This document shows positions 1-64,000 of a stretch of DNA of 64,000 bases, piece by piece. Within the stretch, counting starts at the first letter, position 1. Each line of letters starts with the position of its first letter. Made by a program: the position numbers and the translations under genes. Below the pieces are notes generated by a model, which worked only from the letters and a program-made list of their open reading frames with translations, was not told the origin of the DNA and did no database searches. Source of the DNA: Rhodopirellula islandica (GTDB lineage: Bacteria; Planctomycetota; Planctomycetia; Pirellulales; Pirellulaceae); the NCBI RefSeq assembly GCF_001027925.1, contig NZ_LECT01000044.1, forward strand, positions 310,001 through 374,000. The letters are read 5' to 3'.

Positions 1-210
1 GATCGTGACTTTGGTCACCATCACGGTCGATGGCTTCACAGCCACGTTGGGCTCGAGCACGGCCAACAGGTTTGTGTGACCTTCGCTTTGATTGGCCAAT
101 GCGTTGGCAAACGCTGCGCCGACGGGTCCGTCTTTGCTACCGATCATCAGATCGATGTGAGAAATTTCGTTGCCGTCACCGACGAGGGATTCACCAATGT
201 GGAATTGCAT
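1..210 (-). CDS. fae: Formaldehyde-activating enzyme (Fae), 5' part only
   Basis: Fae condenses formaldehyde with tetrahydromethanopterin in the cytoplasm, the entry step of the H4MPT-linked C1 pathway found in methylotrophs and many planctomycetes. Only the first 70 codons are visible; the gene runs off the left edge. The start ATG is at 210. The N-terminus carries GESLVGDGNEISHID, which closely matches the family, including the His (about residue 18) corresponding to the proposed catalytic His of characterised Fae. It continues with IGSKDGPVGAAFANAL, LLAVLEPNVAVKPST and MVTKVTI, all collinear with known Fae. The frame is open to the edge. It is divergent from the ATP-grasp gene that follows, and in planctomycetes and methylotrophs such genes cluster. 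Identity is confident; whether it is the canonical Fae or a paralogue cannot be told from this part. Confidence 0.9.
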   Translation of the reverse strand, partial: MQFHIGESLVGDGNEISHIDLMIGSKDGPVGAAFANALANQSEGHTNLLAVLEPNVAVKPSTVMVTKVTI

Positions 211-290
211 GACAAGATGCCTTTGGAGAGGGGAAACAAACGCCCAAAGATTTACCGGTGGGAACACATGGTCCTTACCCCACACGCAGG

Positions 291-1622
291 ATGAACACAC
301 CAATGGCGATGGGTGGGTCGGGCAGGTTGAAAACGGTAACAAACCCCTGCGACGGTGAGAACCGCCCCGCAATTCTGTTGGTGGGGGCGTCGGTTCGATG
401 GGCCGCCCAATCGCTGCGTCGTGGGCAGCCTAATTCACGGCTCATTGGCCTGGATTGGTTCGGCGATTCCGACACCCGAATGGTTTGCGACCGATTCCAT
501 GCATTTCAGTCGGACCAGGAACCCTCGCGAAATCTGTCCGAACAGATCGATTCGGTCGCGAATTTGCACGCCGCGAGAGTGGTCCACGTGGGTGGGCTGC
601 AGGTCGCCGGGGCGGCGAATCCGTGGGAGGGCTGGAACCGCTTGCGTTCCCTTGTTTGCAAACTGGCCATCGAATCCGGCGTCGATGAGTTCCCGGTGAC
701 GATTCCTCTCACCTACCAGTGTTCTGCCGGGCGGGGCTGTTTGGCGGGAGCTGCCGGCGAGGACGCACCTCTGGCGGATTGGGTGGACGGGGCATCTGGC
801 CGATCCATCGACTGGCTGTGGAAGCAAATCGGCTCGACCGGCGGTTTGGGAATTCGTCGGGTGCTGCCAGAGGACCTGTCGATCGCGACATCGGGCGACG
901 GATGGTTGCAACAACGGGTTCACGGTCGCTCGTACGGGCTGGTGGCCATTGCGGAATCCGATCAGACACGGGTGCTGGGGCTGTCTCGCGGGCTCCATCA
1001 CCGGTCCGGTGACCGGCCGTTTGTCTACTCGGGTTCGCGAGGCCCGATCTTCGAGGGGGGTGGCGCTGATCCCGGCAACGTGCCTTGGCGGTCGCTGCAA
1101 GTTCTGAGTGAACGAGTCGCACGGGAGTTTTCCCTTCGCGGACTCTTCAATCTCGACTTCATTCGTGACTCGGCAGGTCGATGGTGGTTGCTGGAACTGA
1201 ACCCTCGTCCCAGTGCATCGTGCGAGATCATCGAGCGTTGGGCCACCGAGGCCGGATGGTTGTCTCCGGATCACTCCCTGATGCGAATGCATCTGGACGC
1301 CATTGATGGACGCGATCAGACGGATCTGCTGGCTTGCCGATCGAGTTCCGAATGGTTGCACGGTCGGAACGCATCCGCTCAGTGGGTCAAGCGAATCGTG
1401 TTTGCCAATCGAGATGTCTTGGTCGACGTCGAGAAAATTCAAAAGCAGTTTCGCGCAGATTCGATCGCCGTGGAACTGGCGGACCTGCCCTCGTCGTCCA
1501 CCGCCTTTGTGAAGGCAGGCGAACCGATCCTGACGGTGTTGCTCAGGAAGGATGACCGCGCAAAAAGAATGGCCGCGGCGCAGTTGCGCCGGGCCATTCG
1601 GATCGTTCAGGGTGCAAGGTGA
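291..1622 (+). CDS. ATP-grasp family protein, probably linked to H4MPT/methanofuran C1 metabolism
   Basis: A 443-residue protein of the ATP-grasp superfamily resembling the predicted carboligases (COG2232-like) found in H4MPT C1 gene clusters. The N-terminus has a Rossmann-like strand (AILLVGASVRWAAQSLRRG). The C-terminal half has the ATP-grasp metal-binding segment LLELNPRPSASCEIIERW (Glu, Asn and Arg as ligands). An ATP-grasp role (ATP-dependent carboxylate-amine/thiol ligation) is known for the superfamily; the substrate here is unknown. Placement next to fae suggests a step in making a C1 cofactor (methanofuran or methanopterin), but that is inference. The start is uncertain: GTG at 258, ATG at 291 and ATG at 303 are in frame, and conservation begins only near residue 25. 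The stop is one base from the convergent DUF5060 gene. Confidence 0.7.
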   Translation: MNTPMAMGGSGRLKTVTNPCDGENRPAILLVGASVRWAAQSLRRGQPNSRLIGLDWFGDSDTRMVCDRFHAFQSDQEPSRNLSEQIDSVANLHAARVVHVGGLQVAGAANPWEGWNRLRSLVCKLAIESGVDEFPVTIPLTYQCSAGRGCLAGAAGEDAPLADWVDGASGRSIDWLWKQIGSTGGLGIRRVLPEDLSIATSGDGWLQQRVHGRSYGLVAIAESDQTRVLGLSRGLHHRSGDRPFVYSGSRGPIFEGGGADPGNVPWRSLQVLSERVAREFSLRGLFNLDFIRDSAGRWWLLELNPRPSASCEIIERWATEAGWLSPDHSLMRMHLDAIDGRDQTDLLACRSSSEWLHGRNASAQWVKRIVFANRDVLVDVEKIQKQFRADSIAVELADLPSSSTAFVKAGEPILTVLLRKDDRAKRMAAAQLRRAIRIVQGAR

Positions 1623-1623
1623 A

Positions 1624-4600
1624 CTACTTCCGTAGCAACACGGCCCAATCTTGATCGGCGTCGGCGGGAGGATTGCCGATGTTGACCGAACCGCCGCCCG
1701 AAACGGTTTTGACGGAACCCGATTGCAGATCGCCCCCGCTGCGGGCGTTGTACCACTGCACTTGGAACTCGCCATCGGCATCACTCAGGTCGATGGACGT
1801 TGTGCCTCCGTTTGGCAAATACACCACGTACACCTCACCAGTCTTCGCCAAGCAATACTTCGAATTGTCGTGCTTGTCGTTGCCAATCAGTTCGTCGGCG
1901 TTGGTCATGTCCCAAAACGGGATCGAGTTGTTTTGGAAGAACTCAATCGCGATCCGGCACGCGTCCCAGCTCTGATCGCGACTTCGCCAATCTTCGCACG
2001 CAAGGTCGTTCTCGTCGTATTGATAGCCGAAGTAGTATTCGACTCCGCCACCACCACCCATGAAGTTGCCCCACAAGGTTTGCTTGCGGACTTCATGTTG
2101 GGTGTAGGTCATCTTTCCGGTTTTGTCGTGGCCGTCGTAACCGCGGTAACCAAGGTCGGGACACTGGCCGTGGGCGGCCGATCCCGATTCATCAAAGGCA
2201 ACCACCCAAGGTTTGCCAGCCTCGCGTGATTTTTCACACCACTTCACGGTTTGTGAGTGAGTGTCCTTGATGTGGCTGTTTTGCAGTGACACGCCAGTCA
2301 GGTTGGACTTGTCACCAATCAAAGCATCGTACTTGAGGTCTTGCTGACCGGGGTAAGTGTGCAAGACGCGATGGTGCCCGTAAGGGTCCATTTCTTCGAT
2401 GTAGTTCAGCATCGCGAGATGTTCGTCGGCGGTTTGCGTGGTCTCTTCGGAAAGGTTCCAGTTCAATGCCAGGTTGTGACTGAAGCGAGCGATGATTTCT
2501 CGCAAGTACAACTTTCGCTGCGTGCCGAGTTTGCCACCATCGAGCGATTCCGGTTTGTAGCCGTTGGACTTTTGACCTTGGCGATGGTCATCGTTCTCGG
2601 TTTCCTGCAACTTGAAATGCAGGTACATGCCGTTTTGGGTTCCGTGGTCAAAGACGATGCCCCACTGGTCCAGTTTGCTGCAGTCATAATGCAGTTTGTC
2701 GTCACGCTGGATGAAAGGCCAAACGTTGTCGCCGTCTCCGCCTGCGTTGTAGGTCAAGAATGAAAACGCATTGCAGCCTTTCGATGAAAGGTAGTTGACC
2801 GCACCGATCAAACCCTTGCCTTGGCCGTCTTTCCAGGTTGGGTCGCCACGTCGCCAATCGCCAATGTGTGGTGCGTACTTCTTCAAAGGCACCCTGCCCG
2901 GTTTGCCAGCAACGGTCCCGTCGAACTCAGCGTAGCCCAGCAAGGTTTCAGGCGCGTCGGCGCCGGCTTTGAGGAAGTACGTTTCACTGCCCGCGAATTG
3001 CAGGTGAGGTTTGTTGACGTATTGCAAGCGTCCGTGAGCACGCAAGTCACGACCGGACTTGTTGGTCTTGGCGACGGTGAACTTCCCCGTCTTTCCGTCG
3101 AAGGGTGCCAATGCTGCTGAGGAGGCATCTCGATCAATCGAAGCGTTCTTGCCTTTGACGAATCGAACGGTGTAGGTCCAGGTTCCCGTTTCATCTGGAG
3201 CAAAGTGAGCACGCCACTGAGTGCCTGATTCTGCAGACGAATTCGCGGCATCGCCATTGGCGGCGAAGTATCCCGGGACCAAGTGCTGTTTGCCGCTCTC
3301 GTGTTGAAACTCGACATCCAATCGATAGTCCAAGAATGGGTTCGGAGCGTTGTCTTTCTCGTGAGCATACGGACCATCGAGTGTCAGCGTGATCTTGTGC
3401 CACATGCGTTTTTCGCCACTGACTTTGACCGTGCCGTCGCCATCCTTTTCGCGAGGCATTTGGAGCGGTTGATCGCTGACCGGTTTGGTGGGACTGCCGC
3501 TGCGATCTTTCGAATCGGACTTGGCAGACGCTTTCGCGACGGACTGATTATTCTCTTTCGCGAATTTGGCTGCGACCTTGGCGGTCGCAGCATTCGCGGG
3601 AGTGAACGTCAATTCGCTCCAGCGTGCTCGGCTGAACTCTTGGCCGTCTGCCGATGCGATCTGAGAAGTGACTTCTAATTCAGCACCCTCGGTGACCTGG
3701 ACGTTCGCAAAGGTTTTGTGGAACTGTTCGCCTTCGGCGTAAGTCTGGTCAGCCAATGGGCAAGTGAACGAACCGATGGACTCTTTGTCAGCAGACAGCG
3801 TGTAGGTCGATTGGCCATCGTTTTCTCCCACGGCCTTCAACGTGATGTCATAGCGGCCGCTAGGAAACGGAAACACCTTCTGTGCAGCAGCCTTTTTGTT
3901 GCGATCAGGGTTGATCGCCAACCATTTGCCTTGGTCCAAGTAGTAGCCATCGCTCTTGAATTCGAATTCTTTGGCGGGCAATGCAAGGGTTACTTTTTCG
4001 GAAGCTTGTTGGGGCTTCGCGGAAGGTCCCGCTGGGGGCCGTTTGAAATTTGGATCGGTGGTCATCAACCATTGGTCAAACTCGAACCCGTCTTCTCGCA
4101 TCGAGAAGTGGATCTTGTGTTCGCCGGGCTCATGAATGTCCAGGAAGATCTTGCCTGGTTCGCCGCAGTGTTGTGCCTCGGTTCGCTGTTTGCTGTCCCA
4201 GTACCACGAATGTTTGCCTTGACACCATTGCAGACGTTGTCCCGATTCGGGCCAAGTCCCATCGAGGCCAACATGCAACCCGTTGTCTTCACCACCGGTC
4301 GAGTACGCTCGTACCCACACGTAGTAACGACCAGGAGTCTGCACGTTCACACGGTAGGTCAACACGGCCATTTTGCCGGGCTGCGGTGAAAAGTTGGTGC
4401 CGTGGATCAATTTGTCCGCGTGCGTGCGCCGTGTGTCAGGCAAAATTTCCAGGTAAGCGCCGCCGCTGGCGCTCTCCGCGTGCGATGGGTCTCCGTCAGG
4501 TTGGATCGAGGGAGTCGACTCTGCGGTTGTCAAATAGAAGGCGCGTTTGTCGGTGTTCGTTTGCGACGCGAAATCTTCCGCCTCGACTTTCACAAATCCT

Positions 4601-4722
4601 TTGGCTTCCTCGAACACTGTGTTCGGTTTTTGGGCCAAGGCGGTGACACAACAGGCAAACGTCATTGCCATTGCAACGACCGATTGCAGCACAAGAATCT
4701 TGCGTAATCTACACACTTGCAT
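1624..4722 (-). CDS. Large secreted DUF5060-type putative glycoside hydrolase with carbohydrate-binding-like modules
   Basis: A 1032-residue exported protein. I chose the ATG at 4722 because GAGGAG lies about 10 bases upstream and a signal peptide follows at once (basic MQVCRLRKI, then a hydrophobic core, ending near TALAQ). The upstream in-frame ATG at 4821 would bury the signal. The mature N-terminus has a galactose-binding/CBM-like domain ([12 protein letters not shown], about 40-230), then a second beta-rich module. A Lys/Ser-rich linker follows, then a DUF5060-like beta domain (about 435-540, [17 protein letters not shown]). Next is a barrel-like region ([18 protein letters not shown] onward, with Trp/Asp/His-rich loops). 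The end resembles the putative collagen-binding domain that caps this family ([20 protein letters not shown]). The likely role is polysaccharide or glycoconjugate hydrolysis outside the cytoplasm; the substrate is unknown. Confidence 0.7.
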
Positions 4723-4882
4723 GATGGTGGAACTCCTCAAGGGGGGTGATGGGAGCGGACAATCTAGTTCAGTGGTTGCGGAATTGACAGCGATGGCTTT
4801 CAAGGTTGTTTCGTCGGTCACTGTCCACTACAAACGGGTGGTCAATTACGCCCCTTTTTTGCTCCCAACCAGAGACACAGTC

Positions 4883-5197
4883 ATGGAAAAATACCTGGCG
4901 AACGTGAAGAAGTATGTCCCCAATCCCATCGAAGACGCGGTGGAATCCTTGGTCAACCACCTGCGGTTGGCCTTGGCAAACCGTGACTCGTCAACCGTTG
5001 CGGCAACCGACCCGGAAGAACTCGCCGGTATCAGGAGCGGTTACTGTTCAGTGAACTTGGACCTGACGTCCGAACAAGCCGACGCGGCCATCCAAAAGGT
5101 GTGCGAGATCATGAAGGGTGACAAAGCGAAATGTCGCGTCACGTTCTACTATTTGTTGGCACAGGAAAGCGATACCATGCACCGAGTGGCGGGATGA
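4883..5197 (+). CDS. Small DUF2853-like protein
   Basis: A 104-residue soluble protein starting MEKYLANVKKYV at the ATG of 4883. The pattern of a charged N-terminal helix, then DSSTVAATDPEELAGIRSGY, then DLTSEQADAAIQKVCEIM and a closing KCRVTFYYLLAQ helix resembles DUF2853, a helical family of about 100 residues with no assigned function. Length fits the family. Longer in-frame extensions upstream overlap the 5' end of the DUF5060 gene on the other strand and are unlikely to be coding. It lies divergent from the DUF5060 gene and 40 bp before the threonine-aldolase-like gene, so co-transcription with the latter is possible. No catalytic motif is visible. Confidence 0.6.
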   Translation: MEKYLANVKKYVPNPIEDAVESLVNHLRLALANRDSSTVAATDPEELAGIRSGYCSVNLDLTSEQADAAIQKVCEIMKGDKAKCRVTFYYLLAQESDTMHRVAG

Positions 5198-5237
5198 TGA
5201 TTCATTAACACGTTGAATTTTGGTGAGGTGTCGGTTC

Positions 5238-6287
5238 ATGTTTTTTGCGAGTGACAATTGGGCCGGCGCCGCCGACCCGATTGCGGAATCCTTGAGTCGC
5301 CATGCGAAGGGTATGTCCCCCGCCTACGGGACAAGCGATCTGGATCGCCGCCTCGAACAACGATTCAATGAGTTGTTCGAAACGGACTTGGAAGTGTTCT
5401 TTGTCGGGACCGGTACCGCCGCGAATTCGCTGGCGCTGTCCGCCGTGAACCGACCGGGTGGGTTTGTGCTCTGCCACCGCGATGCTCATTTGATTGAAGA
5501 TGAATGTGGGGCACCTGAATTCTTCACCTCGGGGGCTCGCTTGGCACCCGTGTCTGGTGATCATGGAAGGATCTGCCCGCGAGCCTTGCAGAAGCAATTG
5601 CGACGGTTTGACCCTAATTTTGTCCATCATGGACAACCGATGGCGGTCAGCATCACGCAAGCGACGGAAGTGGGCACGGTCTACAACGTTGATCAACTGA
5701 AAGAGATCAGCGGGATTGTTCACGAACACAAACTTCCGCTGCACATGGATGGGGCAAGATTCGCGAACGCACTTGTTCATCTGGACCTGACTCCGGCCGA
5801 GATGACTTGGAAGGCTGGCGTGGACGTGTTGTCGTTTGGTGGGACAAAGAATGGGTGTTGGTGCGCCGAGGCGATCATCTTCTTTCGCCCTGAGCTCGCC
5901 AAGCAGATGCCGTTCATCCGCAAGCGAGCCGCCCAGCTGTTCTCGAAAACGCGATTCATCGCCGCTCAGTTTCATGCTTACTTGGACGATGACCTCTGGC
6001 TGGGATTGGCCCGGCATGCCAACGCGATGGCCGCTCGATTGGCCACAGGGATTGAAAAATCGTCCCAGGCAGAACTGGCTTGGCAGAACGAAACCAACGA
6101 GGTGTTCGTGGTGATCGAGAAAGAACACGCCGAACGTCTGCAATCGGCAGGGGCACGCTTCTACGCCTGGCCAACCCCCAACGACTCCACCACAGACCCT
6201 CCCGAGGGGCATGGTATGTATCGATTCGTGACTTCCTTCTGCACGGATCCCGCCGAAATCGATCAATTCCTGGGTTTGTTGGGGTAG
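5238..6287 (+). CDS. Threonine aldolase family PLP enzyme (low-specificity L-threonine aldolase-like)
   Basis: A 349-residue fold-type I PLP enzyme. Threonine aldolases cleave L-threonine or allo-threonine to glycine and acetaldehyde in the cytoplasm. The start ATG at 5238 follows a GGTGAGGTG tract with usual spacing; an upstream TTG is less likely. FVGTGTAANSLAL is the phosphate-binding region. CHRDAHLIEDECGAPEFF matches the family's conserved His/Glu segment. LPLHMDGARFANAL carries the Asp that contacts the pyridine nitrogen. VLSFGGTKNG contains the Schiff-base lysine (about K204). Length is typical. This branch is often annotated as beta-eliminating lyase or low-specificity threonine aldolase, so the exact beta-hydroxy amino acid is open. 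It stands alone between DUF2853 and a GGDEF protein. Confidence 0.85.
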   Translation: MFFASDNWAGAADPIAESLSRHAKGMSPAYGTSDLDRRLEQRFNELFETDLEVFFVGTGTAANSLALSAVNRPGGFVLCHRDAHLIEDECGAPEFFTSGARLAPVSGDHGRICPRALQKQLRRFDPNFVHHGQPMAVSITQATEVGTVYNVDQLKEISGIVHEHKLPLHMDGARFANALVHLDLTPAEMTWKAGVDVLSFGGTKNGCWCAEAIIFFRPELAKQMPFIRKRAAQLFSKTRFIAAQFHAYLDDDLWLGLARHANAMAARLATGIEKSSQAELAWQNETNEVFVVIEKEHAERLQSAGARFYAWPTPNDSTTDPPEGHGMYRFVTSFCTDPAEIDQFLGLLG

Positions 6288-6369
6288 TCAGCTGCTGAGT
6301 CCAGATCGTGTCGTAGGTTTGATCGTACTCTCAAATGTTGGCACTCATCTCGCGGACTGATCCAAGCTC

Positions 6370-7296
6370 ATGCCCATCGAATCCCTTCGTTTATTATTGG
6401 TCGAAGACAACGATTTGGATGCGATGTTCATCACGCGTGTGTTCGAACGCGCCACCGTGATCGATGCCCAAATTGAACGCGCCTCTTCGTTGGGGGAAGC
6501 GTTTGAAAAGCTCGGTCAAAGTGATTTCGACATCGTCCTGTTGGACTTGGGGTTGCCGGACAGCAATGGTTTGCAATCGATTCGAGCCATTCGCGAACGC
6601 ACCACTTCGATCCCAATCGTGGTGCAAACCGGTGACGACAGAATCGAAACAGGATTTGCCGCGATCGAAGCAGGGGCTCAAGATTTCCTGTCCAAGCACG
6701 ACTTGAAGGATCACTTGCTGACCCGTCTGACGGTCCATGCAATTCTGCGGCAACGGCAGATGCTCGAACTTCAGGAAGCTTCCCTTCGTGACTCCATGAC
6801 TGGGATCGCGAATCGCCGCTGCTGTGACATCGAATTCAAACGCCGTTCAGAAATTCTCTCGCATGATGGTGTTCCATTTTGCGTGGGCATCGTTGACATC
6901 GATCATTTCAAATCGGTCAACGATTCAGGTGGGCACGATTTGGGCGACCGCGTGATTCGCCAAGTCGCACGAAGCCTTCGTGACACCTGCCGACCGAAGG
7001 ACTTGGTGGCCCGGATTGGTGGCGAAGAATTCGCGGTGATCTTCTCGGACACCACGATCGATGAGCTGGGATCTCTTCAGCAAAAACACCGACGCGCGAT
7101 CGAGGAATTGGAATCTCTCACAGAAGAGATCAAAGTGACCGTGAGCATCGGCGCCACCTGTGTGTTGGCATCGGACGACAACCGATCTGCCTTCCAACGC
7201 GCCGACTCTGCGCTGTACACCGCGAAGAAAGCCGGTCGCAATCAATGCCGAATTGAGACTGCGATTCGACCGGCGATCAACGGGCAGATTGCCTGA
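6370..7296 (+). CDS. Response regulator with GGDEF output (diguanylate cyclase)
   Basis: A 308-residue receiver-GGDEF protein expected to make cyclic-di-GMP when phosphorylated. The receiver spans about 1-125, with the acidic pocket VEDND, phospho-acceptor D59 in VLLDLGLPD, and a conserved Lys near 109. The GGDEF domain spans about 140-300 and keeps the catalytic signature as GGEEF (217-221). An allosteric I-site RxxD (RPKD, 208-211) lies exactly five residues before it, so product inhibition is expected. VDIDHFKSVNDSGGHDLGD is the intact metal/substrate segment. All active residues are present, so this should be a working cyclase. No cognate histidine kinase is adjacent. The gene converges on the sugar transporter with six bases between stops. 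Confidence 0.9.
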   Translation: MPIESLRLLLVEDNDLDAMFITRVFERATVIDAQIERASSLGEAFEKLGQSDFDIVLLDLGLPDSNGLQSIRAIRERTTSIPIVVQTGDDRIETGFAAIEAGAQDFLSKHDLKDHLLTRLTVHAILRQRQMLELQEASLRDSMTGIANRRCCDIEFKRRSEILSHDGVPFCVGIVDIDHFKSVNDSGGHDLGDRVIRQVARSLRDTCRPKDLVARIGGEEFAVIFSDTTIDELGSLQQKHRRAIEELESLTEEIKVTVSIGATCVLASDDNRSAFQRADSALYTAKKAGRNQCRIETAIRPAINGQIA

Positions 7297-7302
7297 GCTT
7301 GT

Positions 7303-8649
7303 TCAGTTGCGAATGCCGAGTTTCGCTTCCATTTGCTCCAATGAAATGCCTTTGGTTTCCGGCAGCATCGTGAAGACCCAGAGTCCTTGCAGAATCATCA
7401 TGAAGCAAAAGAACCCAAAGATCATCGACGGTTGGAAATGATCGACGACAGACGGGAATACCAATGTCAAAATCGCGGCAAAGATCCAATGAGTGAAGCT
7501 GCCCAGCGCCTGTCCCGCAGCACGGTGTTCGTTGGGAAAGACTTCTGAAATCAGCACCCAAATGACGGCCCCTTGTCCCATGGCGTGCGCCGCGATGAAA
7601 GCAAAAATACACGCGGGAACGATGGCAAACGTTTCGGATTGAAACGCGTAAGCGCAGGTGCCCAGCGACAGGACGTAGCCCACCGATCCGATCAGCAACA
7701 ACGTGCGCCGGCCCAGTCGGTCGATCAAGTACAGCCCGACGAATGTGAAGATCAGGTTGGTCACACCAATCCCAATGGACTTCAGCAAAGCGGTCTGTTC
7801 ACCCATCCCCGCCAATTCAAAAATGCGTGGCGAGAAGTACAGAATCGCGTTGATCCCGGAAAGCTGATTGAAGAACGCAACCAGGAACGCGATCGAAATC
7901 GGTGTGAACAATCGCCGACTCCAAAAGGGCTCGGCGGGCGTTGTGTCAGACTCCGCTCGGACGGACGCGACAATCTCGTCGACCGTCTGCTGGATGTCGG
8001 CTTCGGACGCCTCGGGACGCAACTGTTTCAGGACGGTCACGCCCGCGGACCGATCTTTCCGAATCGCGATCAGCCATCGGGGGCTGGCGGGCAGTTGGAA
8101 ACACATGGCTGTGAAGATCAATGCCGGCAGGGATTCCACCGCCAACATCCATCGCCACGCGTTCTCGGTGACCCAGGACCCGATCAAGTAATTGGACGCA
8201 AACGCGACGAGGATTCCAAAGACAATGTTGAATTGGAACATCCCAGTCAGGGTGCCACGTTGTTCCGGCGGTGAGATCTCGGAGATGTAGAGCGGCGCAG
8301 CGACCGTTGAGATGCCAACTCCTAACCCGCCGATGAATCGAGCGAGCATGAAAGAGTTCATGCCGGTCGCGAGCCCCGACCAGATGGCCGACACCAAGTA
8401 CAGGATCCCAATCCACAACAAGGTGTTCTTGCGCCCGAACTTGTCGGTGGGCCAGCCGCCTACCAACGACCCCACAACGGTTCCCCACAGGGCAGCGCTC
8501 AATGCGAGTCCGTGCTGAAAGTCTCCCAACGCCCACAAACTCTGAATGGCTTTCTCTGCTCCAGAAATGACAACGGTGTCAAAACCAAACAGGAATCCCG
8601 CCAAGGACGAAGTCAAACTCCACAAGAAAACGCGCTGGTTCAATTTCAA
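7303..8649 (-). CDS. MFS sugar porter family transporter
   Basis: A 448-residue, 12-helix inner-membrane transporter of the sugar porter (XylE/GLUT-like) branch of the major facilitator superfamily, probably a proton-sugar symporter. Visible signatures are GWPTDKFGRKN in the loop between helices 2 and 3, ARFIGGLGVGIS in helix 4, YISEISPPEQRGTLTG after helix 4, a large central loop, DRLGRRTLLL between helices 8 and 9, and PETKGISLEQME after the last helix. Length is normal and the start ATG at 8649 opens directly into helix 1. It sits alone on its strand, 114 bp beyond the end of the dab operon. The sugar cannot be told. Confidence 0.87.
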   Translation of the reverse strand: MKLNQRVFLWSLTSSLAGFLFGFDTVVISGAEKAIQSLWALGDFQHGLALSAALWGTVVGSLVGGWPTDKFGRKNTLLWIGILYLVSAIWSGLATGMNSFMLARFIGGLGVGISTVAAPLYISEISPPEQRGTLTGMFQFNIVFGILVAFASNYLIGSWVTENAWRWMLAVESLPALIFTAMCFQLPASPRWLIAIRKDRSAGVTVLKQLRPEASEADIQQTVDEIVASVRAESDTTPAEPFWSRRLFTPISIAFLVAFFNQLSGINAILYFSPRIFELAGMGEQTALLKSIGIGVTNLIFTFVGLYLIDRLGRRTLLLIGSVGYVLSLGTCAYAFQSETFAIVPACIFAFIAAHAMGQGAVIWVLISEVFPNEHRAAGQALGSFTHWIFAAILTLVFPSVVDHFQPSMIFGFFCFMMILQGLWVFTMLPETKGISLEQMEAKLGIRN

Positions 8650-8763
8650 TTGCCTGCTGTCGGAACGAGGAGGGACGCATCTTCGTCATGGGATCTGCCG
8701 CCGCTTCATGAGCAGATGGCAGCAGACCGCCAGCATGCGTTTCGTTCCAAGTCTAGCAAGACT

Positions 8764-10221
8764 TCATTCCGAAATGTGTGCTGCGGCCAACGCGTGCCCA
8801 TGCGCCGCCGGTTCCGCAGGAGCATCCTCAAACGATGCGTTGCTCCGTAAACGAGTCAACTCTTTCGCGGCGTGGTAGCGAGACGCGATCCCGGGTTGTG
8901 GGTACAGTCCGCCTCCCAGCAGCAACAACGTCAGCAGCAAAATGGCGAATCGCTCAGCAGGCCGGGCTCGCATTGAAATCACGGTTCGGTTCTCGCAGCC
9001 GGTGAAGACGCGAAAGTAAGCCAGTAAAACCGCGACACCACAGAATGCAGTCGCGATCACCACCATGGTTCCCACCAGTGGATAAACCTCCACCGCACCT
9101 TCGATCAGCAATTCCATCCCGACAAATCCCACCGTCGCTGGAAACCCAATCGACGCCAGTCCTGTCAGCAAGAAGAAACCGGCCAGCATGGGCATCTGCG
9201 GGTACAGGCCATGGAATTCATCGAGTGAGATTCGTGAGATGCGAGCTTCGATGCATCGCAGTGTGATTCCAAACCCCGTCAGCGACATCGCCACCGACAG
9301 CCACAAACACAGCGCGCCGGTCAGACCGATTGGGGTGACCAGTTCCAAGCCCACCAAAATCAAGGAGGACTGAGACAGCAGCAAAAAGCAAAACATTCGG
9401 CGAGCATCTGATTGCACCAATGCCATCGCACCGGCATACACCGCGGTGAACAAGGACAACACCGCGATGCTTTGCAGCGCCCATGACGGAGCGATCGGCA
9501 GCACCAGACGCATCACCGCGTAGGCACCCACCAATGGAGTCGTGTGCAAGATCGCGGTGCCGAAGGTGGCTTTTTCAAATAGATCTGTCATCCACAAGTG
9601 CAGCGGGAAAATACCGCTTCGAAGCAGTCCGGCGGCTGTCAAAAACGCACCCGGGATCAGAACCGCAGATGAACTGGGATCGACCATTGTCAACCATCCG
9701 TAACCAACGACCAGCAATCCGGCGAACAATCCCATGTGCAAACAATAAATCCGGGTGCAGCGTTTGCGACGGCGCAATTCCAAGAAAGGAGGGATCGTCG
9801 AAGCGACGAGCAAAATGATCAAAGCCCAAGACGCTCGACAGCTGAACGTGGCCAAGACCAACGATTCGGATATCAATGCCAGTTCGAGTGAGAACCGGGG
9901 CGCCTTCGTGCGGAGCGTTGACAGCACGATGACCATGAAGATCAAAGCCGCCAATGGCAATTGAAAGGCACTCAGCTCGTCGATGACAAAGACATCCGGC
10001 GGAAAAATCCAGCGCAGAAACGCCCAATGATCATGGGCTTCGAAGGCGCCGATCATGGTGAAGTCCACCAATTCGCCGATCGTCAGCAACAACGTCACAA
10101 CGCACACCACGACGGTGTCACGCAAGGCGCGTTCGCCATTGCCACGCCATTGCAGCCACAACACGCCGAGAAGCGGAACAAGGATCGAACACTCGATCCA
10201 GGGAAAATGCAGTTCAGACAA
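8764..10221 (-). CDS. NuoM-like proton-conducting membrane subunit, third gene of the dab operon
   Basis: A 485-residue polytopic protein of the NADH-quinone oxidoreductase/Mrp antiporter subunit family (NuoM/NuoN/MrpD-like). The start is taken as TTG at 10221: it follows the dabB stop by 11 bases, AGGA lies about 9 bases upstream, and sequence in the same frame before it does not look like membrane protein. Helix motifs include LRSGIFPLHLWMTDLFEKATFGTAILHTTPLVGAY, shown here only to point at the region around residues 190-225 that aligns with the lysine helix and WLPxA loop of NuoL/M. The usual Lys-Ser is replaced by Arg-Ser. Characterised DAB and MpsAB systems need only DabA plus one such subunit, so a second one is unusual. 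It probably adds another cation path to the same complex; that is inference. Confidence 0.75.
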   Translation of the reverse strand: MSELHFPWIECSILVPLLGVLWLQWRGNGERALRDTVVVCVVTLLLTIGELVDFTMIGAFEAHDHWAFLRWIFPPDVFVIDELSAFQLPLAALIFMVIVLSTLRTKAPRFSLELALISESLVLATFSCRASWALIILLVASTIPPFLELRRRKRCTRIYCLHMGLFAGLLVVGYGWLTMVDPSSSAVLIPGAFLTAAGLLRSGIFPLHLWMTDLFEKATFGTAILHTTPLVGAYAVMRLVLPIAPSWALQSIAVLSLFTAVYAGAMALVQSDARRMFCFLLLSQSSLILVGLELVTPIGLTGALCLWLSVAMSLTGFGITLRCIEARISRISLDEFHGLYPQMPMLAGFFLLTGLASIGFPATVGFVGMELLIEGAVEVYPLVGTMVVIATAFCGVAVLLAYFRVFTGCENRTVISMRARPAERFAILLLTLLLLGGGLYPQPGIASRYHAAKELTRLRSNASFEDAPAEPAAHGHALAAAHISE

Positions 10222-10232
10222 CGGTCGAATTC

Positions 10233-11642
10233 CTAAGCGGCGGTGGAGATGTCTTGTGATGTGTCGTTGGCTAAGTCCGGCGAAGTCTCTTCCGTGTTTG
10301 CGTCCGGTTCCCGTGAAAGCCAACGAGTGATTTTTTGTTCGCACTCGTTGCAGGCGCGGAAACACTTCACAAACGGACCCGCGACCCAGCGGTCCAGGGC
10401 GATGTCCATGAAGCCGCGGTCGAAACCAAATCGGTAGCACCAACGTTGAGCGGATTGGGGCAGCCAACGCACGCCCGACCAAGACGGTTGCGTCAAACGC
10501 GAGCCGATCTTGTTTTCGAGGTCGTTGTAGTCACGAAGCAGTGTTGGAGCACGAAGCAACTGCATCGTTCGCAACGTCGCGTGGCCCATGATGTGAATCA
10601 ACGCGAGATAACGGAGTCCCAGCCCAATTTCGACCACGATGATTCCGACCTGGGTGAGCGAGGCGTACGCCAGCGATGTCTTCACGTCGTTCTGAACCCG
10701 AGACATCAACGCGCCACCGATCGCAGAGATTGCTCCCAGTGACAACACCATCATTTGCAATGCGAGCGAGGCTTCAATCAGTGGGCTGAGTCGAAGCAAC
10801 AAATAGGCACCCAAGTGCACTGACAATGCACCATAGAAAATGGCGCTCGAAGGAGTGGGGCCTTCCATTGCTCGCGGCAACCATCCGCTGAACGGAAACA
10901 ACGCCGATTTCCCTGCCGCACCAATCAACAACAATGTGCCGACCAGCAACGCCTGAGAAGGCGTCACCGCTGCGGTGCCTTCGGGCCAGATCCCTGAACT
11001 CATCAACCCGCCAAAGTCACCTTCCCCCACCATGTGATGCATGGTGATCGCGGCGATCAACAAGGCGGCGTCTGAGAGTCGGTAGATCGTCCAGACGCGT
11101 TGCCCGTTGCGAACCGGATTTTCGCGTTCATGGAAGTAGGCGATCAACAACGCTGACGACAGACCGACCATCTCCCAACCAACGAACAGGGTCTCAATCG
11201 TGCCTGCCAAGGAGGACAGCACCATCCCACAATAAAAGATGGCATAGAACAAAAAGAACCGGGCAAAGCCTTGCTCGCGGTGCAGGTATCGCCGCGAGAA
11301 TTCACCGACGACGCCGCACAAAACGCATGACAGCATTAAGAACGGAATGCTCAATCGATCGAAGGTGAACTTCAGATGGAAGTGAAACGCTTGCTCAGGA
11401 ATCGTGACCCAGTTTCCAAATTCAATCGGGACGTTGCGAATGCCGGTCGCCAACATCGCGATCAAAATCGCGATGGCTGGCAGCAGCGACAGCAACACCG
11501 ACATTTGTGTCAGACGAACCGTGGCGGTTTCGCTGAACGGACGATTGAACAGCAGCGACAAACCCAGCACAGCCAGGAGCAACACGGGGCTGGCAACCAC
11601 GGCGGTCCCCAGCGAGTGAAAGAAGATATCCAGAGTGCTCAT
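10233..11642 (-). CDS. dabB: DabB: NuoL-like cation-conducting subunit of the DAB inorganic-carbon transporter
   Basis: A 469-residue inner-membrane protein of the NuoL/MrpA-type family, the partner of DabA in energy-coupled CO2/bicarbonate accumulation. In DAB systems the cation gradient through DabB is thought to drive directional CO2 hydration by DabA. The family Glu is in [10 protein letters not shown] (E157). The lysine helix and following loop are [19 protein letters not shown]. Further helices extend to about 390. A charged cytoplasmic tail (about 430-469) with CNECEQK is not typical of NuoL. The ATG at 11642 overlaps the dabA stop as ATGA, which indicates translational coupling. It is followed after 11 bases by the NuoM-like gene. 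Confidence 0.85.
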
Positions 11643-14600
11643 GCCAGAACTCCCGCTGGACTTGCGTTCGATTCGGATGAAGTCATCGGTTGTTTGATCT
11701 CAGTTTCTTGAATGGTCGCAAAGCCCAGGTGGTCTCGCTGACCCCGGTACCAATGCATCGAGGATTCGACGATCGGGATTTCGGACCCGGAAACCACATG
11801 CGGTTCGTAATGTCCATCGACATAACGTTGGATGATGGAGGTGACCGGATCGATGACCGCGACCTGGACCCAGTTGCCCTCCACCAAACGGCGAATGCCC
11901 TCGTTTTTGGCAACGAGTTGCGATAGTTTTTCAGGGGTGGTCTCGATGACAAAGAGAATCCGCATCGGTTCGTGGATCTCAATCATTTGCTGCGAAAGTC
12001 CGGGACGCAAATCGCTGGCCGCGCCCGTCATGACGCCGACCATGGACGCGACATTGTGCGGTAGTTTGGAACCGCACCCGTAGCCTTCCACGTCGACGGT
12101 CGAAAAGTAGTACTCCAAACTGATGCCGCTACAAACCGGTATGGCCGCTTGCAAAATACGGGTGAGCACGCTGCAGTCTTCATCGTCCACCGCAGGATCG
12201 TATTCGGTTACGAACGCGCGTCGATCCAGGAACAACCCTCGCGACCAATCACGCCGACCAACCGTTACCAACGCGTTGGTTGCGTGGTTGTATTCGGGGC
12301 GTGCCTGCGACAGATCTTCCGCCCGTTCTTCCACGTGTTCGAGAGCCTCTTGCGGTGTCAGATCCAAGGGGGCAGACTCGAACCGACGAGCGCGTTCATG
12401 TGCGTTTCGCGTTCGGGTTTCATTGACCTTCGATTCAATTCGCCGAAACAGGGCTCGATGCGATCGGGGCAAAGAATCCAAGTCGTAGTAGTCCACGTCA
12501 TCACTGCACGTGTTGTGATAGGCCCCGACAAAACGCACCTCCTCGGGCAACTCAATGCCCTGTTCGGCCACGCGTCGACGGACCCTGGGGTCATTGGCCA
12601 TCACCGCGAAAGCACGTGCGTTGGGCCCACCGCGGCCACCGCTGCAAGCCCCGCAGTTGTAAGCGGATTCGTGGGGGTTGTTCAGGCTGCCGCTGCCATG
12701 ACCAAAGAACACGATGATCGGTGGGAAGTCACGGACCATCCCGATGTCTTCTAGAATGCGGACAACGATCTGGGACATCTCGTCGAGGCTGTAACCCATC
12801 GATTCTGGAGCGGAACCCGGTTCCGCTGCCAAACGTTCCAGGTGCAATTCCGTTTTCGGTGGCCGCACGAAATTCCCCATCGACTCTCGGATTTGTGAAG
12901 TCAATCGTGGTGCCAGGATTCGGGCGACCATGGGGACCGTCGCCACAGCGCCGAACAGACCGGTGACCCAACCGCCAAGCAAAGTCCGTGAGTTCTGGTG
13001 GATCTGATGTGCGAACCATCCCAACCGTCGTCTGCGGAGTGCTCTTCGTTCACCCGCCGCCATCGACGAGAACAAAGGTTCTTCGCGAACATAATGTTGA
13101 GGAGAAATGATCCCCGGGCACAATGGCCGGAAATCAGCGTGGTCGGCTCCTTGGTAGTACATCGCAACCGCGAAGAAACCAGCCGCTGATGCGGTCCGAC
13201 ATTCTGGATCGACCTCTTCCAAGTGACGCCGGAACGACTCCTCTCGATCGTCAATGCAAAAGATGGCTGCGTAAGCCGGAGGCGGGGGCGGTTGCTTCAG
13301 CTCACGTCGACGGCGCGAGTGAATCGCGATCGCATCGAGAGCTTGTTTGGCATAGTGACGCTCGTACGCTGCGTGCAACAAACGACGACGATCCAAAGAC
13401 GGAAACGATTCGATCTCAGTGATCAAGCACCGCCACTGTGCGGCTGACATGTTCAGCAATTGTTCGGGGGTCCATCCGCCCAATTGTGCCAATTGAAAGA
13501 CGGTGTGGGTGCGTGAACGCTTGGACGGAGTGGACCGGGAACTCGCTGATTTTAAGGCGAGCCCAATGATCTCACTGGCGGTTCCAACGCTGAATTTTGC
13601 ATTGCCAAAGTGCTCCACCGCGTGCGTGAGCAAGATCAGACGAACGGCCAAGTACTGGTTGAGAGAACCTTCCGGGACCGGGTTCGGCAAGAATGGGCTG
13701 TTCGTTTCCATCTGCCAAATCATGCCTGCCCAGCCTCTCAGCGTGAGCAGACACTCCGAGAGAAAACTCTCGCATTCGTTGTTCGGAATTCCAAGTTTGT
13801 TGAGTGAACATTCGATGCTTTGGATCGCATCCCAATCGGTGTGCTGGACTTCACGCAGCGCCGCGTCGATGCCCACCATCCAGTCCGCACGAATCGCCCA
13901 CCTGCCCAAGAACAAATTGGCAAAGGCTTTGGCAAAGCCGTCTTCTCGTTCTGGCAGTGCCCAATCGGCAAAGCCCTGGTCGAGAAAGCTGCCGCAAAAA
14001 CGAATCAGGACATCATCGATCTTCGTGTTCAGGTCGACTCCCAATTCGCCGAGCATCAAATGGTTCAGCGAATCAACGTGTGTTTCCGCAGGTGGCGGCA
14101 CCTCCGCTTGCTCCATCCCCTGCCGACAAGCTTCCCAGAGAGCGTGCAGAACGAAAGATTCCCATTGCTCGTCGTTCCAGCGATGGATTTTGGATTCGCC
14201 CGCCGCCTGCAATCGATCACGCAGGGAAGAGGGAAGAGGCGATGGCCGAGTTGGTGAACTCGCTGCGGTTGTTTCCGTGTTCGCGAGCGGTTCGAGTTGC
14301 CGCATCACCCAGCTGCGAGTTTGAGTGATTGTTTTTTCACGGTACGGAGCAGGAACCTCGTTCCGGAATCGATCCAACAATTTTGTTTCAGCCAACACCC
14401 AGCTCAGTCCTGATTCCGGCATGGGCTGAAGCTCTGTTTGCAACATTGACAAACGCAACGTGTAGCGAGTTCCAAATGTCGCCACGAGTTTGTCTGCGTC
14501 TTCTTGCAAGTCAGCCATCAAGACTTCGCGAAGGTCTTCTCGGCAGATCCGACCTCGGGCAAGTTCTTCGTGGTAACGCTCCTCACTGAGATAGGGTTCG

Positions 14601-14896
14601 CATCCAAATCGACGTCCGCCTTCGAGCACAGCTTCTTCAAACGGCATGTCGTCGAAAGCATGCAAGGTGTTGTGGTGAACGAAAACCGAAATGGGCCCCT
14701 GAGCCGGTAGAAAGTGCCTGGCATGCTGAATCGCATGGACCACATCGAAGGGCGGAGGGTCCGTTTTCGCCGGAGAGGCGATCTGACCACTGGGCAGTGA
14801 TGTGTCGTCAAAGTCTGCGGAGGAAAGAGCCGTTTGATCGCGGTTGTCGGAGGTCACGCCGGATGCAATCGATGTGGAGGGGGTGGGTTGGGTCAT
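11639..14896 (-). CDS. dabA: DabA: zinc-dependent carbonic-anhydrase-like subunit of the DAB transporter (DUF2309)
   Basis: A 1085-residue DUF2309 protein. DabA is a membrane-associated, beta-carbonic-anhydrase-like protein that hydrates CO2 to bicarbonate when coupled to DabB. All residues implicated in the Halothiobacillus enzyme have counterparts. FCIDDRE supplies Cys547 and Asp549. FGHGSG supplies His733, and exactly 15 residues later NCGACSGG supplies Cys748. The start [20 protein letters not shown] is also typical. Length is at the long end for the family. A Pro/Ser/Thr-rich stretch lies around 205-225 and a low-complexity N-terminus occupies the first 45 residues. It heads the operon dabA-dabB-NuoM-like. 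A sigma-54 promoter match (15075-15090) and paired palindromes (15195-15238) lie upstream. Confidence 0.93.
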
Positions 14897-15006
14897 GCGA
14901 GCTTCATCTGGCCAGTCTGGCGTGGCACACGGAATCCGAACGCGAATGACAAAGAAGATAAGTCAAAATCAATTTTGCCGAAGTGACCCAAAGGGCCAGG
15001 ATTCGC

Positions 15007-15029
15007 AAAAAGGTACCTGACACCTTTTT
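15007..15029. repeat. Inverted repeat AAAAAGGT / ACCTTTTT in the dabA leader
   Basis: Perfect 8-base arms AAAAAGGT (15007-15014) and ACCTTTTT (15022-15029) are separated by ACCTGAC. The run of T after the right arm on one strand and of A before it makes it look like a small bidirectional hairpin. It lies about 110 bases upstream of dabA, inside the predicted transcript leader, so it could act as an attenuator. It could equally be a single copy of a dispersed REP-like palindrome. No second copy was seen in the window. Confidence 0.5.
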
Positions 15030-15074
15030 GGGCGTTCTGGGGGCGTGTGCGAGAAAACAGAGGTTGCTTGGCGA

Positions 15075-15090
15075 AGCACGTGTTGTGCCA
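15075..15090 (-). promoter_or_regulatory. Predicted sigma-54 promoter for the dab operon
   Basis: On the minus strand the 16 bases read TGGCAC-AACAC-GTGCT. The sigma-54 consensus is TGGCAC-N5-TTGCW. The -24 element matches fully, the -12 GC is correctly spaced, and there is one mismatch (G for T). Transcription would begin near 15064, giving a leader of about 168 bases to the dabA ATG. The paired palindromes centred near 15220 lie about 137 bp upstream, a usual distance for an NtrC-type enhancer. The gene for such an activator is the next operon. Confidence 0.65.
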
Positions 15091-15194
15091 AGGCCAGGTT
15101 TGGGTGAAAACGAATGCAACTGGTGAGCTTGCAGGGCGGGAATGACGCGGTTTTTGGCCCCGTGTTCGATTTCAGCGACAATGGGATGTCATCG

Positions 15195-15238
15195 GCAGGT
15201 GTGCAGTTGTTTGCACACCTGCACTGCAAAACCTTGCA
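15195..15238. promoter_or_regulatory. Paired palindromic sites, candidate activator-binding enhancer
   Basis: The first palindrome has perfect 11-base arms, GCAGGTGTGCA (15195-15205) and TGCACACCTGC (15212-15222). Its core can be read as TGCAG-TTGT-TTGCA. The second is TGCAA-AACC-TTGCA (15225-15238). The centres are 23 bp apart. They lie between dabA and the divergent histidine kinase gene, 45-90 bp before the kinase ATG. The same TGCAA-N4-TTGCA form recurs as a pair upstream of sulP (18030-18064). NtrC-family activators with Fis-type helix-turn-helix domains bind such dyads, and one is encoded at 16659. Confidence 0.65.
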
Positions 15239-15282
15239 TCGACGCCCGCGAATGAAACTGTCCTTCCAACCACCCGATCTCG

Positions 15283-16662
15283 ATGTTTGACAACCACGAT
15301 GGACCCAGTGTCCGGCGTTTCGCCGCGGGGCTTGCACTGTTGAGCTTGACGGCGTTCGCGGTCACAGCGGCGATGTTGTACCACGTGCAACACGAGCAGG
15401 AAATTTTCGCAGAGTTGACCGAACACCTGCCCAAGAGCGACCTCGAAGCCGCTCGCGAATTGTCGGGCGAACTCAGTTTGCAGGGCGGATTGGTCGTGTT
15501 GCTGGGGCTGAATATCATCGGAACCGCGATCGCTTTGGCCTGGGTTGTTCGCGGCTACCTCAGCAGCGAACGAACGCTGCAAGATGTCAAAGTCTACTCC
15601 ACCGACGTGCTGGCCAGCATGGATGCCGGGGTCATCACCACGGATCGCAATGGCCGGATGACCAGCATCAATCCCAGCGGATTGCAACTGGTCAACTGCG
15701 ACCAAGAGCATCTGGGAAGGACGTTGGAATCACTCGGAAAACGTCACGCGTTGCTCGCCGAAATTCGTGACGAGGTCGCGACGTATCATCATCCCATTCG
15801 CGATCGTGATTACACCGTCGACAACCAAGGTCACCGTCAAACGTTGCGAGCGGGATGCACCTTGCTTCGAAACCGACGTGGAGAAGAAATTGGCACCGTG
15901 CTGCATGTGCGGGATGTGTCGGAAAAGGAATTGATTGAAGAACGCCTCCGCCGGATGGAACGCTACATGGGATTGGGGTCGCTTGCCGCAGGATTGCAGC
16001 ATGAAATCAAGAACCCCCTGAGTGCCCTGTCCCTGCACATTCAACTGCTGTGTGAGCGGTTGGACGCGACAACACAAGACGCGGAAGTCGACGAATTGTT
16101 GGATGTCTTGCACACCGAGGTTCATCGCATCAACGATGTCCTGGACGGGTTCCGGAATTACGCGTCGACCAACCAAATCGGTCTCACGTCAGTGGACGTG
16201 GCGATTTTGATCGAACGATTGGTGCGGTTGCTGCGTCCACAAGCCGAGCAGCAATCGGTGAAGCTGGACGTTCAGCTCCCGGCTGAAATGGTGGGTTTGA
16301 TCCAGGGTGACTCGGTCGGTTTGGAACAAGTCCTGTTGAACTTGGCATTGAACGGGATGGCTGCGATGGCTGACGGCGGAAAACTCACGTTCCGCCTCAG
16401 TCGCCAAGATGAATTTGTTCGGATCGATGTTCGTGATGAAGGCAACGGGATTCCCGAGGAAATTCGATCTCGCGTCTTTGATCCGTATTTCACAACCCGC
16501 AACAACGGCACTGGCATGGGGTTGGCTTTGTGTGACAAGATTGTCCGGCAACACGATGGCAGCATTGATTTTCGGGTGCTTGAGAACGACGCATCCGACA
16601 CACACCGTTCCGTTCAAGGCACCGAGTTCACGGTCCTCCTTCCACTGAGTCAATCAGCATGA
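15283..16662 (+). CDS. Membrane sensor histidine kinase with PAS domain (NtrB/AtoS-like)
   Basis: A 459-residue sensor kinase. Two membrane helices (about 13-33 and 69-89) bracket a short extracytoplasmic loop of about 35 residues. A PAS domain follows at about 100-215 (DAGVITTDRNGRMTSIN). The HisKA box LAAGLQHEIKNPLSAL holds the phospho-accepting His240. The ATPase domain has LEQVLLNLALN (N box), DEGNGIPEEI (G1) and GTGMGLAL (G2). HEIKNPL is typical of kinases paired with sigma-54 activators. Its stop overlaps the regulator's ATG as ATGA. The small sensor loop suggests a signal in the membrane or cytoplasm (PAS). The flanking transporters suggest the signal is related to inorganic carbon supply; this is inference. 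Confidence 0.9.
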   Translation: MFDNHDGPSVRRFAAGLALLSLTAFAVTAAMLYHVQHEQEIFAELTEHLPKSDLEAARELSGELSLQGGLVVLLGLNIIGTAIALAWVVRGYLSSERTLQDVKVYSTDVLASMDAGVITTDRNGRMTSINPSGLQLVNCDQEHLGRTLESLGKRHALLAEIRDEVATYHHPIRDRDYTVDNQGHRQTLRAGCTLLRNRRGEEIGTVLHVRDVSEKELIEERLRRMERYMGLGSLAAGLQHEIKNPLSALSLHIQLLCERLDATTQDAEVDELLDVLHTEVHRINDVLDGFRNYASTNQIGLTSVDVAILIERLVRLLRPQAEQQSVKLDVQLPAEMVGLIQGDSVGLEQVLLNLALNGMAAMADGGKLTFRLSRQDEFVRIDVRDEGNGIPEEIRSRVFDPYFTTRNNGTGMGLALCDKIVRQHDGSIDFRVLENDASDTHRSVQGTEFTVLLPLSQSA

Positions 16663-18026
16663 ACCGCAGCGAATTCTCGGTTTTGATCGTCGATGATGAA
16701 CCCAACATTCGTTCGGGGTTGGAAAAAGGTTTGGTCCAGGAAGCGGACCGAATCGAAACCGCCGTGGACGCCGAAAGTGGTTTGGCCAAGTTTGAATCGG
16801 GGCACTTCCAGTTGGTGATCGCCGACGTTCGATTGGGCGGAGGCATGGACGGCATCGAATTGCTTGGGCGAATGCGGCACATCGACCCGGAAGTGTCGGT
16901 GATTGTGATCACCGCGCACGGCACCGTTGAAACCGCCGTGGATGCGATGCGCGCCGGGGCGTTTGATTTCATTTCCAAGCCATTGGATTTGAACTTGGTT
17001 CGGCAGCAGGTCCGCAAAGCGCGGGAACACCGAGAACTGCGTCAGGAAAATCAAACGCTGCGAACCCGGTTGGCCGATGCGGGGGAACTGTCCAATATCA
17101 TTGGGCAGTGCGCCGCGATGCAGGATGTCTTTCACCAAATCCGTCAAGTCGCCGCCACCGAAGCGACCGTGATGATCCAAGGAGAAAGTGGTTCGGGAAA
17201 AGAACTTGTCGCTCGTGCGTTGCATGACCTGAGCGACCGCAGTGGTGGTCCGTTCGTGGCGGTCAACTTGGGCGCGATGCCGGAAACATTGCTCGAGAGT
17301 GAGTTGTTCGGTCACGAGAAAGGATCGTTCAGTGGCGCCTCACGACAAAAGCCGGGGTGCTTCGAACAGGCAGGCGGCGGCACGTTGTTTCTGGACGAGG
17401 TCACCGAAATGTCCGCGAAGAGCCAAGTGGATTTGCTGCGTGTGTTGGAATCGCGGCGATTCACACGCGTGGGTGGTGAAACCGTTTTGGAAACCGACGT
17501 GCGAGTGGTTTCGGCCACCAACAAGTCTGTGCCGGAAATGATCCAAGACGGCTCGTTTCGCGAAGACCTCTATTACCGGTTGAATGTGATTCCAATCGAG
17601 GTGCCATCGCTGCGTCAACGCCGCGATGATATTCCGCTGCTGATTGAACACTTCCTTCAACACTTTTGCTCGCGACACGGCCGTCCGATGAAGCAAATCG
17701 CTCCGGACGCGATGCGGGTGTTGGTGGGGGCTCAGTGGCCGGGGAACGTTCGACAGCTTCGCAATCTGGTCGAGCGTTTGGTGGTGACGCACACGGGCGA
17801 TGTGATCGATTCTCATGAGCTGCCGGCGGATTTGCAGCCCGCGACGCTGGGCAGTGGCACCAAGGTGCTGCCCGCCTCCTTGAGCGAAGCGGTCGAAAAC
17901 TGTGAACGTGAGATGATCTCGGCGGTTCTAGCCGAGTGTGATTTCCATCGTGAAAACACGGCAAAACGGCTCGGCGTGAGCGTCCGAACGCTGCACTACA
18001 AGATGGGCCGCTACGGTTTGCACTGA
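16659..18026 (+). CDS. NtrC-family sigma-54-dependent response regulator
   Basis: A 455-residue enhancer-binding protein. The receiver (1-120) has VDDE and phospho-acceptor D56 (VIADVRLGG). The AAA+ domain has Walker A GESGSGKE (175-182) and Walker B GGTLFLDEV (240-248). The sigma-54 contact loop, usually GAFTGA, reads GSFSGA (222-227), two conservative changes. The usual Asn-Cys after Walker A is Asn-Leu (VNLGAMPE). A Fis-type helix-turn-helix closes the protein (NTAKRLGVSVRTLHYKM). Translation is coupled to the sensor kinase. The first palindrome of the sulP pair begins three bases after the stop. It is the obvious candidate activator of the two sigma-54 promoters predicted here. Confidence 0.92.
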   Translation: MNRSEFSVLIVDDEPNIRSGLEKGLVQEADRIETAVDAESGLAKFESGHFQLVIADVRLGGGMDGIELLGRMRHIDPEVSVIVITAHGTVETAVDAMRAGAFDFISKPLDLNLVRQQVRKAREHRELRQENQTLRTRLADAGELSNIIGQCAAMQDVFHQIRQVAATEATVMIQGESGSGKELVARALHDLSDRSGGPFVAVNLGAMPETLLESELFGHEKGSFSGASRQKPGCFEQAGGGTLFLDEVTEMSAKSQVDLLRVLESRRFTRVGGETVLETDVRVVSATNKSVPEMIQDGSFREDLYYRLNVIPIEVPSLRQRRDDIPLLIEHFLQHFCSRHGRPMKQIAPDAMRVLVGAQWPGNVRQLRNLVERLVVTHTGDVIDSHELPADLQPATLGSGTKVLPASLSEAVENCEREMISAVLAECDFHRENTAKRLGVSVRTLHYKMGRYGLH

Positions 18027-18028
18027 CC

Positions 18029-18064
18029 CTGCAATTCTTTGCAGTCTTCACGCAAACGCTTGCA
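18029..18064. promoter_or_regulatory. Paired TGCAA-N4-TTGCA palindromes upstream of sulP
   Basis: The first site is CTGCAA (18029-18034), TTCT, TTGCAG (18039-18044). The second is CGCAA-ACGC-TTGCA (18051-18064). The centres are 21 bp apart, two helical turns, so dimers would bind on one face. They begin just after the regulator's stop codon and lie about 160 bp upstream of the predicted sulP sigma-54 promoter. The half-sites match the pair between dabA and the sensor kinase. The first could also fold as a weak hairpin, but there is no T-run, so a terminator is less likely. Confidence 0.65.
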
Positions 18065-18196
18065 CGTTCCCTCGATGAGAGCCTGTTGGCGAATCCTGTC
18101 ACGGATTTTCGCAGGAAAACTTCGCTGGGTTTGACGCCGTGATTTACGGGGGAAGATTGCGGCTTGGAGCTGAGTGCCCGGGCTCTGGAACCGCCT

Positions 18197-18212
18197 TGGT
18201 ACGATGCATGCT
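18197..18212 (+). promoter_or_regulatory. Predicted sigma-54 promoter for sulP
   Basis: The bases TGGTAC-GATGC-ATGCT match TGGCAC-N5-TTGCW with correct GG/GC spacing and two mismatches (T for C in the -24 box, A for T in the -12 box). Transcription would start near 18223, about 53 bases before the sulP ATG. The paired palindromes are about 160 bp upstream. The rest of 18065-18275 shows nothing else I can name. Confidence 0.6.
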
Positions 18213-18275
18213 CTTGAGTGAGCCGACCGCTCCGGCGGCAATGGTTTTCACTCAGTTTGCGATGCCGATCTCAAT

Positions 18276-19970
18276 ATGAACGCTCCCTCGGACCCCTCCG
18301 TCACCCCCACCGACGAGCCGCCACGAGGCGATCTCAACGGTTTCAAACGCTATTTCAAAGACGACCTGATCGCTGGCGGTTTGGTGTTCTTGATCGCCTT
18401 GCCGTTGTGCTTGGGGATCTCACTGGCGTCCGGTTTCCCCGCCATCGCTGGCGTGTTCACCGCGATCGTCGGCTCGGTCCTGACGACGTTTCTGAGCAAC
18501 AGCGAACTGACGATCAAAGGCCCCGCGGCCGGGATGATCGTGATCGTGCTCGGAGCCGTGAATAGCTTCGGCTACACCGCAGGGGTGGACCAAGTGGCGG
18601 ACATGCAAGCCTACAAAATGGCGCTTGCCGTTGGCGTGGTGGCCGGTTTGGTCCAGATCGTCTTCGGGTTGTTGCGGGCGGGGATCCTCGGCGACTTCTT
18701 CCCCACCGCGGCCGTGCACGGCATGTTGGCGGCGATCGGCGTCATCATCATGGTCAAGCAATTGCCCATCGTTGTGGGGCAGTCCGCGACCGGCGAACCG
18801 CTGGAAATTTTACGTGAGTTGCCGCACCTCTTGATGAACGCGAACCCCGAGATCGCGCTGATCGGCGGCGTGTCCTTGGTGATCTTGTTTGGTCTGGCGT
18901 TTCTAAAGAGTCGGACCAGTATCAGTTTCATCGACAAAGTCCCCGGCCCCTTGGTGGTTTTGTTGGTCGCGATCCCGTTGGGAATGGCGATGAATTTGAC
19001 CAGCGACCACACGTACACATTGATGGGAAAAGAATTCGCGGTTGGTGAGAGCGACTTGGTAACCGTGCCCTTCAATTTGTTTGGTGCGATCACGTTTCCT
19101 GACTTCAGTGTGTTTCTCAACAGTGAAACACTGCCCACGGCATTGGGGTGGGTGTTGATGTTTGCATTGATTGGTTCTTTGGAATCGTTGCTCAGCGCCA
19201 AAGCCGTCGACATGTTGGATCCCTACAAACGAAAAACCAACTTGGACCGAGACTTGTGGGCGGTCGGAGTCGGCAACATGGCAGTCTCCTTGATCGGCGG
19301 TTTGCCCATGATCTCAGAGATCGTTCGGAGCAAAGCCAATCTCGACAATCAAGCCAAGACGCGATTCGCGAATATGTGGCACGGTGTCTTTTTGCTCGGA
19401 TTCGTTGCCCTGTTGCCTGGATTGATCCACAACATCCCTCGGGCCGCGTTGGCTGCGATGCTGGTTTTCACCGGATTTCGTTTGGCATCGCCCAGTGAAT
19501 TCCGAAGTGTGTACCGTGTGGGACGTGAGCAATTGATCATCTTCGCAACAACCTTGGTGGCTGTTCTCGCCACCGATTTGTTGATCGGGATCGGCATCGG
19601 GATCGGCACCAAATTCGCAATTCACCTGTTCAATGGTGTTCCTCTTCGATCGCTGTTTGTGCCGACGCTGGAATTCGATGAAACATCCGAAACCGAAGTC
19701 AGCGTTCATGCAACCGAGTCGGCCGTGTTCAGCAACTGGATCAGTTTTCGGCGTCGAGTGGTTGAAAAGAGCCTGAAACAAGGCAAGAACTGCACTGTTG
19801 ATTTCAGCGATGTTCACCTGATCGACCACAGCGTGATGGAAAAATTGCATGAACTCGAAGGCGAATTTGCTCGCGAAGGGATTGAATTGAACGTCGTGGG
19901 GATGGATCATCACCAACCGTTCTCACGACATCCGATGGCCGCCCGAAAGCGACCGCTCGTGAGTCATTGA
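18276..19970 (+). CDS. SulP family anion transporter with STAS domain, probable bicarbonate transporter
   Basis: A 564-residue SLC26/SulP inner-membrane protein. Helices fill about 28-430, starting with [20 protein letters not shown] and including [13 protein letters not shown], the substrate-site region of helices 1 and 3. A cytoplasmic STAS domain (about 450-550) has the anti-sigma-antagonist-like strand [20 protein letters not shown]. SulP proteins carry sulfate, bicarbonate or other anions. Those beside carbonic-anhydrase or DAB genes generally import bicarbonate, usually with sodium. Linkage to dabAB and a shared regulatory layout support bicarbonate here, but sulfate cannot be excluded. 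The final 15 residues are basic and divergent. The gene has its own predicted sigma-54 promoter. Confidence 0.88.
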
Positions 19971-19997
19971 TTCGACCCTTTTGCCCCCTCCGACGTC

Positions 19998-20381
19998 ATG
20001 ACGCGTCTTTTCGCGGGAACCCCGTTTGATATTCCACCGACCTGCGATTTGTGCGGTCAGAAGGAATCCGAGTGCCAGTGCACGCCGCTGCAAAAAGCTG
20101 ACGTGGAGGCTGAAAAACAGCGGGAAGCGGACCGGTTGCCGCCGGAGAAGCAAACCGCTCGCGTTCGACTGGATCGACGCAAAGGTGGCCGCACGGTGAC
20201 CTTGGTCGAAGGTCTCACGTCGCGAGCCAATGACTTGCCCGAATTGCTCGGCAAGTTGCAATCCGCTTGTGGTGCAGGTGGAACGGTGAAGAAGGCCGAC
20301 GAACTGATCGAGTTGCAAGGCGATCACGTGGATCGGGTTCGGCAAAAGCTCGGCGAGATCGGCTACCGACTCAGAAAGTGA
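19998..20381 (+). CDS. SUI1/eIF1-like translation initiation factor (YciH family)
   Basis: A 127-residue protein with the SUI1 fold of eIF1, which in bacteria (YciH) is thought to influence fidelity of start-codon selection on the 30S subunit. The C-terminal 75 residues hold the domain: RVRLDRRKGGRTVTLVEGL, then GKLQSACGAGGTVKKADELIELQGDHVDRVRQKL. The Gly-Gly loop and the basic strand are conserved. The N-terminal 30 residues contain CDLCGQKESECQC, a four-Cys group resembling a small zinc knuckle that is absent from short YciH proteins. Starts 27 bp after sulP, so read-through from that promoter is possible. Its last 19 bases overlap the end of the convergent trmK gene. Confidence 0.85.
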   Translation: MTRLFAGTPFDIPPTCDLCGQKESECQCTPLQKADVEAEKQREADRLPPEKQTARVRLDRRKGGRTVTLVEGLTSRANDLPELLGKLQSACGAGGTVKKADELIELQGDHVDRVRQKLGEIGYRLRK

Positions 20382-21046
20382 TCGTGGGACAGCAGTCGGT
20401 CGATCGCTTCCATTCGCTGGCGACTGGGTGCCGTCAATTTCTGTTTGGCGTGAAGATAACGTTGCTCTTCCGCCAAACGTTGCTGCAGGTCTTCGTCCCT
20501 TCGCAGCAGAAACCAAGGGCCGAACATCACGCCCAGGGATTCCTCCAAGCGAACGCTCGCTAGACGGCGGTAAACCGGATCGAGAGCCATTCCAGATCGC
20601 CTCAGCAGCAGCACTTCAAAACGACGGGTGCCTGCGGTGCACTGTTCGTCGACCAGCCAGTAGCCGTTGTTCAGTGCCCATTGCCGGACCGAGCCGATGG
20701 CTTTGTTGGGTTGCAGGATCATCTGGTCAGGCAACCGGTTGGAATGGTTGGCAAGAATGCGAACGATCGATTGCCCGCCCATGCCACAAATGCTGAGCGA
20801 ATCGAGTTCGTTTTCTTGGATGACATTCAACCCATCTCCCAGCCGGACTTCCGCGTTCAGGCCCTGCAAGGTGGCCGTTGAATTCCGGTGCGGTTGCGGT
20901 TTGTTTTCGACCGCGATGCCACGCTGGATTCTGCCGGTTGCCAGCAAAGCGGCCAGCAGGTGACCGTGGTCCGAACCGATGTCGGCATGGTTGGTTCCTC
21001 GAATCAGGGACGCCACCAATTTCAGGCGGTCATCAAGTCGAGGCAT
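20363..21046 (-). CDS. trmK: tRNA (adenine-N1)-methyltransferase, TrmK-like
   Basis: A 227-residue class I SAM-dependent methyltransferase. TrmK methylates N1 of adenine 22 in the D-loop of certain tRNAs. The opening LDDRLKLVASLIRGTNHADIGSDHGHLLAALL carries motif I (around residues 22-30), and ENELDSLSICGMGGQSIVRIL is the diagnostic GMGG segment. The helical C-terminal extension (about 155-227) is typical of TrmK. It lies six bases after the receiver-kinase gene and is the last gene of the eight-gene minus-strand array. The tail of the reading frame overlaps the SUI1 gene by 19 bases. Some family members remain uncharacterised, so the exact tRNA position is inferred. Confidence 0.82.
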   Translation of the reverse strand: MPRLDDRLKLVASLIRGTNHADIGSDHGHLLAALLATGRIQRGIAVENKPQPHRNSTATLQGLNAEVRLGDGLNVIQENELDSLSICGMGGQSIVRILANHSNRLPDQMILQPNKAIGSVRQWALNNGYWLVDEQCTAGTRRFEVLLLRRSGMALDPVYRRLASVRLEESLGVMFGPWFLLRRDEDLQQRLAEEQRYLHAKQKLTAPSRQRMEAIDRLLSHDHFLSR

Positions 21047-21052
21047 GACGGA

Positions 21053-22306
21053 TCAAGAAGTTGGGATTCGCGAAGCGGCGCGATCGTCCAGGAACCCGCG
21101 AAGTTCTCGGGCCAGTTGTCCCGCCGATTGCGGTCGTTCGTCGGGATCGTCGGACAGGCATCGAGACAGGATGGATTCGAGTTTTGGGTTGAATTTCGGA
21201 TTGATTTCTGTCGCGGGTCGCGGATCCGTGTTCGCAATGGCGTCGATCGTTTCCTCTCGACTGAGCGACAACGCACCGTGTGGATGCTCGCGAAGCAGGA
21301 ACAGATAAAGGATCGTCGCGACCGCGTAAAGGTCCGATCGATGATCCACGCTGTTGGCGTCGCCGCGGGCTTGTTCTGGTGACATGTAGAGCGGCGTTCC
21401 AAGGACAGCCCCGTCGTGAGTGCTGCTGTTGGAAGTGGGGAGCTTCATGCGGAACATGGACTTGCTCAACCCAAAATCGACCAACTTGGGCTGCCCGTCA
21501 GGGCCCACCATGATGTTGGACGGTTTGACATCACGATGGATCACACCGTGATCGTGGGCGTGTTGCAACGCATCGCAAACCGTTGCCATCATCTCGATGA
21601 TCCGCGTCGCTCGCGGTGATTCCGAGGTGATGTAATTCGCCAGTGATTCGCCGTCGATCAATTCCATCGCGTAGTACGCCAAGTCACGTTCGAGGTGGCT
21701 GGCGTAGATGGTGGCGATGCCAGGGTGATTCATCTTTCGCATCACCTGAATTTCGCGAGCGAAGCGTTCGAAGACCAAGTCCGTTGCAAGGTCCGCGCGA
21801 ATGATTTTGATGGCGGCGGGCTTGCCTGAAGCACGGTGCATGCCTTTCCAAACGGTCGCAAACGCGCCACGGCCGATCAAATGTTCAACGTCGAAGCCCT
21901 CGATTTGTGGCTTGGTCCATTTCATCGGTGGCACCGCTTCGATGATTCGGCGAGCGGCTGCCAACCGGCTCTTGAGAAGTGGCGCCACGATCGGTTTGGT
22001 CAAGTAATCGTCCGCTCCCGCATCCAAACCCTGAATCATGTCCTCGTCACGGTCGCGACTGGTCAACAGAATGATGTAGGTGAAAGGGTGCTCTGGATCC
22101 TGTTTGATCCGGCGACAGATCTCGACCCCTTCCATGCCGGGCATCAACCAGTCCAGCAACGCCAAGCGGGGCGGGTCTTCAGATCGCAAGAGCCGATACG
22201 CTTCGTTGCCATCGGCAGCCAGTTCAATTCGGTAGCCCCAGGTTTCGACGGCTGCCGAAATCAAATTACGCCAAACCGGATTGTCGTCTGCGATCAACAA
22301 TTTCAT
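21053..22306 (-). CDS. Receiver-Ser/Thr protein kinase fusion
   Basis: A 417-residue cytoplasmic protein joining a two-component receiver to a eukaryotic-type kinase. The receiver (1-120) has IADDN and phospho-acceptor D52 (ALLDWLMPG) and a conserved LTKP. The kinase (about 139-405) is complete: GRGAFATVWKG loop, AIKII lysine K167, catalytic HRDVKPSN, DFGLSK, and MSPEQARG in place of APE. There is no membrane helix or sensor domain after the kinase. The start overlaps the hybrid histidine kinase stop as ATGA. The natural reading is that phosphorelay output from that kinase switches Ser/Thr phosphorylation on or off; this is inference from fusion and coupling. Confidence 0.9.
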   Translation of the reverse strand: MKLLIADDNPVWRNLISAAVETWGYRIELAADGNEAYRLLRSEDPPRLALLDWLMPGMEGVEICRRIKQDPEHPFTYIILLTSRDRDEDMIQGLDAGADDYLTKPIVAPLLKSRLAAARRIIEAVPPMKWTKPQIEGFDVEHLIGRGAFATVWKGMHRASGKPAAIKIIRADLATDLVFERFAREIQVMRKMNHPGIATIYASHLERDLAYYAMELIDGESLANYITSESPRATRIIEMMATVCDALQHAHDHGVIHRDVKPSNIMVGPDGQPKLVDFGLSKSMFRMKLPTSNSSTHDGAVLGTPLYMSPEQARGDANSVDHRSDLYAVATILYLFLLREHPHGALSLSREETIDAIANTDPRPATEINPKFNPKLESILSRCLSDDPDERPQSAGQLARELRGFLDDRAASRIPTS

Positions 22307-24888
22307 GGTGTTTCGTTTCCGGGGTGGTCGGATCCGGACGAAGAACGCAAAAATTTCTTCAGTTCAGTTTGGGCCAATTCGAACGCACTGACGAGTGCAT
22401 TCATGCGATTCTCGAGAAAATGTGACCTCTCTTCTTCAGACGTCTCCCCCAAACAAAAGGTTTCCATGCTGTCCGCGATTTCTTGCGCCTGAGTCGCTCC
22501 GATGGCTGCCGCGGTTCCTTTCAGAGTGTGTGCTGCCCGAGCAACTTGAGTCCAGGCACCTGCGTGGATTGCCCGTTGCAGCTGTTCGATTTGGGATGGC
22601 AATTCATCGGAAATCGTTTGGGCCAACATGGTGAGCACCTGAAGATCTCCACCGACATTCTGAAGAATCACCTCGTGATTCAGGGGGGAAGCTCGATCCA
22701 CAGGGGAGCTTGGCGAGGAAGTTGTCCTGCTTGTGGTGGGGGGCAAAAGCAGATCGTCTTGGTCATCTTGGCGAGAGATAGTGAATGATTCGATCGTGTC
22801 AAACAACAGTTCCGGCGGGTAGGGTTTGGTCAGGCATTCATTCATTCCTGCGTCCAAGCAGCGTTGGCGATCCTCTCGCATGGCGTGGGCGGTCAGTGCA
22901 ATGACCGGAATATCGCGGGCCGGCGATGGCAGGTCGTTTCGAATGATTTGGGTGGCTGTCAGGCCATCAATTTCTGGCATCTGCACGTCCATCAGCACCA
23001 GATCAAACGCTTGCGACCGCAGATGTTTCAACGCATCTTTCGCGTTGGATACCGAAGTCACTCGGTGACCACGAGCACGCAGCATCGTTTCCGCAACGGT
23101 ACGGTTGATGGCACCGTCCTCGACCAGCAACAACTCGCGTGTTTGGGCGCAGTGCCCGAACGAGTTCGTTGGTGCACTGGGCGGGTGGAGTTTCTCAATC
23201 TCGTGCTGTGTCGTGCCAATGGGCGTCCGCAACGGGATATCAAAACGAAAGCTGCTGCCTTCGTCCAGAACGCTGCTGACTTGAAGCTGGCCACCCATCA
23301 ATTCAACCAGTTGGGAACTGATCGACAATCCCAATCCAGTTCCGCCGAAGCGGCGCGTGGTGGACGAGTCGCCTTGGGTGAACGCTTCAAAGATGTTGGC
23401 TCGCTGTTGTTCCGTCATCCCGATGCCGGTGTCGGTGATGGTGAACACGATGCGTGAACTTTGGTCCTCCGAAGTGTCCAAGATCGTCGCGTCCTGGGAC
23501 TCCTTTTCGATGAAGACCGTGACTCGTCCTTGTTCGGTGAACTTCAAAGCGTTGCCGACCAAATTGATCAAGACCTGACGGAGTCGGGTGGGGTCACCGA
23601 CGATGATTTCGGGGACGCCAACAGGTGGTTGGAATTGGAGTTGAACATTCTCGTTCTTGAGATTCGCCACCGCGTGCATGGTTTGACTGAGGAGATCTTT
23701 CAATTCAAACGGCACCGATTCCAAAGTCATCAGGCCGGAATCAATCTTTGAAAAGTCAAGGATGTCGTTCAGCACTGTCAGCAGTCCTTTTGCCGACGTT
23801 TGGATCATGTGCATGTAGTGGCGTTGTTCCTCGTTGAGTGAACAGCGGGTCATCAGCTCGGTGGTGCCCAAGATGCCATGCATGGGGGTGCGGATTTCAT
23901 GGCTCATGTTGGCCAAGAATTGATTCTTCGTGACGGCAGCTTGTCTCGCTTGCGAGGCAGCTTGCGTTGCCAGGTCACGTTGGTCTTGTAGCAACGCGTG
24001 GCTGCGTTGTTGGGCGGCAATGCCGGCTTTGAGCATCCCAATGCTGGTGACCGCGCCCAGGAACAAAGTGATGAGCGCGGCGATCATTCCAATCACGCCG
24101 AGACGCGTGAGGATGACTGAGTGGATGTAGTGTTTGGCAGGGAAGTCGACTCCGACCAGGGCTTCGACCTTGCCCTTCGAATCAAACAGAGGTGCGTAAG
24201 CGGAAACCCATTCTCCCCAGCGATCGTGGCTGGGTTGATCGGCAAAGGTTGTGTCGCCACGGAAGGCCCTTTCGATCTGCTCAACGCTGCTGTCGTAAAA
24301 GATCTCACCAATTTCCGTCTGTCCTTCCCGGACGCCTTCGATCTTCCCATCGCCGTTGTAGTCCGTTTCCGAGTCGACGATGATTTGGAAGGGCTGCCCG
24401 GTGGGACGGTCTTGTTCCGTCAGCAAGTGAGTGGCCAGTTCCGATTCACTGAGATGCCGCATGGTGTAGATGTCGGTGACTTGTGGATTGACCGACAGCC
24501 AACGCTTTTGGGCGTTGATCATGCGCCGATAAACAGGATCGTCCGGCGATGTTTCCTTGTTGATTCCCGCGTGGCCGAGCTGTTGCAATTCGGCGGCGTA
24601 AGTGGGGGCGATGCCAAAGACTTGTTGACGCAATCGAGATCGCTGAAGACGGTCGGCGGTTTCGACTGCGAGGAACCCGCCGGTCAGCAACAGCAAAAGA
24701 ATCCAGAATGACAACCTCGGCCGGCGACTCGACCCGATGGCTGCGGGGGAAGTCGCTGAATCCGGATGCGTGGATGAGGCGGGAGGCATGGCGCGGCGAA
24801 CGCGCGAAAGAATGAAGGCATGGCCGGCCAAGAACACGACGCTGAACAGAACGTAGTCGATTCGAAATTCGTACCACGCTTGCCACAT
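22303..24888 (-). CDS. Hybrid sensor histidine kinase with receiver and Hpt domains
   Basis: An 861-residue membrane kinase. Helices lie near 13-32 and 50-72, with another near 260-283. The extracytoplasmic part between the last two carries DYNGDGKIEG, a dockerin/EF-hand-like calcium loop. FLANMSHEIRTPMHGILG holds the autophosphorylated His. The ATPase domain shows LRQVLINLVGNALKF, DTGIGM and GTGLGLSIS. The receiver has DLVLMDVQMPEIDG. A C-terminal Hpt domain has AHTLKGTAAAIGA with the relay His. This is a full His-Asp-His relay whose next Asp is most likely the receiver of the translationally coupled receiver-kinase gene. It starts three bases after a small membrane protein gene that may modulate it. 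Confidence 0.9.
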   Translation of the reverse strand: MWQAWYEFRIDYVLFSVVFLAGHAFILSRVRRAMPPASSTHPDSATSPAAIGSSRRPRLSFWILLLLLTGGFLAVETADRLQRSRLRQQVFGIAPTYAAELQQLGHAGINKETSPDDPVYRRMINAQKRWLSVNPQVTDIYTMRHLSESELATHLLTEQDRPTGQPFQIIVDSETDYNGDGKIEGVREGQTEIGEIFYDSSVEQIERAFRGDTTFADQPSHDRWGEWVSAYAPLFDSKGKVEALVGVDFPAKHYIHSVILTRLGVIGMIAALITLFLGAVTSIGMLKAGIAAQQRSHALLQDQRDLATQAASQARQAAVTKNQFLANMSHEIRTPMHGILGTTELMTRCSLNEEQRHYMHMIQTSAKGLLTVLNDILDFSKIDSGLMTLESVPFELKDLLSQTMHAVANLKNENVQLQFQPPVGVPEIIVGDPTRLRQVLINLVGNALKFTEQGRVTVFIEKESQDATILDTSEDQSSRIVFTITDTGIGMTEQQRANIFEAFTQGDSSTTRRFGGTGLGLSISSQLVELMGGQLQVSSVLDEGSSFRFDIPLRTPIGTTQHEIEKLHPPSAPTNSFGHCAQTRELLLVEDGAINRTVAETMLRARGHRVTSVSNAKDALKHLRSQAFDLVLMDVQMPEIDGLTATQIIRNDLPSPARDIPVIALTAHAMREDRQRCLDAGMNECLTKPYPPELLFDTIESFTISRQDDQDDLLLPPTTSRTTSSPSSPVDRASPLNHEVILQNVGGDLQVLTMLAQTISDELPSQIEQLQRAIHAGAWTQVARAAHTLKGTAAAIGATQAQEIADSMETFCLGETSEEERSHFLENRMNALVSAFELAQTELKKFLRSSSGSDHPGNETP

Positions 24889-24891
24889 CGG

Positions 24892-25266
24892 TCAGTTGCC
24901 TCCAGCGGGGGCGAGCGTGTGAAGCACCAGCATGCCAACTCCGGCGAAGAGTGCGATTGTGTAAACGAGCACCACGATTGACCAAAGGAATCGCTGCCAA
25001 GTTGCGAAGTTTGGGTTGCGCCACAAGAGCGGGATCCCAAAGGCTCCCGTCACAAAGAACAGCACCGCCAGTGTCGCCGCAGGGCGGTTGGACCACTCCG
25101 CCGCATCGTCGGCGCGAGATTCGCTCCAGTAAGCCGGGGCAACCGAGCCCGGTTGAATCACGATCGAACGGTGGGCATCGCCTGAGACGCGGTGGGGATC
25201 CTGAGCGGTTGGCTCAACACCTTGCTTGGCAGCTGGGATTCCCAGGTTCGCTTTGGCGGAAGTCAT
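24892..25266 (-). CDS. Small two-helix membrane protein
   Basis: A 124-residue protein with a hydrophilic N-terminal half and two hydrophobic segments: ATLAVLFFVTGAFGIPLLW at about 63-81 and FLWSIVVLVYTIALFAGVGMLVL at about 92-114. I chose the ATG at 25266, 13 bases after the pseudokinase stop; longer in-frame options run into that gene. It is followed after three bases by the hybrid kinase. No family was recognised. Its position between a membrane pseudokinase and a membrane sensor kinase suggests a helper in the same signalling assembly, but that is only context. Confidence 0.6.
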   Translation of the reverse strand: MTSAKANLGIPAAKQGVEPTAQDPHRVSGDAHRSIVIQPGSVAPAYWSESRADDAAEWSNRPAATLAVLFFVTGAFGIPLLWRNPNFATWQRFLWSIVVLVYTIALFAGVGMLVLHTLAPAGGN

Positions 25267-25279
25267 CCAGACGATCTCG

Positions 25280-26941
25280 CTAAGGAAGTTGGTCGATGGC
25301 GGCACCGGCAGACGTTTCTGCCAGTCGACTTTGCGCCGTGGCGACAAGTGGTTCGACCGCCGCATTGGAACCATACAGTTCTTCAATGCTGTACCAAATT
25401 TTTCGGGCCGCTATGGTCCGTCCTTCCACGAACATTCGATCGGCTTCTTTCAGACGGTCCGTGATGATCCGCGCGGCTTCGGTTTGGTCGGTGTCGGACT
25501 GCGAGATGCGAGCGATCCGACTGCGAGCAAGGTTGACCAGAGGCTTGTACTGTTCTTCGTCACCGAGCACCGTGATCATCGACTGATACTTGTCGACCGC
25601 GGTCGCATTGTCGCCAAAGGTTTGATACCGCATGGCCTCGGCAACGAGACGCTCCGCTTCATTCTGGAGCGGTAGGTTTCGATTCATTTTGACAGTCAGG
25701 GCATGTTCAGCTTCGACCATTCGAACGCGATCAATTTGCTCGGAGGCCCATTCGGCATGTTCGCCATCCGGGAACTGAGCCAGCATCGGTTCGAGGTAGC
25801 TGATGCGAGCTTGAGACATCGAGGATCGAGTGTCTTCGGCCAGCAATTCCTCCGCTTCGTTTCGCATCTTGGATTCATTCAACGGCCAAGCGATCCAGAC
25901 CAGCATCCCCACCAACAGGGCCAAGACTGGTAGCAGCACCAAGGCTTGATCATGCCACGGAGTTGCATTCGGGATGGCATCGATGTCCGCGGTGATCTCT
26001 TTCCTGCCCAGCAGTTTGCGAGCTTCTTGGCGATCCGCATCGTCCGTGACCGACAACGGACTGAATCCACTGGAGGCATGTTCGGCGACACCACTGCGAG
26101 ACATCGCACGTCTGCGAACCTCGGCCAACTGCAACTTGACCGCCGCGGCGGACACGGGACGCTGACCAGGATCTTTGTGGAGCAACTGCATCACCAAACG
26201 ATCCATCCACACCGGACATTCCATCACCGTGGACGCCACCGACGTCGGTGATTGATACTTCAGGTTGCTGGTGACTTCTTGAACCGTGGAACCGGTGATT
26301 GGCGGAGCGCCCGTGAGCGCTTCGTACAGCAACGCACCAAACAGATAGAGATCGGTGCGAGCCGTCACCGGATCGTTCTGAGTGGGGGCTTCGGGGGCCG
26401 ACCGCATCATCTGGTCGATCGAAGGCGGTCGTGAAATGTGGTAGGGGCCGTTTCGGAACGGAGGCGTTCCGTCAACATCACGGACATCGATCAGCACCGG
26501 ACTCAATCCAGCAATGATGACCTTGTCGGGTGTGATCCTTCCATGCACGATGTCGCGGTCGTGCAGATACATCAACGCATCGATCAGAGGTTCTGCCAAT
26601 TCCAAAACCGATTCCCATGGCAATCGTCCTCGGCGCTGGAGCTCTTCCGCCAGAGTTGGTCCTTCGACCAATTCGTGAGCCAGGTAGGCTTCCGATTCTT
26701 CAAAACCACCGCCGTAGCATTTGACGATCGCGGGATGATCGAGCCGTTTCAGGCGATCCCATTCTTCCGCGAAGGCTTGCCGGGATTCCAAGGTTCCGCC
26801 AAAGGGCATTTGGAACACGCGAACAGCGACTGCCTTCCGCATTTTGATATGCACGGCACGCCACACACGCGCGTCCCTCGCCGACGGGTCCGGACCCAGC
26901 GGGGATTCAATGGCGAGCGGACCGAGACGACTGCGAGGCAT
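25280..26941 (-). CDS. Membrane pseudokinase (Ser/Thr-kinase fold without catalytic residues)
   Basis: A 553-residue protein. The kinase-like domain (about 8-275) aligns in order with eukaryotic-type kinases, but every catalytic position is altered. The VAIK lysine is Arg41 (VAVRVF). The HRDxKPxxN loop reads HGRITPDKV (133-141), losing Asp, Lys and Asn. DFG reads DVR (152-154). The C-lobe is intact (DLYLFGALLYEALTG). One membrane helix lies at about 333-354 (LLPVLALLVGMLVWIAW). An extracytoplasmic helical repeat region of about 190 residues follows. Such proteins work as scaffolds or allosteric partners. It opens the signalling block of the array, 80 bp after uppS. Confidence 0.82.
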   Translation of the reverse strand: MPRSRLGPLAIESPLGPDPSARDARVWRAVHIKMRKAVAVRVFQMPFGGTLESRQAFAEEWDRLKRLDHPAIVKCYGGGFEESEAYLAHELVEGPTLAEELQRRGRLPWESVLELAEPLIDALMYLHDRDIVHGRITPDKVIIAGLSPVLIDVRDVDGTPPFRNGPYHISRPPSIDQMMRSAPEAPTQNDPVTARTDLYLFGALLYEALTGAPPITGSTVQEVTSNLKYQSPTSVASTVMECPVWMDRLVMQLLHKDPGQRPVSAAAVKLQLAEVRRRAMSRSGVAEHASSGFSPLSVTDDADRQEARKLLGRKEITADIDAIPNATPWHDQALVLLPVLALLVGMLVWIAWPLNESKMRNEAEELLAEDTRSSMSQARISYLEPMLAQFPDGEHAEWASEQIDRVRMVEAEHALTVKMNRNLPLQNEAERLVAEAMRYQTFGDNATAVDKYQSMITVLGDEEQYKPLVNLARSRIARISQSDTDQTEAARIITDRLKEADRMFVEGRTIAARKIWYSIEELYGSNAAVEPLVATAQSRLAETSAGAAIDQLP

Positions 26942-27021
26942 GGGGCAACGAAAGAAAACGGAATGAAATCAGCACCTTCTCTATCATACCCACGATGCAG
27001 GAGATTGGGTCGCGAAGTCGA

Positions 27022-27756
27022 TCAGGCCCCCACGTTTAACCCGCCAAAGCGACGTTGTCGGCCGGCAAATTCATCCAAAGCTGCCTGGAAGTCGTCTCGC
27101 TCGAATTCCGGCCAGCATTTCGGTGTGAAGTGCAGTTCGGCGTAGCTGATTTGCCACAGCAAATAGTTGCTGATGCGAATGTCCCCGCCAGTCCGGATCA
27201 TCAAATCGACATCCGGCAGTCCCGCTGTGTCGAGTGTTTCATCCACCAACGATTCTGTGATCTCATCGATGGACCGCTCGCCGTTTTGGACCTGCTGAGC
27301 AACTTTCCGAGCCATGCGTGTCAGCTCGTCGCGACCGCCGTAGTCGACCGCCAACACCAGTTCGGTGCCGGTGTTGTTCTCGCTTATCGCCTGTGTCTTC
27401 GCGATTTCTTTGAGGACTTCCTCGCTGAGACGATCGCGTCGTCCGATGAATCGCAAACGCATGTTCTGATCGCGAATGGTTCGCCGTTCCTCGACGAGAT
27501 ATTGCTGAAGCAGGTGCATCAGAAAATCGAGTTCAGCCTGCGGGCGTTTCCAGTTTTCGCTTGACAGGCAATACAACGTCAACGCGTCAAGCTTGAGTTC
27601 ACTGGCCATTTCGGTGACGGTACGCACCGTCGTCACGCCGCGCCGGTGCCCTTCAATGCGAGGTAAACCGCGTGCCTGCGCCCAGCGGCCGTTGCCGTCC
27701 ATGATGATCGCGACGTGACGTGGAAGATTCATGCTGAGAAGTGGAACAGAAGTCAT
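27022..27756 (-). CDS. uppS: Isoprenyl transferase (undecaprenyl diphosphate synthase family)
   Basis: A 244-residue cis-prenyltransferase that condenses isopentenyl diphosphate onto farnesyl diphosphate to make the C55 lipid carrier for cell-wall and surface polysaccharide synthesis. Conserved motifs are HVAIIMDGNGRWA (catalytic Asp in MDGN), GHRRGV, YCLSSENWKRP, RFIGRRDRL, and DLMIRTGGDIRISNYLLWQ. Length is standard. I chose the ATG at 27756 because it overlaps the upstream stop as ATGA; another in-frame ATG at 27732 is possible. It follows the TPR-glycosyltransferase gene in the same operon. Confidence 0.93.
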   Translation of the reverse strand: MTSVPLLSMNLPRHVAIIMDGNGRWAQARGLPRIEGHRRGVTTVRTVTEMASELKLDALTLYCLSSENWKRPQAELDFLMHLLQQYLVEERRTIRDQNMRLRFIGRRDRLSEEVLKEIAKTQAISENNTGTELVLAVDYGGRDELTRMARKVAQQVQNGERSIDEITESLVDETLDTAGLPDVDLMIRTGGDIRISNYLLWQISYAELHFTPKCWPEFERDDFQAALDEFAGRQRRFGGLNVGA

Positions 27757-29213
27757 GCAAGTTTGGATAGGACCGCTTCGACACACGGTTTCCAATCCCC
27801 AAGTTCGGTCTGGCGAACGATTTCAACACTGGGGTACCAACGAGTCGTCTCCCCCGATCGGAGCCAACGCCAATCGGGAACTTTGCCCAGCAGCAATATC
27901 GTGCGTACACCAAGCGATCCCGCCAAGTGGGCAATGGCCGTGTCGGTGGTGACCAAGGCATCCAAATTGCGAAGCACCGCGGCGGTGTCCACGAATTGTC
28001 CACCGGATTGGTCCAGTTTGTCAGGCAAGCGGTGAACCAAATCTCCCAAATCGCTTTGGTCAAGTTGCTCCGATCCGTGGCCAAATTGCAAGCTGATGGA
28101 TTTCAGGCCTGGCGTCTCGATCAACGGCCGGAACGTTTCCAACGGAATGCTGCGATAGACATCGGCGTGGTGTTCTGGGTTGCCCTGCCAATTGAGCCCG
28201 ATCAATTTCTTGCCGGATTGTCTCAACGGCTGAAGGAAATTTCCCCAGTAGTGGACAGTGGATGCAGGGACATCCAAGTAGCCCACGTACTGCCCTGGCT
28301 CTGTTCTCTCAAACAAATCGGCGCCGTCGTGCAGCTTGCCATCGCGTTGGTACAGACCGTCCAGCACTTCGAGGAATGACCCTTGGAAATCGATCGTTGC
28401 CCCGGCCGGCAGGCTCATCAAGGCGGATTGGGCATCGACGTCTGGAATCAGGCATTCGATTCCAAGTCCGGTGCTGCCGACGGCGGACGAGAACAGCGGA
28501 ATCAGTTTCGGTGGGCAGACGACCATGACCCGGGCGCCATCCTGAGCGAGTGCTCCAGCGACCCGCAGAAAATGAATCGCGTCGCCGAGCCCTTGTTCGG
28601 GATAAATCAAAACGGTGTTGCCATCGAGCGGTTGGCCGGACCACACGGGCACATGTCCGCCAGCGGACCGCAAGTGATCTGCGATCGCGGGGCGGCCAAC
28701 ACCGGGCATTCGCCAACGCCAACGGTATTCGTTCCAACCTCGGTCGTAATCACCCTGCAGCAATGAGATCACACCCAGGTTGCGGTGCAGTTCCGCGTTG
28801 TCGGGCTGGATGGCGAGGCCTTCTTCGTACCATTTCAGGCCACGTTCAATTTCGCCGTTCCAGATCCACAGCGTGCCACGATTCTTGATCGCGGAAAGAT
28901 AGCCGGGTTGCTGCTGCAGTGCGTTGGCAAAGCTTTCCTCGGCCCGGTCGACCTCACCGAGCATTCGGAAGGCGTTGCCGAGGTTGTTCCACGCGATCGG
29001 AAAATTGGAACGCAGGTCGATCGCTTTTTGGTACGAGTCCACCGCACCGGTGAAGTCTCGTTTGTCAAACTGAGCGATGCCCAGGTAGACCCAGGCATCG
29101 GCAGATTGGGGCACTTGACGCAAAACGCCGCGATACATTTGCATCGCGGCGTCCACGTTACCCGATTGATGAACTTGCCAGCTTTGCTGCAAGATCTCGG
29201 CCAAGGTTGGCAT
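27753..29213 (-). CDS. TPR repeat protein with glycosyltransferase-like C-terminal domain
   Basis: A 486-residue protein. The N-terminal 190 residues hold about five tetratricopeptide repeats (for example DAWVYLGIAQFDKRDFTGAV, then AWNNLGNAFRMLGEVDRAEE). The rest resembles GT-B glycosyltransferases: LIYPEQGLGDAIHFLR near 200 and VDTAAVLRNLDALVTTDTAIAHLAG near 400, the heptosyltransferase/O-GlcNAc-transferase-like nucleotide-sugar site. It resembles many bacterial TPR-GT proteins of unknown acceptor. Its ATG shares one base with the sigma factor stop (TGATG), and its stop overlaps uppS, so the three genes are translationally linked. Confidence 0.82.
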   Translation of the reverse strand: MPTLAEILQQSWQVHQSGNVDAAMQMYRGVLRQVPQSADAWVYLGIAQFDKRDFTGAVDSYQKAIDLRSNFPIAWNNLGNAFRMLGEVDRAEESFANALQQQPGYLSAIKNRGTLWIWNGEIERGLKWYEEGLAIQPDNAELHRNLGVISLLQGDYDRGWNEYRWRWRMPGVGRPAIADHLRSAGGHVPVWSGQPLDGNTVLIYPEQGLGDAIHFLRVAGALAQDGARVMVVCPPKLIPLFSSAVGSTGLGIECLIPDVDAQSALMSLPAGATIDFQGSFLEVLDGLYQRDGKLHDGADLFERTEPGQYVGYLDVPASTVHYWGNFLQPLRQSGKKLIGLNWQGNPEHHADVYRSIPLETFRPLIETPGLKSISLQFGHGSEQLDQSDLGDLVHRLPDKLDQSGGQFVDTAAVLRNLDALVTTDTAIAHLAGSLGVRTILLLGKVPDWRWLRSGETTRWYPSVEIVRQTELGDWKPCVEAVLSKLA

Positions 29214-30772
29214 CAGTCCAGGAAGCCAACGAGGTCTTGGCTGCGGCTGGGCTGTTGAAGCTTGCGAACCGCTTTGGCTTCGATTTGACGAATCCGTTCG
29301 CGGGTCACCTTGAAGATGTGCCCGACTTCTTCCAGCGTGTAGCTGTAACCGTCGCCCAAGCCGTAACGCAGTTTGATGATTTCGCGTTCACGGTAGGACA
29401 GGCTCTTCAGCACGCCGGTGATTCGTTGACGAAGCATTTCTTGTGTCGCACCAATCTGGGGGCTCTCTGCGGTGCCATCGGGCAGCAGGTCGCCGAACTG
29501 GCTGTCTTCGCTGTTGCCAACGGGACGGTCCAACGAGATTGGGAAACGGCTCATCGTCAAAACACGACGAGCTTCTTCGATTGTCACATCGGCACGACGC
29601 GCGGTTTCTTCGATCGAGGGTTCACGACCGAGTTCTTGCAACAACTGGCGAGCCACGTTGCGAACACGGCTCATGGTTTCGACCATGTGAACCGGGATTC
29701 GAATCGTGCGGCTTTGGTCGGCAACGGCCCGGGTGATCGCTTGGCGAATCCACCAGGTGGCGTAGGTGCAGAACTTGAATCCACGACGGTATTCGAATTT
29801 GTCCACTGCTCGCATCAAACCGGCGTTGCCCTCTTGGATCAGGTCCAAGAACGACAGGCCCCGGTTGCGATACTTTTTCGCGATCGAGACGACCAACCGC
29901 AGGTTGCCTTCGCTCAGTTCCCGCTTGGCTTGTTGGTAATCGCTGTAAACGGTTCCCAACATTTTGACGCGGTTGCGAAGCGAGGTGGGCGTTTCCTGGC
30001 AGGCGGTCAGGATCTGACGACGCTCGTGCAGCAATTGCTCACGGACTTCACGGCCGTGTTTGGTTCGTTTTTGCTGACGCACCAACTCATCAATTTCGTC
30101 GAGTCGCCGGGAGAATTTCTCCAGCAAGGCGATTCGCGTTTCGATGCGTTGGGTACGCAGACCGAGTTCTTCGACCAACCGAACGGCACGGCGGCGGCGG
30201 CGAGCCAGGGCACGCCAAGCTTCGGCACGACGGCGAGCGGGCGCACTCTTGCTCATCGCGACTTTCCAGTCGTGACGGTTGCGGTTGAGCAACGTTTGAA
30301 GGGTTTTCAGGTTGTGAGGCAAACGACCAATGATCTGCTCTTTTTCCAAACGGTCGGTCACACTGACCTGAACGGTTCGGTCGAATGGCAACTGGCCGCG
30401 ATAGACCTTCTTCAGCGTCTTGTAGGCTTCGACCAACACGTAGTGGTTCTCGAGCAACTTCGTGCGGAAGCGGCGGCGAGTTTCTTCGATGCGTTTGGCC
30501 AGCTCGATTTCTTGACGGCGCGTCAGCAAAGGGATTTCACCCATTTGCGTCAGGTACATGCGAACAGGGTCGTCCGACCAAGTTTCCGATTCGTCGAGCG
30601 CAATCAGTTCGTCCGGGCTGTCCAATTGGACTTCGCCTTCGGGCGCATCGGCAACACTGACCGCGTTGTCGTCTTCGCTGTCTTCGACTGGTAACTTGCG
30701 GAATCCTCCTGTGACCACGTCGGTGCTTTGTGCCGAAACGTCGTCGAAATCATCCATCATCGGATCAAACAA
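29213..30772 (-). CDS. Primary-type sigma-70 RNA polymerase sigma factor
   Basis: A 519-residue group 1/2 sigma factor. Region 1.2 is [21 protein letters not shown] long non-conserved basic/coiled insert (about 95-230) precedes regions 2.1-2.4 ([20 protein letters not shown], then [10 protein letters not shown], with the -10 recognition segment). Region 3 is present. Region 4 closes with [20 protein letters not shown], the -35 helix-turn-helix. The acidic N-terminus of about 55 residues is shorter than a full region 1.1. The start is taken as TTG at 30772 because AAAGGAG ends eight bases upstream; the next ATG (30760) would be 20 bases away. Whether it is the sole housekeeping sigma or one of several RpoD paralogues cannot be told here. 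Confidence 0.9.
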
Positions 30773-31580
30773 AGTAGATACTCCTTTAGGTGGCTGTCTT
30801 TTCTATGGTCGACGACCGCGGTTGGTTTGGTGGGTCGTCACAAAGAACGCTGTGGCGAATCAGCGTTCGGGGCAATTTGGTTCGTTTTGGGACATCCGTG
30901 TCGTGGGGGCGGCGACACTCGTGTGAGCAGCGCGTCGTCGGAGTGTAATTACGCCGAATGTGAGGTCGAGACGTAATCTGCCGCCTGGCATGGGGTCACT
31001 GGTGAAGTCGGTCAGGAGAAGTTCGAGAAGCACTTGGGATTCGAGAAGAACAATCAATCAATAACGAATTCGAAACAGTCCATGTGTTGGGAATCTGGCC
31101 AGGGCGAGGGACGCGGGTGCAGATCAACTGATCGACCGACGACATCCATTGAAGAAAATTCCGACACACAGTGACTCTACCACCCGTTAACCTGCGAACC
31201 TCCGAACAACTGCCAATTGGAAAAATTTTCCGATTGACCCGGTATTCCATCCTGGAGGCTGAAAAGGGACGGTGGACCGTTTGTTGCGCGAACCGAATCC
31301 CATTCGGAAGCGAAGACGAACGATAGCTCGTTGTGGTTGTATCGCGACTCATCCAGAGGATGTCCGGTCAGGCAAACGTGATTCTCGAGATCGACTGGTC
31401 AGACAAGCAGAAGAAAATCAGATGAAATTCTGGTCCTGCTTGCCGTCCAAAGGCCGTTCGACGAGAGTGACGTCCTGACGGGAGCGATTGGTCGTGTGTT
31501 ACCCTCAGCACACCGTGATTCTAGTTCCCAGAATGGCTCGGTCCACCCGGGCGTTGTTCTTTTGACCCGCGATTTCAGCC
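30773..31580. other. 808-bp gene-free region upstream of the sigma factor gene
   Basis: Apart from the sigma factor's ribosome-binding site (AAAGGAG on the minus strand, 30781-30787) no convincing gene, tRNA or repeat was seen. Short open frames on both strands lack ribosome sites and family-like sequence. The region is less biased in codon position than its neighbours. It must hold promoters for the divergent sigma factor and zinc-ribbon genes, and its length leaves room for a small RNA or a long regulated leader. Confidence 0.5.
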
Positions 31581-32126
31581 ATGTATTTGCTTCCCTGCCC
31601 GCATTGTGAAGTTCCTGCCGCCGTCAGTCCCGCTCGAGCGGGTGACCGAATCGCATGCCCGCATTGCGGTCAGGAAATCGCCGTTCCCAAGCTTGGTGAA
31701 TTGCGTCAACTTCCCACCGCTGAGGGCGACGAAACGGTTGAAAAGTCCAACGCTCGAGCAGCAGAGGGCCGTGCCAACCGGCCGACAGTGCTGTTCACGG
31801 CACTGGGTTTGCTAGCGGCGGGGTTGTTTCTTGCCGCAGCGTTTTGTGCCGTGAATTGGGCAACAATCCGTATCCCGATGACCACCGAAGGGCACATCGA
31901 CGAGTTCCGCCAAGCTTACCAAGAGGTCAGTTCGGCCCAAATGATTCGCGAATGGGAAGAAATCAATCGCAATGGAGTCGACCTGCCCGCGATGTACCAG
32001 TACCGGGTCATGGAGCTCGACAAATGGGCTTGGCTGCGGAACGCGGGACTGTTTTCGGGAGCCGGTTTGTTGGCCGTCATCGGAGCCGTTTTTGTCGGTC
32101 GATCGGGTCGGGCAAGCGGTGCTTGA
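31581..32126 (+). CDS. Zinc-ribbon membrane protein
   Basis: A 181-residue protein that starts at once with a zinc ribbon: CPHC and, about 16 residues later, CPHCGQEI. A charged linker follows. Helix one is at about 70-92 (VLFTALGLLAAGLFLAAAFC), an extracytoplasmic segment of about 55 residues follows, and helix two is at about 150-172. This zinc-ribbon plus membrane-helix layout is common among planctomycete proteins of unknown role. The ATG at 31581 is the first in frame, with no strong ribosome site. No neighbour suggests a function. Confidence 0.7.
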   Translation: MYLLPCPHCEVPAAVSPARAGDRIACPHCGQEIAVPKLGELRQLPTAEGDETVEKSNARAAEGRANRPTVLFTALGLLAAGLFLAAAFCAVNWATIRIPMTTEGHIDEFRQAYQEVSSAQMIREWEEINRNGVDLPAMYQYRVMELDKWAWLRNAGLFSGAGLLAVIGAVFVGRSGRASGA

Positions 32127-32228
32127 GACCTTTCAGAATCCAGAAAAAAAATTCGCGCCGATTTCATTCCACCAGTTCCCGCGAAGGGACACTTGGTTGG
32201 GGACCGATGTGATCGCGAATTTTCGGAC

Positions 32229-33074
32229 TCAACCTTTGTTCTGCAAGACGTAAACCACGTCTTCGCTCGACGCGTCGACCGCGATGGGTTCGTCCAGGTC
32301 ATAGGCGAAGTCATAGGTCGCCAAGCATTCCCATTGACCGTCCGCTGCGATCAGTCGGTTCATTTGTGCGGGCGTGTAACTCCGCAAGTGAAGCTCATCG
32401 TTGATCCGAAAACTCCGGCTCGGCGTGTGAACGTCAAAGCGAATTCCAAAACGCTCCATCCGCTTCTTCTTGTTCCGATCGATCGTCCACATGTGGGTGT
32501 TGATCGCCAAGTTGCCACGACGAGCCGACCAGGATTCTGTTTCGCTGGGGGGGACGGTGGTCGGGGTCAGGTGAACGCCGAGTAAGTAGATCCCGCCACT
32601 GCGAACCATGGACGCCATGCTTTGCAGGTGCCCACGAGCGGCGGCTTCGGTGTTGACGTGTCGGAAACTGTTGATGGTGTTGAATGCGACGCAGGCGGGC
32701 CCTTGTTCCTTGGACGTTTTCGCCTTCCCCAACGCAGCCCGAAAGTCGGCCGGTGAAAAGTCGCACATGTCAGCGACGATCGCGGTGGGTTTGAACCCGC
32801 CGCGTTCCAATCGTTGGTTGCAGAACTGGACGGCTTTTTCGTTCAGATCCAATCCGCAGGTCGCATGGCCTTTGCGACAGAGCGAAGCCATCAGCCGCCC
32901 CGTTCCGCAGGCGGGCTCGAAGAACAGCTTGGGTTTGCGAGTCAGGAACGTGTCGGCGCATTCCAAGATGAACTGCGTCTCAGCGGCAATGTCGGCTCCA
33001 AAGACCAAGTCGTAGTACTTGGGATGGTCGTAGATGGATTCTTCGAGCACTTCCATGGATTCAGTTTCTTTCAT
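32229..33074 (-). CDS. Class I SAM-dependent methyltransferase
   Basis: A 281-residue cytoplasmic methyltransferase. Motif I is FFEPACGTGRLMASL (around residues 50-65), followed by the acidic end of strand two in CGLDLNEKAV and a strand four region near AFNTINSFRHV. The N-terminus, YDHPKYYDLVFG, is typical of small-molecule or unassigned methyltransferases with a Methyltransf_25-like core. An inserted beta region after residue 170 probably shapes the substrate site. The acceptor is unknown. A 127-bp inverted-repeat element begins five bases upstream of its start codon, so its promoter lies in or beyond that element. Confidence 0.8.
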   Translation of the reverse strand: MKETESMEVLEESIYDHPKYYDLVFGADIAAETQFILECADTFLTRKPKLFFEPACGTGRLMASLCRKGHATCGLDLNEKAVQFCNQRLERGGFKPTAIVADMCDFSPADFRAALGKAKTSKEQGPACVAFNTINSFRHVNTEAAARGHLQSMASMVRSGGIYLLGVHLTPTTVPPSETESWSARRGNLAINTHMWTIDRNKKKRMERFGIRFDVHTPSRSFRINDELHLRSYTPAQMNRLIAADGQWECLATYDFAYDLDEPIAVDASSEDVVYVLQNKG

Positions 33075-33078
33075 TTCT

Positions 33079-33205
33079 AACCAGGTCGGCAGGAGTCTCT
33101 CGGCATTTGGGCTGTTTCGGTAAGCGTTGTTGCTCCCACGTACAACCGGGGCTAACGCCCAAACGGCTCACATGATTGTGCTCGATCATTCCTGCCAACC
33201 TGCTT
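33079..33205. mobile_element. 127-bp element with imperfect terminal inverted repeats, copy A
   Basis: The left end reads AACCAGGTCGGCAGGAGT; the right end, reversed, reads AAGCAGGTTGGCAGGAAT. The middle holds ACAACCGGGGCTAACGCCC followed by AAACGGCTCAC. Copy B at 63333-63460 has the same length within one base, similar ends, and the same central words. It encodes no protein. It fills exactly the gap between the methyltransferase start and the stop codon of the DinB-like gene, which it overlaps by two bases. It fits a non-autonomous miniature element or a REP-type palindrome. Confidence 0.7.
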
Positions 33206-33761
33206 ACCGAACAGATTCCAAACCCAGCCCGCGTCGCAGCATTCCGATCTGGCCGGCGTGCAAGCCTTCGTGAATTGGGCAGAAGAGGACCGCCCCCAGT
33301 TTGCAGGGATACACCGCGTAGGGCATGTCGATCTCAACCAGCAACTCGGTGGGATCCAGTGAGTCCAACTCCGCCATCGCCAATTCGTACACCCGATTCA
33401 GTTTGTCCAGCAACTCTTGCGCGGACGGTTGTCCGTCGGTCGTCGCAGATGGTTTGCTGCCCCGAGCAAAGGTTTTGCGAAAGCGACCCGGGATCAGTTC
33501 CAAGTCATCGGGGTGGCGACCCCGCATTCGAAACATCAGCAACCCGTATTGGCTGACGGCCAAGTGGCCGACTTGCCAAGCGACATGGGACACGCCGCCC
33601 GGCGGGATCTCGAACCAGCGATCCATCGGCGTCGCTTGCAGGAGTTCCAGGAGGTACTGCCGTGAGAACTCGATTTGGCCGCGTGCGGCCTCGAACATCC
33701 GAATCGCGTCGGACAATTCCGGCAACGGTTTGGGAACGGAAGAAGGGGGTGTCTGGCTCAT
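33204..33761 (-). CDS. DinB-like four-helix metal-binding protein
   Basis: A 185-residue protein of the DinB/YfiT superfamily, four-helix bundles with a three-His metal site that include bacillithiol- and mycothiol-dependent transferases. Two signatures are visible: HVAWQVGHLAVSQYG (around residue 60) and the C-terminal HEGLHAGQIGMLRRGLG with the second and third His. Length is normal. The cofactor thiol and substrate are unknown. The stop codon lies at the edge of the 127-bp inverted-repeat element. Confidence 0.78.
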   Translation of the reverse strand: MSQTPPSSVPKPLPELSDAIRMFEAARGQIEFSRQYLLELLQATPMDRWFEIPPGGVSHVAWQVGHLAVSQYGLLMFRMRGRHPDDLELIPGRFRKTFARGSKPSATTDGQPSAQELLDKLNRVYELAMAELDSLDPTELLVEIDMPYAVYPCKLGAVLFCPIHEGLHAGQIGMLRRGLGLESVR

Positions 33762-33855
33762 CGAAGAACTTTAGCCCGGCCGTGCGGGTCTGTCACCCAG
33801 AGTTCCCTTGTGGTGCGCGGGCTCGGACTTTCACGCCCGCCTGAGCGGATCCGTG

Positions 33856-34350
33856 TCAGTGAATTGAGCAACTGCCGGTGTCACAGGACTTGCCCGCCAA
33901 TCGATACCGGCGTTTGGCCAACTCGTGATACAGCCGTCGCCATAGCTTGGCGGTGCCCGGCAGATGCAGCACCGGAGCGGCCAACCAGAGCATCGGCAGT
34001 CGCCGCGAAAGATAACGAACGGCGTCAGCACCGCCGTGACGCTGATCGTGTTGATCGATCACGTACATCTGATCCATCAGCTGTTCTTGAGTCAGATCGG
34101 GGTAGCGCTGTTGGACCCGTTCGTCATGCAGCGACAAAAAAGCCAGTCGATTGCCGCCCCAATCCAGCCTCCGAAGGCTTCGCACCCCCGCTTTGCAAAA
34201 GTTGCATTGGCCGTCGTAGATCACCACATCGCACGCGGGGCACTGGTCCGGATCCGGCAAATCGCTGGATCGGTCCGGGGCGTGCGAAGCGTCGACTGGG
34301 GGCTGGGAGGCCATTTTCGCGTCGGTGGTCGTGGAGGGTGCTGACATCAT
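33856..34350 (-). CDS. DCC family thiol-disulfide oxidoreductase-like protein (DUF393)
   Basis: A 164-residue protein of the DCC family, named for its Asp-Cys-Cys signature. The motif is VVIYDGQCNFCKAGVRSLRR, followed by LDWGGNRLAFLSLHD and the helix AVRYLSRRLPMLW. A further Cys pair sits at the C-terminus (CDTGSC). The family is predicted to have a thioredoxin-like redox role in the cytoplasm, not well characterised. The first 35 residues are Ser/Pro/Asp-rich and non-conserved and include CPAC, another CxxC. The start is at one of two adjacent ATGs (34350 or 34347). It is divergent from the coiled-coil membrane protein gene. Confidence 0.8.
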   Translation of the reverse strand: MMSAPSTTTDAKMASQPPVDASHAPDRSSDLPDPDQCPACDVVIYDGQCNFCKAGVRSLRRLDWGGNRLAFLSLHDERVQQRYPDLTQEQLMDQMYVIDQHDQRHGGADAVRYLSRRLPMLWLAAPVLHLPGTAKLWRRLYHELAKRRYRLAGKSCDTGSCSIH

Positions 34351-34567
34351 CAGAAGTGTACGTCATGGGGGAACCTCTGGCCCCAGGATTTTGGGACGAG
34401 AGTCGAATCAGGATTCCGATCTGGCGAGCCGTTTTCGAGGGAGGACCAGATTCCGCCCGCGAGAATCAGATTCCGCATGCGGGAAAAGCGTCCGCCGCGC
34501 TATAATGATAAGAACAAGACCGCACCCGTCCCGAGTTCACAACTGCGGGCCACCCACGGAGCTTTCC

Positions 34568-36316
34568 ATGACCAGCGTTGTCCCATCGCAGGATCCGCAC
34601 GACGAGTTGACCCAGTGGTCACCCGACGAAGCCAAGACCCTGGTCGAATCGAAGGTCCGCGCGGCTCGCCGACGAATGATGTTCGGCCAATTCGGCCGCA
34701 CCTTCGCGGTGACGTGGTTCGTTGGCTTGATCGTGGCGACGATCGCTGTTGCCGCCATGGCAATCACGCCGTTGCCGTTGGATCGATTGGGTTTGGATGC
34801 GTCCGAGGTGACGGTTCAGACATGGGCGATGGGCTGGACCGCCGCCGTCACCGTGATCTCCATCTTGGTGTCCGCCATCGTGATGTGGGTCTCCGCCCCC
34901 TCGGTCATGCGCGTGGCAGCCGAAGTCGATTCGCGATACGGACTGAAAGAACGCTTGAGCAGCGCGCTCTCATCGAGCGCCGCGACCGATGCCAACTCCG
35001 CCGCCGGAAACGCGTTGCGTCAGGACGCCGCCCGGCGAGCAAGCAAACTCGACGTGGCGCAGAAGTTTTCTCTGTCGCCTCAGCGTGTCTCTTGGTTGCC
35101 GCTTGCGATCCTTCCTATTTTGGCCGTCATGGTCTTCGCCATCCAGCCAGCGACTGAATCCACTTCCGAGCTGAACAATGCGGTCAACGCGAGCGAAGTT
35201 CGACAAGTCAAAGTTGCTGCCGCGGAATTGAAGAAGCGTCTGGCTCAACAAAAACGCGAAGCGGATGCGAAAGGTTTGCTCGAAGCCCGTGAGCTGTTTG
35301 AGAAAATGGAATCACAGCTCGACAAGATCACCGACAGCAAGACACTCAACCGCAAAGATGCGTTGTTGGAACTCAATGACATCAAAGAACAGATCCAAGC
35401 TCGCAAAGATCGACTCGGGTCACCGGAAGAAATCCGCAAAACGCTTGCTCAGATGAAAGGGCTCGAAGGTGGTCCCGCTGAAAAGGTGTTGTCTCAAATT
35501 CAAAAGGGTGACTTCGGAAAAGCCGCCGAAGAAATCAAGAAGCTGGCCAATCAAGTGAAAGACGGCAAGCTGACGGAGCAGCAAAAAGAAAAACTGAACG
35601 ATCAGATCAAAAAGATGGCCGAGCAGATGAAGCAGGCCGCGAAAGATCACGAGCAAAAGAAACAGCAGCTGCAAGAAAAAATTCAGCAAGCCAAACGCGA
35701 AGGCCGCAACGAAGACGCGGCGAAGTTGCAACAGAAACTCAACGAAGCGGAATCGGCCGATTCTCAGATGCAGCAAATGCAACAGATGGCGGATGCGATG
35801 CAGCAAGCCGCCGACGCAATGCAACAGGGCGACGATGCTGCGGCGGCTCAGGCGATGGAAGAAATGTCTGGGCAGCTGGGCGAAATGCAGCAAGCGATGT
35901 CAGAGTTGGAAGACCTCGAGTCGGCGCTGGGGGATCTGTCGCAGTCCAAGAACCAAATGAACTGCAAGCAGTGCAATGGGGATGGCTGCCAGGCTTGCCA
36001 AGGCGATGGATTCGGCGAAGGCGACCAACCAGGGATGGGAATGGGACGCGGCAAGGGCGAAGGTGACCGGCCTGAAGAAGAAACCGATATCAACACCTAT
36101 GACACCCAGGTTCGCGGCAAGGTCAAACGCGGCCGAGCGATCATCGCTGGTTTCGCCGACGGCCCCAACCGCAAAGGCGTGACTCGCGAAGACATTCAAT
36201 CCGCGATTGAATCGAATCTCAGCGAAGAGAGTGATCCGCTGGAGGATCAGGTGTTGCCACGCGACGAACGCGAACAGACCCGTGAATATTTTGACCGGTT
36301 GCGAGAGGGTTCATGA
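34568..36316 (+). CDS. Membrane-anchored coiled-coil protein with half DnaJ-type CxxCxGxG module
   Basis: A 582-residue protein. I chose the ATG at 34568 (MTSVVPSQDP); earlier in-frame sequence is out of character. Two helices lie near 50-73 and 87-110, and a third near 180-198. A long Lys/Glu/Gln-rich coiled coil (about 215-440) follows, ending in Met/Gln-rich repeats (QQMQQMADAMQQAADAMQQG). Next comes NCKQCNGDGCQACQGDGFG, two CxxCxGxG units where DnaJ has four, then a Gly-rich linker. A conserved-looking tail (TQVRGKVKRGRAIIAGFADG) ends the protein. No family was recognised. It overlaps the next gene as ATGA, so the two are made together. A large surface or envelope scaffold is possible. 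Confidence 0.7.
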   Translation: MTSVVPSQDPHDELTQWSPDEAKTLVESKVRAARRRMMFGQFGRTFAVTWFVGLIVATIAVAAMAITPLPLDRLGLDASEVTVQTWAMGWTAAVTVISILVSAIVMWVSAPSVMRVAAEVDSRYGLKERLSSALSSSAATDANSAAGNALRQDAARRASKLDVAQKFSLSPQRVSWLPLAILPILAVMVFAIQPATESTSELNNAVNASEVRQVKVAAAELKKRLAQQKREADAKGLLEARELFEKMESQLDKITDSKTLNRKDALLELNDIKEQIQARKDRLGSPEEIRKTLAQMKGLEGGPAEKVLSQIQKGDFGKAAEEIKKLANQVKDGKLTEQQKEKLNDQIKKMAEQMKQAAKDHEQKKQQLQEKIQQAKREGRNEDAAKLQQKLNEAESADSQMQQMQQMADAMQQAADAMQQGDDAAAAQAMEEMSGQLGEMQQAMSELEDLESALGDLSQSKNQMNCKQCNGDGCQACQGDGFGEGDQPGMGMGRGKGEGDRPEEETDINTYDTQVRGKVKRGRAIIAGFADGPNRKGVTREDIQSAIESNLSEESDPLEDQVLPRDEREQTREYFDRLREGS

Positions 36317-36924
36317 GCCGCGGGAACGTTTGGACGCTTGCCTTGGTCCTCGCCGGATGCATTTGGCGAGGCTTGTGGTTGTCCGCTGGAGTGGCCGATC
36401 GAACGTCGGTGGCCGATACGACGCGTGCTGAATTGCTGAATCAGGTGAACGACGCGTGGACGCAGAATAGGAACCTGCCCCGCTCAACCGATTGGAACGA
36501 CGTTCAGGTGCTGGCTTTTTTCACGGACGCTACCGCCTCGCCTCGTCCTGTTGCTGGTTCATCCAAGTGGCAGTTGGAGTCGGTTCAGCGGTTTGATCCT
36601 GACGCAGCGGTGTGGATCGTTTCGGGGCCCGATGGCAAACCGGGCTGGGATGGTTGGGATGACAACCAAGATGGCACGGTTGATGACCTGGGCGAACTTG
36701 GTGCCGCGTGGAGCGACGACCATTGCTTGACGCCCTTGGATCCCGACTTTGAACAACTCGATCCGTCGAATGCTCGAATCATCAATCGCGGCACGTTTGT
36801 TCTCTCCGATAAGCAAACGTTCATGGCGGAACGATCGGGAAGCCTGACCGATGCTTCGAATCTCTCGAAGCAACCTCGATGGCGATGGACGTTTTCAGAT
36901 CAGGCAGCTTCCGTCGCTCGTTGA
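36313..36924 (+). CDS. Exported hypothetical protein with EF-hand-like loop
   Basis: A 203-residue protein with a short hydrophobic N-terminus (WTLALVLAGCIWRGLWLSAG). The LAGC could be a lipoprotein box or part of an uncleaved signal anchor. The middle contains GWDDNQDGTVDDLGE, a DxNxDGxV calcium-binding-like loop (about residues 118-131). The context GPDGKPGWDGWDDN resembles the C-terminus of type II secretion pseudopilins, where calcium stabilises the fold. Translation is coupled to the coiled-coil membrane gene. Its last 25 bases overlap the convergent ATPase-like gene. No family assignment is certain. Confidence 0.6.
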   Translation: MSRGNVWTLALVLAGCIWRGLWLSAGVADRTSVADTTRAELLNQVNDAWTQNRNLPRSTDWNDVQVLAFFTDATASPRPVAGSSKWQLESVQRFDPDAAVWIVSGPDGKPGWDGWDDNQDGTVDDLGELGAAWSDDHCLTPLDPDFEQLDPSNARIINRGTFVLSDKQTFMAERSGSLTDASNLSKQPRWRWTFSDQAASVAR

Positions 36925-37664
36925 GCGGTCCAGCGTTGCCGTTGTTGATTGAACTGGCGAAGGTCTCGGCTGCCGATTCGCTGGCATTGGCAGTGTGCTC
37001 CCCAGGCCAAAACCAAGTGCGTCCAAAACGCGAGTTGTCGGTAGTTTCCTGCGGCCCATTCGGCGATCAGTTGAGCTGCTCTCTCTGAGAGCCGGGATTG
37101 GAACTGACCCGCATGAGTGAGGGCAGCCAAAACACAACCGGCGAGCGACTGGGTTGAGACATCCATTGAGTGACTGACGCCGGAGGATTTTGCCTGCCCC
37201 ATCACCAGCAACGTCATGGGGCTTTGTCTTGGATCCAGTTTCAGAGATTGCTGGTACCACTGGAGGGTCGATGAGGGAGGTGATCCATCCACGATGCACA
37301 ACGTGTGAATGCCGTGGGATTGGTTCGCTCGAGCGACTGACCACCATCGCTGGCAAAGGTCGCGATCGAAGTCCGCGGCATCCGTGCCCATGACATCCAA
37401 CGGCAAGTCATCCAAACCGTGAGTCGCCATCCACTGCCGCGCCCAAGTGGTCGCCCCCGCACCCGGACGGGCATGCAAATTCGCGATTCCGACATGGTTT
37501 CGCAGAACGGTTTCCAACCAGATGCGAGCTTGCGAGTGTTCCGGGGTCGCAAACAGGAACTCCCCAGGTTCTGACGGGAACGACATCCCGGGGGAATTCG
37601 CGAATGGTTGACGGAACAATCCCCAGTGGCTTTGATCGGCCTGGCTGAGCAACGGGATCGGCAT
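36900..37664 (-). CDS. ExeA-like ATPase fold with degenerate Walker A
   Basis: A 254-residue protein (from the ATG at 37664; an in-frame GTG at 37775 would add 37 Pro/Ser-rich residues). HWGLFRQPFAN then FLFATPEHSQARIWLETVL follows the opening of ExeA/MshM-type ATPases that serve secretion and pilus systems. Where those have GxxGxGKT, this has HARPGAGATTWARQW: the Walker lysine is missing. A plausible Walker B strand is HTLCIVDGSPP. The C-terminal helices around QLAFWTHLVLAWG match the small helical domain. It may bind but not hydrolyse nucleotide, or be a structural relative. It overlaps the 3' end of the pseudopilin-like gene by 25 bases. Confidence 0.55.
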   Translation of the reverse strand: MPIPLLSQADQSHWGLFRQPFANSPGMSFPSEPGEFLFATPEHSQARIWLETVLRNHVGIANLHARPGAGATTWARQWMATHGLDDLPLDVMGTDAADFDRDLCQRWWSVARANQSHGIHTLCIVDGSPPSSTLQWYQQSLKLDPRQSPMTLLVMGQAKSSGVSHSMDVSTQSLAGCVLAALTHAGQFQSRLSERAAQLIAEWAAGNYRQLAFWTHLVLAWGAHCQCQRIGSRDLRQFNQQRQRWTAQRATEAA

Positions 37665-37918
37665 CGACGGCGGTCTCTCGGGGGAAGAATCGGCTGTCCC
37701 GGTGGGAGGGTGCATGTGCCAAGCTGCCGTCGCAGCGTGTTGATGCACGCATCGCTCTTCGGATTCGTGTGCCACCGGGGTTTGCTATTCAGTCAGATCG
37801 ACTGCCCCGCTCGCCGAGCACTTTCTGTTTCGGTTACCTTGCATCGATCGCTGCAACCGGCACGATTGCACCTTTTCAGTCTCTTGTCACTTTTCGATTT
37901 TGGTTTGAACCGACACCC

Positions 37919-38719
37919 ATGACTCGACGCTACTACGTACCCGATTTGCGAACCCAGGCACCCGTGGTGCAATTGCCTGATGAAGAAGCGTCTCATGCGG
38001 CGAGGGTCATGCGAGTTCAACCTGGTGACCGAATCGAGTTGTTCGATGGAACCGGCCATCAGTCCGGTGCAGAAGTTGTCTCGGTCAGTAAGCGGGAGTG
38101 CGTGGTCCGATGCGATGCGATTGAGACAGTGAATCGGGAACCCCTTGTCGCGGTGGACTTGGCGATTGGTTTTCCAAAACCAGATCGCGCCAAAGAGATG
38201 GTGGAACGTCTGGCGGAACTGGGGGTCGCCCGCGTGTTCCCGGTGGTGTTTGAGCGGACGCAGCGACCTCCAGCCGACAATTTGCTCAGCAAACTTCGGC
38301 GGATCGTGATCGAGGCGTGCAAGCAATCTGGACGCAACGCCTTGATGGAGATTGAGTCGCCCATTGAATTTGAATCGTTGGCGAAAAGAATCTCGGGGGG
38401 CCAAGCGAGCCGTGAAACGGAGCCCACCGGGCAGTCTCCCGTGGTCTCTTGGCAGCGTGTCTTGGTTGCGATGCCAAATTCTCCGCCGCTGATCGCAATG
38501 GAGGATTCATGGCAAGCGTTGAAAGCTTCCGAGGCCGACCAATCCAATTTCGATGGACGACCGAGGACCTTGGTGTTGATTGGTCCCGAGGGAGGGGTGT
38601 CCGAGGCGGAACAGCAACGGTGCAACGAGTTGGGTGTCGAATCGGTTGGCTTGGGAAGCCGAATATTGCGGATTGAGACGGCTGCATCGGTTGTGGCGGC
38701 GCGTCTGGTGGTCGATTGA
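37919..38719 (+). CDS. rsmE: 16S rRNA (uracil-1498-N3)-methyltransferase RsmE
   Basis: A 266-residue SPOUT-class methyltransferase that modifies U1498 of 16S rRNA. The start ATG is at 37919 (MTRRYYVPDL), the usual RsmE opening. The PUA-like N-terminal domain has HAARVMRVQPGDRIELFDG. The SPOUT domain has KEMVERLAELGVARVFPVV, RIVIEACKQSGRN, the SAM-binding VLIGPEGGVSEAE and the knot segment GLGSRILRIETAASVVAA. A Gly/Glu/Thr-rich insertion of about 20 residues lies near 155-175. It is divergent from the ExeA-like gene and 60 bp upstream of the AAA ATPase gene on the same strand. Confidence 0.93.
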   Translation: MTRRYYVPDLRTQAPVVQLPDEEASHAARVMRVQPGDRIELFDGTGHQSGAEVVSVSKRECVVRCDAIETVNREPLVAVDLAIGFPKPDRAKEMVERLAELGVARVFPVVFERTQRPPADNLLSKLRRIVIEACKQSGRNALMEIESPIEFESLAKRISGGQASRETEPTGQSPVVSWQRVLVAMPNSPPLIAMEDSWQALKASEADQSNFDGRPRTLVLIGPEGGVSEAEQQRCNELGVESVGLGSRILRIETAASVVAARLVVD

Positions 38720-38779
38720 GAGTTCTGTACACCATCGAGGCCGACATCGGTTCGGTTTCAAATTGCAAGCTAGGTTTGC

Positions 38780-40180
38780 ATGGCCGACGGATCCATCCCA
38801 ATGGGGAGGGTCGTTTGGTACCACTGCGAACAACTCCAATTGCTTGCTCCACGCATGAATGCTCTGCTCACCGACACTCACAATTTCGAATCCGCCGCGC
38901 TTGGCGGTTTGTTGACGGACGATACGTTTTGGCCGGCCGAACCCCGTTCGCTCAATGAACTCGGGTTGTCGGTCAGCTTCATCGAAGCGTTGACGATCAA
39001 ATCCATCCATCAGATTGGCACCATCAGCGGCCGCAACGTGGCGACGATGATGGGATTGCCGTTCCGGTTGGTGGAGCCAATTGTGGATGCACTGCGAACC
39101 CGAAAGTTTGTGGCGCACGTGCGACCGGCTGCGTTCAACGACTACTACTATTCATTGACCGAGTTGGGACAGAAGCGAGCGCAGACTCACCTGCAGCAAT
39201 GCAGTTACATCGGGCCTGCTCCCGTGCCTTTGGCGGACTACACACTCAGTGTGGAAGCTCAAGCGGCCGGTGTGGATCCGATTGAGCGAGATGATTTGCA
39301 AGCTTCGCTTTCGAAGATCTCTTATCAAGACGAACTGCTCGATCAGATTGGCCCCGCCATCAACAGCAACACCGGGATGTTCCTTTTTGGTCCTCCCGGC
39401 AATGGGAAAACGACCATCGCCCGCAGTTTGACGCAGTGCTTGGGACAAGAAATCTGGATCCCGCATGCAATTTTGGACGACGGGAATCTGATCAAAGTCA
39501 AGGACGATGCCTATCACAAAGAGGCACCCGTGCCAGAAGGCGACGGTCAATTGTTGAAGTCTCAAGAGTGGGACAAGCGGTGGGTGCGGATTCAACGGCC
39601 CAGCGTTGTGGTGGGAGGCGAGTTGGTGATGGAGAACCTGGAAGTCCGCCACGATCACCGCTCCAACATTTGCGAAGCTCCGCTTCAAATGAAGAGCAAC
39701 TGTGGTTGCTTGTTGATTGATGACTTCGGGCGTCAACGCATCGCGCCGGAAGAATTGCTCAATCGCTGGATCGTGCCGTTGGAGAATCGTTGCGATTACT
39801 TGACGTTGCCGACCGGCAAGAAAATTCAAATTCCGTTCGAGCAGCTCATCTTGTTTTCAACCAACCTGAATCCAGATGATCTGGTCGACGAAGCATTCCT
39901 TCGTCGTGTGCCGTACAAAATTTTTGTGAACGATCCATCCCCAGAAGAGTTTCGTTCGCTGATGAAAACCGTTGCTTCTCAGATGGGGTTTCCAGAAACC
40001 CCGGAAGCGGCCAATCATCTCTTGGCTTACTACCAACAGAACGATCGCCCGCCACGTCGCTGCCATCCACGAGATTTGCTGACACAGGTTGCCAATTTTT
40101 GCAGGTATCGTCGATTGCCTTTGACGTTGCGACCTGAGTACCTGGATCAAGCCTGCCGTAGTTACTTCAGTGCTCTTTGA
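38780..40180 (+). CDS. AAA ATPase with N-terminal winged-helix-like domain
   Basis: A 466-residue protein (ATG 38780; ATG 38855 is an alternative start). The N-terminal domain (about 55-150) runs RSLNELGLSVSFIEALTIKS, then MMGLPFRLVEPIVDALRTRKF and YYSLTELGQKRA. This is a winged-helix pattern seen in a family of AAA proteins of unknown role. The AAA core has Walker A GPPGNGKT (204-211), Walker B CGCLLIDDFGRQ (around 310-320), sensor ILFSTNLNP and the arginine region AFLRRVPYK. The C-terminal helical lid is also present. An inserted segment of about 60 residues follows Walker A. It is upstream of, and co-directional with, the kinase-tubulin gene after 99 bp, so a joint function is plausible. 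Confidence 0.8.
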   Translation: MADGSIPMGRVVWYHCEQLQLLAPRMNALLTDTHNFESAALGGLLTDDTFWPAEPRSLNELGLSVSFIEALTIKSIHQIGTISGRNVATMMGLPFRLVEPIVDALRTRKFVAHVRPAAFNDYYYSLTELGQKRAQTHLQQCSYIGPAPVPLADYTLSVEAQAAGVDPIERDDLQASLSKISYQDELLDQIGPAINSNTGMFLFGPPGNGKTTIARSLTQCLGQEIWIPHAILDDGNLIKVKDDAYHKEAPVPEGDGQLLKSQEWDKRWVRIQRPSVVVGGELVMENLEVRHDHRSNICEAPLQMKSNCGCLLIDDFGRQRIAPEELLNRWIVPLENRCDYLTLPTGKKIQIPFEQLILFSTNLNPDDLVDEAFLRRVPYKIFVNDPSPEEFRSLMKTVASQMGFPETPEAANHLLAYYQQNDRPPRRCHPRDLLTQVANFCRYRRLPLTLRPEYLDQACRSYFSAL

Positions 40181-40279
40181 TTCTTTCCCGACGGATTGAA
40201 AAACGAGGTGGTGATCCGCTTCGCCGACAACTCAAATCATTCTCTTCCAAGTCTTTTCACTGTTGTTCAGTGTCGCCCG

Positions 40280-43200
40280 ATGACCGTCAAAACAACCCAC
40301 ACGATCGCACCAGGTTACGAGCCCATCTCCGGTTACAGGCTGGAAAAGAAGATTGGCGAAGGCGGCTTTGGTGAGGTGTGGCGCGCCAATGCGCCAGGCG
40401 GGCTCAAGAAGGCGGTTAAATTTGTCTTTGGTGCCAAAGATGCCAAGCGTGGTTCCCGCGAATTGAAGTCGTTGGAACGGATCAAAGGGGTCCACCACCC
40501 GTTCTTGTTGACGCTCGAGCGGTTCGGCATTGTGAATGACCGGTTGGTCATCGTGACGGAGTTGGCCGACGGATCACTCGAAGATGTTCTCAAACGACAC
40601 CAAGACCGTGGGTCGTGTGGAATCCCTCGCGCGGCATTGCTTTCGTACTTGCATGACGCGGCGGATGCACTGGACTATCTGCATGGCAGCTACCAATTGC
40701 AGCATCTCGACGTGAAGCCAGGCAACTTGTTGCTTGTCGGTGGGCACGTGAAAGTGGGTGACTTTGGGTTGCTGAAAGATTTACGCGAGATCGATCATTC
40801 GGTGATCGGCGGTCTGACACCAATCTACGCGCCGCCCGAATTGTTTGATGGCCGGCCCAGCATCAACAGCGACCAGTACTCCTTGGCGGTGATGTACCAA
40901 GAGTTGCTGACGGGAACGCGGCCGTTTGCTGGGCGCACGATCGCTCAGTTGGCGACACAACACATTCATGCTGCGCCTGTGCTGGACTCGTTGCCAGCGG
41001 CGGACCGTGTGGCCGTGGCTCGCGCCCTTGAAAAAGATCCTGAACGGCGTTTTGAATCTTGCAAGGATTTTGTCGAGGCTCTCCGCACCCCGCGTGGACG
41101 CGAAGGGACAGTGGTTCAGACAACGACCAAGGCTAGCGTTCTCACCCGGCAAGAAGCGGTGGAAGATCTGCCAAGTTTGCAATCCAGGTGTGCAATCTTT
41201 CATGGACGTGTCACCGGTCACGCCTTGGTGGTCGCCGTCGGCGGTGCCGGGGCCGAATGCCTGCACGAACTGCGGAGTCGCGTCGCGACGCTGCACAGTG
41301 CATGCCCGCTGGATTTGCATTCGGTGTTGATTGACACCGACATGAACGCCATTCATGCCGCCCGTCTGGCGGAGGCATCCGATCGCATCCCTCCCGCAAC
41401 CATTCTGCACACGCCGCTGAAGTCTGCTCAGCAATACCGAGAAGGTCGAACCGATCATTTTCGTTCGTTGTCCCGACGTTGGATCTACAACGTGCCGCGC
41501 AGCGGCGCGACCGAAGGCATGCGTCCTCTGGGGCGCTTGGCGATGGTTGACCATGCGAAAAGCATTGACACGGGACTTCGCGAATCAATTGATCACTTGG
41601 CGGCCGTCTGTGGTGACCGCGTGCCTTCCGTTTACATCGTGGGTTCTCTTTCGGGAGGAACCGCCAGCGGCATGGTGATGGATCTGGCGCCACGAATTCG
41701 AACGTTGTTGGATGAAGCGGGGCTGGAAAGTGCTTCGGTTTTGCCGTTGCTTTCGACGGTGTCGTTGCAGGGCAATCCGCATCAACCGCTGACGTTGCAT
41801 GATTCGCATGCAGCGGTGTCTGAAATCGGGCACTACATGTTGCCGGAGAACAGTTATCCCGGCGATTCGGGGATTCAGTGGCAAGGTGTGCCGGCATCAC
41901 GAAACCCGCTTCGCAACGCGTATGTGGTGGTGGATGGAGATCATGCTCTGCCTGATTCTTGTTCCGCAGCGGCAACCATCGTGGATTACCTGTGGGTGGA
42001 TGCCACCGGCGCTGGGGACTTGCTGGCGGAAGCTCGCCGCAGTGACCAAGCCGACGCGGGGATGCTCGCCAAGCCAATGTTGCGTTCGGTTGGTGTGTCG
42101 CGTCTGAAATGCGTTCGGGCTTTGGAAGAAAACCTGTTGGCTCCCACCACGGCAAGGCATTTGTTGCTTCGTTGGTTGGGGAATCCGAATGAATCACGGC
42201 AGATCGCCGGGCTGACCGCCGAGCGTCTACGCAAACGATGTGGCCTGGATGTCGCTTCTTACCTGGACGAAGCGAAGTCGCCTTTTGGTCAAGACAGCGA
42301 TGCGATCACCCGCCACCTTTCCGATTTGATTTCACGCATTCCTGTGCCGGAATTGTTGGAAGGAACCAAGATCACACGGTTGTTGAAAGAGACGCTGAGT
42401 GAATGCGACGTTCTGCATCGACTGGATCGTCGGGCTGCAACTCAAATGGTGATGCTGCGCCGCGAAATTTCGGTGCGGATGCACGATGGGCGAATTGATG
42501 TCACCTCCAGTGTGCAAGCCACCGAAGGGCTGATGAAGTGGTGCAACGACGCGGTGCAAGAGTTGGGACAATTCCGTTTGGATCTGCGACGTCAACAAGA
42601 CGAAGAACGCAAAAAGGGAGCCTCCCAGCAAAATCTGGAAATGGAGATCGAGTCGGTCGAGAAGTTGGCGATGATGGAACTGGATGTGATCGCATCGGAA
42701 CTAGCTGCGGAGCAACTGAAGGCATTCACAGAGCGTGTGAAGACCTTGCATGAAACGCTGACCAAAATGGCGATTCGAATTGCACAAGCGATCCGTTGTG
42801 TTCCCGGTGACAATCGGGACACAGAAAACCCTTGGGAAGAGATGCCGCAAGAAATCCAAATGCGTTTCAATCCTGTGCTGGAGGATTTGCATTCGCAGAC
42901 CGCGTCCACTTGGTTGCTTGGCCCGTTGCGGGACTCCAAGGTCGAATGGGACGAGCAAGCGATGGCGGCCGATTTGGTTGCCAAGTGTTTGCCGGTGATC
43001 GAAAATGTGATCGACTCGCATCGACATTCTTCCGAAAATCTCACCGACACATCGACTTCAGCGGCAGCGGCGTTGACTCATGAATCAGAAATGACCAACA
43101 CGCAAACCATTCCCGTCTCACGAGACACCAACACGGCGCAACTCGTCAAAACAGGCATTTGTGAAACGCAGACGTTTGAACGCAAGCCGGGGGGCAATTC

Positions 43201-43519
43201 CTTGTGGACCGAGCAGACAACGATTGAGTCCGCTTTGCAAGTTGCCTCTCCGCCGTTGTTGCACTGTGGCGGCCGCCAGCGTTTGTTGCTGTTGGTCGGA
43301 AGCGAATCGGAGCGAGAACGGTTGGAACCCAAGGTGTCAGCTGCTCACACGGGATCTTTGACGACGGTGGTGATTCCTGGCGTCACGCCAATTCTGGTTC
43401 ACGAAGCGCAGCAGATTCCGATTGACAATGTCTTGGAACAGTTGGATTTGGTTTCCGGAGGCAACACGCAGGTCAGCAAACGCTTGCACGCTCGAACGGA
43501 TGTGGACTGGAAGGACTGA
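40280..43519 (+). CDS. Ser/Thr protein kinase fused to a tubulin/FtsZ-like domain
   Basis: A 1079-residue protein (ATG 40280; a TTG at 40196 would add 28 residues). The kinase (about 18-270) is complete: GEGGFGEVW, K47 in AVKF, HLDVKPGN (141-149), DFG at 161-163, YAPPE. A linker follows. From about 312 the sequence is tubulin-like: VVAVGGAGAECLHELR (first nucleotide loop), VLIDTDMNA, then YIVGSLSGGTASGMVMDLA (about 452-470). That last segment corresponds to the tubulin GGGTGSG signature, as in the Tubulin_2-type family. The C-terminal third has heptad-like helices (about 780-870). No membrane helix was seen. Planctomycetes of this group lack FtsZ, so a kinase-controlled tubulin-like GTPase is noteworthy. 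Whether it polymerises is unknown. Confidence 0.82.
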   Translation: MTVKTTHTIAPGYEPISGYRLEKKIGEGGFGEVWRANAPGGLKKAVKFVFGAKDAKRGSRELKSLERIKGVHHPFLLTLERFGIVNDRLVIVTELADGSLEDVLKRHQDRGSCGIPRAALLSYLHDAADALDYLHGSYQLQHLDVKPGNLLLVGGHVKVGDFGLLKDLREIDHSVIGGLTPIYAPPELFDGRPSINSDQYSLAVMYQELLTGTRPFAGRTIAQLATQHIHAAPVLDSLPAADRVAVARALEKDPERRFESCKDFVEALRTPRGREGTVVQTTTKASVLTRQEAVEDLPSLQSRCAIFHGRVTGHALVVAVGGAGAECLHELRSRVATLHSACPLDLHSVLIDTDMNAIHAARLAEASDRIPPATILHTPLKSAQQYREGRTDHFRSLSRRWIYNVPRSGATEGMRPLGRLAMVDHAKSIDTGLRESIDHLAAVCGDRVPSVYIVGSLSGGTASGMVMDLAPRIRTLLDEAGLESASVLPLLSTVSLQGNPHQPLTLHDSHAAVSEIGHYMLPENSYPGDSGIQWQGVPASRNPLRNAYVVVDGDHALPDSCSAAATIVDYLWVDATGAGDLLAEARRSDQADAGMLAKPMLRSVGVSRLKCVRALEENLLAPTTARHLLLRWLGNPNESRQIAGLTAERLRKRCGLDVASYLDEAKSPFGQDSDAITRHLSDLISRIPVPELLEGTKITRLLKETLSECDVLHRLDRRAATQMVMLRREISVRMHDGRIDVTSSVQATEGLMKWCNDAVQELGQFRLDLRRQQDEERKKGASQQNLEMEIESVEKLAMMELDVIASELAAEQLKAFTERVKTLHETLTKMAIRIAQAIRCVPGDNRDTENPWEEMPQEIQMRFNPVLEDLHSQTASTWLLGPLRDSKVEWDEQAMAADLVAKCLPVIENVIDSHRHSSENLTDTSTSAAAALTHESEMTNTQTIPVSRDTNTAQLVKTGICETQTFERKPGGNSLWTEQTTIESALQVASPPLLHCGGRQRLLLLVGSESERERLEPKVSAAHTGSLTTVVIPGVTPILVHEAQQIPIDNVLEQLDLVSGGNTQVSKRLHARTDVDWKD

Positions 43520-43552
43520 GTCGCTTCGAGACACTCCCTTCTTGATTGGCGT

Positions 43553-44224
43553 TTACGAAACGTCGCTTTTCGAAGGCAGCAGCTCCCACAATCTTCGGTC
43601 TGCCAGTGAGTCGGCGACCAGGTGGACATCCTCGAACGCATGCAATTGAGTGTGCTCGTTCGGAACGGCCACCGTGACCGCGCCGGCTGAGACTGCCGCC
43701 TTGGCACCGTTGCCACTGTCTTCCAAAACCAGCATTTGAGATGGCGACACACCAAGTCGATCAGCGGCTTTCAAGTACATCTCTGGATTGGGTTTGCCGT
43801 GCGTGACGTCGTCACCCGTCAAGACGAATGCCAGGTCGTTGGCCCACTGCGTGGTGGGCAAAATTTGGTCCACAAACTTGCGTCGACTGCTGGTCGCCAA
43901 ACCAAAGGGCAAACCGCTGTTTTTCAAACGCCCGATCCATTCTTCCAGACCTGGCATCGGTCGAAGTTCACCAAGCAATAGCTCACCGTAAACAACGTCG
44001 GATTCAGCTAGCAATGACACTGGATCGTCATCCAGCCGATGGTGCTCAATCATTTGGCCGATCGCTGACAACCCGATCCGACCCATCATCTTTTGTTGCA
44101 ATTCCAATGTGAACGTGTGCCCACGACGTTGCAACAACACTTGCCCCACTTGGAAGTAAATTCGTTCGGTGTCGAACAACAGCCCGTCCATGTCCAAGGC
44201 GACGCCGAGAAGGTGCATGTTCAT
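43553..44224 (-). CDS. HAD family phosphatase/phosphoglucomutase-like hydrolase
   Basis: A 223-residue haloacid-dehalogenase hydrolase of the beta-phosphoglucomutase-like subgroup. Motif I is ALDMDGLLFDTE (nucleophile Asp and DxD). Motif II is LATSSRRKF. Motif III Lys precedes VTHGKPNPEMYLKAADRLG, and motif IV is VLEDSGNGAKAAVSAG. The helical cap lies between about 18 and 85. The DMDGLLFDTE form is shared by phosphatases and mutases acting on sugar phosphates; the substrate is not evident. It is 26 bp after the MMPL transporter gene and probably the last gene of the lspA operon. Confidence 0.88.
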   Translation of the reverse strand: MNMHLLGVALDMDGLLFDTERIYFQVGQVLLQRRGHTFTLELQQKMMGRIGLSAIGQMIEHHRLDDDPVSLLAESDVVYGELLLGELRPMPGLEEWIGRLKNSGLPFGLATSSRRKFVDQILPTTQWANDLAFVLTGDDVTHGKPNPEMYLKAADRLGVSPSQMLVLEDSGNGAKAAVSAGAVTVAVPNEHTQLHAFEDVHLVADSLADRRLWELLPSKSDVS

Positions 44225-44250
44225 TCTTGAGTTTCAGGGTGAGATTGGAA

Positions 44251-46578
44251 TCAAGGGGAGGTTGTCCGCCGGTCGACGGCAACGATAACGGCGGGCAACA
44301 GCATGAGATTGGTCGCAGCAGAAGCGGCCAAGGTGGCGGCAATCAACATGCCAAAGGTCGCGGTGGGAATGAAAGGGCTGGTCATCAAAATCCCGAAGCC
44401 AACCACCAATGCCAATGTCGCCAGCAAGATTGGAGTCGCCACATCCGTCGCCGCCTCCGTGGCTGCGGTCGAGGGATCCAGCCCCGCCACTCGGCCGCGT
44501 TGGTAGCCGGCCAGAAAGTGAATGGAACCATCGATCGACAACCCGATGGAGACCGCACCAATCATGGCGGATCCCAAATCCAAGCCACCTCCCACCAATC
44601 CCATCAGAGCCAGGACGAACATGACCGGCAGCGTGTTGGTCAACAACGCAACGATTGCATATCGCACGCTTCCTGTCGCGATTCCGATCAGCAACCCCAC
44701 CAACGTCAAGGCGATCGCCAGTGCGTTCCACTGATCACGCAGCAGGCTGCTGACCAGTTGCGACATCAACACCGAGTAGCCCGTCACGAGTGAACGCTCG
44801 TCAAAGCCCTGAGCCGCCTGGGAGACCCGCTCTATCAGTTTGCGTTTGACTTCACCGGGCAGACCTTCTTCGCTGCGCAGCATGATCCGCAATTGACGTT
44901 GGCTGCCTTCCTGGGGCGGATCAAACGTCAGCAACGCGTCCGCGAAGGTTGGGATGGCGGTTCGCATTCCAGCCAGCCGGACCTCCGGCGTGACGAGCGA
45001 CAACAACGGACTCATTGCCGCAACCTCATCGGCATCCGCGAGCGACAAGACTTTGGTCAGGCCATGAGTTTGCCCCGTGACTGAATCGACCACTTCCAAT
45101 TCACGCAGCTCAGTTTCGAATTCCCGAACACGATTTGCGTACTCGGGGGTGATGGTGTCGGGAGCTGGCAGGACGACGTCCCACACGCCCGCCCCACCCA
45201 GTTGTTGTTCCACCCTCTCGTACGCCTGAACGATGCGACTGCTGTCACGAAAGTTGCTCAAAAAACTGGTTTCGGTTTTGAGTCGCGTTACCATGATGGT
45301 GCACAAGATCAAGGCGATGACAGAGGCCATCGACAAAAGCTTTCGATGACGCAAACTGGTCGAGACCAGGTGAACGAGGAATCGTTTTGATGGCGAGCGT
45401 CGATCATCCAGAGGCGTCTCATGTGACTGCTCGCGCTTCCCAGAAGGCAGGCTCATCAAAGCAGGGGTGAACCAGATCAAGGCGGCGACAATGGCTACGG
45501 CGGCCACGGCGGTCATCGCGCCAAACTGCTGCACCGGCCGAACGTCCGATTTCAGCAGCGATGCGAAACCAGCCGCGTCGGTGAGACACGTCCACAGGAT
45601 CGGAATGGCCAAGAAGGCAATGACTCGAACGGTCGATTCGCTTGAATTGGATGACACGTTCTCGCCCGCGCTGTCGCGAGACCGGACACCAAGGTGCATC
45701 ACCGCGGCCACCACAATGACCGCAATGATTGCGATCAAGATGGTCGAAACCAATGACATTTCCATCCCCAAAGCAACGATCGAGGCTCGGGTGCAGACCG
45801 TCGCCCAGGCGATCGCCATCGCGGCCAACAAAACGACTCGGTAGTCTCGCAGGGTCAGTAGCATGACCAGGCTGAGCAAACCGATTGTCCCCAGTGCCAG
45901 TCGGTTGCCATCCGCTTGAATCATGTCAAAGGCATCATCGAGCAACACCGGTTCGCCGACTAGAACCGGAGCCCGCTGGGAAGGGATTTGGTCGGCCAGC
46001 CGCTGCAAGTCCTTGATGGCTGACTCGGTGTGGCCCGGTTGAAGCATCGCGACGATGGCAGCGGTCTGCTCATCTCGGCCGTGCGTGTATCCCGCGAAAA
46101 GTTCTCGAAATGAATTCGCGACGGGGTCGTCTTCCGCGAGCATCTTCGACGGTGCTGGAGTGGCCTCCGGATTCGATGGGATGGATCCGCCCAGGAGTGA
46201 GAACTGGGGGCGGATGTAAGCAAATGCCTGGACCAATTTCGCGACGGAAAGAACCCCCCGTACGCCCTCGATCGATTCGGCCGACTGGGTCCATTTTTGG
46301 TTGCGTGCGACCCCCTCCGGTGTCATCAGCTCCGTGTCATCGTAGACCAGCATGACGACCAAATTGCCGCCGAAGGTTTGTTGCAGATGTTGGTACTGGT
46401 TCAGAGTGGGATCGGACGGCGAGAACATCGCGGCCAGAGAGCGATCCATGCCCAGGTCGGTCTGGTAAATCGCCAGCGGGATCGCCGACAGGCACCCCAT
46501 GCAGAACAGCCACCAACGCCCCACCCACAAGAATCGGGCGAGTCCGTGACGCGGGGCAGCGATCAACGAAGTTCTCAC
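44251..46578 (-). CDS. MMPL/RND family membrane transporter
   Basis: A 775-residue inner-membrane protein with the duplicated RND layout. There is a helix near 20-40, an extracytoplasmic domain of about 170 residues, and a bundle of five to six helices (about 215-400). A helix near 415, a second extracytoplasmic domain (about 440-600) and a final bundle of helices complete it. The second bundle contains AVSIGLSIDGSIHFLAGY, with the acidic residue typical of proton-driven MMPL/HAE3 pumps. Such proteins move lipids, hopanoids or other hydrophobic molecules across the envelope. Substrate unknown. The start overlaps the lspA stop as ATGA. Confidence 0.85.
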   Translation of the reverse strand: MRTSLIAAPRHGLARFLWVGRWWLFCMGCLSAIPLAIYQTDLGMDRSLAAMFSPSDPTLNQYQHLQQTFGGNLVVMLVYDDTELMTPEGVARNQKWTQSAESIEGVRGVLSVAKLVQAFAYIRPQFSLLGGSIPSNPEATPAPSKMLAEDDPVANSFRELFAGYTHGRDEQTAAIVAMLQPGHTESAIKDLQRLADQIPSQRAPVLVGEPVLLDDAFDMIQADGNRLALGTIGLLSLVMLLTLRDYRVVLLAAMAIAWATVCTRASIVALGMEMSLVSTILIAIIAVIVVAAVMHLGVRSRDSAGENVSSNSSESTVRVIAFLAIPILWTCLTDAAGFASLLKSDVRPVQQFGAMTAVAAVAIVAALIWFTPALMSLPSGKREQSHETPLDDRRSPSKRFLVHLVSTSLRHRKLLSMASVIALILCTIMVTRLKTETSFLSNFRDSSRIVQAYERVEQQLGGAGVWDVVLPAPDTITPEYANRVREFETELRELEVVDSVTGQTHGLTKVLSLADADEVAAMSPLLSLVTPEVRLAGMRTAIPTFADALLTFDPPQEGSQRQLRIMLRSEEGLPGEVKRKLIERVSQAAQGFDERSLVTGYSVLMSQLVSSLLRDQWNALAIALTLVGLLIGIATGSVRYAIVALLTNTLPVMFVLALMGLVGGGLDLGSAMIGAVSIGLSIDGSIHFLAGYQRGRVAGLDPSTAATEAATDVATPILLATLALVVGFGILMTSPFIPTATFGMLIAATLAASAATNLMLLPAVIVAVDRRTTSP

Positions 46579-47243
46579 GAGGCAGCCGGCTTCGCACCTT
46601 CGCTAGGGGCCGCAATGTCATCGTCGGGAGAGGCGGTGCCAGCAGGTTCGTTGTGCGGCGAAGGTGGGAAGAAAAAAGATTGAATCAACAACATGATTGC
46701 TCCGGTGACCAACAGGGAATCCGCAATGTTGAAGTTGGGCCATTTCCATTGCTCCGACGCTTGCCAGAGAATCCAATCGCGAACGCCGCTTTGCCACTGA
46801 TCGGGCAGTCCGGGTTCCCACCAGAATCCTAGGCGGTCGTAAAGGTTGCCGATGATCCCCCCGGTGATGCATCCCAAAGCGAATGTCAACCAACTCGATC
46901 GGGCTGCCTGGAAGAAGAACAGCCAGGCGACGATCGCCACGGCGGCGATCACTGAGATGGCTGCGAACATCAATCCCTGGCCGGCTCCCAAGCCGAAGAC
47001 CGCGCCAATGTTCACAGCGGTTTCGATTCCAAAGTAGCCTTCGATGATCCAGTGAACATCTTGGGTTCCGGGCAGGCCGCGCCAGCGGAAGATGACTTCT
47101 TTGCTCCACAGGTCCAGTGCCCCTCCGGCGACGGCCAGCCCGAAGAACAGTGCGTAGCGGCTGGCGGGGAAGGCCGCTGTTTGGGCAGCGGTGTTCGACG
47201 AATCGGATTCGTATCCGGAAAGATTCTCTTTGGCTGAATTCAT
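46575..47243 (-). CDS. lspA: Lipoprotein signal peptidase (signal peptidase II)
   Basis: A 222-residue, four-helix aspartic protease that removes signal peptides from prolipoproteins in the inner membrane. Diagnostic parts are DLWSKEVIF in helix 1, NIGAVFGLG, GGIIGNLYDRL with the first conserved Asp, and WPNFNIADSLLVTG with the second catalytic Asp. It has about 25 extra residues at the N-terminus, an inserted loop (WWEPGLPDQWQSGVRDWI), and an acidic C-terminal tail of about 30 residues, which makes it longer than the usual 160-170. It heads an operon with the MMPL transporter and HAD phosphatase. Confidence 0.93.
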   Translation of the reverse strand: MNSAKENLSGYESDSSNTAAQTAAFPASRYALFFGLAVAGGALDLWSKEVIFRWRGLPGTQDVHWIIEGYFGIETAVNIGAVFGLGAGQGLMFAAISVIAAVAIVAWLFFFQAARSSWLTFALGCITGGIIGNLYDRLGFWWEPGLPDQWQSGVRDWILWQASEQWKWPNFNIADSLLVTGAIMLLIQSFFFPPSPHNEPAGTASPDDDIAAPSEGAKPAAS

Positions 47244-47445
47244 TCGGGCGGGCCAAATGGAGGAACGCCAGGCTCGGTCGCCTGTTCGTGGTGCTTCAAT
47301 CAGCCAGCACCGTAGATTGCTGCGGCAGAAATTCCCAGATGACTATTCGAGAAGATCCGGCAAACGTTCCAGAATGTGGGTCCCAAATTTGAATTGGGGT
47401 CCCAGGGCCTGCGGTTGCAAAAACGCAGACGGGCTCAGGCCGAGG

Positions 47446-47880
47446 TCACTGGTAGCTTGCGACCCAATTCCGCAGTTCCGACTCCGAGCGATACCCAACT
47501 TCGTCAGCCAGGACTTCGCCATTTCGGACCAAGAACATTCGGGGGATGCCCTGAATACCAAATTTCGCAGCGACTTCTGGACGCTCGTCCACATCAACGG
47601 TGACGACGTGAACGTCCTTTGGCAGAGTCGATGCGAGGGAAGCGATTTCTTTGTCGACCTGTCGACATGGACCACACCAGGGGGCACCAAACTTGACCAA
47701 GACCAGGCTTTCGTTGTCCGCTGAGCCGACGACTTGCTGGATCGCATCCGCAGGAATATTCGCTGGTGGGACCGAGTTGCTCGGTCCATTGCAACCGATG
47801 AAAAACAGCGAGACCAGGCCGATGAATGCCGCTGTGATCGAAGTCACGGCGAGTGATGCGGGGCGAGAAATGGACGGCAT
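47446..47880 (-). CDS. Thioredoxin-fold lipoprotein
   Basis: A 144-residue exported thioredoxin. The ATG at 47880 gives a signal with a lipobox (SLFFIGC), so the mature protein should be a lipoprotein facing the periplasm. The thioredoxin domain (about 45-144) has the active site APWCGPCRQVDKEIASL and the cis-proline in GIQGIPRMFLV. WCGPC is the reducing thioredoxin form, not the DsbA form, so a role in keeping periplasmic thiols reduced or in peroxide defence is likely. It lies 200 bp upstream of lspA on the same strand. Confidence 0.87.
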   Translation of the reverse strand: MPSISRPASLAVTSITAAFIGLVSLFFIGCNGPSNSVPPANIPADAIQQVVGSADNESLVLVKFGAPWCGPCRQVDKEIASLASTLPKDVHVVTVDVDERPEVAAKFGIQGIPRMFLVRNGEVLADEVGYRSESELRNWVASYQ

Positions 47881-48071
47881 GATCAGACTCCGCGAACAGC
47901 ATGGCCGGGGTGGCCGAAAGGAAGGCGGCCGCCAAATTGGACGGCCGAGGGAAAGGCAAGGCAGGGAAAAGGAAACAACCGATTGTACTCCCATAAGAGC
48001 AATGACTGTTTCCGAGATTTCCCCGCATCGGATTCCGTTTGCATTCTGTCCGCTTTTCAGCAGAGATGCTT

Positions 48072-48974
48072 TTACGAGTGGAAGTTGTAGGCTTCGTTGT
48101 ACGGATCAAAATCGGCGTCCGTCAGCCCGACGTTGACCTTCAAGTTGAGGTAGTTGTACTCCTCAATCACCTCGCCACGTTCACCGCCGGCCTTCGGCCA
48201 ATCGTGGGCAATGTAGCGAATGGGCATGTTCAGCTCATCGTCCATGAATACCTCGGCGGTATGGAATTCCGCGTCCGGGCGACGGGTCGGCTGAGTCAAA
48301 CGCAGCAAAGTGCACTGACGATTTTGAAAGCGAGCCCCATTGCGCAACTCTGCGTGTACATCTTCGAACTGAAGAGCCTTCTCGCCTCGTTCGATCAATT
48401 TCAAAATCATGTTCTCGACACCGATCTCGGTCATCGGATATCGCTGGCCACGCATGGCAAGCATCCCGGTTGGCGGAATCGAGACGGTTGGCAAAAAGCG
48501 GCCTTTGAAGCCACCTTCGTGAGCGACAATGTTGCCGTTGTTTTGATTCTCGACGTAAATGACTTCGCGACCTTTCACCGAGGTAGGTTTCGCAAATGCC
48601 AAATAAACGCTGAATGGTTGCACCAAACGACCGTTCGCCTCTTTGCGATTGCGAACCTTGATGGTCATGAATTCGTGTTCGCCGATGGTGTCACCGATGC
48701 GTTCCCGTTTGACCAGAACGGCCGTGTAATCATTGACTTCCGTTTTGGAACGTGTCAGCGATTGACGAGCCATTTCCAAGCCACGAACCAAAGCGGCTTT
48801 CGCGGAACTGACGGGGGTGGCCGGTGAAGCCTTCTGTGCGGACAAGGCGGCGTTGGCGACCCGGTGGACGGGTTTGGTCCACTGAGGATCTTGTCCGAAG
48901 AGGTTCGATTGAGAGAGTCCACCAGCCAGCAATCCGCCGGCGAGTCCCAAGAATTGACGACGAGGGGTATTCAT
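48072..48974 (-). CDS. Exported DUF1571 protein
   Basis: A 300-residue protein of DUF1571, an exported family common in planctomycetes. The N-terminus is MNTPRRQFLGLAGGLLAGGL, with adjacent arginines before the hydrophobic core, resembling a twin-arginine export signal. The body is beta-rich: VNDYTAVLVKRERIGD, FSVYLAFAKPTSVKGREVIY, TLLRLTQPTRR, and it ends EEYNYLNLKVNVGLTDADFD. The pattern resembles lipoprotein-carrier-like sheets (LolA/LolB-type fold) described for related domains, but function is unassigned. Transcribed alone. Confidence 0.8.
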   Translation of the reverse strand: MNTPRRQFLGLAGGLLAGGLSQSNLFGQDPQWTKPVHRVANAALSAQKASPATPVSSAKAALVRGLEMARQSLTRSKTEVNDYTAVLVKRERIGDTIGEHEFMTIKVRNRKEANGRLVQPFSVYLAFAKPTSVKGREVIYVENQNNGNIVAHEGGFKGRFLPTVSIPPTGMLAMRGQRYPMTEIGVENMILKLIERGEKALQFEDVHAELRNGARFQNRQCTLLRLTQPTRRPDAEFHTAEVFMDDELNMPIRYIAHDWPKAGGERGEVIEEYNYLNLKVNVGLTDADFDPYNEAYNFHS

Positions 48975-49280
48975 CTCAGCTTCCTTGCTGGGTGTGGGTC
49001 AGGCATTGAGTGGGAGAAACGCCACGGGAAGGCGGTCCATGTGTCTGCGTCAAGCAAGATCGACCGACTGAGTGTGCATCAGCCAATTCTGTGGTCGACT
49101 CAACTACAACCCGAACAATCCGAGTAACCATCCGGAGGAATTTGCGATCCAGGCAGCGGAAAACCAAGCTGGAACGGGGCCGACAATAGCAAAATGTCAG
49201 CGTGAGGACCAATCCAATCGTGAAAAGACGTCACGAAAAGTTCATGGCGGTGGCGATTGCGGTGAAATCGCTCAGATGAC
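48975..49280. other. Gene-free stretch of about 300 bp
   Basis: Between the DUF1571 gene and a small minus-strand gene. It should hold the DUF1571 promoter. I saw no terminator hairpin, RNA gene or repeat, and the short open frames have no ribosome site or family resemblance. Confidence 0.4.
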
Positions 49281-49517
49281 TCAACGCGATTCTTTTAAAC
49301 CACGCAGGACGGAGCTTTTCGTTTGAAACGCAGACAATCGTGTTTCCATTTCTGAAAGATCCGTGTCAATCCAATCGCCCAAGGCGGTGTGGACCGATTC
49401 AGCGTCGAACAGGGCGGTGATTCGTCCCCAGTCGAGGCACTGGATTTTATGCCGTGGTGAGCCGGTATCAGACGGCACCCATTCAGACGGATTCGGTGTT
49501 GGCGATGAAGTTGACAT
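49281..49517 (-). CDS. Small hypothetical protein
   Basis: A possible 78-residue soluble protein starting MSTSSPTPNPSEWVPSD at the ATG of 49517, with a weak GGGGAAA tract upstream. It has a Ser/Pro-rich start, then IQCLDWGRITALFDAESVHT, and a helical Asp/Glu/Arg-rich end. Codon third positions look like neighbouring genes, which favours coding. No family was recognised, and a longer frame in the same register has non-protein-like sequence upstream. Confidence 0.4.
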   Translation of the reverse strand: MSTSSPTPNPSEWVPSDTGSPRHKIQCLDWGRITALFDAESVHTALGDWIDTDLSEMETRLSAFQTKSSVLRGLKESR

Positions 49518-49849
49518 GGTTGTTTCCCCAGGACCATTCCAGATGGCTTCACCCAGGTCTAGGTTCGGCAAAATCGGGGCCGAAGAATCAATGTGGTTTA
49601 TCGAAAACCTACGTTGAACGCGATTGAAACACGTGGGAATTACGTGAAAGGAAGAGAAAACAGGAGTTTGAGGCACAGCCTTTCTACGGATCGGACCCGT
49701 TGCAGGTCGCCGAAATTCACCCGGAAAGTGGGATTTTCGGTTTTTTTGCGCCCGTTTGCCAAGACGCGACTGCCTGGAACGAAGAACACGATGATGCGGC
49801 ACTGACTCCGCCCCGAAATCCCACGAAATGTTTTCTCAGGAGAACAACG
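49518..49849. other. Intergenic region between small gene and secreted coiled-coil gene
   Basis: About 330 bp. The last bases hold a clear ribosome site for the following gene (CAGGAG at 49837-49842). An open frame on the plus strand runs through much of it into that gene, but its sequence does not look like protein. A run of T near 49740 (ggttttttt) may mark the end of an upstream transcript. Nothing else was identified. Confidence 0.4.
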
Positions 49850-50683
49850 ATGCTCAAAAAACTAGTGCTGGCAGGAACCGCTGCCACTTTGTTGTCCGGT
49901 TTGTCCATTGCCACGCCAGTTGGCAGCTACGCTCGTTGCGGGTGGTCTTACCTGACCAATTCCGCCAGCGACGCGGTTCCATTGGAATGGGAGCTCAATC
50001 GCGCCCGCCAATTGATCGTGGATTTGAAACCCGAGATTCAACAAAATGCTCGCCGAATCGCTCAGGAAAAAACCGAAGTGGTTCGATTGCAACGTGAGTT
50101 GTCCACGACGGACGAGAAGCTGGCGAAAGCGAAAACGGACATCGAACGGCTGACGAACGATTTGCGTGACGAAAGCTCGATTTATTCTTACGGGGGAGTC
50201 ACTTACACGTCGGCCCAAGTGAAATCAGATTTGGGCAATCGCTTCAAACGATTCCAAACTCGCCAGCAAACCTCGGAAAAGATCCGGCAGATGCTCTCCG
50301 CTCGCGAAGCTTCGCTGGCCGCTGCTTCCGAGCGAATGGACGCCATGCTGGACGCCAAACGCCAGTTGGAAGTCGAAGTGGAGAACCTGCAGGCTCGCTT
50401 GGGTGCCCTGCGTGTGGCGCAAACCAGCACGCAACTGCATCTCGACGACAGTGCATTGTCGGACACGCGACGCTTGCTGGACGACATTGCCACGCGAATC
50501 GACGTCGAAGAGGAAACGATGAAGGTCGATGTCGAGTATTTCGGCGAGATCAACTTGGATGAGCCCTCGGACGAGAACCTGCTCGATGATGTCACCTCCT
50601 ACATGCAAAAGCTGGATGGTGGCGACAATCAGGCCTACGTTTCGATTCAGTTGGATGAAGAAAACAGCGATTCATCGCTGTGA
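49850..50683 (+). CDS. Secreted coiled-coil protein
   Basis: A 277-residue protein. The ATG at 49850 is fixed by AGGAG seven bases upstream and by the signal peptide it opens (KKLVLAGTAATLLSGLSIAT). The rest is almost wholly helical with heptad patterning: LNRARQLIVDLKPEIQQNAR, then LQRELSTTDEKLAKAKTDIE, and ARLGALRVAQ. A short glycine/tyrosine break sits near 107-116 (YSYGGVTY). The C-terminus is very acidic (QLDEENSDSSL). No enzyme motif was seen. It could be a periplasmic structural or tethering protein. The Ser/Thr kinase gene follows after 73 bp. Confidence 0.7.
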   Translation: MLKKLVLAGTAATLLSGLSIATPVGSYARCGWSYLTNSASDAVPLEWELNRARQLIVDLKPEIQQNARRIAQEKTEVVRLQRELSTTDEKLAKAKTDIERLTNDLRDESSIYSYGGVTYTSAQVKSDLGNRFKRFQTRQQTSEKIRQMLSAREASLAAASERMDAMLDAKRQLEVEVENLQARLGALRVAQTSTQLHLDDSALSDTRRLLDDIATRIDVEEETMKVDVEYFGEINLDEPSDENLLDDVTSYMQKLDGGDNQAYVSIQLDEENSDSSL

Positions 50684-50756
50684 TCCGTCTGGCACGGGGA
50701 GCATCGGGCTCCCCGTGTGACCGTCCGAGTGAACCTGACGGAACGTTCTCGTCTAG

Positions 50757-52832
50757 ATGAAAAGGCATGCGATGAGTGCTTTGGCCGATACAATGGAACT
50801 TCCCGCAGACTACTCGAATCCTTTGGCAACATCTCGCCCGATGAAATTCACCCACTCCCCCAACGATCTGGTCCTGGACCGATACACGATTCGTCGTGGC
50901 ATCGGCGTGGGGGGATTTGGTGAGGTGTATTTCGCGGTCAGCCAAGCGGGCAAGGAAGTCGCGCTCAAACGAATTCAAAGAAACCTCGAGGTGGAGCTGC
51001 GAGGTGTTTCGCACTGCTTGAACCTCAAGCATCTGAATTTGGTCTCGCTTCACGATGTGTGTCGCGACGCCGATGACCAAGCTTGGGTCGTGATGGAATA
51101 CGTCGCGGGGCCCAACCTGCGAGAGGTGATGGATGAGGCAGCGAAGTCCGCCGAATCGGATTCTCGCAACGTGCTGCCCAGCGGTTTGTTTGAATCGCAA
51201 GTCCGGCACTGGTTTGCCGGTGCGTCCGCCGGGGTGGCTCATTTGCACTCGGCCGGTTTGGTTCACCGTGATATCAAACCTGGCAACCTTTTTGACGACA
51301 ATGGCATTGTCAAAGTCGGAGACTACGGGCTCAGCAAGTTCATTTCCGCGTCCCATCGCAGTGGGCACACCGAGAGCATTGGAACGTTCCATTACATGGC
51401 CCCCGAGATTGGTCGGGGACAGTATGGACGCGAGATCGATTTGTATGCACTCGGTGTGATCTTGTTCGAGATGCTGACGGGCGAACTGCCGTTTGATGGT
51501 GAGACCCCGCAAGAGATCATCGTCAAACATTTGACCGACTCACCGGACTTGTCCCGGGTCCCCAACCCGTATCGAAATGTGATTCATCGATGCTTGCAAA
51601 AGGATCCCAGCAAACGTCCACGTGACGTCGCGGAGATGCTTTCGTTGGCTTCGATGCCTTCGGACCAAACGCCAGTTTTGGCGGAAGTGGTGACTTCGGA
51701 ATCGAAGCCATTCGACAGCGATTCCTCCCGTTTCCAGTCGAAGAAACGTCGACACGCCGATCCTGTGATTGCCGCCGGATTGGCGTCGCCACACGCTGGC
51801 GGTGCGTCGATGGTTCTGAATTCATCGGCAGGGGAAGAACCGATCGCTCGAGCTGTTCGCAACAGTTTTTCAGATGCACGAGCGTGGTGGCGAGCGTTGG
51901 AAACGTCCCCCGGCATCAAATTGGTCTTGGCTGTTTCTGCGGTCGCGATTTTGTTGATCAACACGCATTGGTTGCTACCGGTGCTGTCGATGGTGGGATT
52001 TTTCTATGTTCCTTATTACGTGATTCGTCATGTCGTGTTGCAGCTGTCGGATCCCACGTCCTATTCGCCAACGTCAACGGATTCGCAAGGCCTGCGGCAG
52101 GGCGGCCCCCATGCTCACGCCGTTGCGAATGTTCGCCCAGCGGTCAAACCGACCATGACAAAAGCTCAAGTTCGATCGTTGTTGAGAACCAGCTTGTCGG
52201 ACCGAACTCGGTTGTCACGGTCGGCCGAATGGGCCACGTCGGGAATGACCTCCATGATTGTGGCGGGGGTCCTGTTGTTGCTCAGTTCCGTGATCGGGAT
52301 GCGCAGCACCCCGTTCACGCCAATGGCTTTGGCACCTTATGTGTGGATGGCCCTGGTGATTTGGCTGGGAGCATTCGGATTGCTAGGGATTGGAAAGTTC
52401 TGGGAAGGCAGCGACGGAGAAGGCTTGGTCCGCCGCCTGGTGTCCTCGTCCTGGGGAGCCTGTTTGGGTTTGCTCGCGTTCGTGCTCGGTCATTTTTTGA
52501 TGGTCCCGATGGATGAAGGTTTGGGACGAGACATTGATGCGACCGCGCTTCCCGTTTCGTTCTACTTGGAATCAGGCGTCCCCAAAGCGGCCGCCATGAT
52601 GGGGCACTTCGCGTTGCTGTTTGCTTTGCTTCGAATGTGGAAACCTGTCGACCCCCTGCGTCGCGTTCGGTTGAGCCTGTGGGCGGTCACCGTCGCGGTG
52701 GTGGGTGAATGGGTTGTGCACCAAATCGTTCCCGTCCCTCAACCCGCGGGCATGTTGATTGCCGGCGGCGTGATCGTGATGACTCAATTGTCAGCTCCTT
52801 GGGTGAAAGCCGATGCAATCTCAACCGTCTGA
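50757..52832 (+). CDS. Ser/Thr protein kinase with polytopic membrane domain
   Basis: A 691-residue protein (ATG 50757; ATG 50772 is an alternative with better ribosome spacing). The kinase (about 40-290) has GVGGFGEVY, ALKRI lysine, HRDIKPGN, APE as MAPEIG, and DYG in place of DFG, a substitution tolerated in some active kinases. A basic linker follows. Membrane helices lie near 385-420, 495-515, 530-550, 570-590, 610-630 and 640-685. There is no PASTA, TPR or other extracytoplasmic sensor, so the signal may be sensed in the membrane. Its stop lies inside the next gene, which overlaps by 20 bases. Confidence 0.85.
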   Translation: MKRHAMSALADTMELPADYSNPLATSRPMKFTHSPNDLVLDRYTIRRGIGVGGFGEVYFAVSQAGKEVALKRIQRNLEVELRGVSHCLNLKHLNLVSLHDVCRDADDQAWVVMEYVAGPNLREVMDEAAKSAESDSRNVLPSGLFESQVRHWFAGASAGVAHLHSAGLVHRDIKPGNLFDDNGIVKVGDYGLSKFISASHRSGHTESIGTFHYMAPEIGRGQYGREIDLYALGVILFEMLTGELPFDGETPQEIIVKHLTDSPDLSRVPNPYRNVIHRCLQKDPSKRPRDVAEMLSLASMPSDQTPVLAEVVTSESKPFDSDSSRFQSKKRRHADPVIAAGLASPHAGGASMVLNSSAGEEPIARAVRNSFSDARAWWRALETSPGIKLVLAVSAVAILLINTHWLLPVLSMVGFFYVPYYVIRHVVLQLSDPTSYSPTSTDSQGLRQGGPHAHAVANVRPAVKPTMTKAQVRSLLRTSLSDRTRLSRSAEWATSGMTSMIVAGVLLLLSSVIGMRSTPFTPMALAPYVWMALVIWLGAFGLLGIGKFWEGSDGEGLVRRLVSSSWGACLGLLAFVLGHFLMVPMDEGLGRDIDATALPVSFYLESGVPKAAAMMGHFALLFALLRMWKPVDPLRRVRLSLWAVTVAVVGEWVVHQIVPVPQPAGMLIAGGVIVMTQLSAPWVKADAISTV

Positions 52833-53481
52833 ATACCGATGGTTGCCGATCGCGGCAGCCATGTTCTTCCTGAGCGGTCTGCCAGGCTGGAATTCCTCGA
52901 CCACCTGTCACTGCTTTGCCGACGATGAAATCAAAGTCGAGCTGGAACAGGACAAGAATGACGCGGCTGAACTCAGCGTCGCGCCGCTGTCGCATTTGAT
53001 CTATCCCTCTGACCGCCCCGGATGGATCGATGAGCCGTCCAAGAATGATGGAGACGAATACAGCGTGGTGGTGACGTCGGGACCGAGTGATTCCGTGGAA
53101 GAAGCCGACGAGTTGCTCGTCGTTTACGCTCGCGGGGCCGTCCAAAGTTACGTTGACGCGTTGATGTCCCAACACGATTGGGCGACCGCGCCCGAGATGA
53201 TTCCGCTGGACGTTGATTGGATTCGCGACGAATTGGTGGTGCGCCGCTACGAAGGCAGTGTCCAAGTGGGCGATGAGACGAAGTACGAGAAAGCGATCCT
53301 GATTCGGATTGAGCCAGACGACAAAAAGGTCGTTGAAATGGCCATTGCCGATCGGCAGCTGCGGGAACGTTTGACCGCAACCGGAATCGTGATCCTGGGT
53401 GGTTTCACGTTGCTGGTCGGAGGATCGATCGTGCTAGGTGGGTTGGCTTCTCGTCAGCAGAGAACCACTTCGATCGTTTGA
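52813..53481 (+). CDS. Exported, C-terminally anchored hypothetical protein
   Basis: A 222-residue protein. The N-terminus (WLPIAAAMFFLSGLPGWNSS) is a signal peptide. The middle is acidic (DDEIKVELEQDKNDAAEL) then beta-rich (LLVVYARGAVQSYVDALMSQ, and DELVVRRYEGSVQVGDETKY). One C-terminal helix (TGIVILGGFTLLVGGSIVLGG) ends in a short basic tail. So the body should face outside with a membrane anchor. It overlaps the polytopic kinase by 20 bases, so it may be that kinase's extracytoplasmic partner; this is inference. No family recognised. Confidence 0.65.
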   Translation: MQSQPSEYRWLPIAAAMFFLSGLPGWNSSTTCHCFADDEIKVELEQDKNDAAELSVAPLSHLIYPSDRPGWIDEPSKNDGDEYSVVVTSGPSDSVEEADELLVVYARGAVQSYVDALMSQHDWATAPEMIPLDVDWIRDELVVRRYEGSVQVGDETKYEKAILIRIEPDDKKVVEMAIADRQLRERLTATGIVILGGFTLLVGGSIVLGGLASRQQRTTSIV

Positions 53482-53570
53482 TTCGGAATGACGTGAGTCA
53501 TTCGTGTTGTCGCTTGATCAGTGCGTTTGCAGTTGGCACGCAAGGATTGGATTGGGTGACCGTCAGTCGC

Positions 53571-56483
53571 TCACTTGTTGGCAGCCAATTCGTTGACCGA
53601 CCGAAACAACTCCGTTGAGAAGGCACGTTCGGACTGCATCCGAAACTCAGCCAAGTCCACGACAATGTGTTGGTGTGGCTCCGGGGGATCCTCCGAGGCC
53701 TGACTGCCCGACACGAGCTGCACCGTGTTGTCTTGGCTTTCCAGCATGGAAAGATCGCTGCTGTCATCTGGGAAGGACGAGTCTTCCAGTATCATGCTGT
53801 TTATCGATCCAGGGAAGGGGATTGGACGTCTGCTCGGTAGCACAAAGGATGGCCGACGAACGCGACAGCCGATCAATCGAGTGCGATAGGGAGGTGCAAA
53901 ATTGACGAAGAAGGATTGGTCGTGCACACCCAAATCCAAGGTCAGTTGCGGGTTAATTTGAAGCAGATTTGCGATCTGTTTTGGTTCTAAGAAACAGTCC
54001 TTCAAGACCACGCGGCGGAGAGTTTCGGAGTCGGCAAGGACTTGAAGATGTGCCTCACTGAGGGAGCAACCAGCTAAGTCGAGAGCCTCAAGGTTGCCGT
54101 CCGTGAGCAGACGTCTGAGATCTTCAGCTGGGAAATCAACACCGCTCAGATTCAAGGAAGACAGCTGGTAAAGCGAGCTGACAATGCGTTTTGCATCGGC
54201 GTCCAAGGGCACGCGAGCGATGGAGAGCCTGCGAAGCGACGGAATCGCACGCAGCCAATGCAAGGTGCGCGAAGACACCTGCGTGTCGTCGAAATTCGCA
54301 ACTCGTAACCGAAGCAGCTTTGACCAATGTGACGCCACGTCATCGTCCACACGACATCCAGGGAGCTCCAAGCCAGTCAGATACCGGTACTGTCCCAACG
54401 CCTGAAGTCGTTCCTTTGAGATGTTGGGGTAGGCCAACATCAAGTGATCAAGGTGTTTGAATTTCAGCATTTGGTCGATCACGCTGTCGTCAAGCTCGGG
54501 ACCGCCACCGCCGAAGTAGCGCAGTTTGGTGAGCCCTTCCAGCTTCGCCTGTCGAGGCCAAGGGCTTTCGATCAAAAGTTCATCGAGAAGCGGCAGGTCG
54601 ACCAACTGCAAATCCTCGATCTCGCCACGGATTTGAATCGATCCTCGAAGTCGCGGAAGGCTTCGAAGCTCAAGGCGATTCAGCTTGGAAACCTCGAAAT
54701 GATCCAACGAAGTCAGGCTTCGATTCTCGGCGATGGTCAGCTGATCCAGGTCCGAAAGATCGGCGTGGAGACTTCGGAGTTTGGGCAGCTGCACAAGGCA
54801 TTTCTCAAGCCATTCTGCCGAGATTCGGCAATCGCGGATGGCAAGGGATTGCAGTTGGTTCAGGCCAAAAACCCAGTCCAAATCAGAGTGCTTGAGGTTG
54901 GCTTTTTGGAGGTGGAGGTGCTTCAAATAAGAAAGCGAGGCGAGCCGTTCGTAAGATTCCGGCGGAAACTGAACACCCGCCAAATCAACTTTGCTCAAGG
55001 AGGGCGTCTGAGCAATTTGTTGCAGCCACGCATCGTCGCCCGCAACGATCGAATCTTCGGCCGTGATCTGGCCCTGTGAGTCATACCGGTACACGCCCAA
55101 GTAGATCTCTTTCAGGCGACCGACATCCTCCAGCCGAAGCTCTTTCAAGTCCGCGGCATGACATTCCAGCCGGCGGAAGTTGGGGACATTCACCAGGTGG
55201 ACGGATTCAAACCGAGTCAGGCCATTCAATTGGTCCTCACGACCATACAGCAGCATCAGATCAATTGGTTCAACGATTTGTCGGAATCGCGGCAGGTTCT
55301 GTGCGTGCAAGGAATGTTTTTGCGAGCGATCCAGCTCAATCGTTTCCAGGGAAGGCATGTCCGTGAGCGACAATTGGAGCGTCGCATCGTTGTAGATTCG
55401 GATCGAATCGCGAATGGACAGGCGTTCGAGGTTCGGCCACTGGGACAGATTCAGGTGTCCCTGTTGGCCCGGTTTCGGACGGCTGAGGATCAGTGAGCGA
55501 CAGGTGGACGCCCACTTTGGTTTGGAGATGGCATTGAGACTCAAAGGGTTGCGGCGCAAATCGACGTGCTGAAGCTTGTCCATCTGGTTGATCAACGCTG
55601 CCATCTGGGAATCCAGATTGCATTGTTCGATTCCGAGGTACATCAGACGCTTGCAGTCTCGGATGTCCTCGCAAACCTTCTCCGAAACAGGCGAACGGTT
55701 GAGCGACAAACTGGTCAGCTCGATGGCATCACCAAGTGGATCGAGCGAATGTTCATGCAAATGCCCATCGAAGACCAAAACCGATCGCAGTGTCGGTGTG
55801 CCAAGCAGCGTTTGCAGAGCCTTTTCAGAGGGCGAATAAAGCTCCACCGTACGCAGTCGCAAAAAGGACGCGTGCAGTTGGATCGGAATTCTCTTCTCGA
55901 GAAATAGAGGGGCTTCAAAAGTGAATTGATAACCACCACGGCATTCCAGTGATTGAATCTTCGCCAAGTGGTGCTTGGCAATCCAGTTGCTGCTGAAAAC
56001 CAGGCTGGCTGGCAGCAGAAAGCATCCCGAGGCAACGGCGATGTCAAATCTCCGTCGCGTCCGTTCGGGAGCTTCAGAAATTGCGATGCGCTCACCTCGC
56101 CAACACCACAGTCGAAACGCGAAATAGATAAGCGCCGAAGCAAAGAGGATGTCGCCCAGCAAAGCTCGGCCGGACCAATACTGTGGGGTGTGATTCGCAA
56201 TTGCGGCCAGAGCGTTGCTGGGCTTTGACTTTGCCGAGGTGCCTTGGGATCCCTCGTCGATCAACACTTGGTATCGCCAAGGCCAACCGGCCCGAACGAT
56301 TTGGTCCGGGTCCAAGACCGGCACCCGTTGCACCAGCGTGAACGGTTCGCCCATCCAGCTCTCGCTGATTTGCGTGTACCGCCAGGGAACATTGAGCAGC
56401 ACCACGAGGATTCCGATCAAGGAACTGACTGCGTAAGCGGTCAGCCGGGTGCGACGGCGATACTGCGAAACGGAATCCACCAA
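53571..56483 (-). CDS. Large membrane protein with leucine-rich repeats
   Basis: A 970-residue protein. Membrane helices lie near 14-33, 105-125 and 145-165. The remainder (about 190-900) is built of leucine-rich-repeat-like units of 22-25 residues, for example LEAIDLAGCSLSEAHLQVL-like spacing in LEALDLAGCSLSEAHL, LTGLELPGCRVDDD, and LQSLAIRDCRISAEWLEKC. The C-terminus is disordered and acidic (SSFPDDSSDLSMLESQ). There is no ATG near the start: TTG at 56483 or GTG at 56480 is used. Planctomycetes have many such LRR proteins; partners are unknown. Codon use looks slightly poorer than the neighbours, suggesting a less constrained gene. Confidence 0.7.
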   Translation of the reverse strand: MVDSVSQYRRRTRLTAYAVSSLIGILVVLLNVPWRYTQISESWMGEPFTLVQRVPVLDPDQIVRAGWPWRYQVLIDEGSQGTSAKSKPSNALAAIANHTPQYWSGRALLGDILFASALIYFAFRLWCWRGERIAISEAPERTRRRFDIAVASGCFLLPASLVFSSNWIAKHHLAKIQSLECRGGYQFTFEAPLFLEKRIPIQLHASFLRLRTVELYSPSEKALQTLLGTPTLRSVLVFDGHLHEHSLDPLGDAIELTSLSLNRSPVSEKVCEDIRDCKRLMYLGIEQCNLDSQMAALINQMDKLQHVDLRRNPLSLNAISKPKWASTCRSLILSRPKPGQQGHLNLSQWPNLERLSIRDSIRIYNDATLQLSLTDMPSLETIELDRSQKHSLHAQNLPRFRQIVEPIDLMLLYGREDQLNGLTRFESVHLVNVPNFRRLECHAADLKELRLEDVGRLKEIYLGVYRYDSQGQITAEDSIVAGDDAWLQQIAQTPSLSKVDLAGVQFPPESYERLASLSYLKHLHLQKANLKHSDLDWVFGLNQLQSLAIRDCRISAEWLEKCLVQLPKLRSLHADLSDLDQLTIAENRSLTSLDHFEVSKLNRLELRSLPRLRGSIQIRGEIEDLQLVDLPLLDELLIESPWPRQAKLEGLTKLRYFGGGGPELDDSVIDQMLKFKHLDHLMLAYPNISKERLQALGQYRYLTGLELPGCRVDDDVASHWSKLLRLRVANFDDTQVSSRTLHWLRAIPSLRRLSIARVPLDADAKRIVSSLYQLSSLNLSGVDFPAEDLRRLLTDGNLEALDLAGCSLSEAHLQVLADSETLRRVVLKDCFLEPKQIANLLQINPQLTLDLGVHDQSFFVNFAPPYRTRLIGCRVRRPSFVLPSRRPIPFPGSINSMILEDSSFPDDSSDLSMLESQDNTVQLVSGSQASEDPPEPHQHIVVDLAEFRMQSERAFSTELFRSVNELAANK

Positions 56484-56625
56484 TTCGTTGCCCCATGCGA
56501 GTGCATTTTCCTTCGAGGGGGGGAATTCCGCCCCCGATGGTCGAACAGCGTCAGTCTAGCAGACCCAATTGGCGGACGAGACATGTTCAATTTGCACCCT
56601 CGGTCAAACCCCAGGGGCAGCTGGA

Positions 56626-57432
56626 TCACCAGATTTTGGCGTCGGTCAGTTGGCTGGTCACTTTTCCAGCCCAATCTTTGTTTGCCGCGGGGGAGGCGGG
56701 ACTGGGATGCAGGATTCGATGGATGTGGAAAGGCGGTTGGCTGGCACTTTTTTGCCGAACCGATGCTTTCGGCGTGCGAGGTTCGCTGGATCCTTCAATG
56801 GATTTCACGACTCGCTTGAGACAGTTTTCAGCGAACGCACCGACCCCGACCAAATCGGTCCATGGGGCTGCCGTGATGACTTTTGCCAAGTGTGCGTCGC
56901 AGATGGCTTGCAGGGAGTCTCGTTCGGCGGCGGGCAATTTGTCGGGGGTTCGATTCTTTCCACCCGCTTCCATGAACACGAGCGGGCAATAGTTCGCGAC
57001 GAAGTGCTGCTGAAAGAAATCAGCCGGGTCAGGGTATTTCTCTGAAACCAGTCCCCACAACCTGCGCCCACTGACTTCGCTTCGAGCGCAATTCAAGCCT
57101 TCGACGGGGCGTTTGGGGTGCTCGTTTGCAGGCCGTTCGACCTCGCCTTCCAATCCCATCCACTGCACGACTGCATTGATCTCACCAAACGGCACTCCGG
57201 TTTGCGCCATGCCCCACGGTCCCGGGTTCATGCCCAGGAACAGCACGTGAGCGTTGGCGCCGATTTGGCGCACGTATTGTTCATGAAGTCCCCAGGCATA
57301 TCGCAGCGGGTTGTAGACGTGCGTGACCGGTTCTGCGAATTCGAGCTTGTCGACTTGATCGGAAAGTTCTCTCGCAGCGTCGAGCAGTCGCTTTTGAATC
57401 GGTTTCGGGCTCGGGGATTTGGTTGGCGACAT
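56626..57432 (-). CDS. SMUG-type single-strand-selective uracil-DNA glycosylase
   Basis: A 268-residue base-excision repair enzyme that removes uracil and oxidised pyrimidines. Motif 1 is LFLGMNPGPWGMAQTGVPFGE, almost identical to SMUG1, with the Asn of GMNPGP activating water. Motif 2 is HPSPASPAANK with the catalytic His. Between them lie GRRLWGLVSEKY and NYCPLVFMEAGGKNRTPDKL, also SMUG-specific. The ATG at 57432 follows the preceding stop by two bases; an in-frame GTG at 57438 overlaps it. It is the last of three minus-strand genes. Confidence 0.92.
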   Translation of the reverse strand: MSPTKSPSPKPIQKRLLDAARELSDQVDKLEFAEPVTHVYNPLRYAWGLHEQYVRQIGANAHVLFLGMNPGPWGMAQTGVPFGEINAVVQWMGLEGEVERPANEHPKRPVEGLNCARSEVSGRRLWGLVSEKYPDPADFFQQHFVANYCPLVFMEAGGKNRTPDKLPAAERDSLQAICDAHLAKVITAAPWTDLVGVGAFAENCLKRVVKSIEGSSEPRTPKASVRQKSASQPPFHIHRILHPSPASPAANKDWAGKVTSQLTDAKIW

Positions 57433-57434
57433 GG

Positions 57435-58199
57435 TCACTGTGGGTTGGGGTTGCGTGTCGGAGTCGCGATTCCAATCGACTGGTTGAGGATCATGATCTT
57501 CTGCCAGATTTTTCGCGACAAACCGGACGAGAGTTGTTCGACTTCACTGACCGCTGCGACGGAAGCGGTGTCGTCAAAGTTCTTGACGTAGAGCGCCGCG
57601 ATCTTCCCTGTCAGCGACAGCATCTCGCTGCAGTAGTCGAGGTACCGGTTCAGCTCCAGAGGCGTCATCTTTTGTCGCGGTGAGTTGTCCGTGCCGCGGA
57701 AATTGGATAGCACTCGCTCGGGGTCTTTGGTGAGTTGATGCATGTCGATGATGTGACACATCGATCTCAATTCGTGAATGGCAGTCAAAGCACGGCGGCG
57801 TTTCAATCGTGTTTCCAGCGAGATCAGAAAGTAGATGCCGGCACTGAGTAGCAGCATCACTTGGCTGGACGAATCCGCCATCGCGATCAGGTTGGGAAGC
57901 TTCATGTCATCGCTGGACAACTCCGTCGTCGCCGGTTGTGCGATGGAGAAGATCAGAACGACCAAGGATCCGATCAATCCGGCGAGCAACAGGTAACTGG
58001 CGAAGCGAATGCGTCGAATCGGGCGACCGATTTCTTGAGATCGCTGCGAGGCACTGCGACCAACCTCGAGCAATTCGCCGCACAAATGCTGCAGTCCCGA
58101 GTCGGGGAATCGTTCGCTGATCCGACGTTGCAATTTTGCGATCGTTTCCACGATTTGCGTGTCTTGCAGGGTCAAGCGAGAGGACGATTGTTTTTCCAT
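57435..58199 (-). CDS. Two-helix membrane protein of unknown function
   Basis: A 254-residue protein from the ATG at 58199 (MEKQSSSRLTLQDTQ). The in-frame extension beyond this ATG overlaps the upstream gene and is arginine-rich nonsense. A helical N-terminal domain of about 70 residues precedes two close membrane helices (FASYLLLAGLIGSLVVLIFS, about 68-88, and QVMLLLSAGIYFLISLETRL, about 111-130). A helical C-terminal domain of about 120 residues follows. The layout is like small-molecule-gated or effector membrane proteins, but no family was recognised. It sits eight bases after the shikimate-dehydrogenase-like gene. Confidence 0.65.
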   Translation of the reverse strand: MEKQSSSRLTLQDTQIVETIAKLQRRISERFPDSGLQHLCGELLEVGRSASQRSQEIGRPIRRIRFASYLLLAGLIGSLVVLIFSIAQPATTELSSDDMKLPNLIAMADSSSQVMLLLSAGIYFLISLETRLKRRRALTAIHELRSMCHIIDMHQLTKDPERVLSNFRGTDNSPRQKMTPLELNRYLDYCSEMLSLTGKIAALYVKNFDDTASVAAVSEVEQLSSGLSRKIWQKIMILNQSIGIATPTRNPNPQ

Positions 58200-58207
58200 C
58201 GGAACCT

Positions 58208-59152
58208 TCAAACGGAAAGGTACTCTTCCATGGCTTCGCGAAGCACATCGACGCGAACTTCGGTGCCCAGCCAAAGGGGGACCACCTTCGCCAAGCAGGC
58301 GGCGTGGATGTCCCAGCGAGTGATGCAGTTGCTGCCCGCGTCCATTTTGCAGCGTTCCCATTCGCTGATGTCGTTGGCGTCCCAGTTTTCGTTGAGATCG
58401 ACCAACACTGTGCCTGGCGGCGTCGTCGAGCTGCGGAATGCATCGATGATTTCCGATGCGGGGCCATCCACGGCCAACCAAACATTTGCCAGCGAGGTCG
58501 TCGTGATTTCCTCGGGAGAGCTGACCATCACGACGCGATCGAGTGTGGTCTCTGCGGGCGAATCATTGGCTGGCGGACAATCCGGATCCGTGTCTTTGGC
58601 AGCGATTGCTTTTTCGGATGACCCGGTTTGCATCGACGCCTTCGCGGCGAGTTGATTCTCTGTCACCAGTCTTTGCGCGAGCTGTTTGCGAGAGGCGGTG
58701 TCGGAACTGATCACGAGCACTTGCTGAACCGAAAAACCACCGAACTCCAGCTGGTCTCGAATCAATTGCGTCCAGGTTTGTTCTCGGACCGAGATCGCTT
58801 GCCAATGCGATGGGGGAGCCTGTCCCGGTTTGGATTCGGGCGTGCTTCGCAGTGCTTCGGCAGGCAACAATGGGGCCATCCCTGTGATGCCCAGATTGCT
58901 TGCGGTGTTGGAGTCCTCCGACATCTGGCCGCGACAACTGGAGTCGATCCAGACGCCTCGGAAACTCATTGCGTGCATGCCGTTCACAGCGACGGGCAGT
59001 TGCTGTGGGCTCAAGTCAAACGACAGGACGCGGCAATCCACGTTGGCTTGCTCAAACGCACTTTCGAGTGCGAACTGCGTCGGATTGCCTGCCACCGGAT
59101 GCCCGATCACCGCAAGCACGGGCTCGATCTTTTCGTCCATGGATGGAGGCAT
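58208..59152 (-). CDS. Shikimate-dehydrogenase-like protein without the catalytic residues
   Basis: A 314-residue protein. The first 70 residues (VLAVIGHPVAGNPTQFALES, then CRVLSFDLSPQQLPVAVNGM and SFRGVWID) follow the substrate-binding domain of AroE step by step. Where AroE has NVTxPxK with the catalytic Lys, this has WIDSSCRGQ, and the NTD Asp is also absent. The middle (VQQVLVISSDTASRKQLAQRL) resembles the NADP-domain start but lacks a clear glycine-rich loop. So it is probably not a working shikimate dehydrogenase. It may bind a related ligand. It starts an operon with the two-helix membrane protein and the SMUG gene. Confidence 0.55.
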   Translation of the reverse strand: MPPSMDEKIEPVLAVIGHPVAGNPTQFALESAFEQANVDCRVLSFDLSPQQLPVAVNGMHAMSFRGVWIDSSCRGQMSEDSNTASNLGITGMAPLLPAEALRSTPESKPGQAPPSHWQAISVREQTWTQLIRDQLEFGGFSVQQVLVISSDTASRKQLAQRLVTENQLAAKASMQTGSSEKAIAAKDTDPDCPPANDSPAETTLDRVVMVSSPEEITTTSLANVWLAVDGPASEIIDAFRSSTTPPGTVLVDLNENWDANDISEWERCKMDAGSNCITRWDIHAACLAKVVPLWLGTEVRVDVLREAMEEYLSV

Positions 59153-59416
59153 GCCGTGACAGGGAAGGCGTTGAATGATTTTGGAGGGGTGCGACGCGAG
59201 GCAGCGGAGATTGGAGTCAAAACGTCATCAACCGGTGTTGCCCGTCTCGCGTTTGGTCGAGGATGCGATCCCGGTCGCTTCTCTCAGCGTCCAGTCTACC
59301 GTCATCTATCTTGATGCACGACCTTGCTATGCTGGGCACTTGGCTGCGGTTTTAAATGTGTTGTTTTCTCCCCCCGTTTGCAGCCGGAACGCTGCCGTGA
59401 CCCGACGAACATCTTC

Positions 59417-60715
59417 ATGCAACCTTCTCGATCTGAATTCTGTTCGCTGGACCGTGCCAGCCTCCGACGGCATCAATGGGATCGGCTGCAAGTCGTTTGG
59501 CAACGCCTGAAAGAATCTGAGCACCCGCTTTATCGCGAGGCTCTTCAGATTGCTCCTGATTTGAGTGATTGGGAAACGTTCCAGTCGTTGCCGTTTCTGA
59601 CCAAGTCAGATTTGCTCGGCAACTCTCGGGAAGAACCGTCCAAACTTTTCACGCAGCCGCGACAGGCGTATTCACGAGCCCACCAGACCAGCGGTTCTCG
59701 CGGTTGGCCGATGCCCATTTACGACACTCCCGAGGATTGGCGTTGGTGGCTGGAATGTTGGCAGTACGTTTTGGATGCCGGCGACGTCCGTCCAGCCGAC
59801 ACCGTCATGATGGCGTTTTCGTTTGGCCCCTTCATTGGCTTTTGGTCTGCCAACGATGCGCTGGTCGAACGAGGGTGCTTGGTGGTTCCCGGCGGCGGTT
59901 TGTCTTCTTCGGCCCGTTTGCAGATGATGCTGGATCGCGAGTGCACCGTCGTGTGTTGCACGCCCACCTACGCGTTGCATTTGGTTTCGGTTGCGAACGA
60001 ACACGGAATCGATCTGAAAGGCAGCAGCGTTTCACGCTTGATTGTCGCGGGGGAACCCGGCGGAAGCGTCCCGGAGATTCGGCGTGCGATTGAGGAACCC
60101 TGGGGAGCCCGAGTGATCGATCATGCGGGAGCGAGCGAGCTCGGAGCCTGGGGATTTCCAAGCGCTGAAGACCGCGGCCTGCATGTCATCGAGTCCGAGT
60201 TCATCGCTGAGTTCTTTGTGCTCGACGAAGATGGTCAACCGGGGCGCGTAGCAGAATCAGGCGAGGCATCCGAATTGGTGATGACCAATTTGGGACGCCA
60301 TGGCGGACCAGCGATACGTTATCGAACCGGTGACATAGTGCGTCCAGTCTGGGAGCACGGTTTGCCTTGTCAGTTTGTCAAGTTGGATGGTGGCGTGATC
60401 GGACGAGCCGATGACATGTTGGTCATTCGTGGCGTCAACGTTTTTCCCGCCAGCATCGAAGCGATTGTTCGCCAGGTGGTGCCCGAAGCCGAATTTCGAA
60501 TGATCGCGACCCGGCAGGATCATTTGGACCAACTTTCCATTGAAATTGAATCTCCGGACTCAAATGAGTCTCAGCCTGGCAGTTTGGGGCAGATGAGGGA
60601 ATTGAGAGATGCGTTCCGCGAGCGTCTGGCTTTGCGAGTCGAGATCACATTGGTTCCGGCTGGATCGTTACCACGCTCCGAGGGGAAATCGAAACGCTTT
60701 GTGGACCGTCGATGA
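59417..60715 (+). CDS. PaaK/CapK-like adenylate-forming enzyme
   Basis: A 432-residue member of the phenylacetate-CoA ligase-like branch of the ANL superfamily, which activates carboxylates as acyl-AMP. The ATP loop is AHQTSGSRGWPMPIYDTPED. VIDHAGASELGAWGFPS is the adenine/substrate region. IRYRTGDIVRPV has the ribose-binding Asp, GRADDMLVIRGVNVFPASIE is the hinge, and PRSEGKSKRFVDRR holds the C-terminal Lys. All key parts are present. The ATG at 59417 was preferred to the ORF-initial start because upstream sequence is Cys/Arg-rich. No phenylacetate genes are nearby. CapK-like relatives occur in surface-polysaccharide loci, and a Wzc-type kinase follows, so acyl transfer to a polysaccharide is an alternative. 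Confidence 0.8.
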   Translation: MQPSRSEFCSLDRASLRRHQWDRLQVVWQRLKESEHPLYREALQIAPDLSDWETFQSLPFLTKSDLLGNSREEPSKLFTQPRQAYSRAHQTSGSRGWPMPIYDTPEDWRWWLECWQYVLDAGDVRPADTVMMAFSFGPFIGFWSANDALVERGCLVVPGGGLSSSARLQMMLDRECTVVCCTPTYALHLVSVANEHGIDLKGSSVSRLIVAGEPGGSVPEIRRAIEEPWGARVIDHAGASELGAWGFPSAEDRGLHVIESEFIAEFFVLDEDGQPGRVAESGEASELVMTNLGRHGGPAIRYRTGDIVRPVWEHGLPCQFVKLDGGVIGRADDMLVIRGVNVFPASIEAIVRQVVPEAEFRMIATRQDHLDQLSIEIESPDSNESQPGSLGQMRELRDAFRERLALRVEITLVPAGSLPRSEGKSKRFVDRR

Positions 60716-60893
60716 ACGACGGTAGCCACACCCAGCCATTTGAGCGGATCGTCCGGATTGCGCGACTACCCGAGAGCGAATGAGGTCATAATGACCACGC
60801 ATCGCACCGGAAAAGAGGGCAAAACAGCTTTTTCGCTTGACGATATCGGAGGCGCAAGTGAACATCGGTTTGTCACGGTAGGGGGATTCCTTC

Positions 60894-63296
60894 ATGCCCT
60901 GCGGTCCACAATCGATCGATCTCGAGAAAGTATCTATGGCTGAGTCTGCCAAACCGACCAACCGACTTCCCGCCCGCGGCCCCTCCAGTGCGTCATCTGA
61001 CGGGGAAGAAACGCTGGATGTCCTGCAGATTTTGAGTCGGCAACGCTGGTTGATTGCCTTTCTGTCGATCGCGGGACTGGCTGCCGGTGTGGCGTATGCT
61101 CTGAACGCGCAGGTCTGGTACGAGTCCAACGCCAAGGTTTTGATCAACCAGAAGAGCGCTGGTTTGGGTGGCAACAGCACCGGCACTGACATGGTGGACG
61201 AGGATATTCTCGCCAACCACATGGAGCTCATCCAAAGCCGCATGATTGTCGGCGAGGCATTGGAGCAGAATGAGCTGTTGGATTTGCCATCGATTGAAAC
61301 ACATTTGAATGAGAAGACGGATGCGATTGACTACGTCATCGATCAGCTTTCCATCGTCAAGGGTGGCGATGGTTCAGCAAAAACCGCTCGCAGTCTGAAC
61401 ATCACATTCACTCACACGGATCCGGATGACGCCAAGTTGATCTTGACCGCTGTGATGAAACGCTATGAGCAATTCATCATCGATCAGGTCGAACAGGTGA
61501 TGGGCCGCGCCAACGAGATGGTGAACAAGGCCAAGACGGAGGTCGAAACCGATTTGATCGCTGCTGAACAAGAGCACTTGAAAGCTCGCCAAGAAGCGCC
61601 GCTGTTCTTTCAGGGAGAAGGCAGCAGCAATATCTATCAAGATCGCTACCGCCGATTGCAAGACGAGCTGCTCGACCTCGACATCCAAGAATCAACGGTC
61701 AAAACACGTTTGACGCGTGTCGACCAGACCTTGAAGGAAATGGATGAGTCGACCGACCCGATCGATCAACTCGACAAGTTGGCATTGATCGACAGCGACA
61801 GTTTGGAGCGTCTCGGTGTCTTTGCTGGCCTGCAAATGAACTCAGCCAACACCGCTGAATTCAAAGCCGCAATGCCAGCCAAGGCGGAAGAAGCTCGGAC
61901 GCAGATCACTCACCTTTTGAAACTCAACAGTGAGAAGCAACGCTTGACTTCGGTGTTTGGTCCCGGCCATCCCAAGGTGCAGGAACTCGAAAGTGAGATC
62001 ACGTTGGTCAAAGAGTTCTTGCAAGACCAAAAGGATCTCACCAGTCCCGCGGAGATGTTTGGCGACAGTGCTCTCACGCCGGAGGGGTTGTTGAAAGCCT
62101 ATGTCGGTTTTCTTCAGCATGACCTGGCGGCACTTTCCGAACGTCGCAAGGAACTGACGTATCTGGCTGCTGACGCAGAGACAAAAGCGAAAGAACTGAT
62201 CGAGTACGAACTCACGGACATGATCTTGCAAAAGAAGATCGGCCGACAAGAGGCGTTGTTTGAAGGCGTTGTTCAACAACTGCGAGCGTTGGATACCGCC
62301 AGTGGATTGACAGGGTATCTGTATGAGTTCCTGGCTGTTCCGCGAACGGGTGAAAAGTCTTGGCCAAAGCTGCCCTTGTGCGGCTTGGGTGGATTGATGT
62401 TGGGACTGTTTTCGGGATTGTTCCTGGCGGTTGCCAATGACGTTCGTGATGGACGATTCCGATCGGCTGCTGAACTGGATGATGCCATTGGATTGCCGAG
62501 TCTCGGTCGAGTTGGCAAGCTGAACTCGATCAACCAAGGCATCAAGGGCCTGATTGCCACCGAGCTTTCGCCTGACGCCGAAGCTTTCCGGTTGGGACGC
62601 ACTGTTTTGCTGCCCGATATTCGAAGCGGAAGCGTACGCACGATTGGTTTCACCAGCCCCATGCAGGGTGATGGGAAGTCGACCGTGGTTTCTAATTTTG
62701 CGGTCTCGTTTTCTCAGGTTGGATTGAAGGTGTTGGTCATCGATGCCGACCTTCGCCGTCCCAGTGCTCATCGCTACTTCAGTCTTGGCAAAGAAGATGG
62801 TCTGTGCGATGTCCTCGAAGACCGTCTTGAGATCTCTGAGGCGATCAAAGCAACCGAAGCTGACAACGTGTTTGTGATGACCTCCGGGTCGTCCAGTCAC
62901 ACACCAGCGGAATTGTTGCAGTCGCAACGACTCGACGAAGTTCTGGCAGTCGTCAAAGAAGACTACGACCTCGTTCTGGTTGACTTGCCGCCTGTCTTGG
63001 CTGTCTCGGATCCAGTGGTGGTGATGCCCCGTTTGGACGGTGGCATTCTGGTGGTCAAAGTCGCCAATGTTCGCCGCGATGAAGTGGTCAACACGCTCCG
63101 CCGGATCGACAGTTCTGGTGGGGAGATGCTCGGTTGCATGCTCAACGCCTTTGGTGCCGGGAAGAAGTTCGACTCCGATGGTGGCTACTACGGTTACTAC
63201 AAGAGTGACTACACCCGACCGACATCGTCAGCAACCCGTCAGGCTGCACCGAAAGCAGCCACCATTTCTGCCAACGGCCAGCCAAAATCAAAGTAG
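60894..63296 (+). CDS. Polysaccharide biosynthesis tyrosine autokinase (Wzc-like BY-kinase)
   Basis: An 800-residue inner-membrane protein controlling polysaccharide chain length and export. The Wzz domain starts near residue 40, with helix 1 at about 53-72 (LIAFLSIAGLAAGVAYAL). A long extracytoplasmic coiled coil follows, and helix 2 is at about 495-520 (LGGLMLGLFSGLFLAVA). The cytoplasmic kinase has Walker A SPMQGDGKSTV (about 586-596), Walker A' VLVIDADLRRPSA and Walker B LVLVDLPPVL. A Tyr-rich tail, GGYYGYYKSDYTRP (about 762-775), holds the autophosphorylation sites. Start: ATG 60894 follows GGGGG with proper spacing; ATG 60936 is an alternative. It converges on an export-protein gene. 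Confidence 0.92.
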   Translation: MPCGPQSIDLEKVSMAESAKPTNRLPARGPSSASSDGEETLDVLQILSRQRWLIAFLSIAGLAAGVAYALNAQVWYESNAKVLINQKSAGLGGNSTGTDMVDEDILANHMELIQSRMIVGEALEQNELLDLPSIETHLNEKTDAIDYVIDQLSIVKGGDGSAKTARSLNITFTHTDPDDAKLILTAVMKRYEQFIIDQVEQVMGRANEMVNKAKTEVETDLIAAEQEHLKARQEAPLFFQGEGSSNIYQDRYRRLQDELLDLDIQESTVKTRLTRVDQTLKEMDESTDPIDQLDKLALIDSDSLERLGVFAGLQMNSANTAEFKAAMPAKAEEARTQITHLLKLNSEKQRLTSVFGPGHPKVQELESEITLVKEFLQDQKDLTSPAEMFGDSALTPEGLLKAYVGFLQHDLAALSERRKELTYLAADAETKAKELIEYELTDMILQKKIGRQEALFEGVVQQLRALDTASGLTGYLYEFLAVPRTGEKSWPKLPLCGLGGLMLGLFSGLFLAVANDVRDGRFRSAAELDDAIGLPSLGRVGKLNSINQGIKGLIATELSPDAEAFRLGRTVLLPDIRSGSVRTIGFTSPMQGDGKSTVVSNFAVSFSQVGLKVLVIDADLRRPSAHRYFSLGKEDGLCDVLEDRLEISEAIKATEADNVFVMTSGSSSHTPAELLQSQRLDEVLAVVKEDYDLVLVDLPPVLAVSDPVVVMPRLDGGILVVKVANVRRDEVVNTLRRIDSSGGEMLGCMLNAFGAGKKFDSDGGYYGYYKSDYTRPTSSATRQAAPKAATISANGQPKSK

Positions 63297-63332
63297 AACG
63301 ATTGTCCCCAATTGCATCCGTGGGTGGATGCC

Positions 63333-63460
63333 AAGTAGGTACGCAGTTGTCATCGGGTATGTGAGCCGTTTGGCGTTAGCCACGGTTTCCACGCACAACC
63401 GGGGGGCAGCGCGCCAAACGACGCACCGAATTCAACCCAATCGTTCCTGCCTACCTGCTT
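63333..63460. mobile_element. 128-bp element with imperfect terminal inverted repeats, copy B
   Basis: The left end reads AAGTAGGTACGCAGTTGTCA; the right end, reversed, reads AAGCAGGTAGGCAGGAACGA. Inside, GTGAGCCGTTTGGCGTTAGC pairs imperfectly with GCGCGCCAAACGACGCAC across a loop containing ACGCACAACCGGGG. The same words occur in copy A (33079-33205), which is one base shorter. No coding capacity. It lies between the Wzc-like and export-protein genes, just before their shared terminator. Confidence 0.7.
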
Positions 63461-63494
63461 CGAATCCAACATCGAGCAATGGATGTGAATCAAT

Positions 63495-63534
63495 GAAAAA
63501 AGGCCGCGAACATGAATCTTGTTCGCGGCCTTTT
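63495..63534. terminator. Bidirectional intrinsic terminator
   Basis: A perfect 11-bp stem, GGCCGCGAACA (63502-63512) and TGTTCGCGGCC (63520-63530), has a 7-base loop. It is flanked by seven A on the left and four T on the right, so it has a T-run on either strand. It separates the two convergent polysaccharide genes and is the clearest terminator in the window. Confidence 0.9.
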
Positions 63535-63557
63535 GGCTATGGCTGGTCAACCGAAGA

Positions 63558-64000
63558 TCAGTCGCCGCGTGTGAGGGAAACCAAGATCGAATCGCCACTG
63601 AAGTAGTTCAGGAACCCGTTGAAGAAGGCTCCGCCTGGTTTTTGTTGCAACATCACCACGTCATCGGGAAGGATTCGAATGCGTTCTTTTGAGTCTTTCA
63701 TCGCACGATCGAGGTCGCAACGAATTGTCATTTGACGACCGTCGGGCAGAGTGCGAAGAATCAAAACTCGGCTGGGTTCACGAAGGTAGCCAGGGGTTCC
63801 GCCTGCCAGGACACTTCCATCGCGTCCAAGAGGACCACCCGCCGATCCGCTGGCCAGAGCAATCGCTTCGATCACATCGACGTCTTGGTCACGTGGCAAT
63901 GGCACACGACCACCAGGAAGCAGTCCACCGGAAATGAAGTATTCGTTGCGACGTGGGATGAAGACCACGTCACCCTCTTCCAAGATCACATCTTCTTGCG
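63558..64000 (-). CDS. Polysaccharide export protein (Wza-like), C-terminal part
   Basis: The visible 147 codons are open to the right edge, so the N-terminus is missing. The sequence has SLBB-like beta-grasp features of outer-membrane polysaccharide exporters: EEGDVVFIPRRNEYFISGG, then VPLPRDQDVDVIEAIALASG, and RVLILRTLPDGRQMTI, with RIRILPDDVVMLQQKPGGAF near the end. LPDDVVM(L/V) followed by a short C-terminus is typical of Wza-like proteins. In its pathway it would form the exit channel working with the Wzc-like kinase encoded convergently. Full length and lipoprotein signal cannot be assessed. Confidence 0.82.
   Translation of the reverse strand, partial: QEDVILEEGDVVFIPRRNEYFISGGLLPGGRVPLPRDQDVDVIEAIALASGSAGGPLGRDGSVLAGGTPGYLREPSRVLILRTLPDGRQMTIRCDLDRAMKDSKERIRILPDDVVMLQQKPGGAFFNGFLNYFSGDSILVSLTRGD

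Follow-up and report, generated by a model that had tools for sequence, protein, structure and literature searches.

A kinase–tubulin fusion with a predicted split tubulin fold and recurring AAA and FHA-EAL partners in Rhodopirellula islandica and related planctomycetes

Described relatives of the fusion

The family FtsZl1 was described by Makarova & Koonin (2010), who also noted its kinase fusions in planctomycetes (PMC2875224). Since then, this branch of the tubulin superfamily has remained a prediction whose function is obscure; in the available sections of the 2010 paper, likeness to FtsZ or tubulin in the T6–H7 or C-terminal regions was not confidently identified, and both the C-terminal elements and filament formation were left open (PMC2875224). 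Those sections give the prediction that FtsZl1 forms a filament for membrane or envelope remodelling, the view of a reviewer that a transport or signalling role applies instead, a reviewer's mention of one diguanylate phosphodiesterase (Psta_0487), and the observation that FtsZl1 gene contexts follow lineage (PMC2875224). The nearest experimental lead that we found is Sll0445 of Synechocystis, which shares the Tubulin_2 domain with the fusion studied here; its mutant is impaired in phototaxis, and the protein has been reported with Sll0446/Sll0447 and also with photosystem interactions. The neighbours reported in the available text carry FtsA and DivIC domains, without the kinase, AAA or FHA-EAL of the fusion loci (PMC9880817). 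Tubulin homologues with coiled coils also occur in multi-gene, predicted GTPase-centred conflict systems, although in these, in the portion of the survey available, GTPases are accompanied by vWA, HSP70 and other genes, none of which we saw recurring near the fusion (PMC7159879).

The original prediction for this DNA was of an uncharacterised module, a description that does not suit the fusion, which already appears in the accessible parts of two papers (PMC2875224, PMC9871819). In the literature searched, with the supplementary neighbour lists of the 2010 paper outside the search, we found no report of the AAA or FHA-EAL pairing or of the split fold except the Psta_0487 remark, and a partial earlier notice of the AAA and FHA-EAL partners in the 2010 paper is possible. 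What we add to that paper is a whole but split tubulin fold in the structure model, a linked AAA gene and a third partner, FHA-EAL.

Locus and domain architecture

The window, by which we mean the whole stretch of DNA analysed, comprises 64,000 nt of R. islandica (GCF_001027925.1, contig NZ_LECT01000044.1, positions 310,001–374,000, forward strand). Gene calls from a simple longest-ORF script place two plus-strand ORFs at 38780–40180 (466 aa) and 40196–43519 (1107 aa), which match exactly the pair of genes predicted on one strand at 38780–43519 (Table 1). For the fusion, the probable start is ATG 40280, the place where the Rhodopirellula europaea ORF also begins, and not TTG 40196; the ATG start given for the AAA protein is a guess. 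Window neighbours with an annotation are ordinary (RsmE, HAD and MMPL in a Pfam scan).

Table 1 Features of the AAA and kinase–tubulin genes in window coordinates
Feature	Residues	Coordinates	Strand	Basis
AAA ATPase partner		38855..40180	+	ORF from 38780, 466 aa; 441 aa from ATG 38855 (guessed start)
Kinase–tubulin fusion protein		40280..43519	+	ORF from TTG 40196, 1107 aa; 1079 aa from ATG 40280 (probable start)
Ser/Thr kinase domain	47–285	40334..41050	+	Pfam PF00069 (Pkinase), E 4e-30
Tubulin-like core	340–664	41213..42187	+	PF13809; structure models; nucleotide-binding domain plus first strand and helix of C-terminal domain
T4 nucleotide loop SGGTASG	486–492	41651..41671	+	Alignment with relatives
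Helical/coiled-coil insert	665–1005	42188..43210	+	DSSP, pLDDT, composition, 72% R. europaea identity
C-terminal ~100 residues	1006–1107	43211..43516	+	Full versus truncated model; alignment; strand-helix-strand-strand

Protein identity to R. europaea is 98% for the AAA protein and 92–96% in the three folded parts of the fusion (kinase, tubulin core and C terminus), falling to 72% in the insert; between the two species, synonymous sites at this locus are near saturation despite the 92–98% protein identity. The kinase is of the eukaryotic Ser/Thr type, with the glycine loop, the Lys, HLDxKPxN (catalytic Asp and Asn) and DFG kept in 41/41 relatives, and is non-RD, HLD replacing HRD. Judged from these four motifs, the kinase is apparently active, as had been proposed.

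A Tubulin_2 (PF13809) match lies at residues 344–546 (E 6.5e-18; score 65.5 bits, cut-off 27) and spans only profile positions 1–233 of 356. The nucleotide-loop glycines are well kept among the 41 relatives, both in T1 (G349 in 41, G350 in 36) and in the centre of T4 (G487 in 41, G488 in 40). SGGTASG, singled out in the original prediction as standing in place of GGGTGSG, is indeed present here, but the loop varies and this is only one of its forms, the first residue being S in 17/41 and the position of its A being G in 34/41. Position 611, mapped by eye to the acid site of the T7 loop, is D in 14/41 and E in 8/41, and FtsZ-type GTP hydrolysis is therefore doubtful, as far as an alignment can tell. 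The fusion gave no PF00091 match at E 0.1, and a PDB sequence search with the tubulin part returned nothing up to E 1. Across the phylum, PF13809 was found in 14/294 genomes including its own, 11 of them above the cut-off; among loci L001–L015 and L129, the only ones in which the kinase was found were L001, L008, L009 and L010, within 1.5-kb flanks that can miss it.

A predicted tubulin fold opened by an insert

The structure model of the fusion matches the whole tubulin/FtsZ fold, as the original prediction had proposed for a structural check, with the best match to CetZ (3zid_B; VIA Z 23.4, 291 residues aligned), followed by BtubA (2bto_A, 21.1), FtsZ (6y1v_A, 20.9) and TubZ (4xcq, 20.8). 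The likeness is one of prediction (best Foldseek E 1.4e-5; VIA Z 20.3–23.4 among the matches listed). The predicted fold resembles CetZ, FtsZ, TubZ and tubulin (Z 20.8–23.4), but identity is at most 16% among the matches listed, and the fusion differs from these proteins in its kinase, its insert of ~340 residues, its lack of a conserved T7 acid and its occurrence in a genome without a PF00091 match.

The coiled coil had been placed at the end of the protein. A coiled coil is present, but in the model it appears to interrupt the tubulin fold as an insert of ~340 residues, and the last ~100 residues are predicted to complete a tubulin-type C-terminal domain. Compared with the full model, the truncated model aligned 49–83 fewer residues and its Z to CetZ was 19.3 instead of 23.4. 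In some alignments of the truncated model, such as that to 6wvl_B (up to residue 390), the final helix paired with a different part of the chain. Pfam gave no FtsZ_C and nothing convincing for the C-terminal ~100 residues (18 members, E up to 1). Near the end of the insert is a low-confidence Thr/Ser-rich stretch (model residues 636–696, by pLDDT). The Thr-rich stretch ahead of the C-terminal domain was considered as a conserved place for FHA to dock and rejected, as it is Thr-rich in only part of the 41 relatives.

By Pfam and model topology, the fusion thus comprises a kinase, an FtsZ-like domain, a long coiled coil and a C-terminal domain. This is the FtsZl1/Tubulin_2 architecture as given in the available account, with PF13809 above cut-off, an N-terminal kinase, T1 and T4, and a C-terminal domain that comes after a coiled coil. 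It departs from the 2010 account, in the parts available, in that the last ~100 residues make the tubulin fold complete in the model and in that the partners recurring here are AAA and FHA-EAL.

Partners and distribution

The AAA protein falls just below the Pfam cut-off (PF00004, 19.7 bits against 21.2), but the 16 aligned orthologues all keep GxPGNGK, IDDFG, an Asn and Arg pairs unchanged; we take these to be Walker A, Walker B, a sensor-like residue and arginine motifs. The AAA part of the proposed winged-helix AAA ATPase is borne out by these Walker-type motifs; its winged-helix N terminus is a sequence pattern without confirmation from a library model. By sequence, the top PDB matches are spastin, but over 27–41 residues round the P-loop (best 60 of 80 rows), and we did not rely on this likeness for a severing AAA of spastin/katanin type. 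The orthologue clade has support of 91/96, below the star threshold of the tool and with a long-branch warning. Among paralogues, a clustered AAA occurs in 18/20 regions, with no partner common to them; four of a distant subgroup (L119, L128, L130 and L133) have a common neighbour cluster, c14, which is a TPR protein in L119.

The fusion was found in 62 of 100 genomes of the family, one of which (G331) is counted although its match, in a frame of 137 aa, is confined to the C-terminal part. In at least 44 of the 62, the AAA gene is on the strand of the fusion and no more than 6 kb away, a lower bound based on 57 AAA matches (orthologue-like plus G360), and an orthologue-like AAA near the fusion was not found in 17 among the matches listed. 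It is directly upstream on the same strand in 29/45 loci; these 45 represent 44 of the 62 genomes plus G291, 41 including the window and 4 more from regions picked mainly for odd gene order. The proposed link between the two genes is thus upheld in relatives. Presence is also correlated: fusion and AAA orthologue occur as 55 both, 7 fusion only, 1 AAA only and 37 neither (Fisher, P = 4e-19), and fusion and FHA-EAL as 52, 10, 5 and 33, respectively (P = 2e-12), P values that overstate the case, as the genomes are related and the cut-offs (E 6e-148 for AAA, E 1e-40 for FHA-EAL) were set after the lists had been seen. The linked AAA of G360 (E 9e-137) is scored absent in this table, and 5 of the 10 genomes with the fusion but no FHA-EAL (G121, G312, G348, G354 and G380) do have an adjacent FHA-EAL gene by clustering. 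The two other genomes of the genus have none of the three genes at the cut-offs used.

Clustering of genes in 81 regions gave 58 AAA, 48 FHA-EAL and 45 fusion members, the next clusters having 16, 11 and 10; no further cluster of partner size recurs in these regions as a vWA, OmpA or GTPase operon would, most neighbours having no family annotation. FHA-EAL lies within four genes of the fusion in 39/45 loci. The R. islandica orthologue is on a different contig from the fusion; a second FHA-EAL gene in this genome directly follows another Ser/Thr kinase gene. Six FHA residues are invariant in 48/48 copies and the EAL catalytic set is intact in 37/48. This partner, which is not beside the pair in the window, points to phospho/c-di-GMP signalling. 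The output is not always turnover of c-di-GMP, because in 10/45 loci the FHA-EAL immediately upstream of the fusion no longer has its EAL catalytic residues and a neighbour of REC-GGDEF-CBS type lacks the GGDEF motif in 11/11 copies. Flagellin occurs in 53/62 fusion genomes versus 17/38 others (P = 3e-5), a loose association with nine fusion genomes lacking a match; pilT is universal (100/100) and so uninformative. A motility link may perhaps be drawn by analogy with the distant cyanobacterial relative.

PF00091 was found in 0/6 genomes including R. islandica (E 0.001 in that genome) and in 13/14 controls, in keeping with the premise that these planctomycetes lack FtsZ. The case for the role in division without FtsZ that the prediction implied is weak: 38/100 family genomes have no match to the tubulin part of the fusion, among them two of the same genus in which PF00091 also has no match, which makes a core division role unlikely. 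Taken as a whole, the kinase–tubulin observation is partly confirmed and its interpretation partly supported.

Interpretation

Our preferred reading, to which we give a probability of roughly 0.42, is a kinase-controlled tubulin-superfamily scaffold with an AAA remodeller, feeding an FHA/c-di-GMP branch with a surface or motility output. The kinase domain would phosphorylate Thr residues either in the fusion itself or in its partners. The tubulin-like part (340–664 plus 1006–1107) would bind nucleotide and assemble, and the coiled-coil insert would stick out from it to act as a bridge. Phosphothreonine would recruit the FHA-EAL protein and so place or tune c-di-GMP breakdown, and the AAA ATPase would dismantle or reset the assembly, the likely output being a surface or motility switch. 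The evidence points to a scaffold for signalling and not to a stand-in for the FtsZ that is missing here. What the sequences themselves show is the domain composition, the linkage and joint occurrence of the genes, and the conserved catalytic and phospho-binding residues; the split tubulin fold is predicted, and we infer assembly, the link from kinase to FHA, the action of the AAA protein and the motility output.

A machine for membrane or envelope remodelling, in which kinase-gated membrane filaments are disassembled by the AAA protein, was also put forward in the original prediction and agrees with the published family prediction (PMC2875224), the modelled tubulin fold and the linked AAA gene; we nonetheless regard it as rather unlikely, given that no membrane-protein gene recurs comparably in the 81 regions (where most neighbours have no family annotation) and that the 2010 reviewer, in the available text, favoured transport or signalling (PMC2875224). 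Quite unlikely is a non-enzymatic signalling hub, in which a kinase is joined to a tubulin-like module that is dead and serves for dimerisation, never for polymerisation. The unconserved T7 acid, the very large insert in the C-terminal domain and the invariance of FHA residues while EAL decays in type II loci would fit it, but the T1 and T4 glycines are kept, as expected if nucleotide is bound.

That kinase, AAA and tubulin homologue form a triggered anti-phage or conflict module seems improbable. The kinase matches PADLOC kinases (mad6, E 4e-43; PD-T4-6, E 2e-38), the locus is patchy within the genus, and tubulin homologues do feature in the predicted conflict systems (PMC7159879, available part). 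However, the PADLOC matches to the fusion, among the 25 listed, all lie within residues 41–331, the kinase region; those to the AAA protein are mostly P-loop, plus a weak MkoB at 65–137 (E 0.0016); the annotated neighbours in the window are ordinary; and no other cluster recurs as an effector would among neighbours that mostly lack annotation. An identity as a MADS/PD-T4-6 anti-phage kinase was rejected, with MAD6 NCBIfam at 76.8 bits against a cut-off of 460 and the listed PADLOC matches confined to the kinase region. A substitute for FtsZ in budding division would draw on the absence of PF00091 and on the modelled fold, but we hold it to be very improbable, since the tubulin part has no match in the 38 genomes noted above, and the three of them searched for PF00091 (G335, G381 and G328) also have none.

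Significance

The structure model offers a concrete, testable answer to the question left by the 2010 paper, a complete but split tubulin fold. For the kinase-controlled scaffold that we prefer, AAA and FHA-EAL become named candidate partners, and phosphothreonine and c-di-GMP a candidate output, in planctomycetes without FtsZ. A bolder version, which we think unlikely, is a self-phosphorylating tubulin relative whose fold is opened between H9 and S8 for a coiled-coil arm, and whose filament would recruit an FHA-linked c-di-GMP phosphodiesterase and be dismantled by the AAA protein. If true, it would be a counterpart in bacteria of the regulated microtubule, equipped with a kinase and a remodelling enzyme of its own and used for something other than division.

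Conservation of the gene pair

The open reading frames of an AAA ATPase and of a protein joining a Ser/Thr kinase to a Tubulin_2 domain (the fusion) were called exactly where the original prediction placed them, in a genome of 7.43 Mb. In Rhodopirellula europaea, the same pair is flanked by homologues of the RsmE, HAD and MMPL genes. The AAA protein shares 98% identity with its counterpart in R. europaea 6C, which points to a Rhodopirellula-type planctomycete. In the same comparison the RsmE homologue upstream of it reaches just 72% (307 aligned residues), an unusual contrast between neighbours.

Positions of the genes and matches discussed
Feature	Position (strand)	Remarks
RsmE-type RNA methyltransferase	37769–38719	Upstream of AAA; Pfam
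AAA ATPase	38780–40180 (+)	Directly upstream of fusion
Kinase–tubulin fusion	40196–43519 (+)	1107 aa; probable start ATG 40280
HAD hydrolase and MMPL protein		Downstream of fusion; Pfam
Second FHA-EAL gene with its kinase gene, same genome	L137:9468–14128 (contig C29)	FHA-EAL directly 3' of a different kinase gene (1193-aa Ser/Thr kinase with DUF5939)
C-terminal match, genome G331	C3:168596–168916	137-aa open frame

Among 100 genomes of the window's family, the tubulin part was detected in 62 and AAA homologues in 89, mostly with at least two matches each among the matches listed. A phylogeny of 48 AAA proteins groups the 30 encoded in fusion regions into a single clade (91/96) that leaves out the 18 paralogues. 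The pairing recurs in relatives: an orthologue-like AAA gene lies within 6 kb of the fusion on the same strand in at least 44 of the 62 genomes and on the opposite strand in one, and among the matches listed none was found nearby in 17. At the orthologue cut-off (E 6e-148, set after the list was inspected), 55 genomes have both genes, 7 the fusion alone, 1 AAA alone and 37 neither. AAA paralogues (about 37–52% identical) also occur in Planctomycetia without the fusion (regions L116–L128, L130–L135 and most of L180–L235, not L182); a distant subgroup (L119, L128, L130 and L133) has a TPR-protein neighbour.

Domains of the fusion

A structure model of residues 309–1107, built from 22 sequences (18 reaching the C-terminal piece), has a mean pLDDT of 79.6 and a pTM of 0.61. 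All 50 Foldseek matches listed are FtsZ, tubulin/microtubule, gamma-tubulin complex, CetZ, TubZ or Btub entries. VIA-align gave Z 23.4 to CetZ (3zid_B; 291 residues, 3.7 Å) and Z 20–22 to tubulins (316–337 residues, spanning model residues 32 to 799), so that the proposed comparison with tubulin, FtsZ and TubZ recovered a predicted tubulin-superfamily fold. Beyond the nucleotide-binding domain, the model has a strand (320–328, model numbering), a helix (331–353), helices up to 716, and then a strand (718–726), a helix (729–742) and two strands (747–751 and 758–767). The FtsZ C-terminal domain runs S7-H9 / S8-H10-S9-S10, and the modelled elements follow this order.

In a control model of residues 309–664, lacking the insert and C-terminal piece, strand 320–328 shrank to two residues, and pLDDT went from 88 to 71 at 321–330, 83 to 69 at 341–350 and 52 to 59 at 331–340. 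Each of the 12 chains that appear in both search listings aligned over fewer residues, the loss being 49 to 83 (6y1v_A, 272 to 223; 2vxy, 275 to 226; 2bto_A, 327 to 248; 7kzm_B3, 337 to 254). Judged by these losses, the ~100 C-terminal residues supply the remainder of the tubulin C-terminal domain in the model, and the coiled coil, originally taken for the protein's end, is predicted to be a ~340-residue insert. Identity to R. europaea agrees with this reading (kinase 96%, linker 301–339 59%, tubulin core 92%, insert 72%, C terminus 93%). Values of dN/dS for the folded parts are 0.01–0.04, rough because synonymous sites are near saturation and not computable for the insert. Pfam gave no FtsZ_C match in the C-terminal piece.

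Across 41 relatives, the glycines G349 (41), G350 (36), G487 (41) and G488 (40) are kept and an RRWxxNxP...RP block is almost invariant; at the position assigned by eye to the T7-loop acid, an acidic residue is not conserved (D in 14, E in 8). Nucleotide binding is plausible from these residues, and FtsZ-like hydrolysis is not certain. Pfam places the kinase at 47–285 and Tubulin_2 at 344–546. Because every one of the kinase motifs (glycine loop, Lys, HLDxKPxN and DFG) is retained in the 41 relatives, the kinase looks active, as originally predicted, and of the non-RD type. The module had been called uncharacterized; the fusion itself has been in print for planctomycetes since 2010 (PMC2875224) and was mentioned again in 2023 (PMC9871819). 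A 2024 study reports that, of the domains restricted to cytoplasmic kinases in planctomycetes, the tubulin-like one is the most frequent (PMC11032199).

A third partner

Neighbour clustering placed an FHA-EAL protein (both domains found by Pfam in the three copies scanned) within four genes of the fusion in 39 of 45 loci, and it is in the listed neighbourhood of 19 of 22 fusion contigs, R. europaea (L156) being among those without. Its gene mostly diverges from AAA–fusion at type I loci. At the ten type II loci the FHA-EAL gene is the fusion's immediate upstream neighbour, with AAA elsewhere or some genes off, and nine of these loci also carry a divergent REC-GGDEF-CBS-type gene (Pfam on one copy). 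Six FHA residues checked are invariant in 48 copies, whereas eight EAL residues are intact in 37, the set being degenerate in 10/10 type II copies versus a deviation in 1/38 others (p 2e-9; the sequences are related). The GGDEF motif is missing in all 11 REC-GGDEF-CBS-type companions (L077, L078, L092, L095, L102, L105, L106, L112, L113, L149 and L152), which mostly adjoin FHA-EAL and the fusion; they are apparently decayed or repurposed c-di-GMP enzymes. By these motifs, phospho-reading would be what stays constant in the system, whereas c-di-GMP turnover would vary. In the window's genome, the FHA-EAL orthologue lies away from the pair on contig C40 (73% identity to the G304 copy). The second FHA-EAL gene and its kinase are a parallel pair without tubulin.

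Distribution and possible function

Fusion and FHA-EAL (E 1e-40, also set after inspection) are both present in 52 genomes, fusion alone in 10, FHA-EAL alone in 5 and neither in 33. Four genera include genomes with and without the fusion. At the cut-offs used, fusion, AAA and FHA-EAL are all missing from the other two genomes of the window's genus. The complete set is present in G376 of g245, G366 of g222 and G324 of g241. Of their congeners, G328 (g245) has none of the three and retains a paralogue of AAA, G305 (g222) has FHA-EAL alone together with a paralogue of AAA, and G374 (g241; 72% complete) has AAA alone. In G331 the match is limited to the ~100 C-terminal residues, which may be a remnant standing alone or a gene of its own. 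Genome G081 (contig C107; L004/L015) has two Tubulin_2 matches in separate open frames, spaced by ~2 kb, with no kinase in the stretch examined.

FtsZ (PF00091) was found in 0/6 genomes, with controls positive in 13/14, in line with the original premise of division without FtsZ. With no match to it in 38 of the 100 family genomes, the fusion is an improbable candidate for the division protein of the family.

The original prediction proposed a cytoskeletal or envelope-remodelling module. The modelled tubulin fold and the AAA linkage stand; as to role, membrane remodelling by the fusion and AAA is the main rival to signalling. The closest experimental lead in the literature found comes from Synechocystis, whose Tubulin_2 protein Sll0445 is reported to be needed for normal phototaxis and to interact, putatively, with proteins of pilus assembly and of the photosystems (PMC9880817). 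Flagellin occurs in 53 of 62 fusion-bearing versus 17 of 38 fusion-less family genomes, and was likewise not found in the two fusion-less genomes of the window's genus; the association is suggestive, confounded by kinship and perhaps genome size. We therefore favour, with a probability of roughly two in five, a tubulin-like signalling scaffold that would be controlled by its own kinase, remodelled by AAA and read by FHA-EAL, and that may act on motility or surface life.
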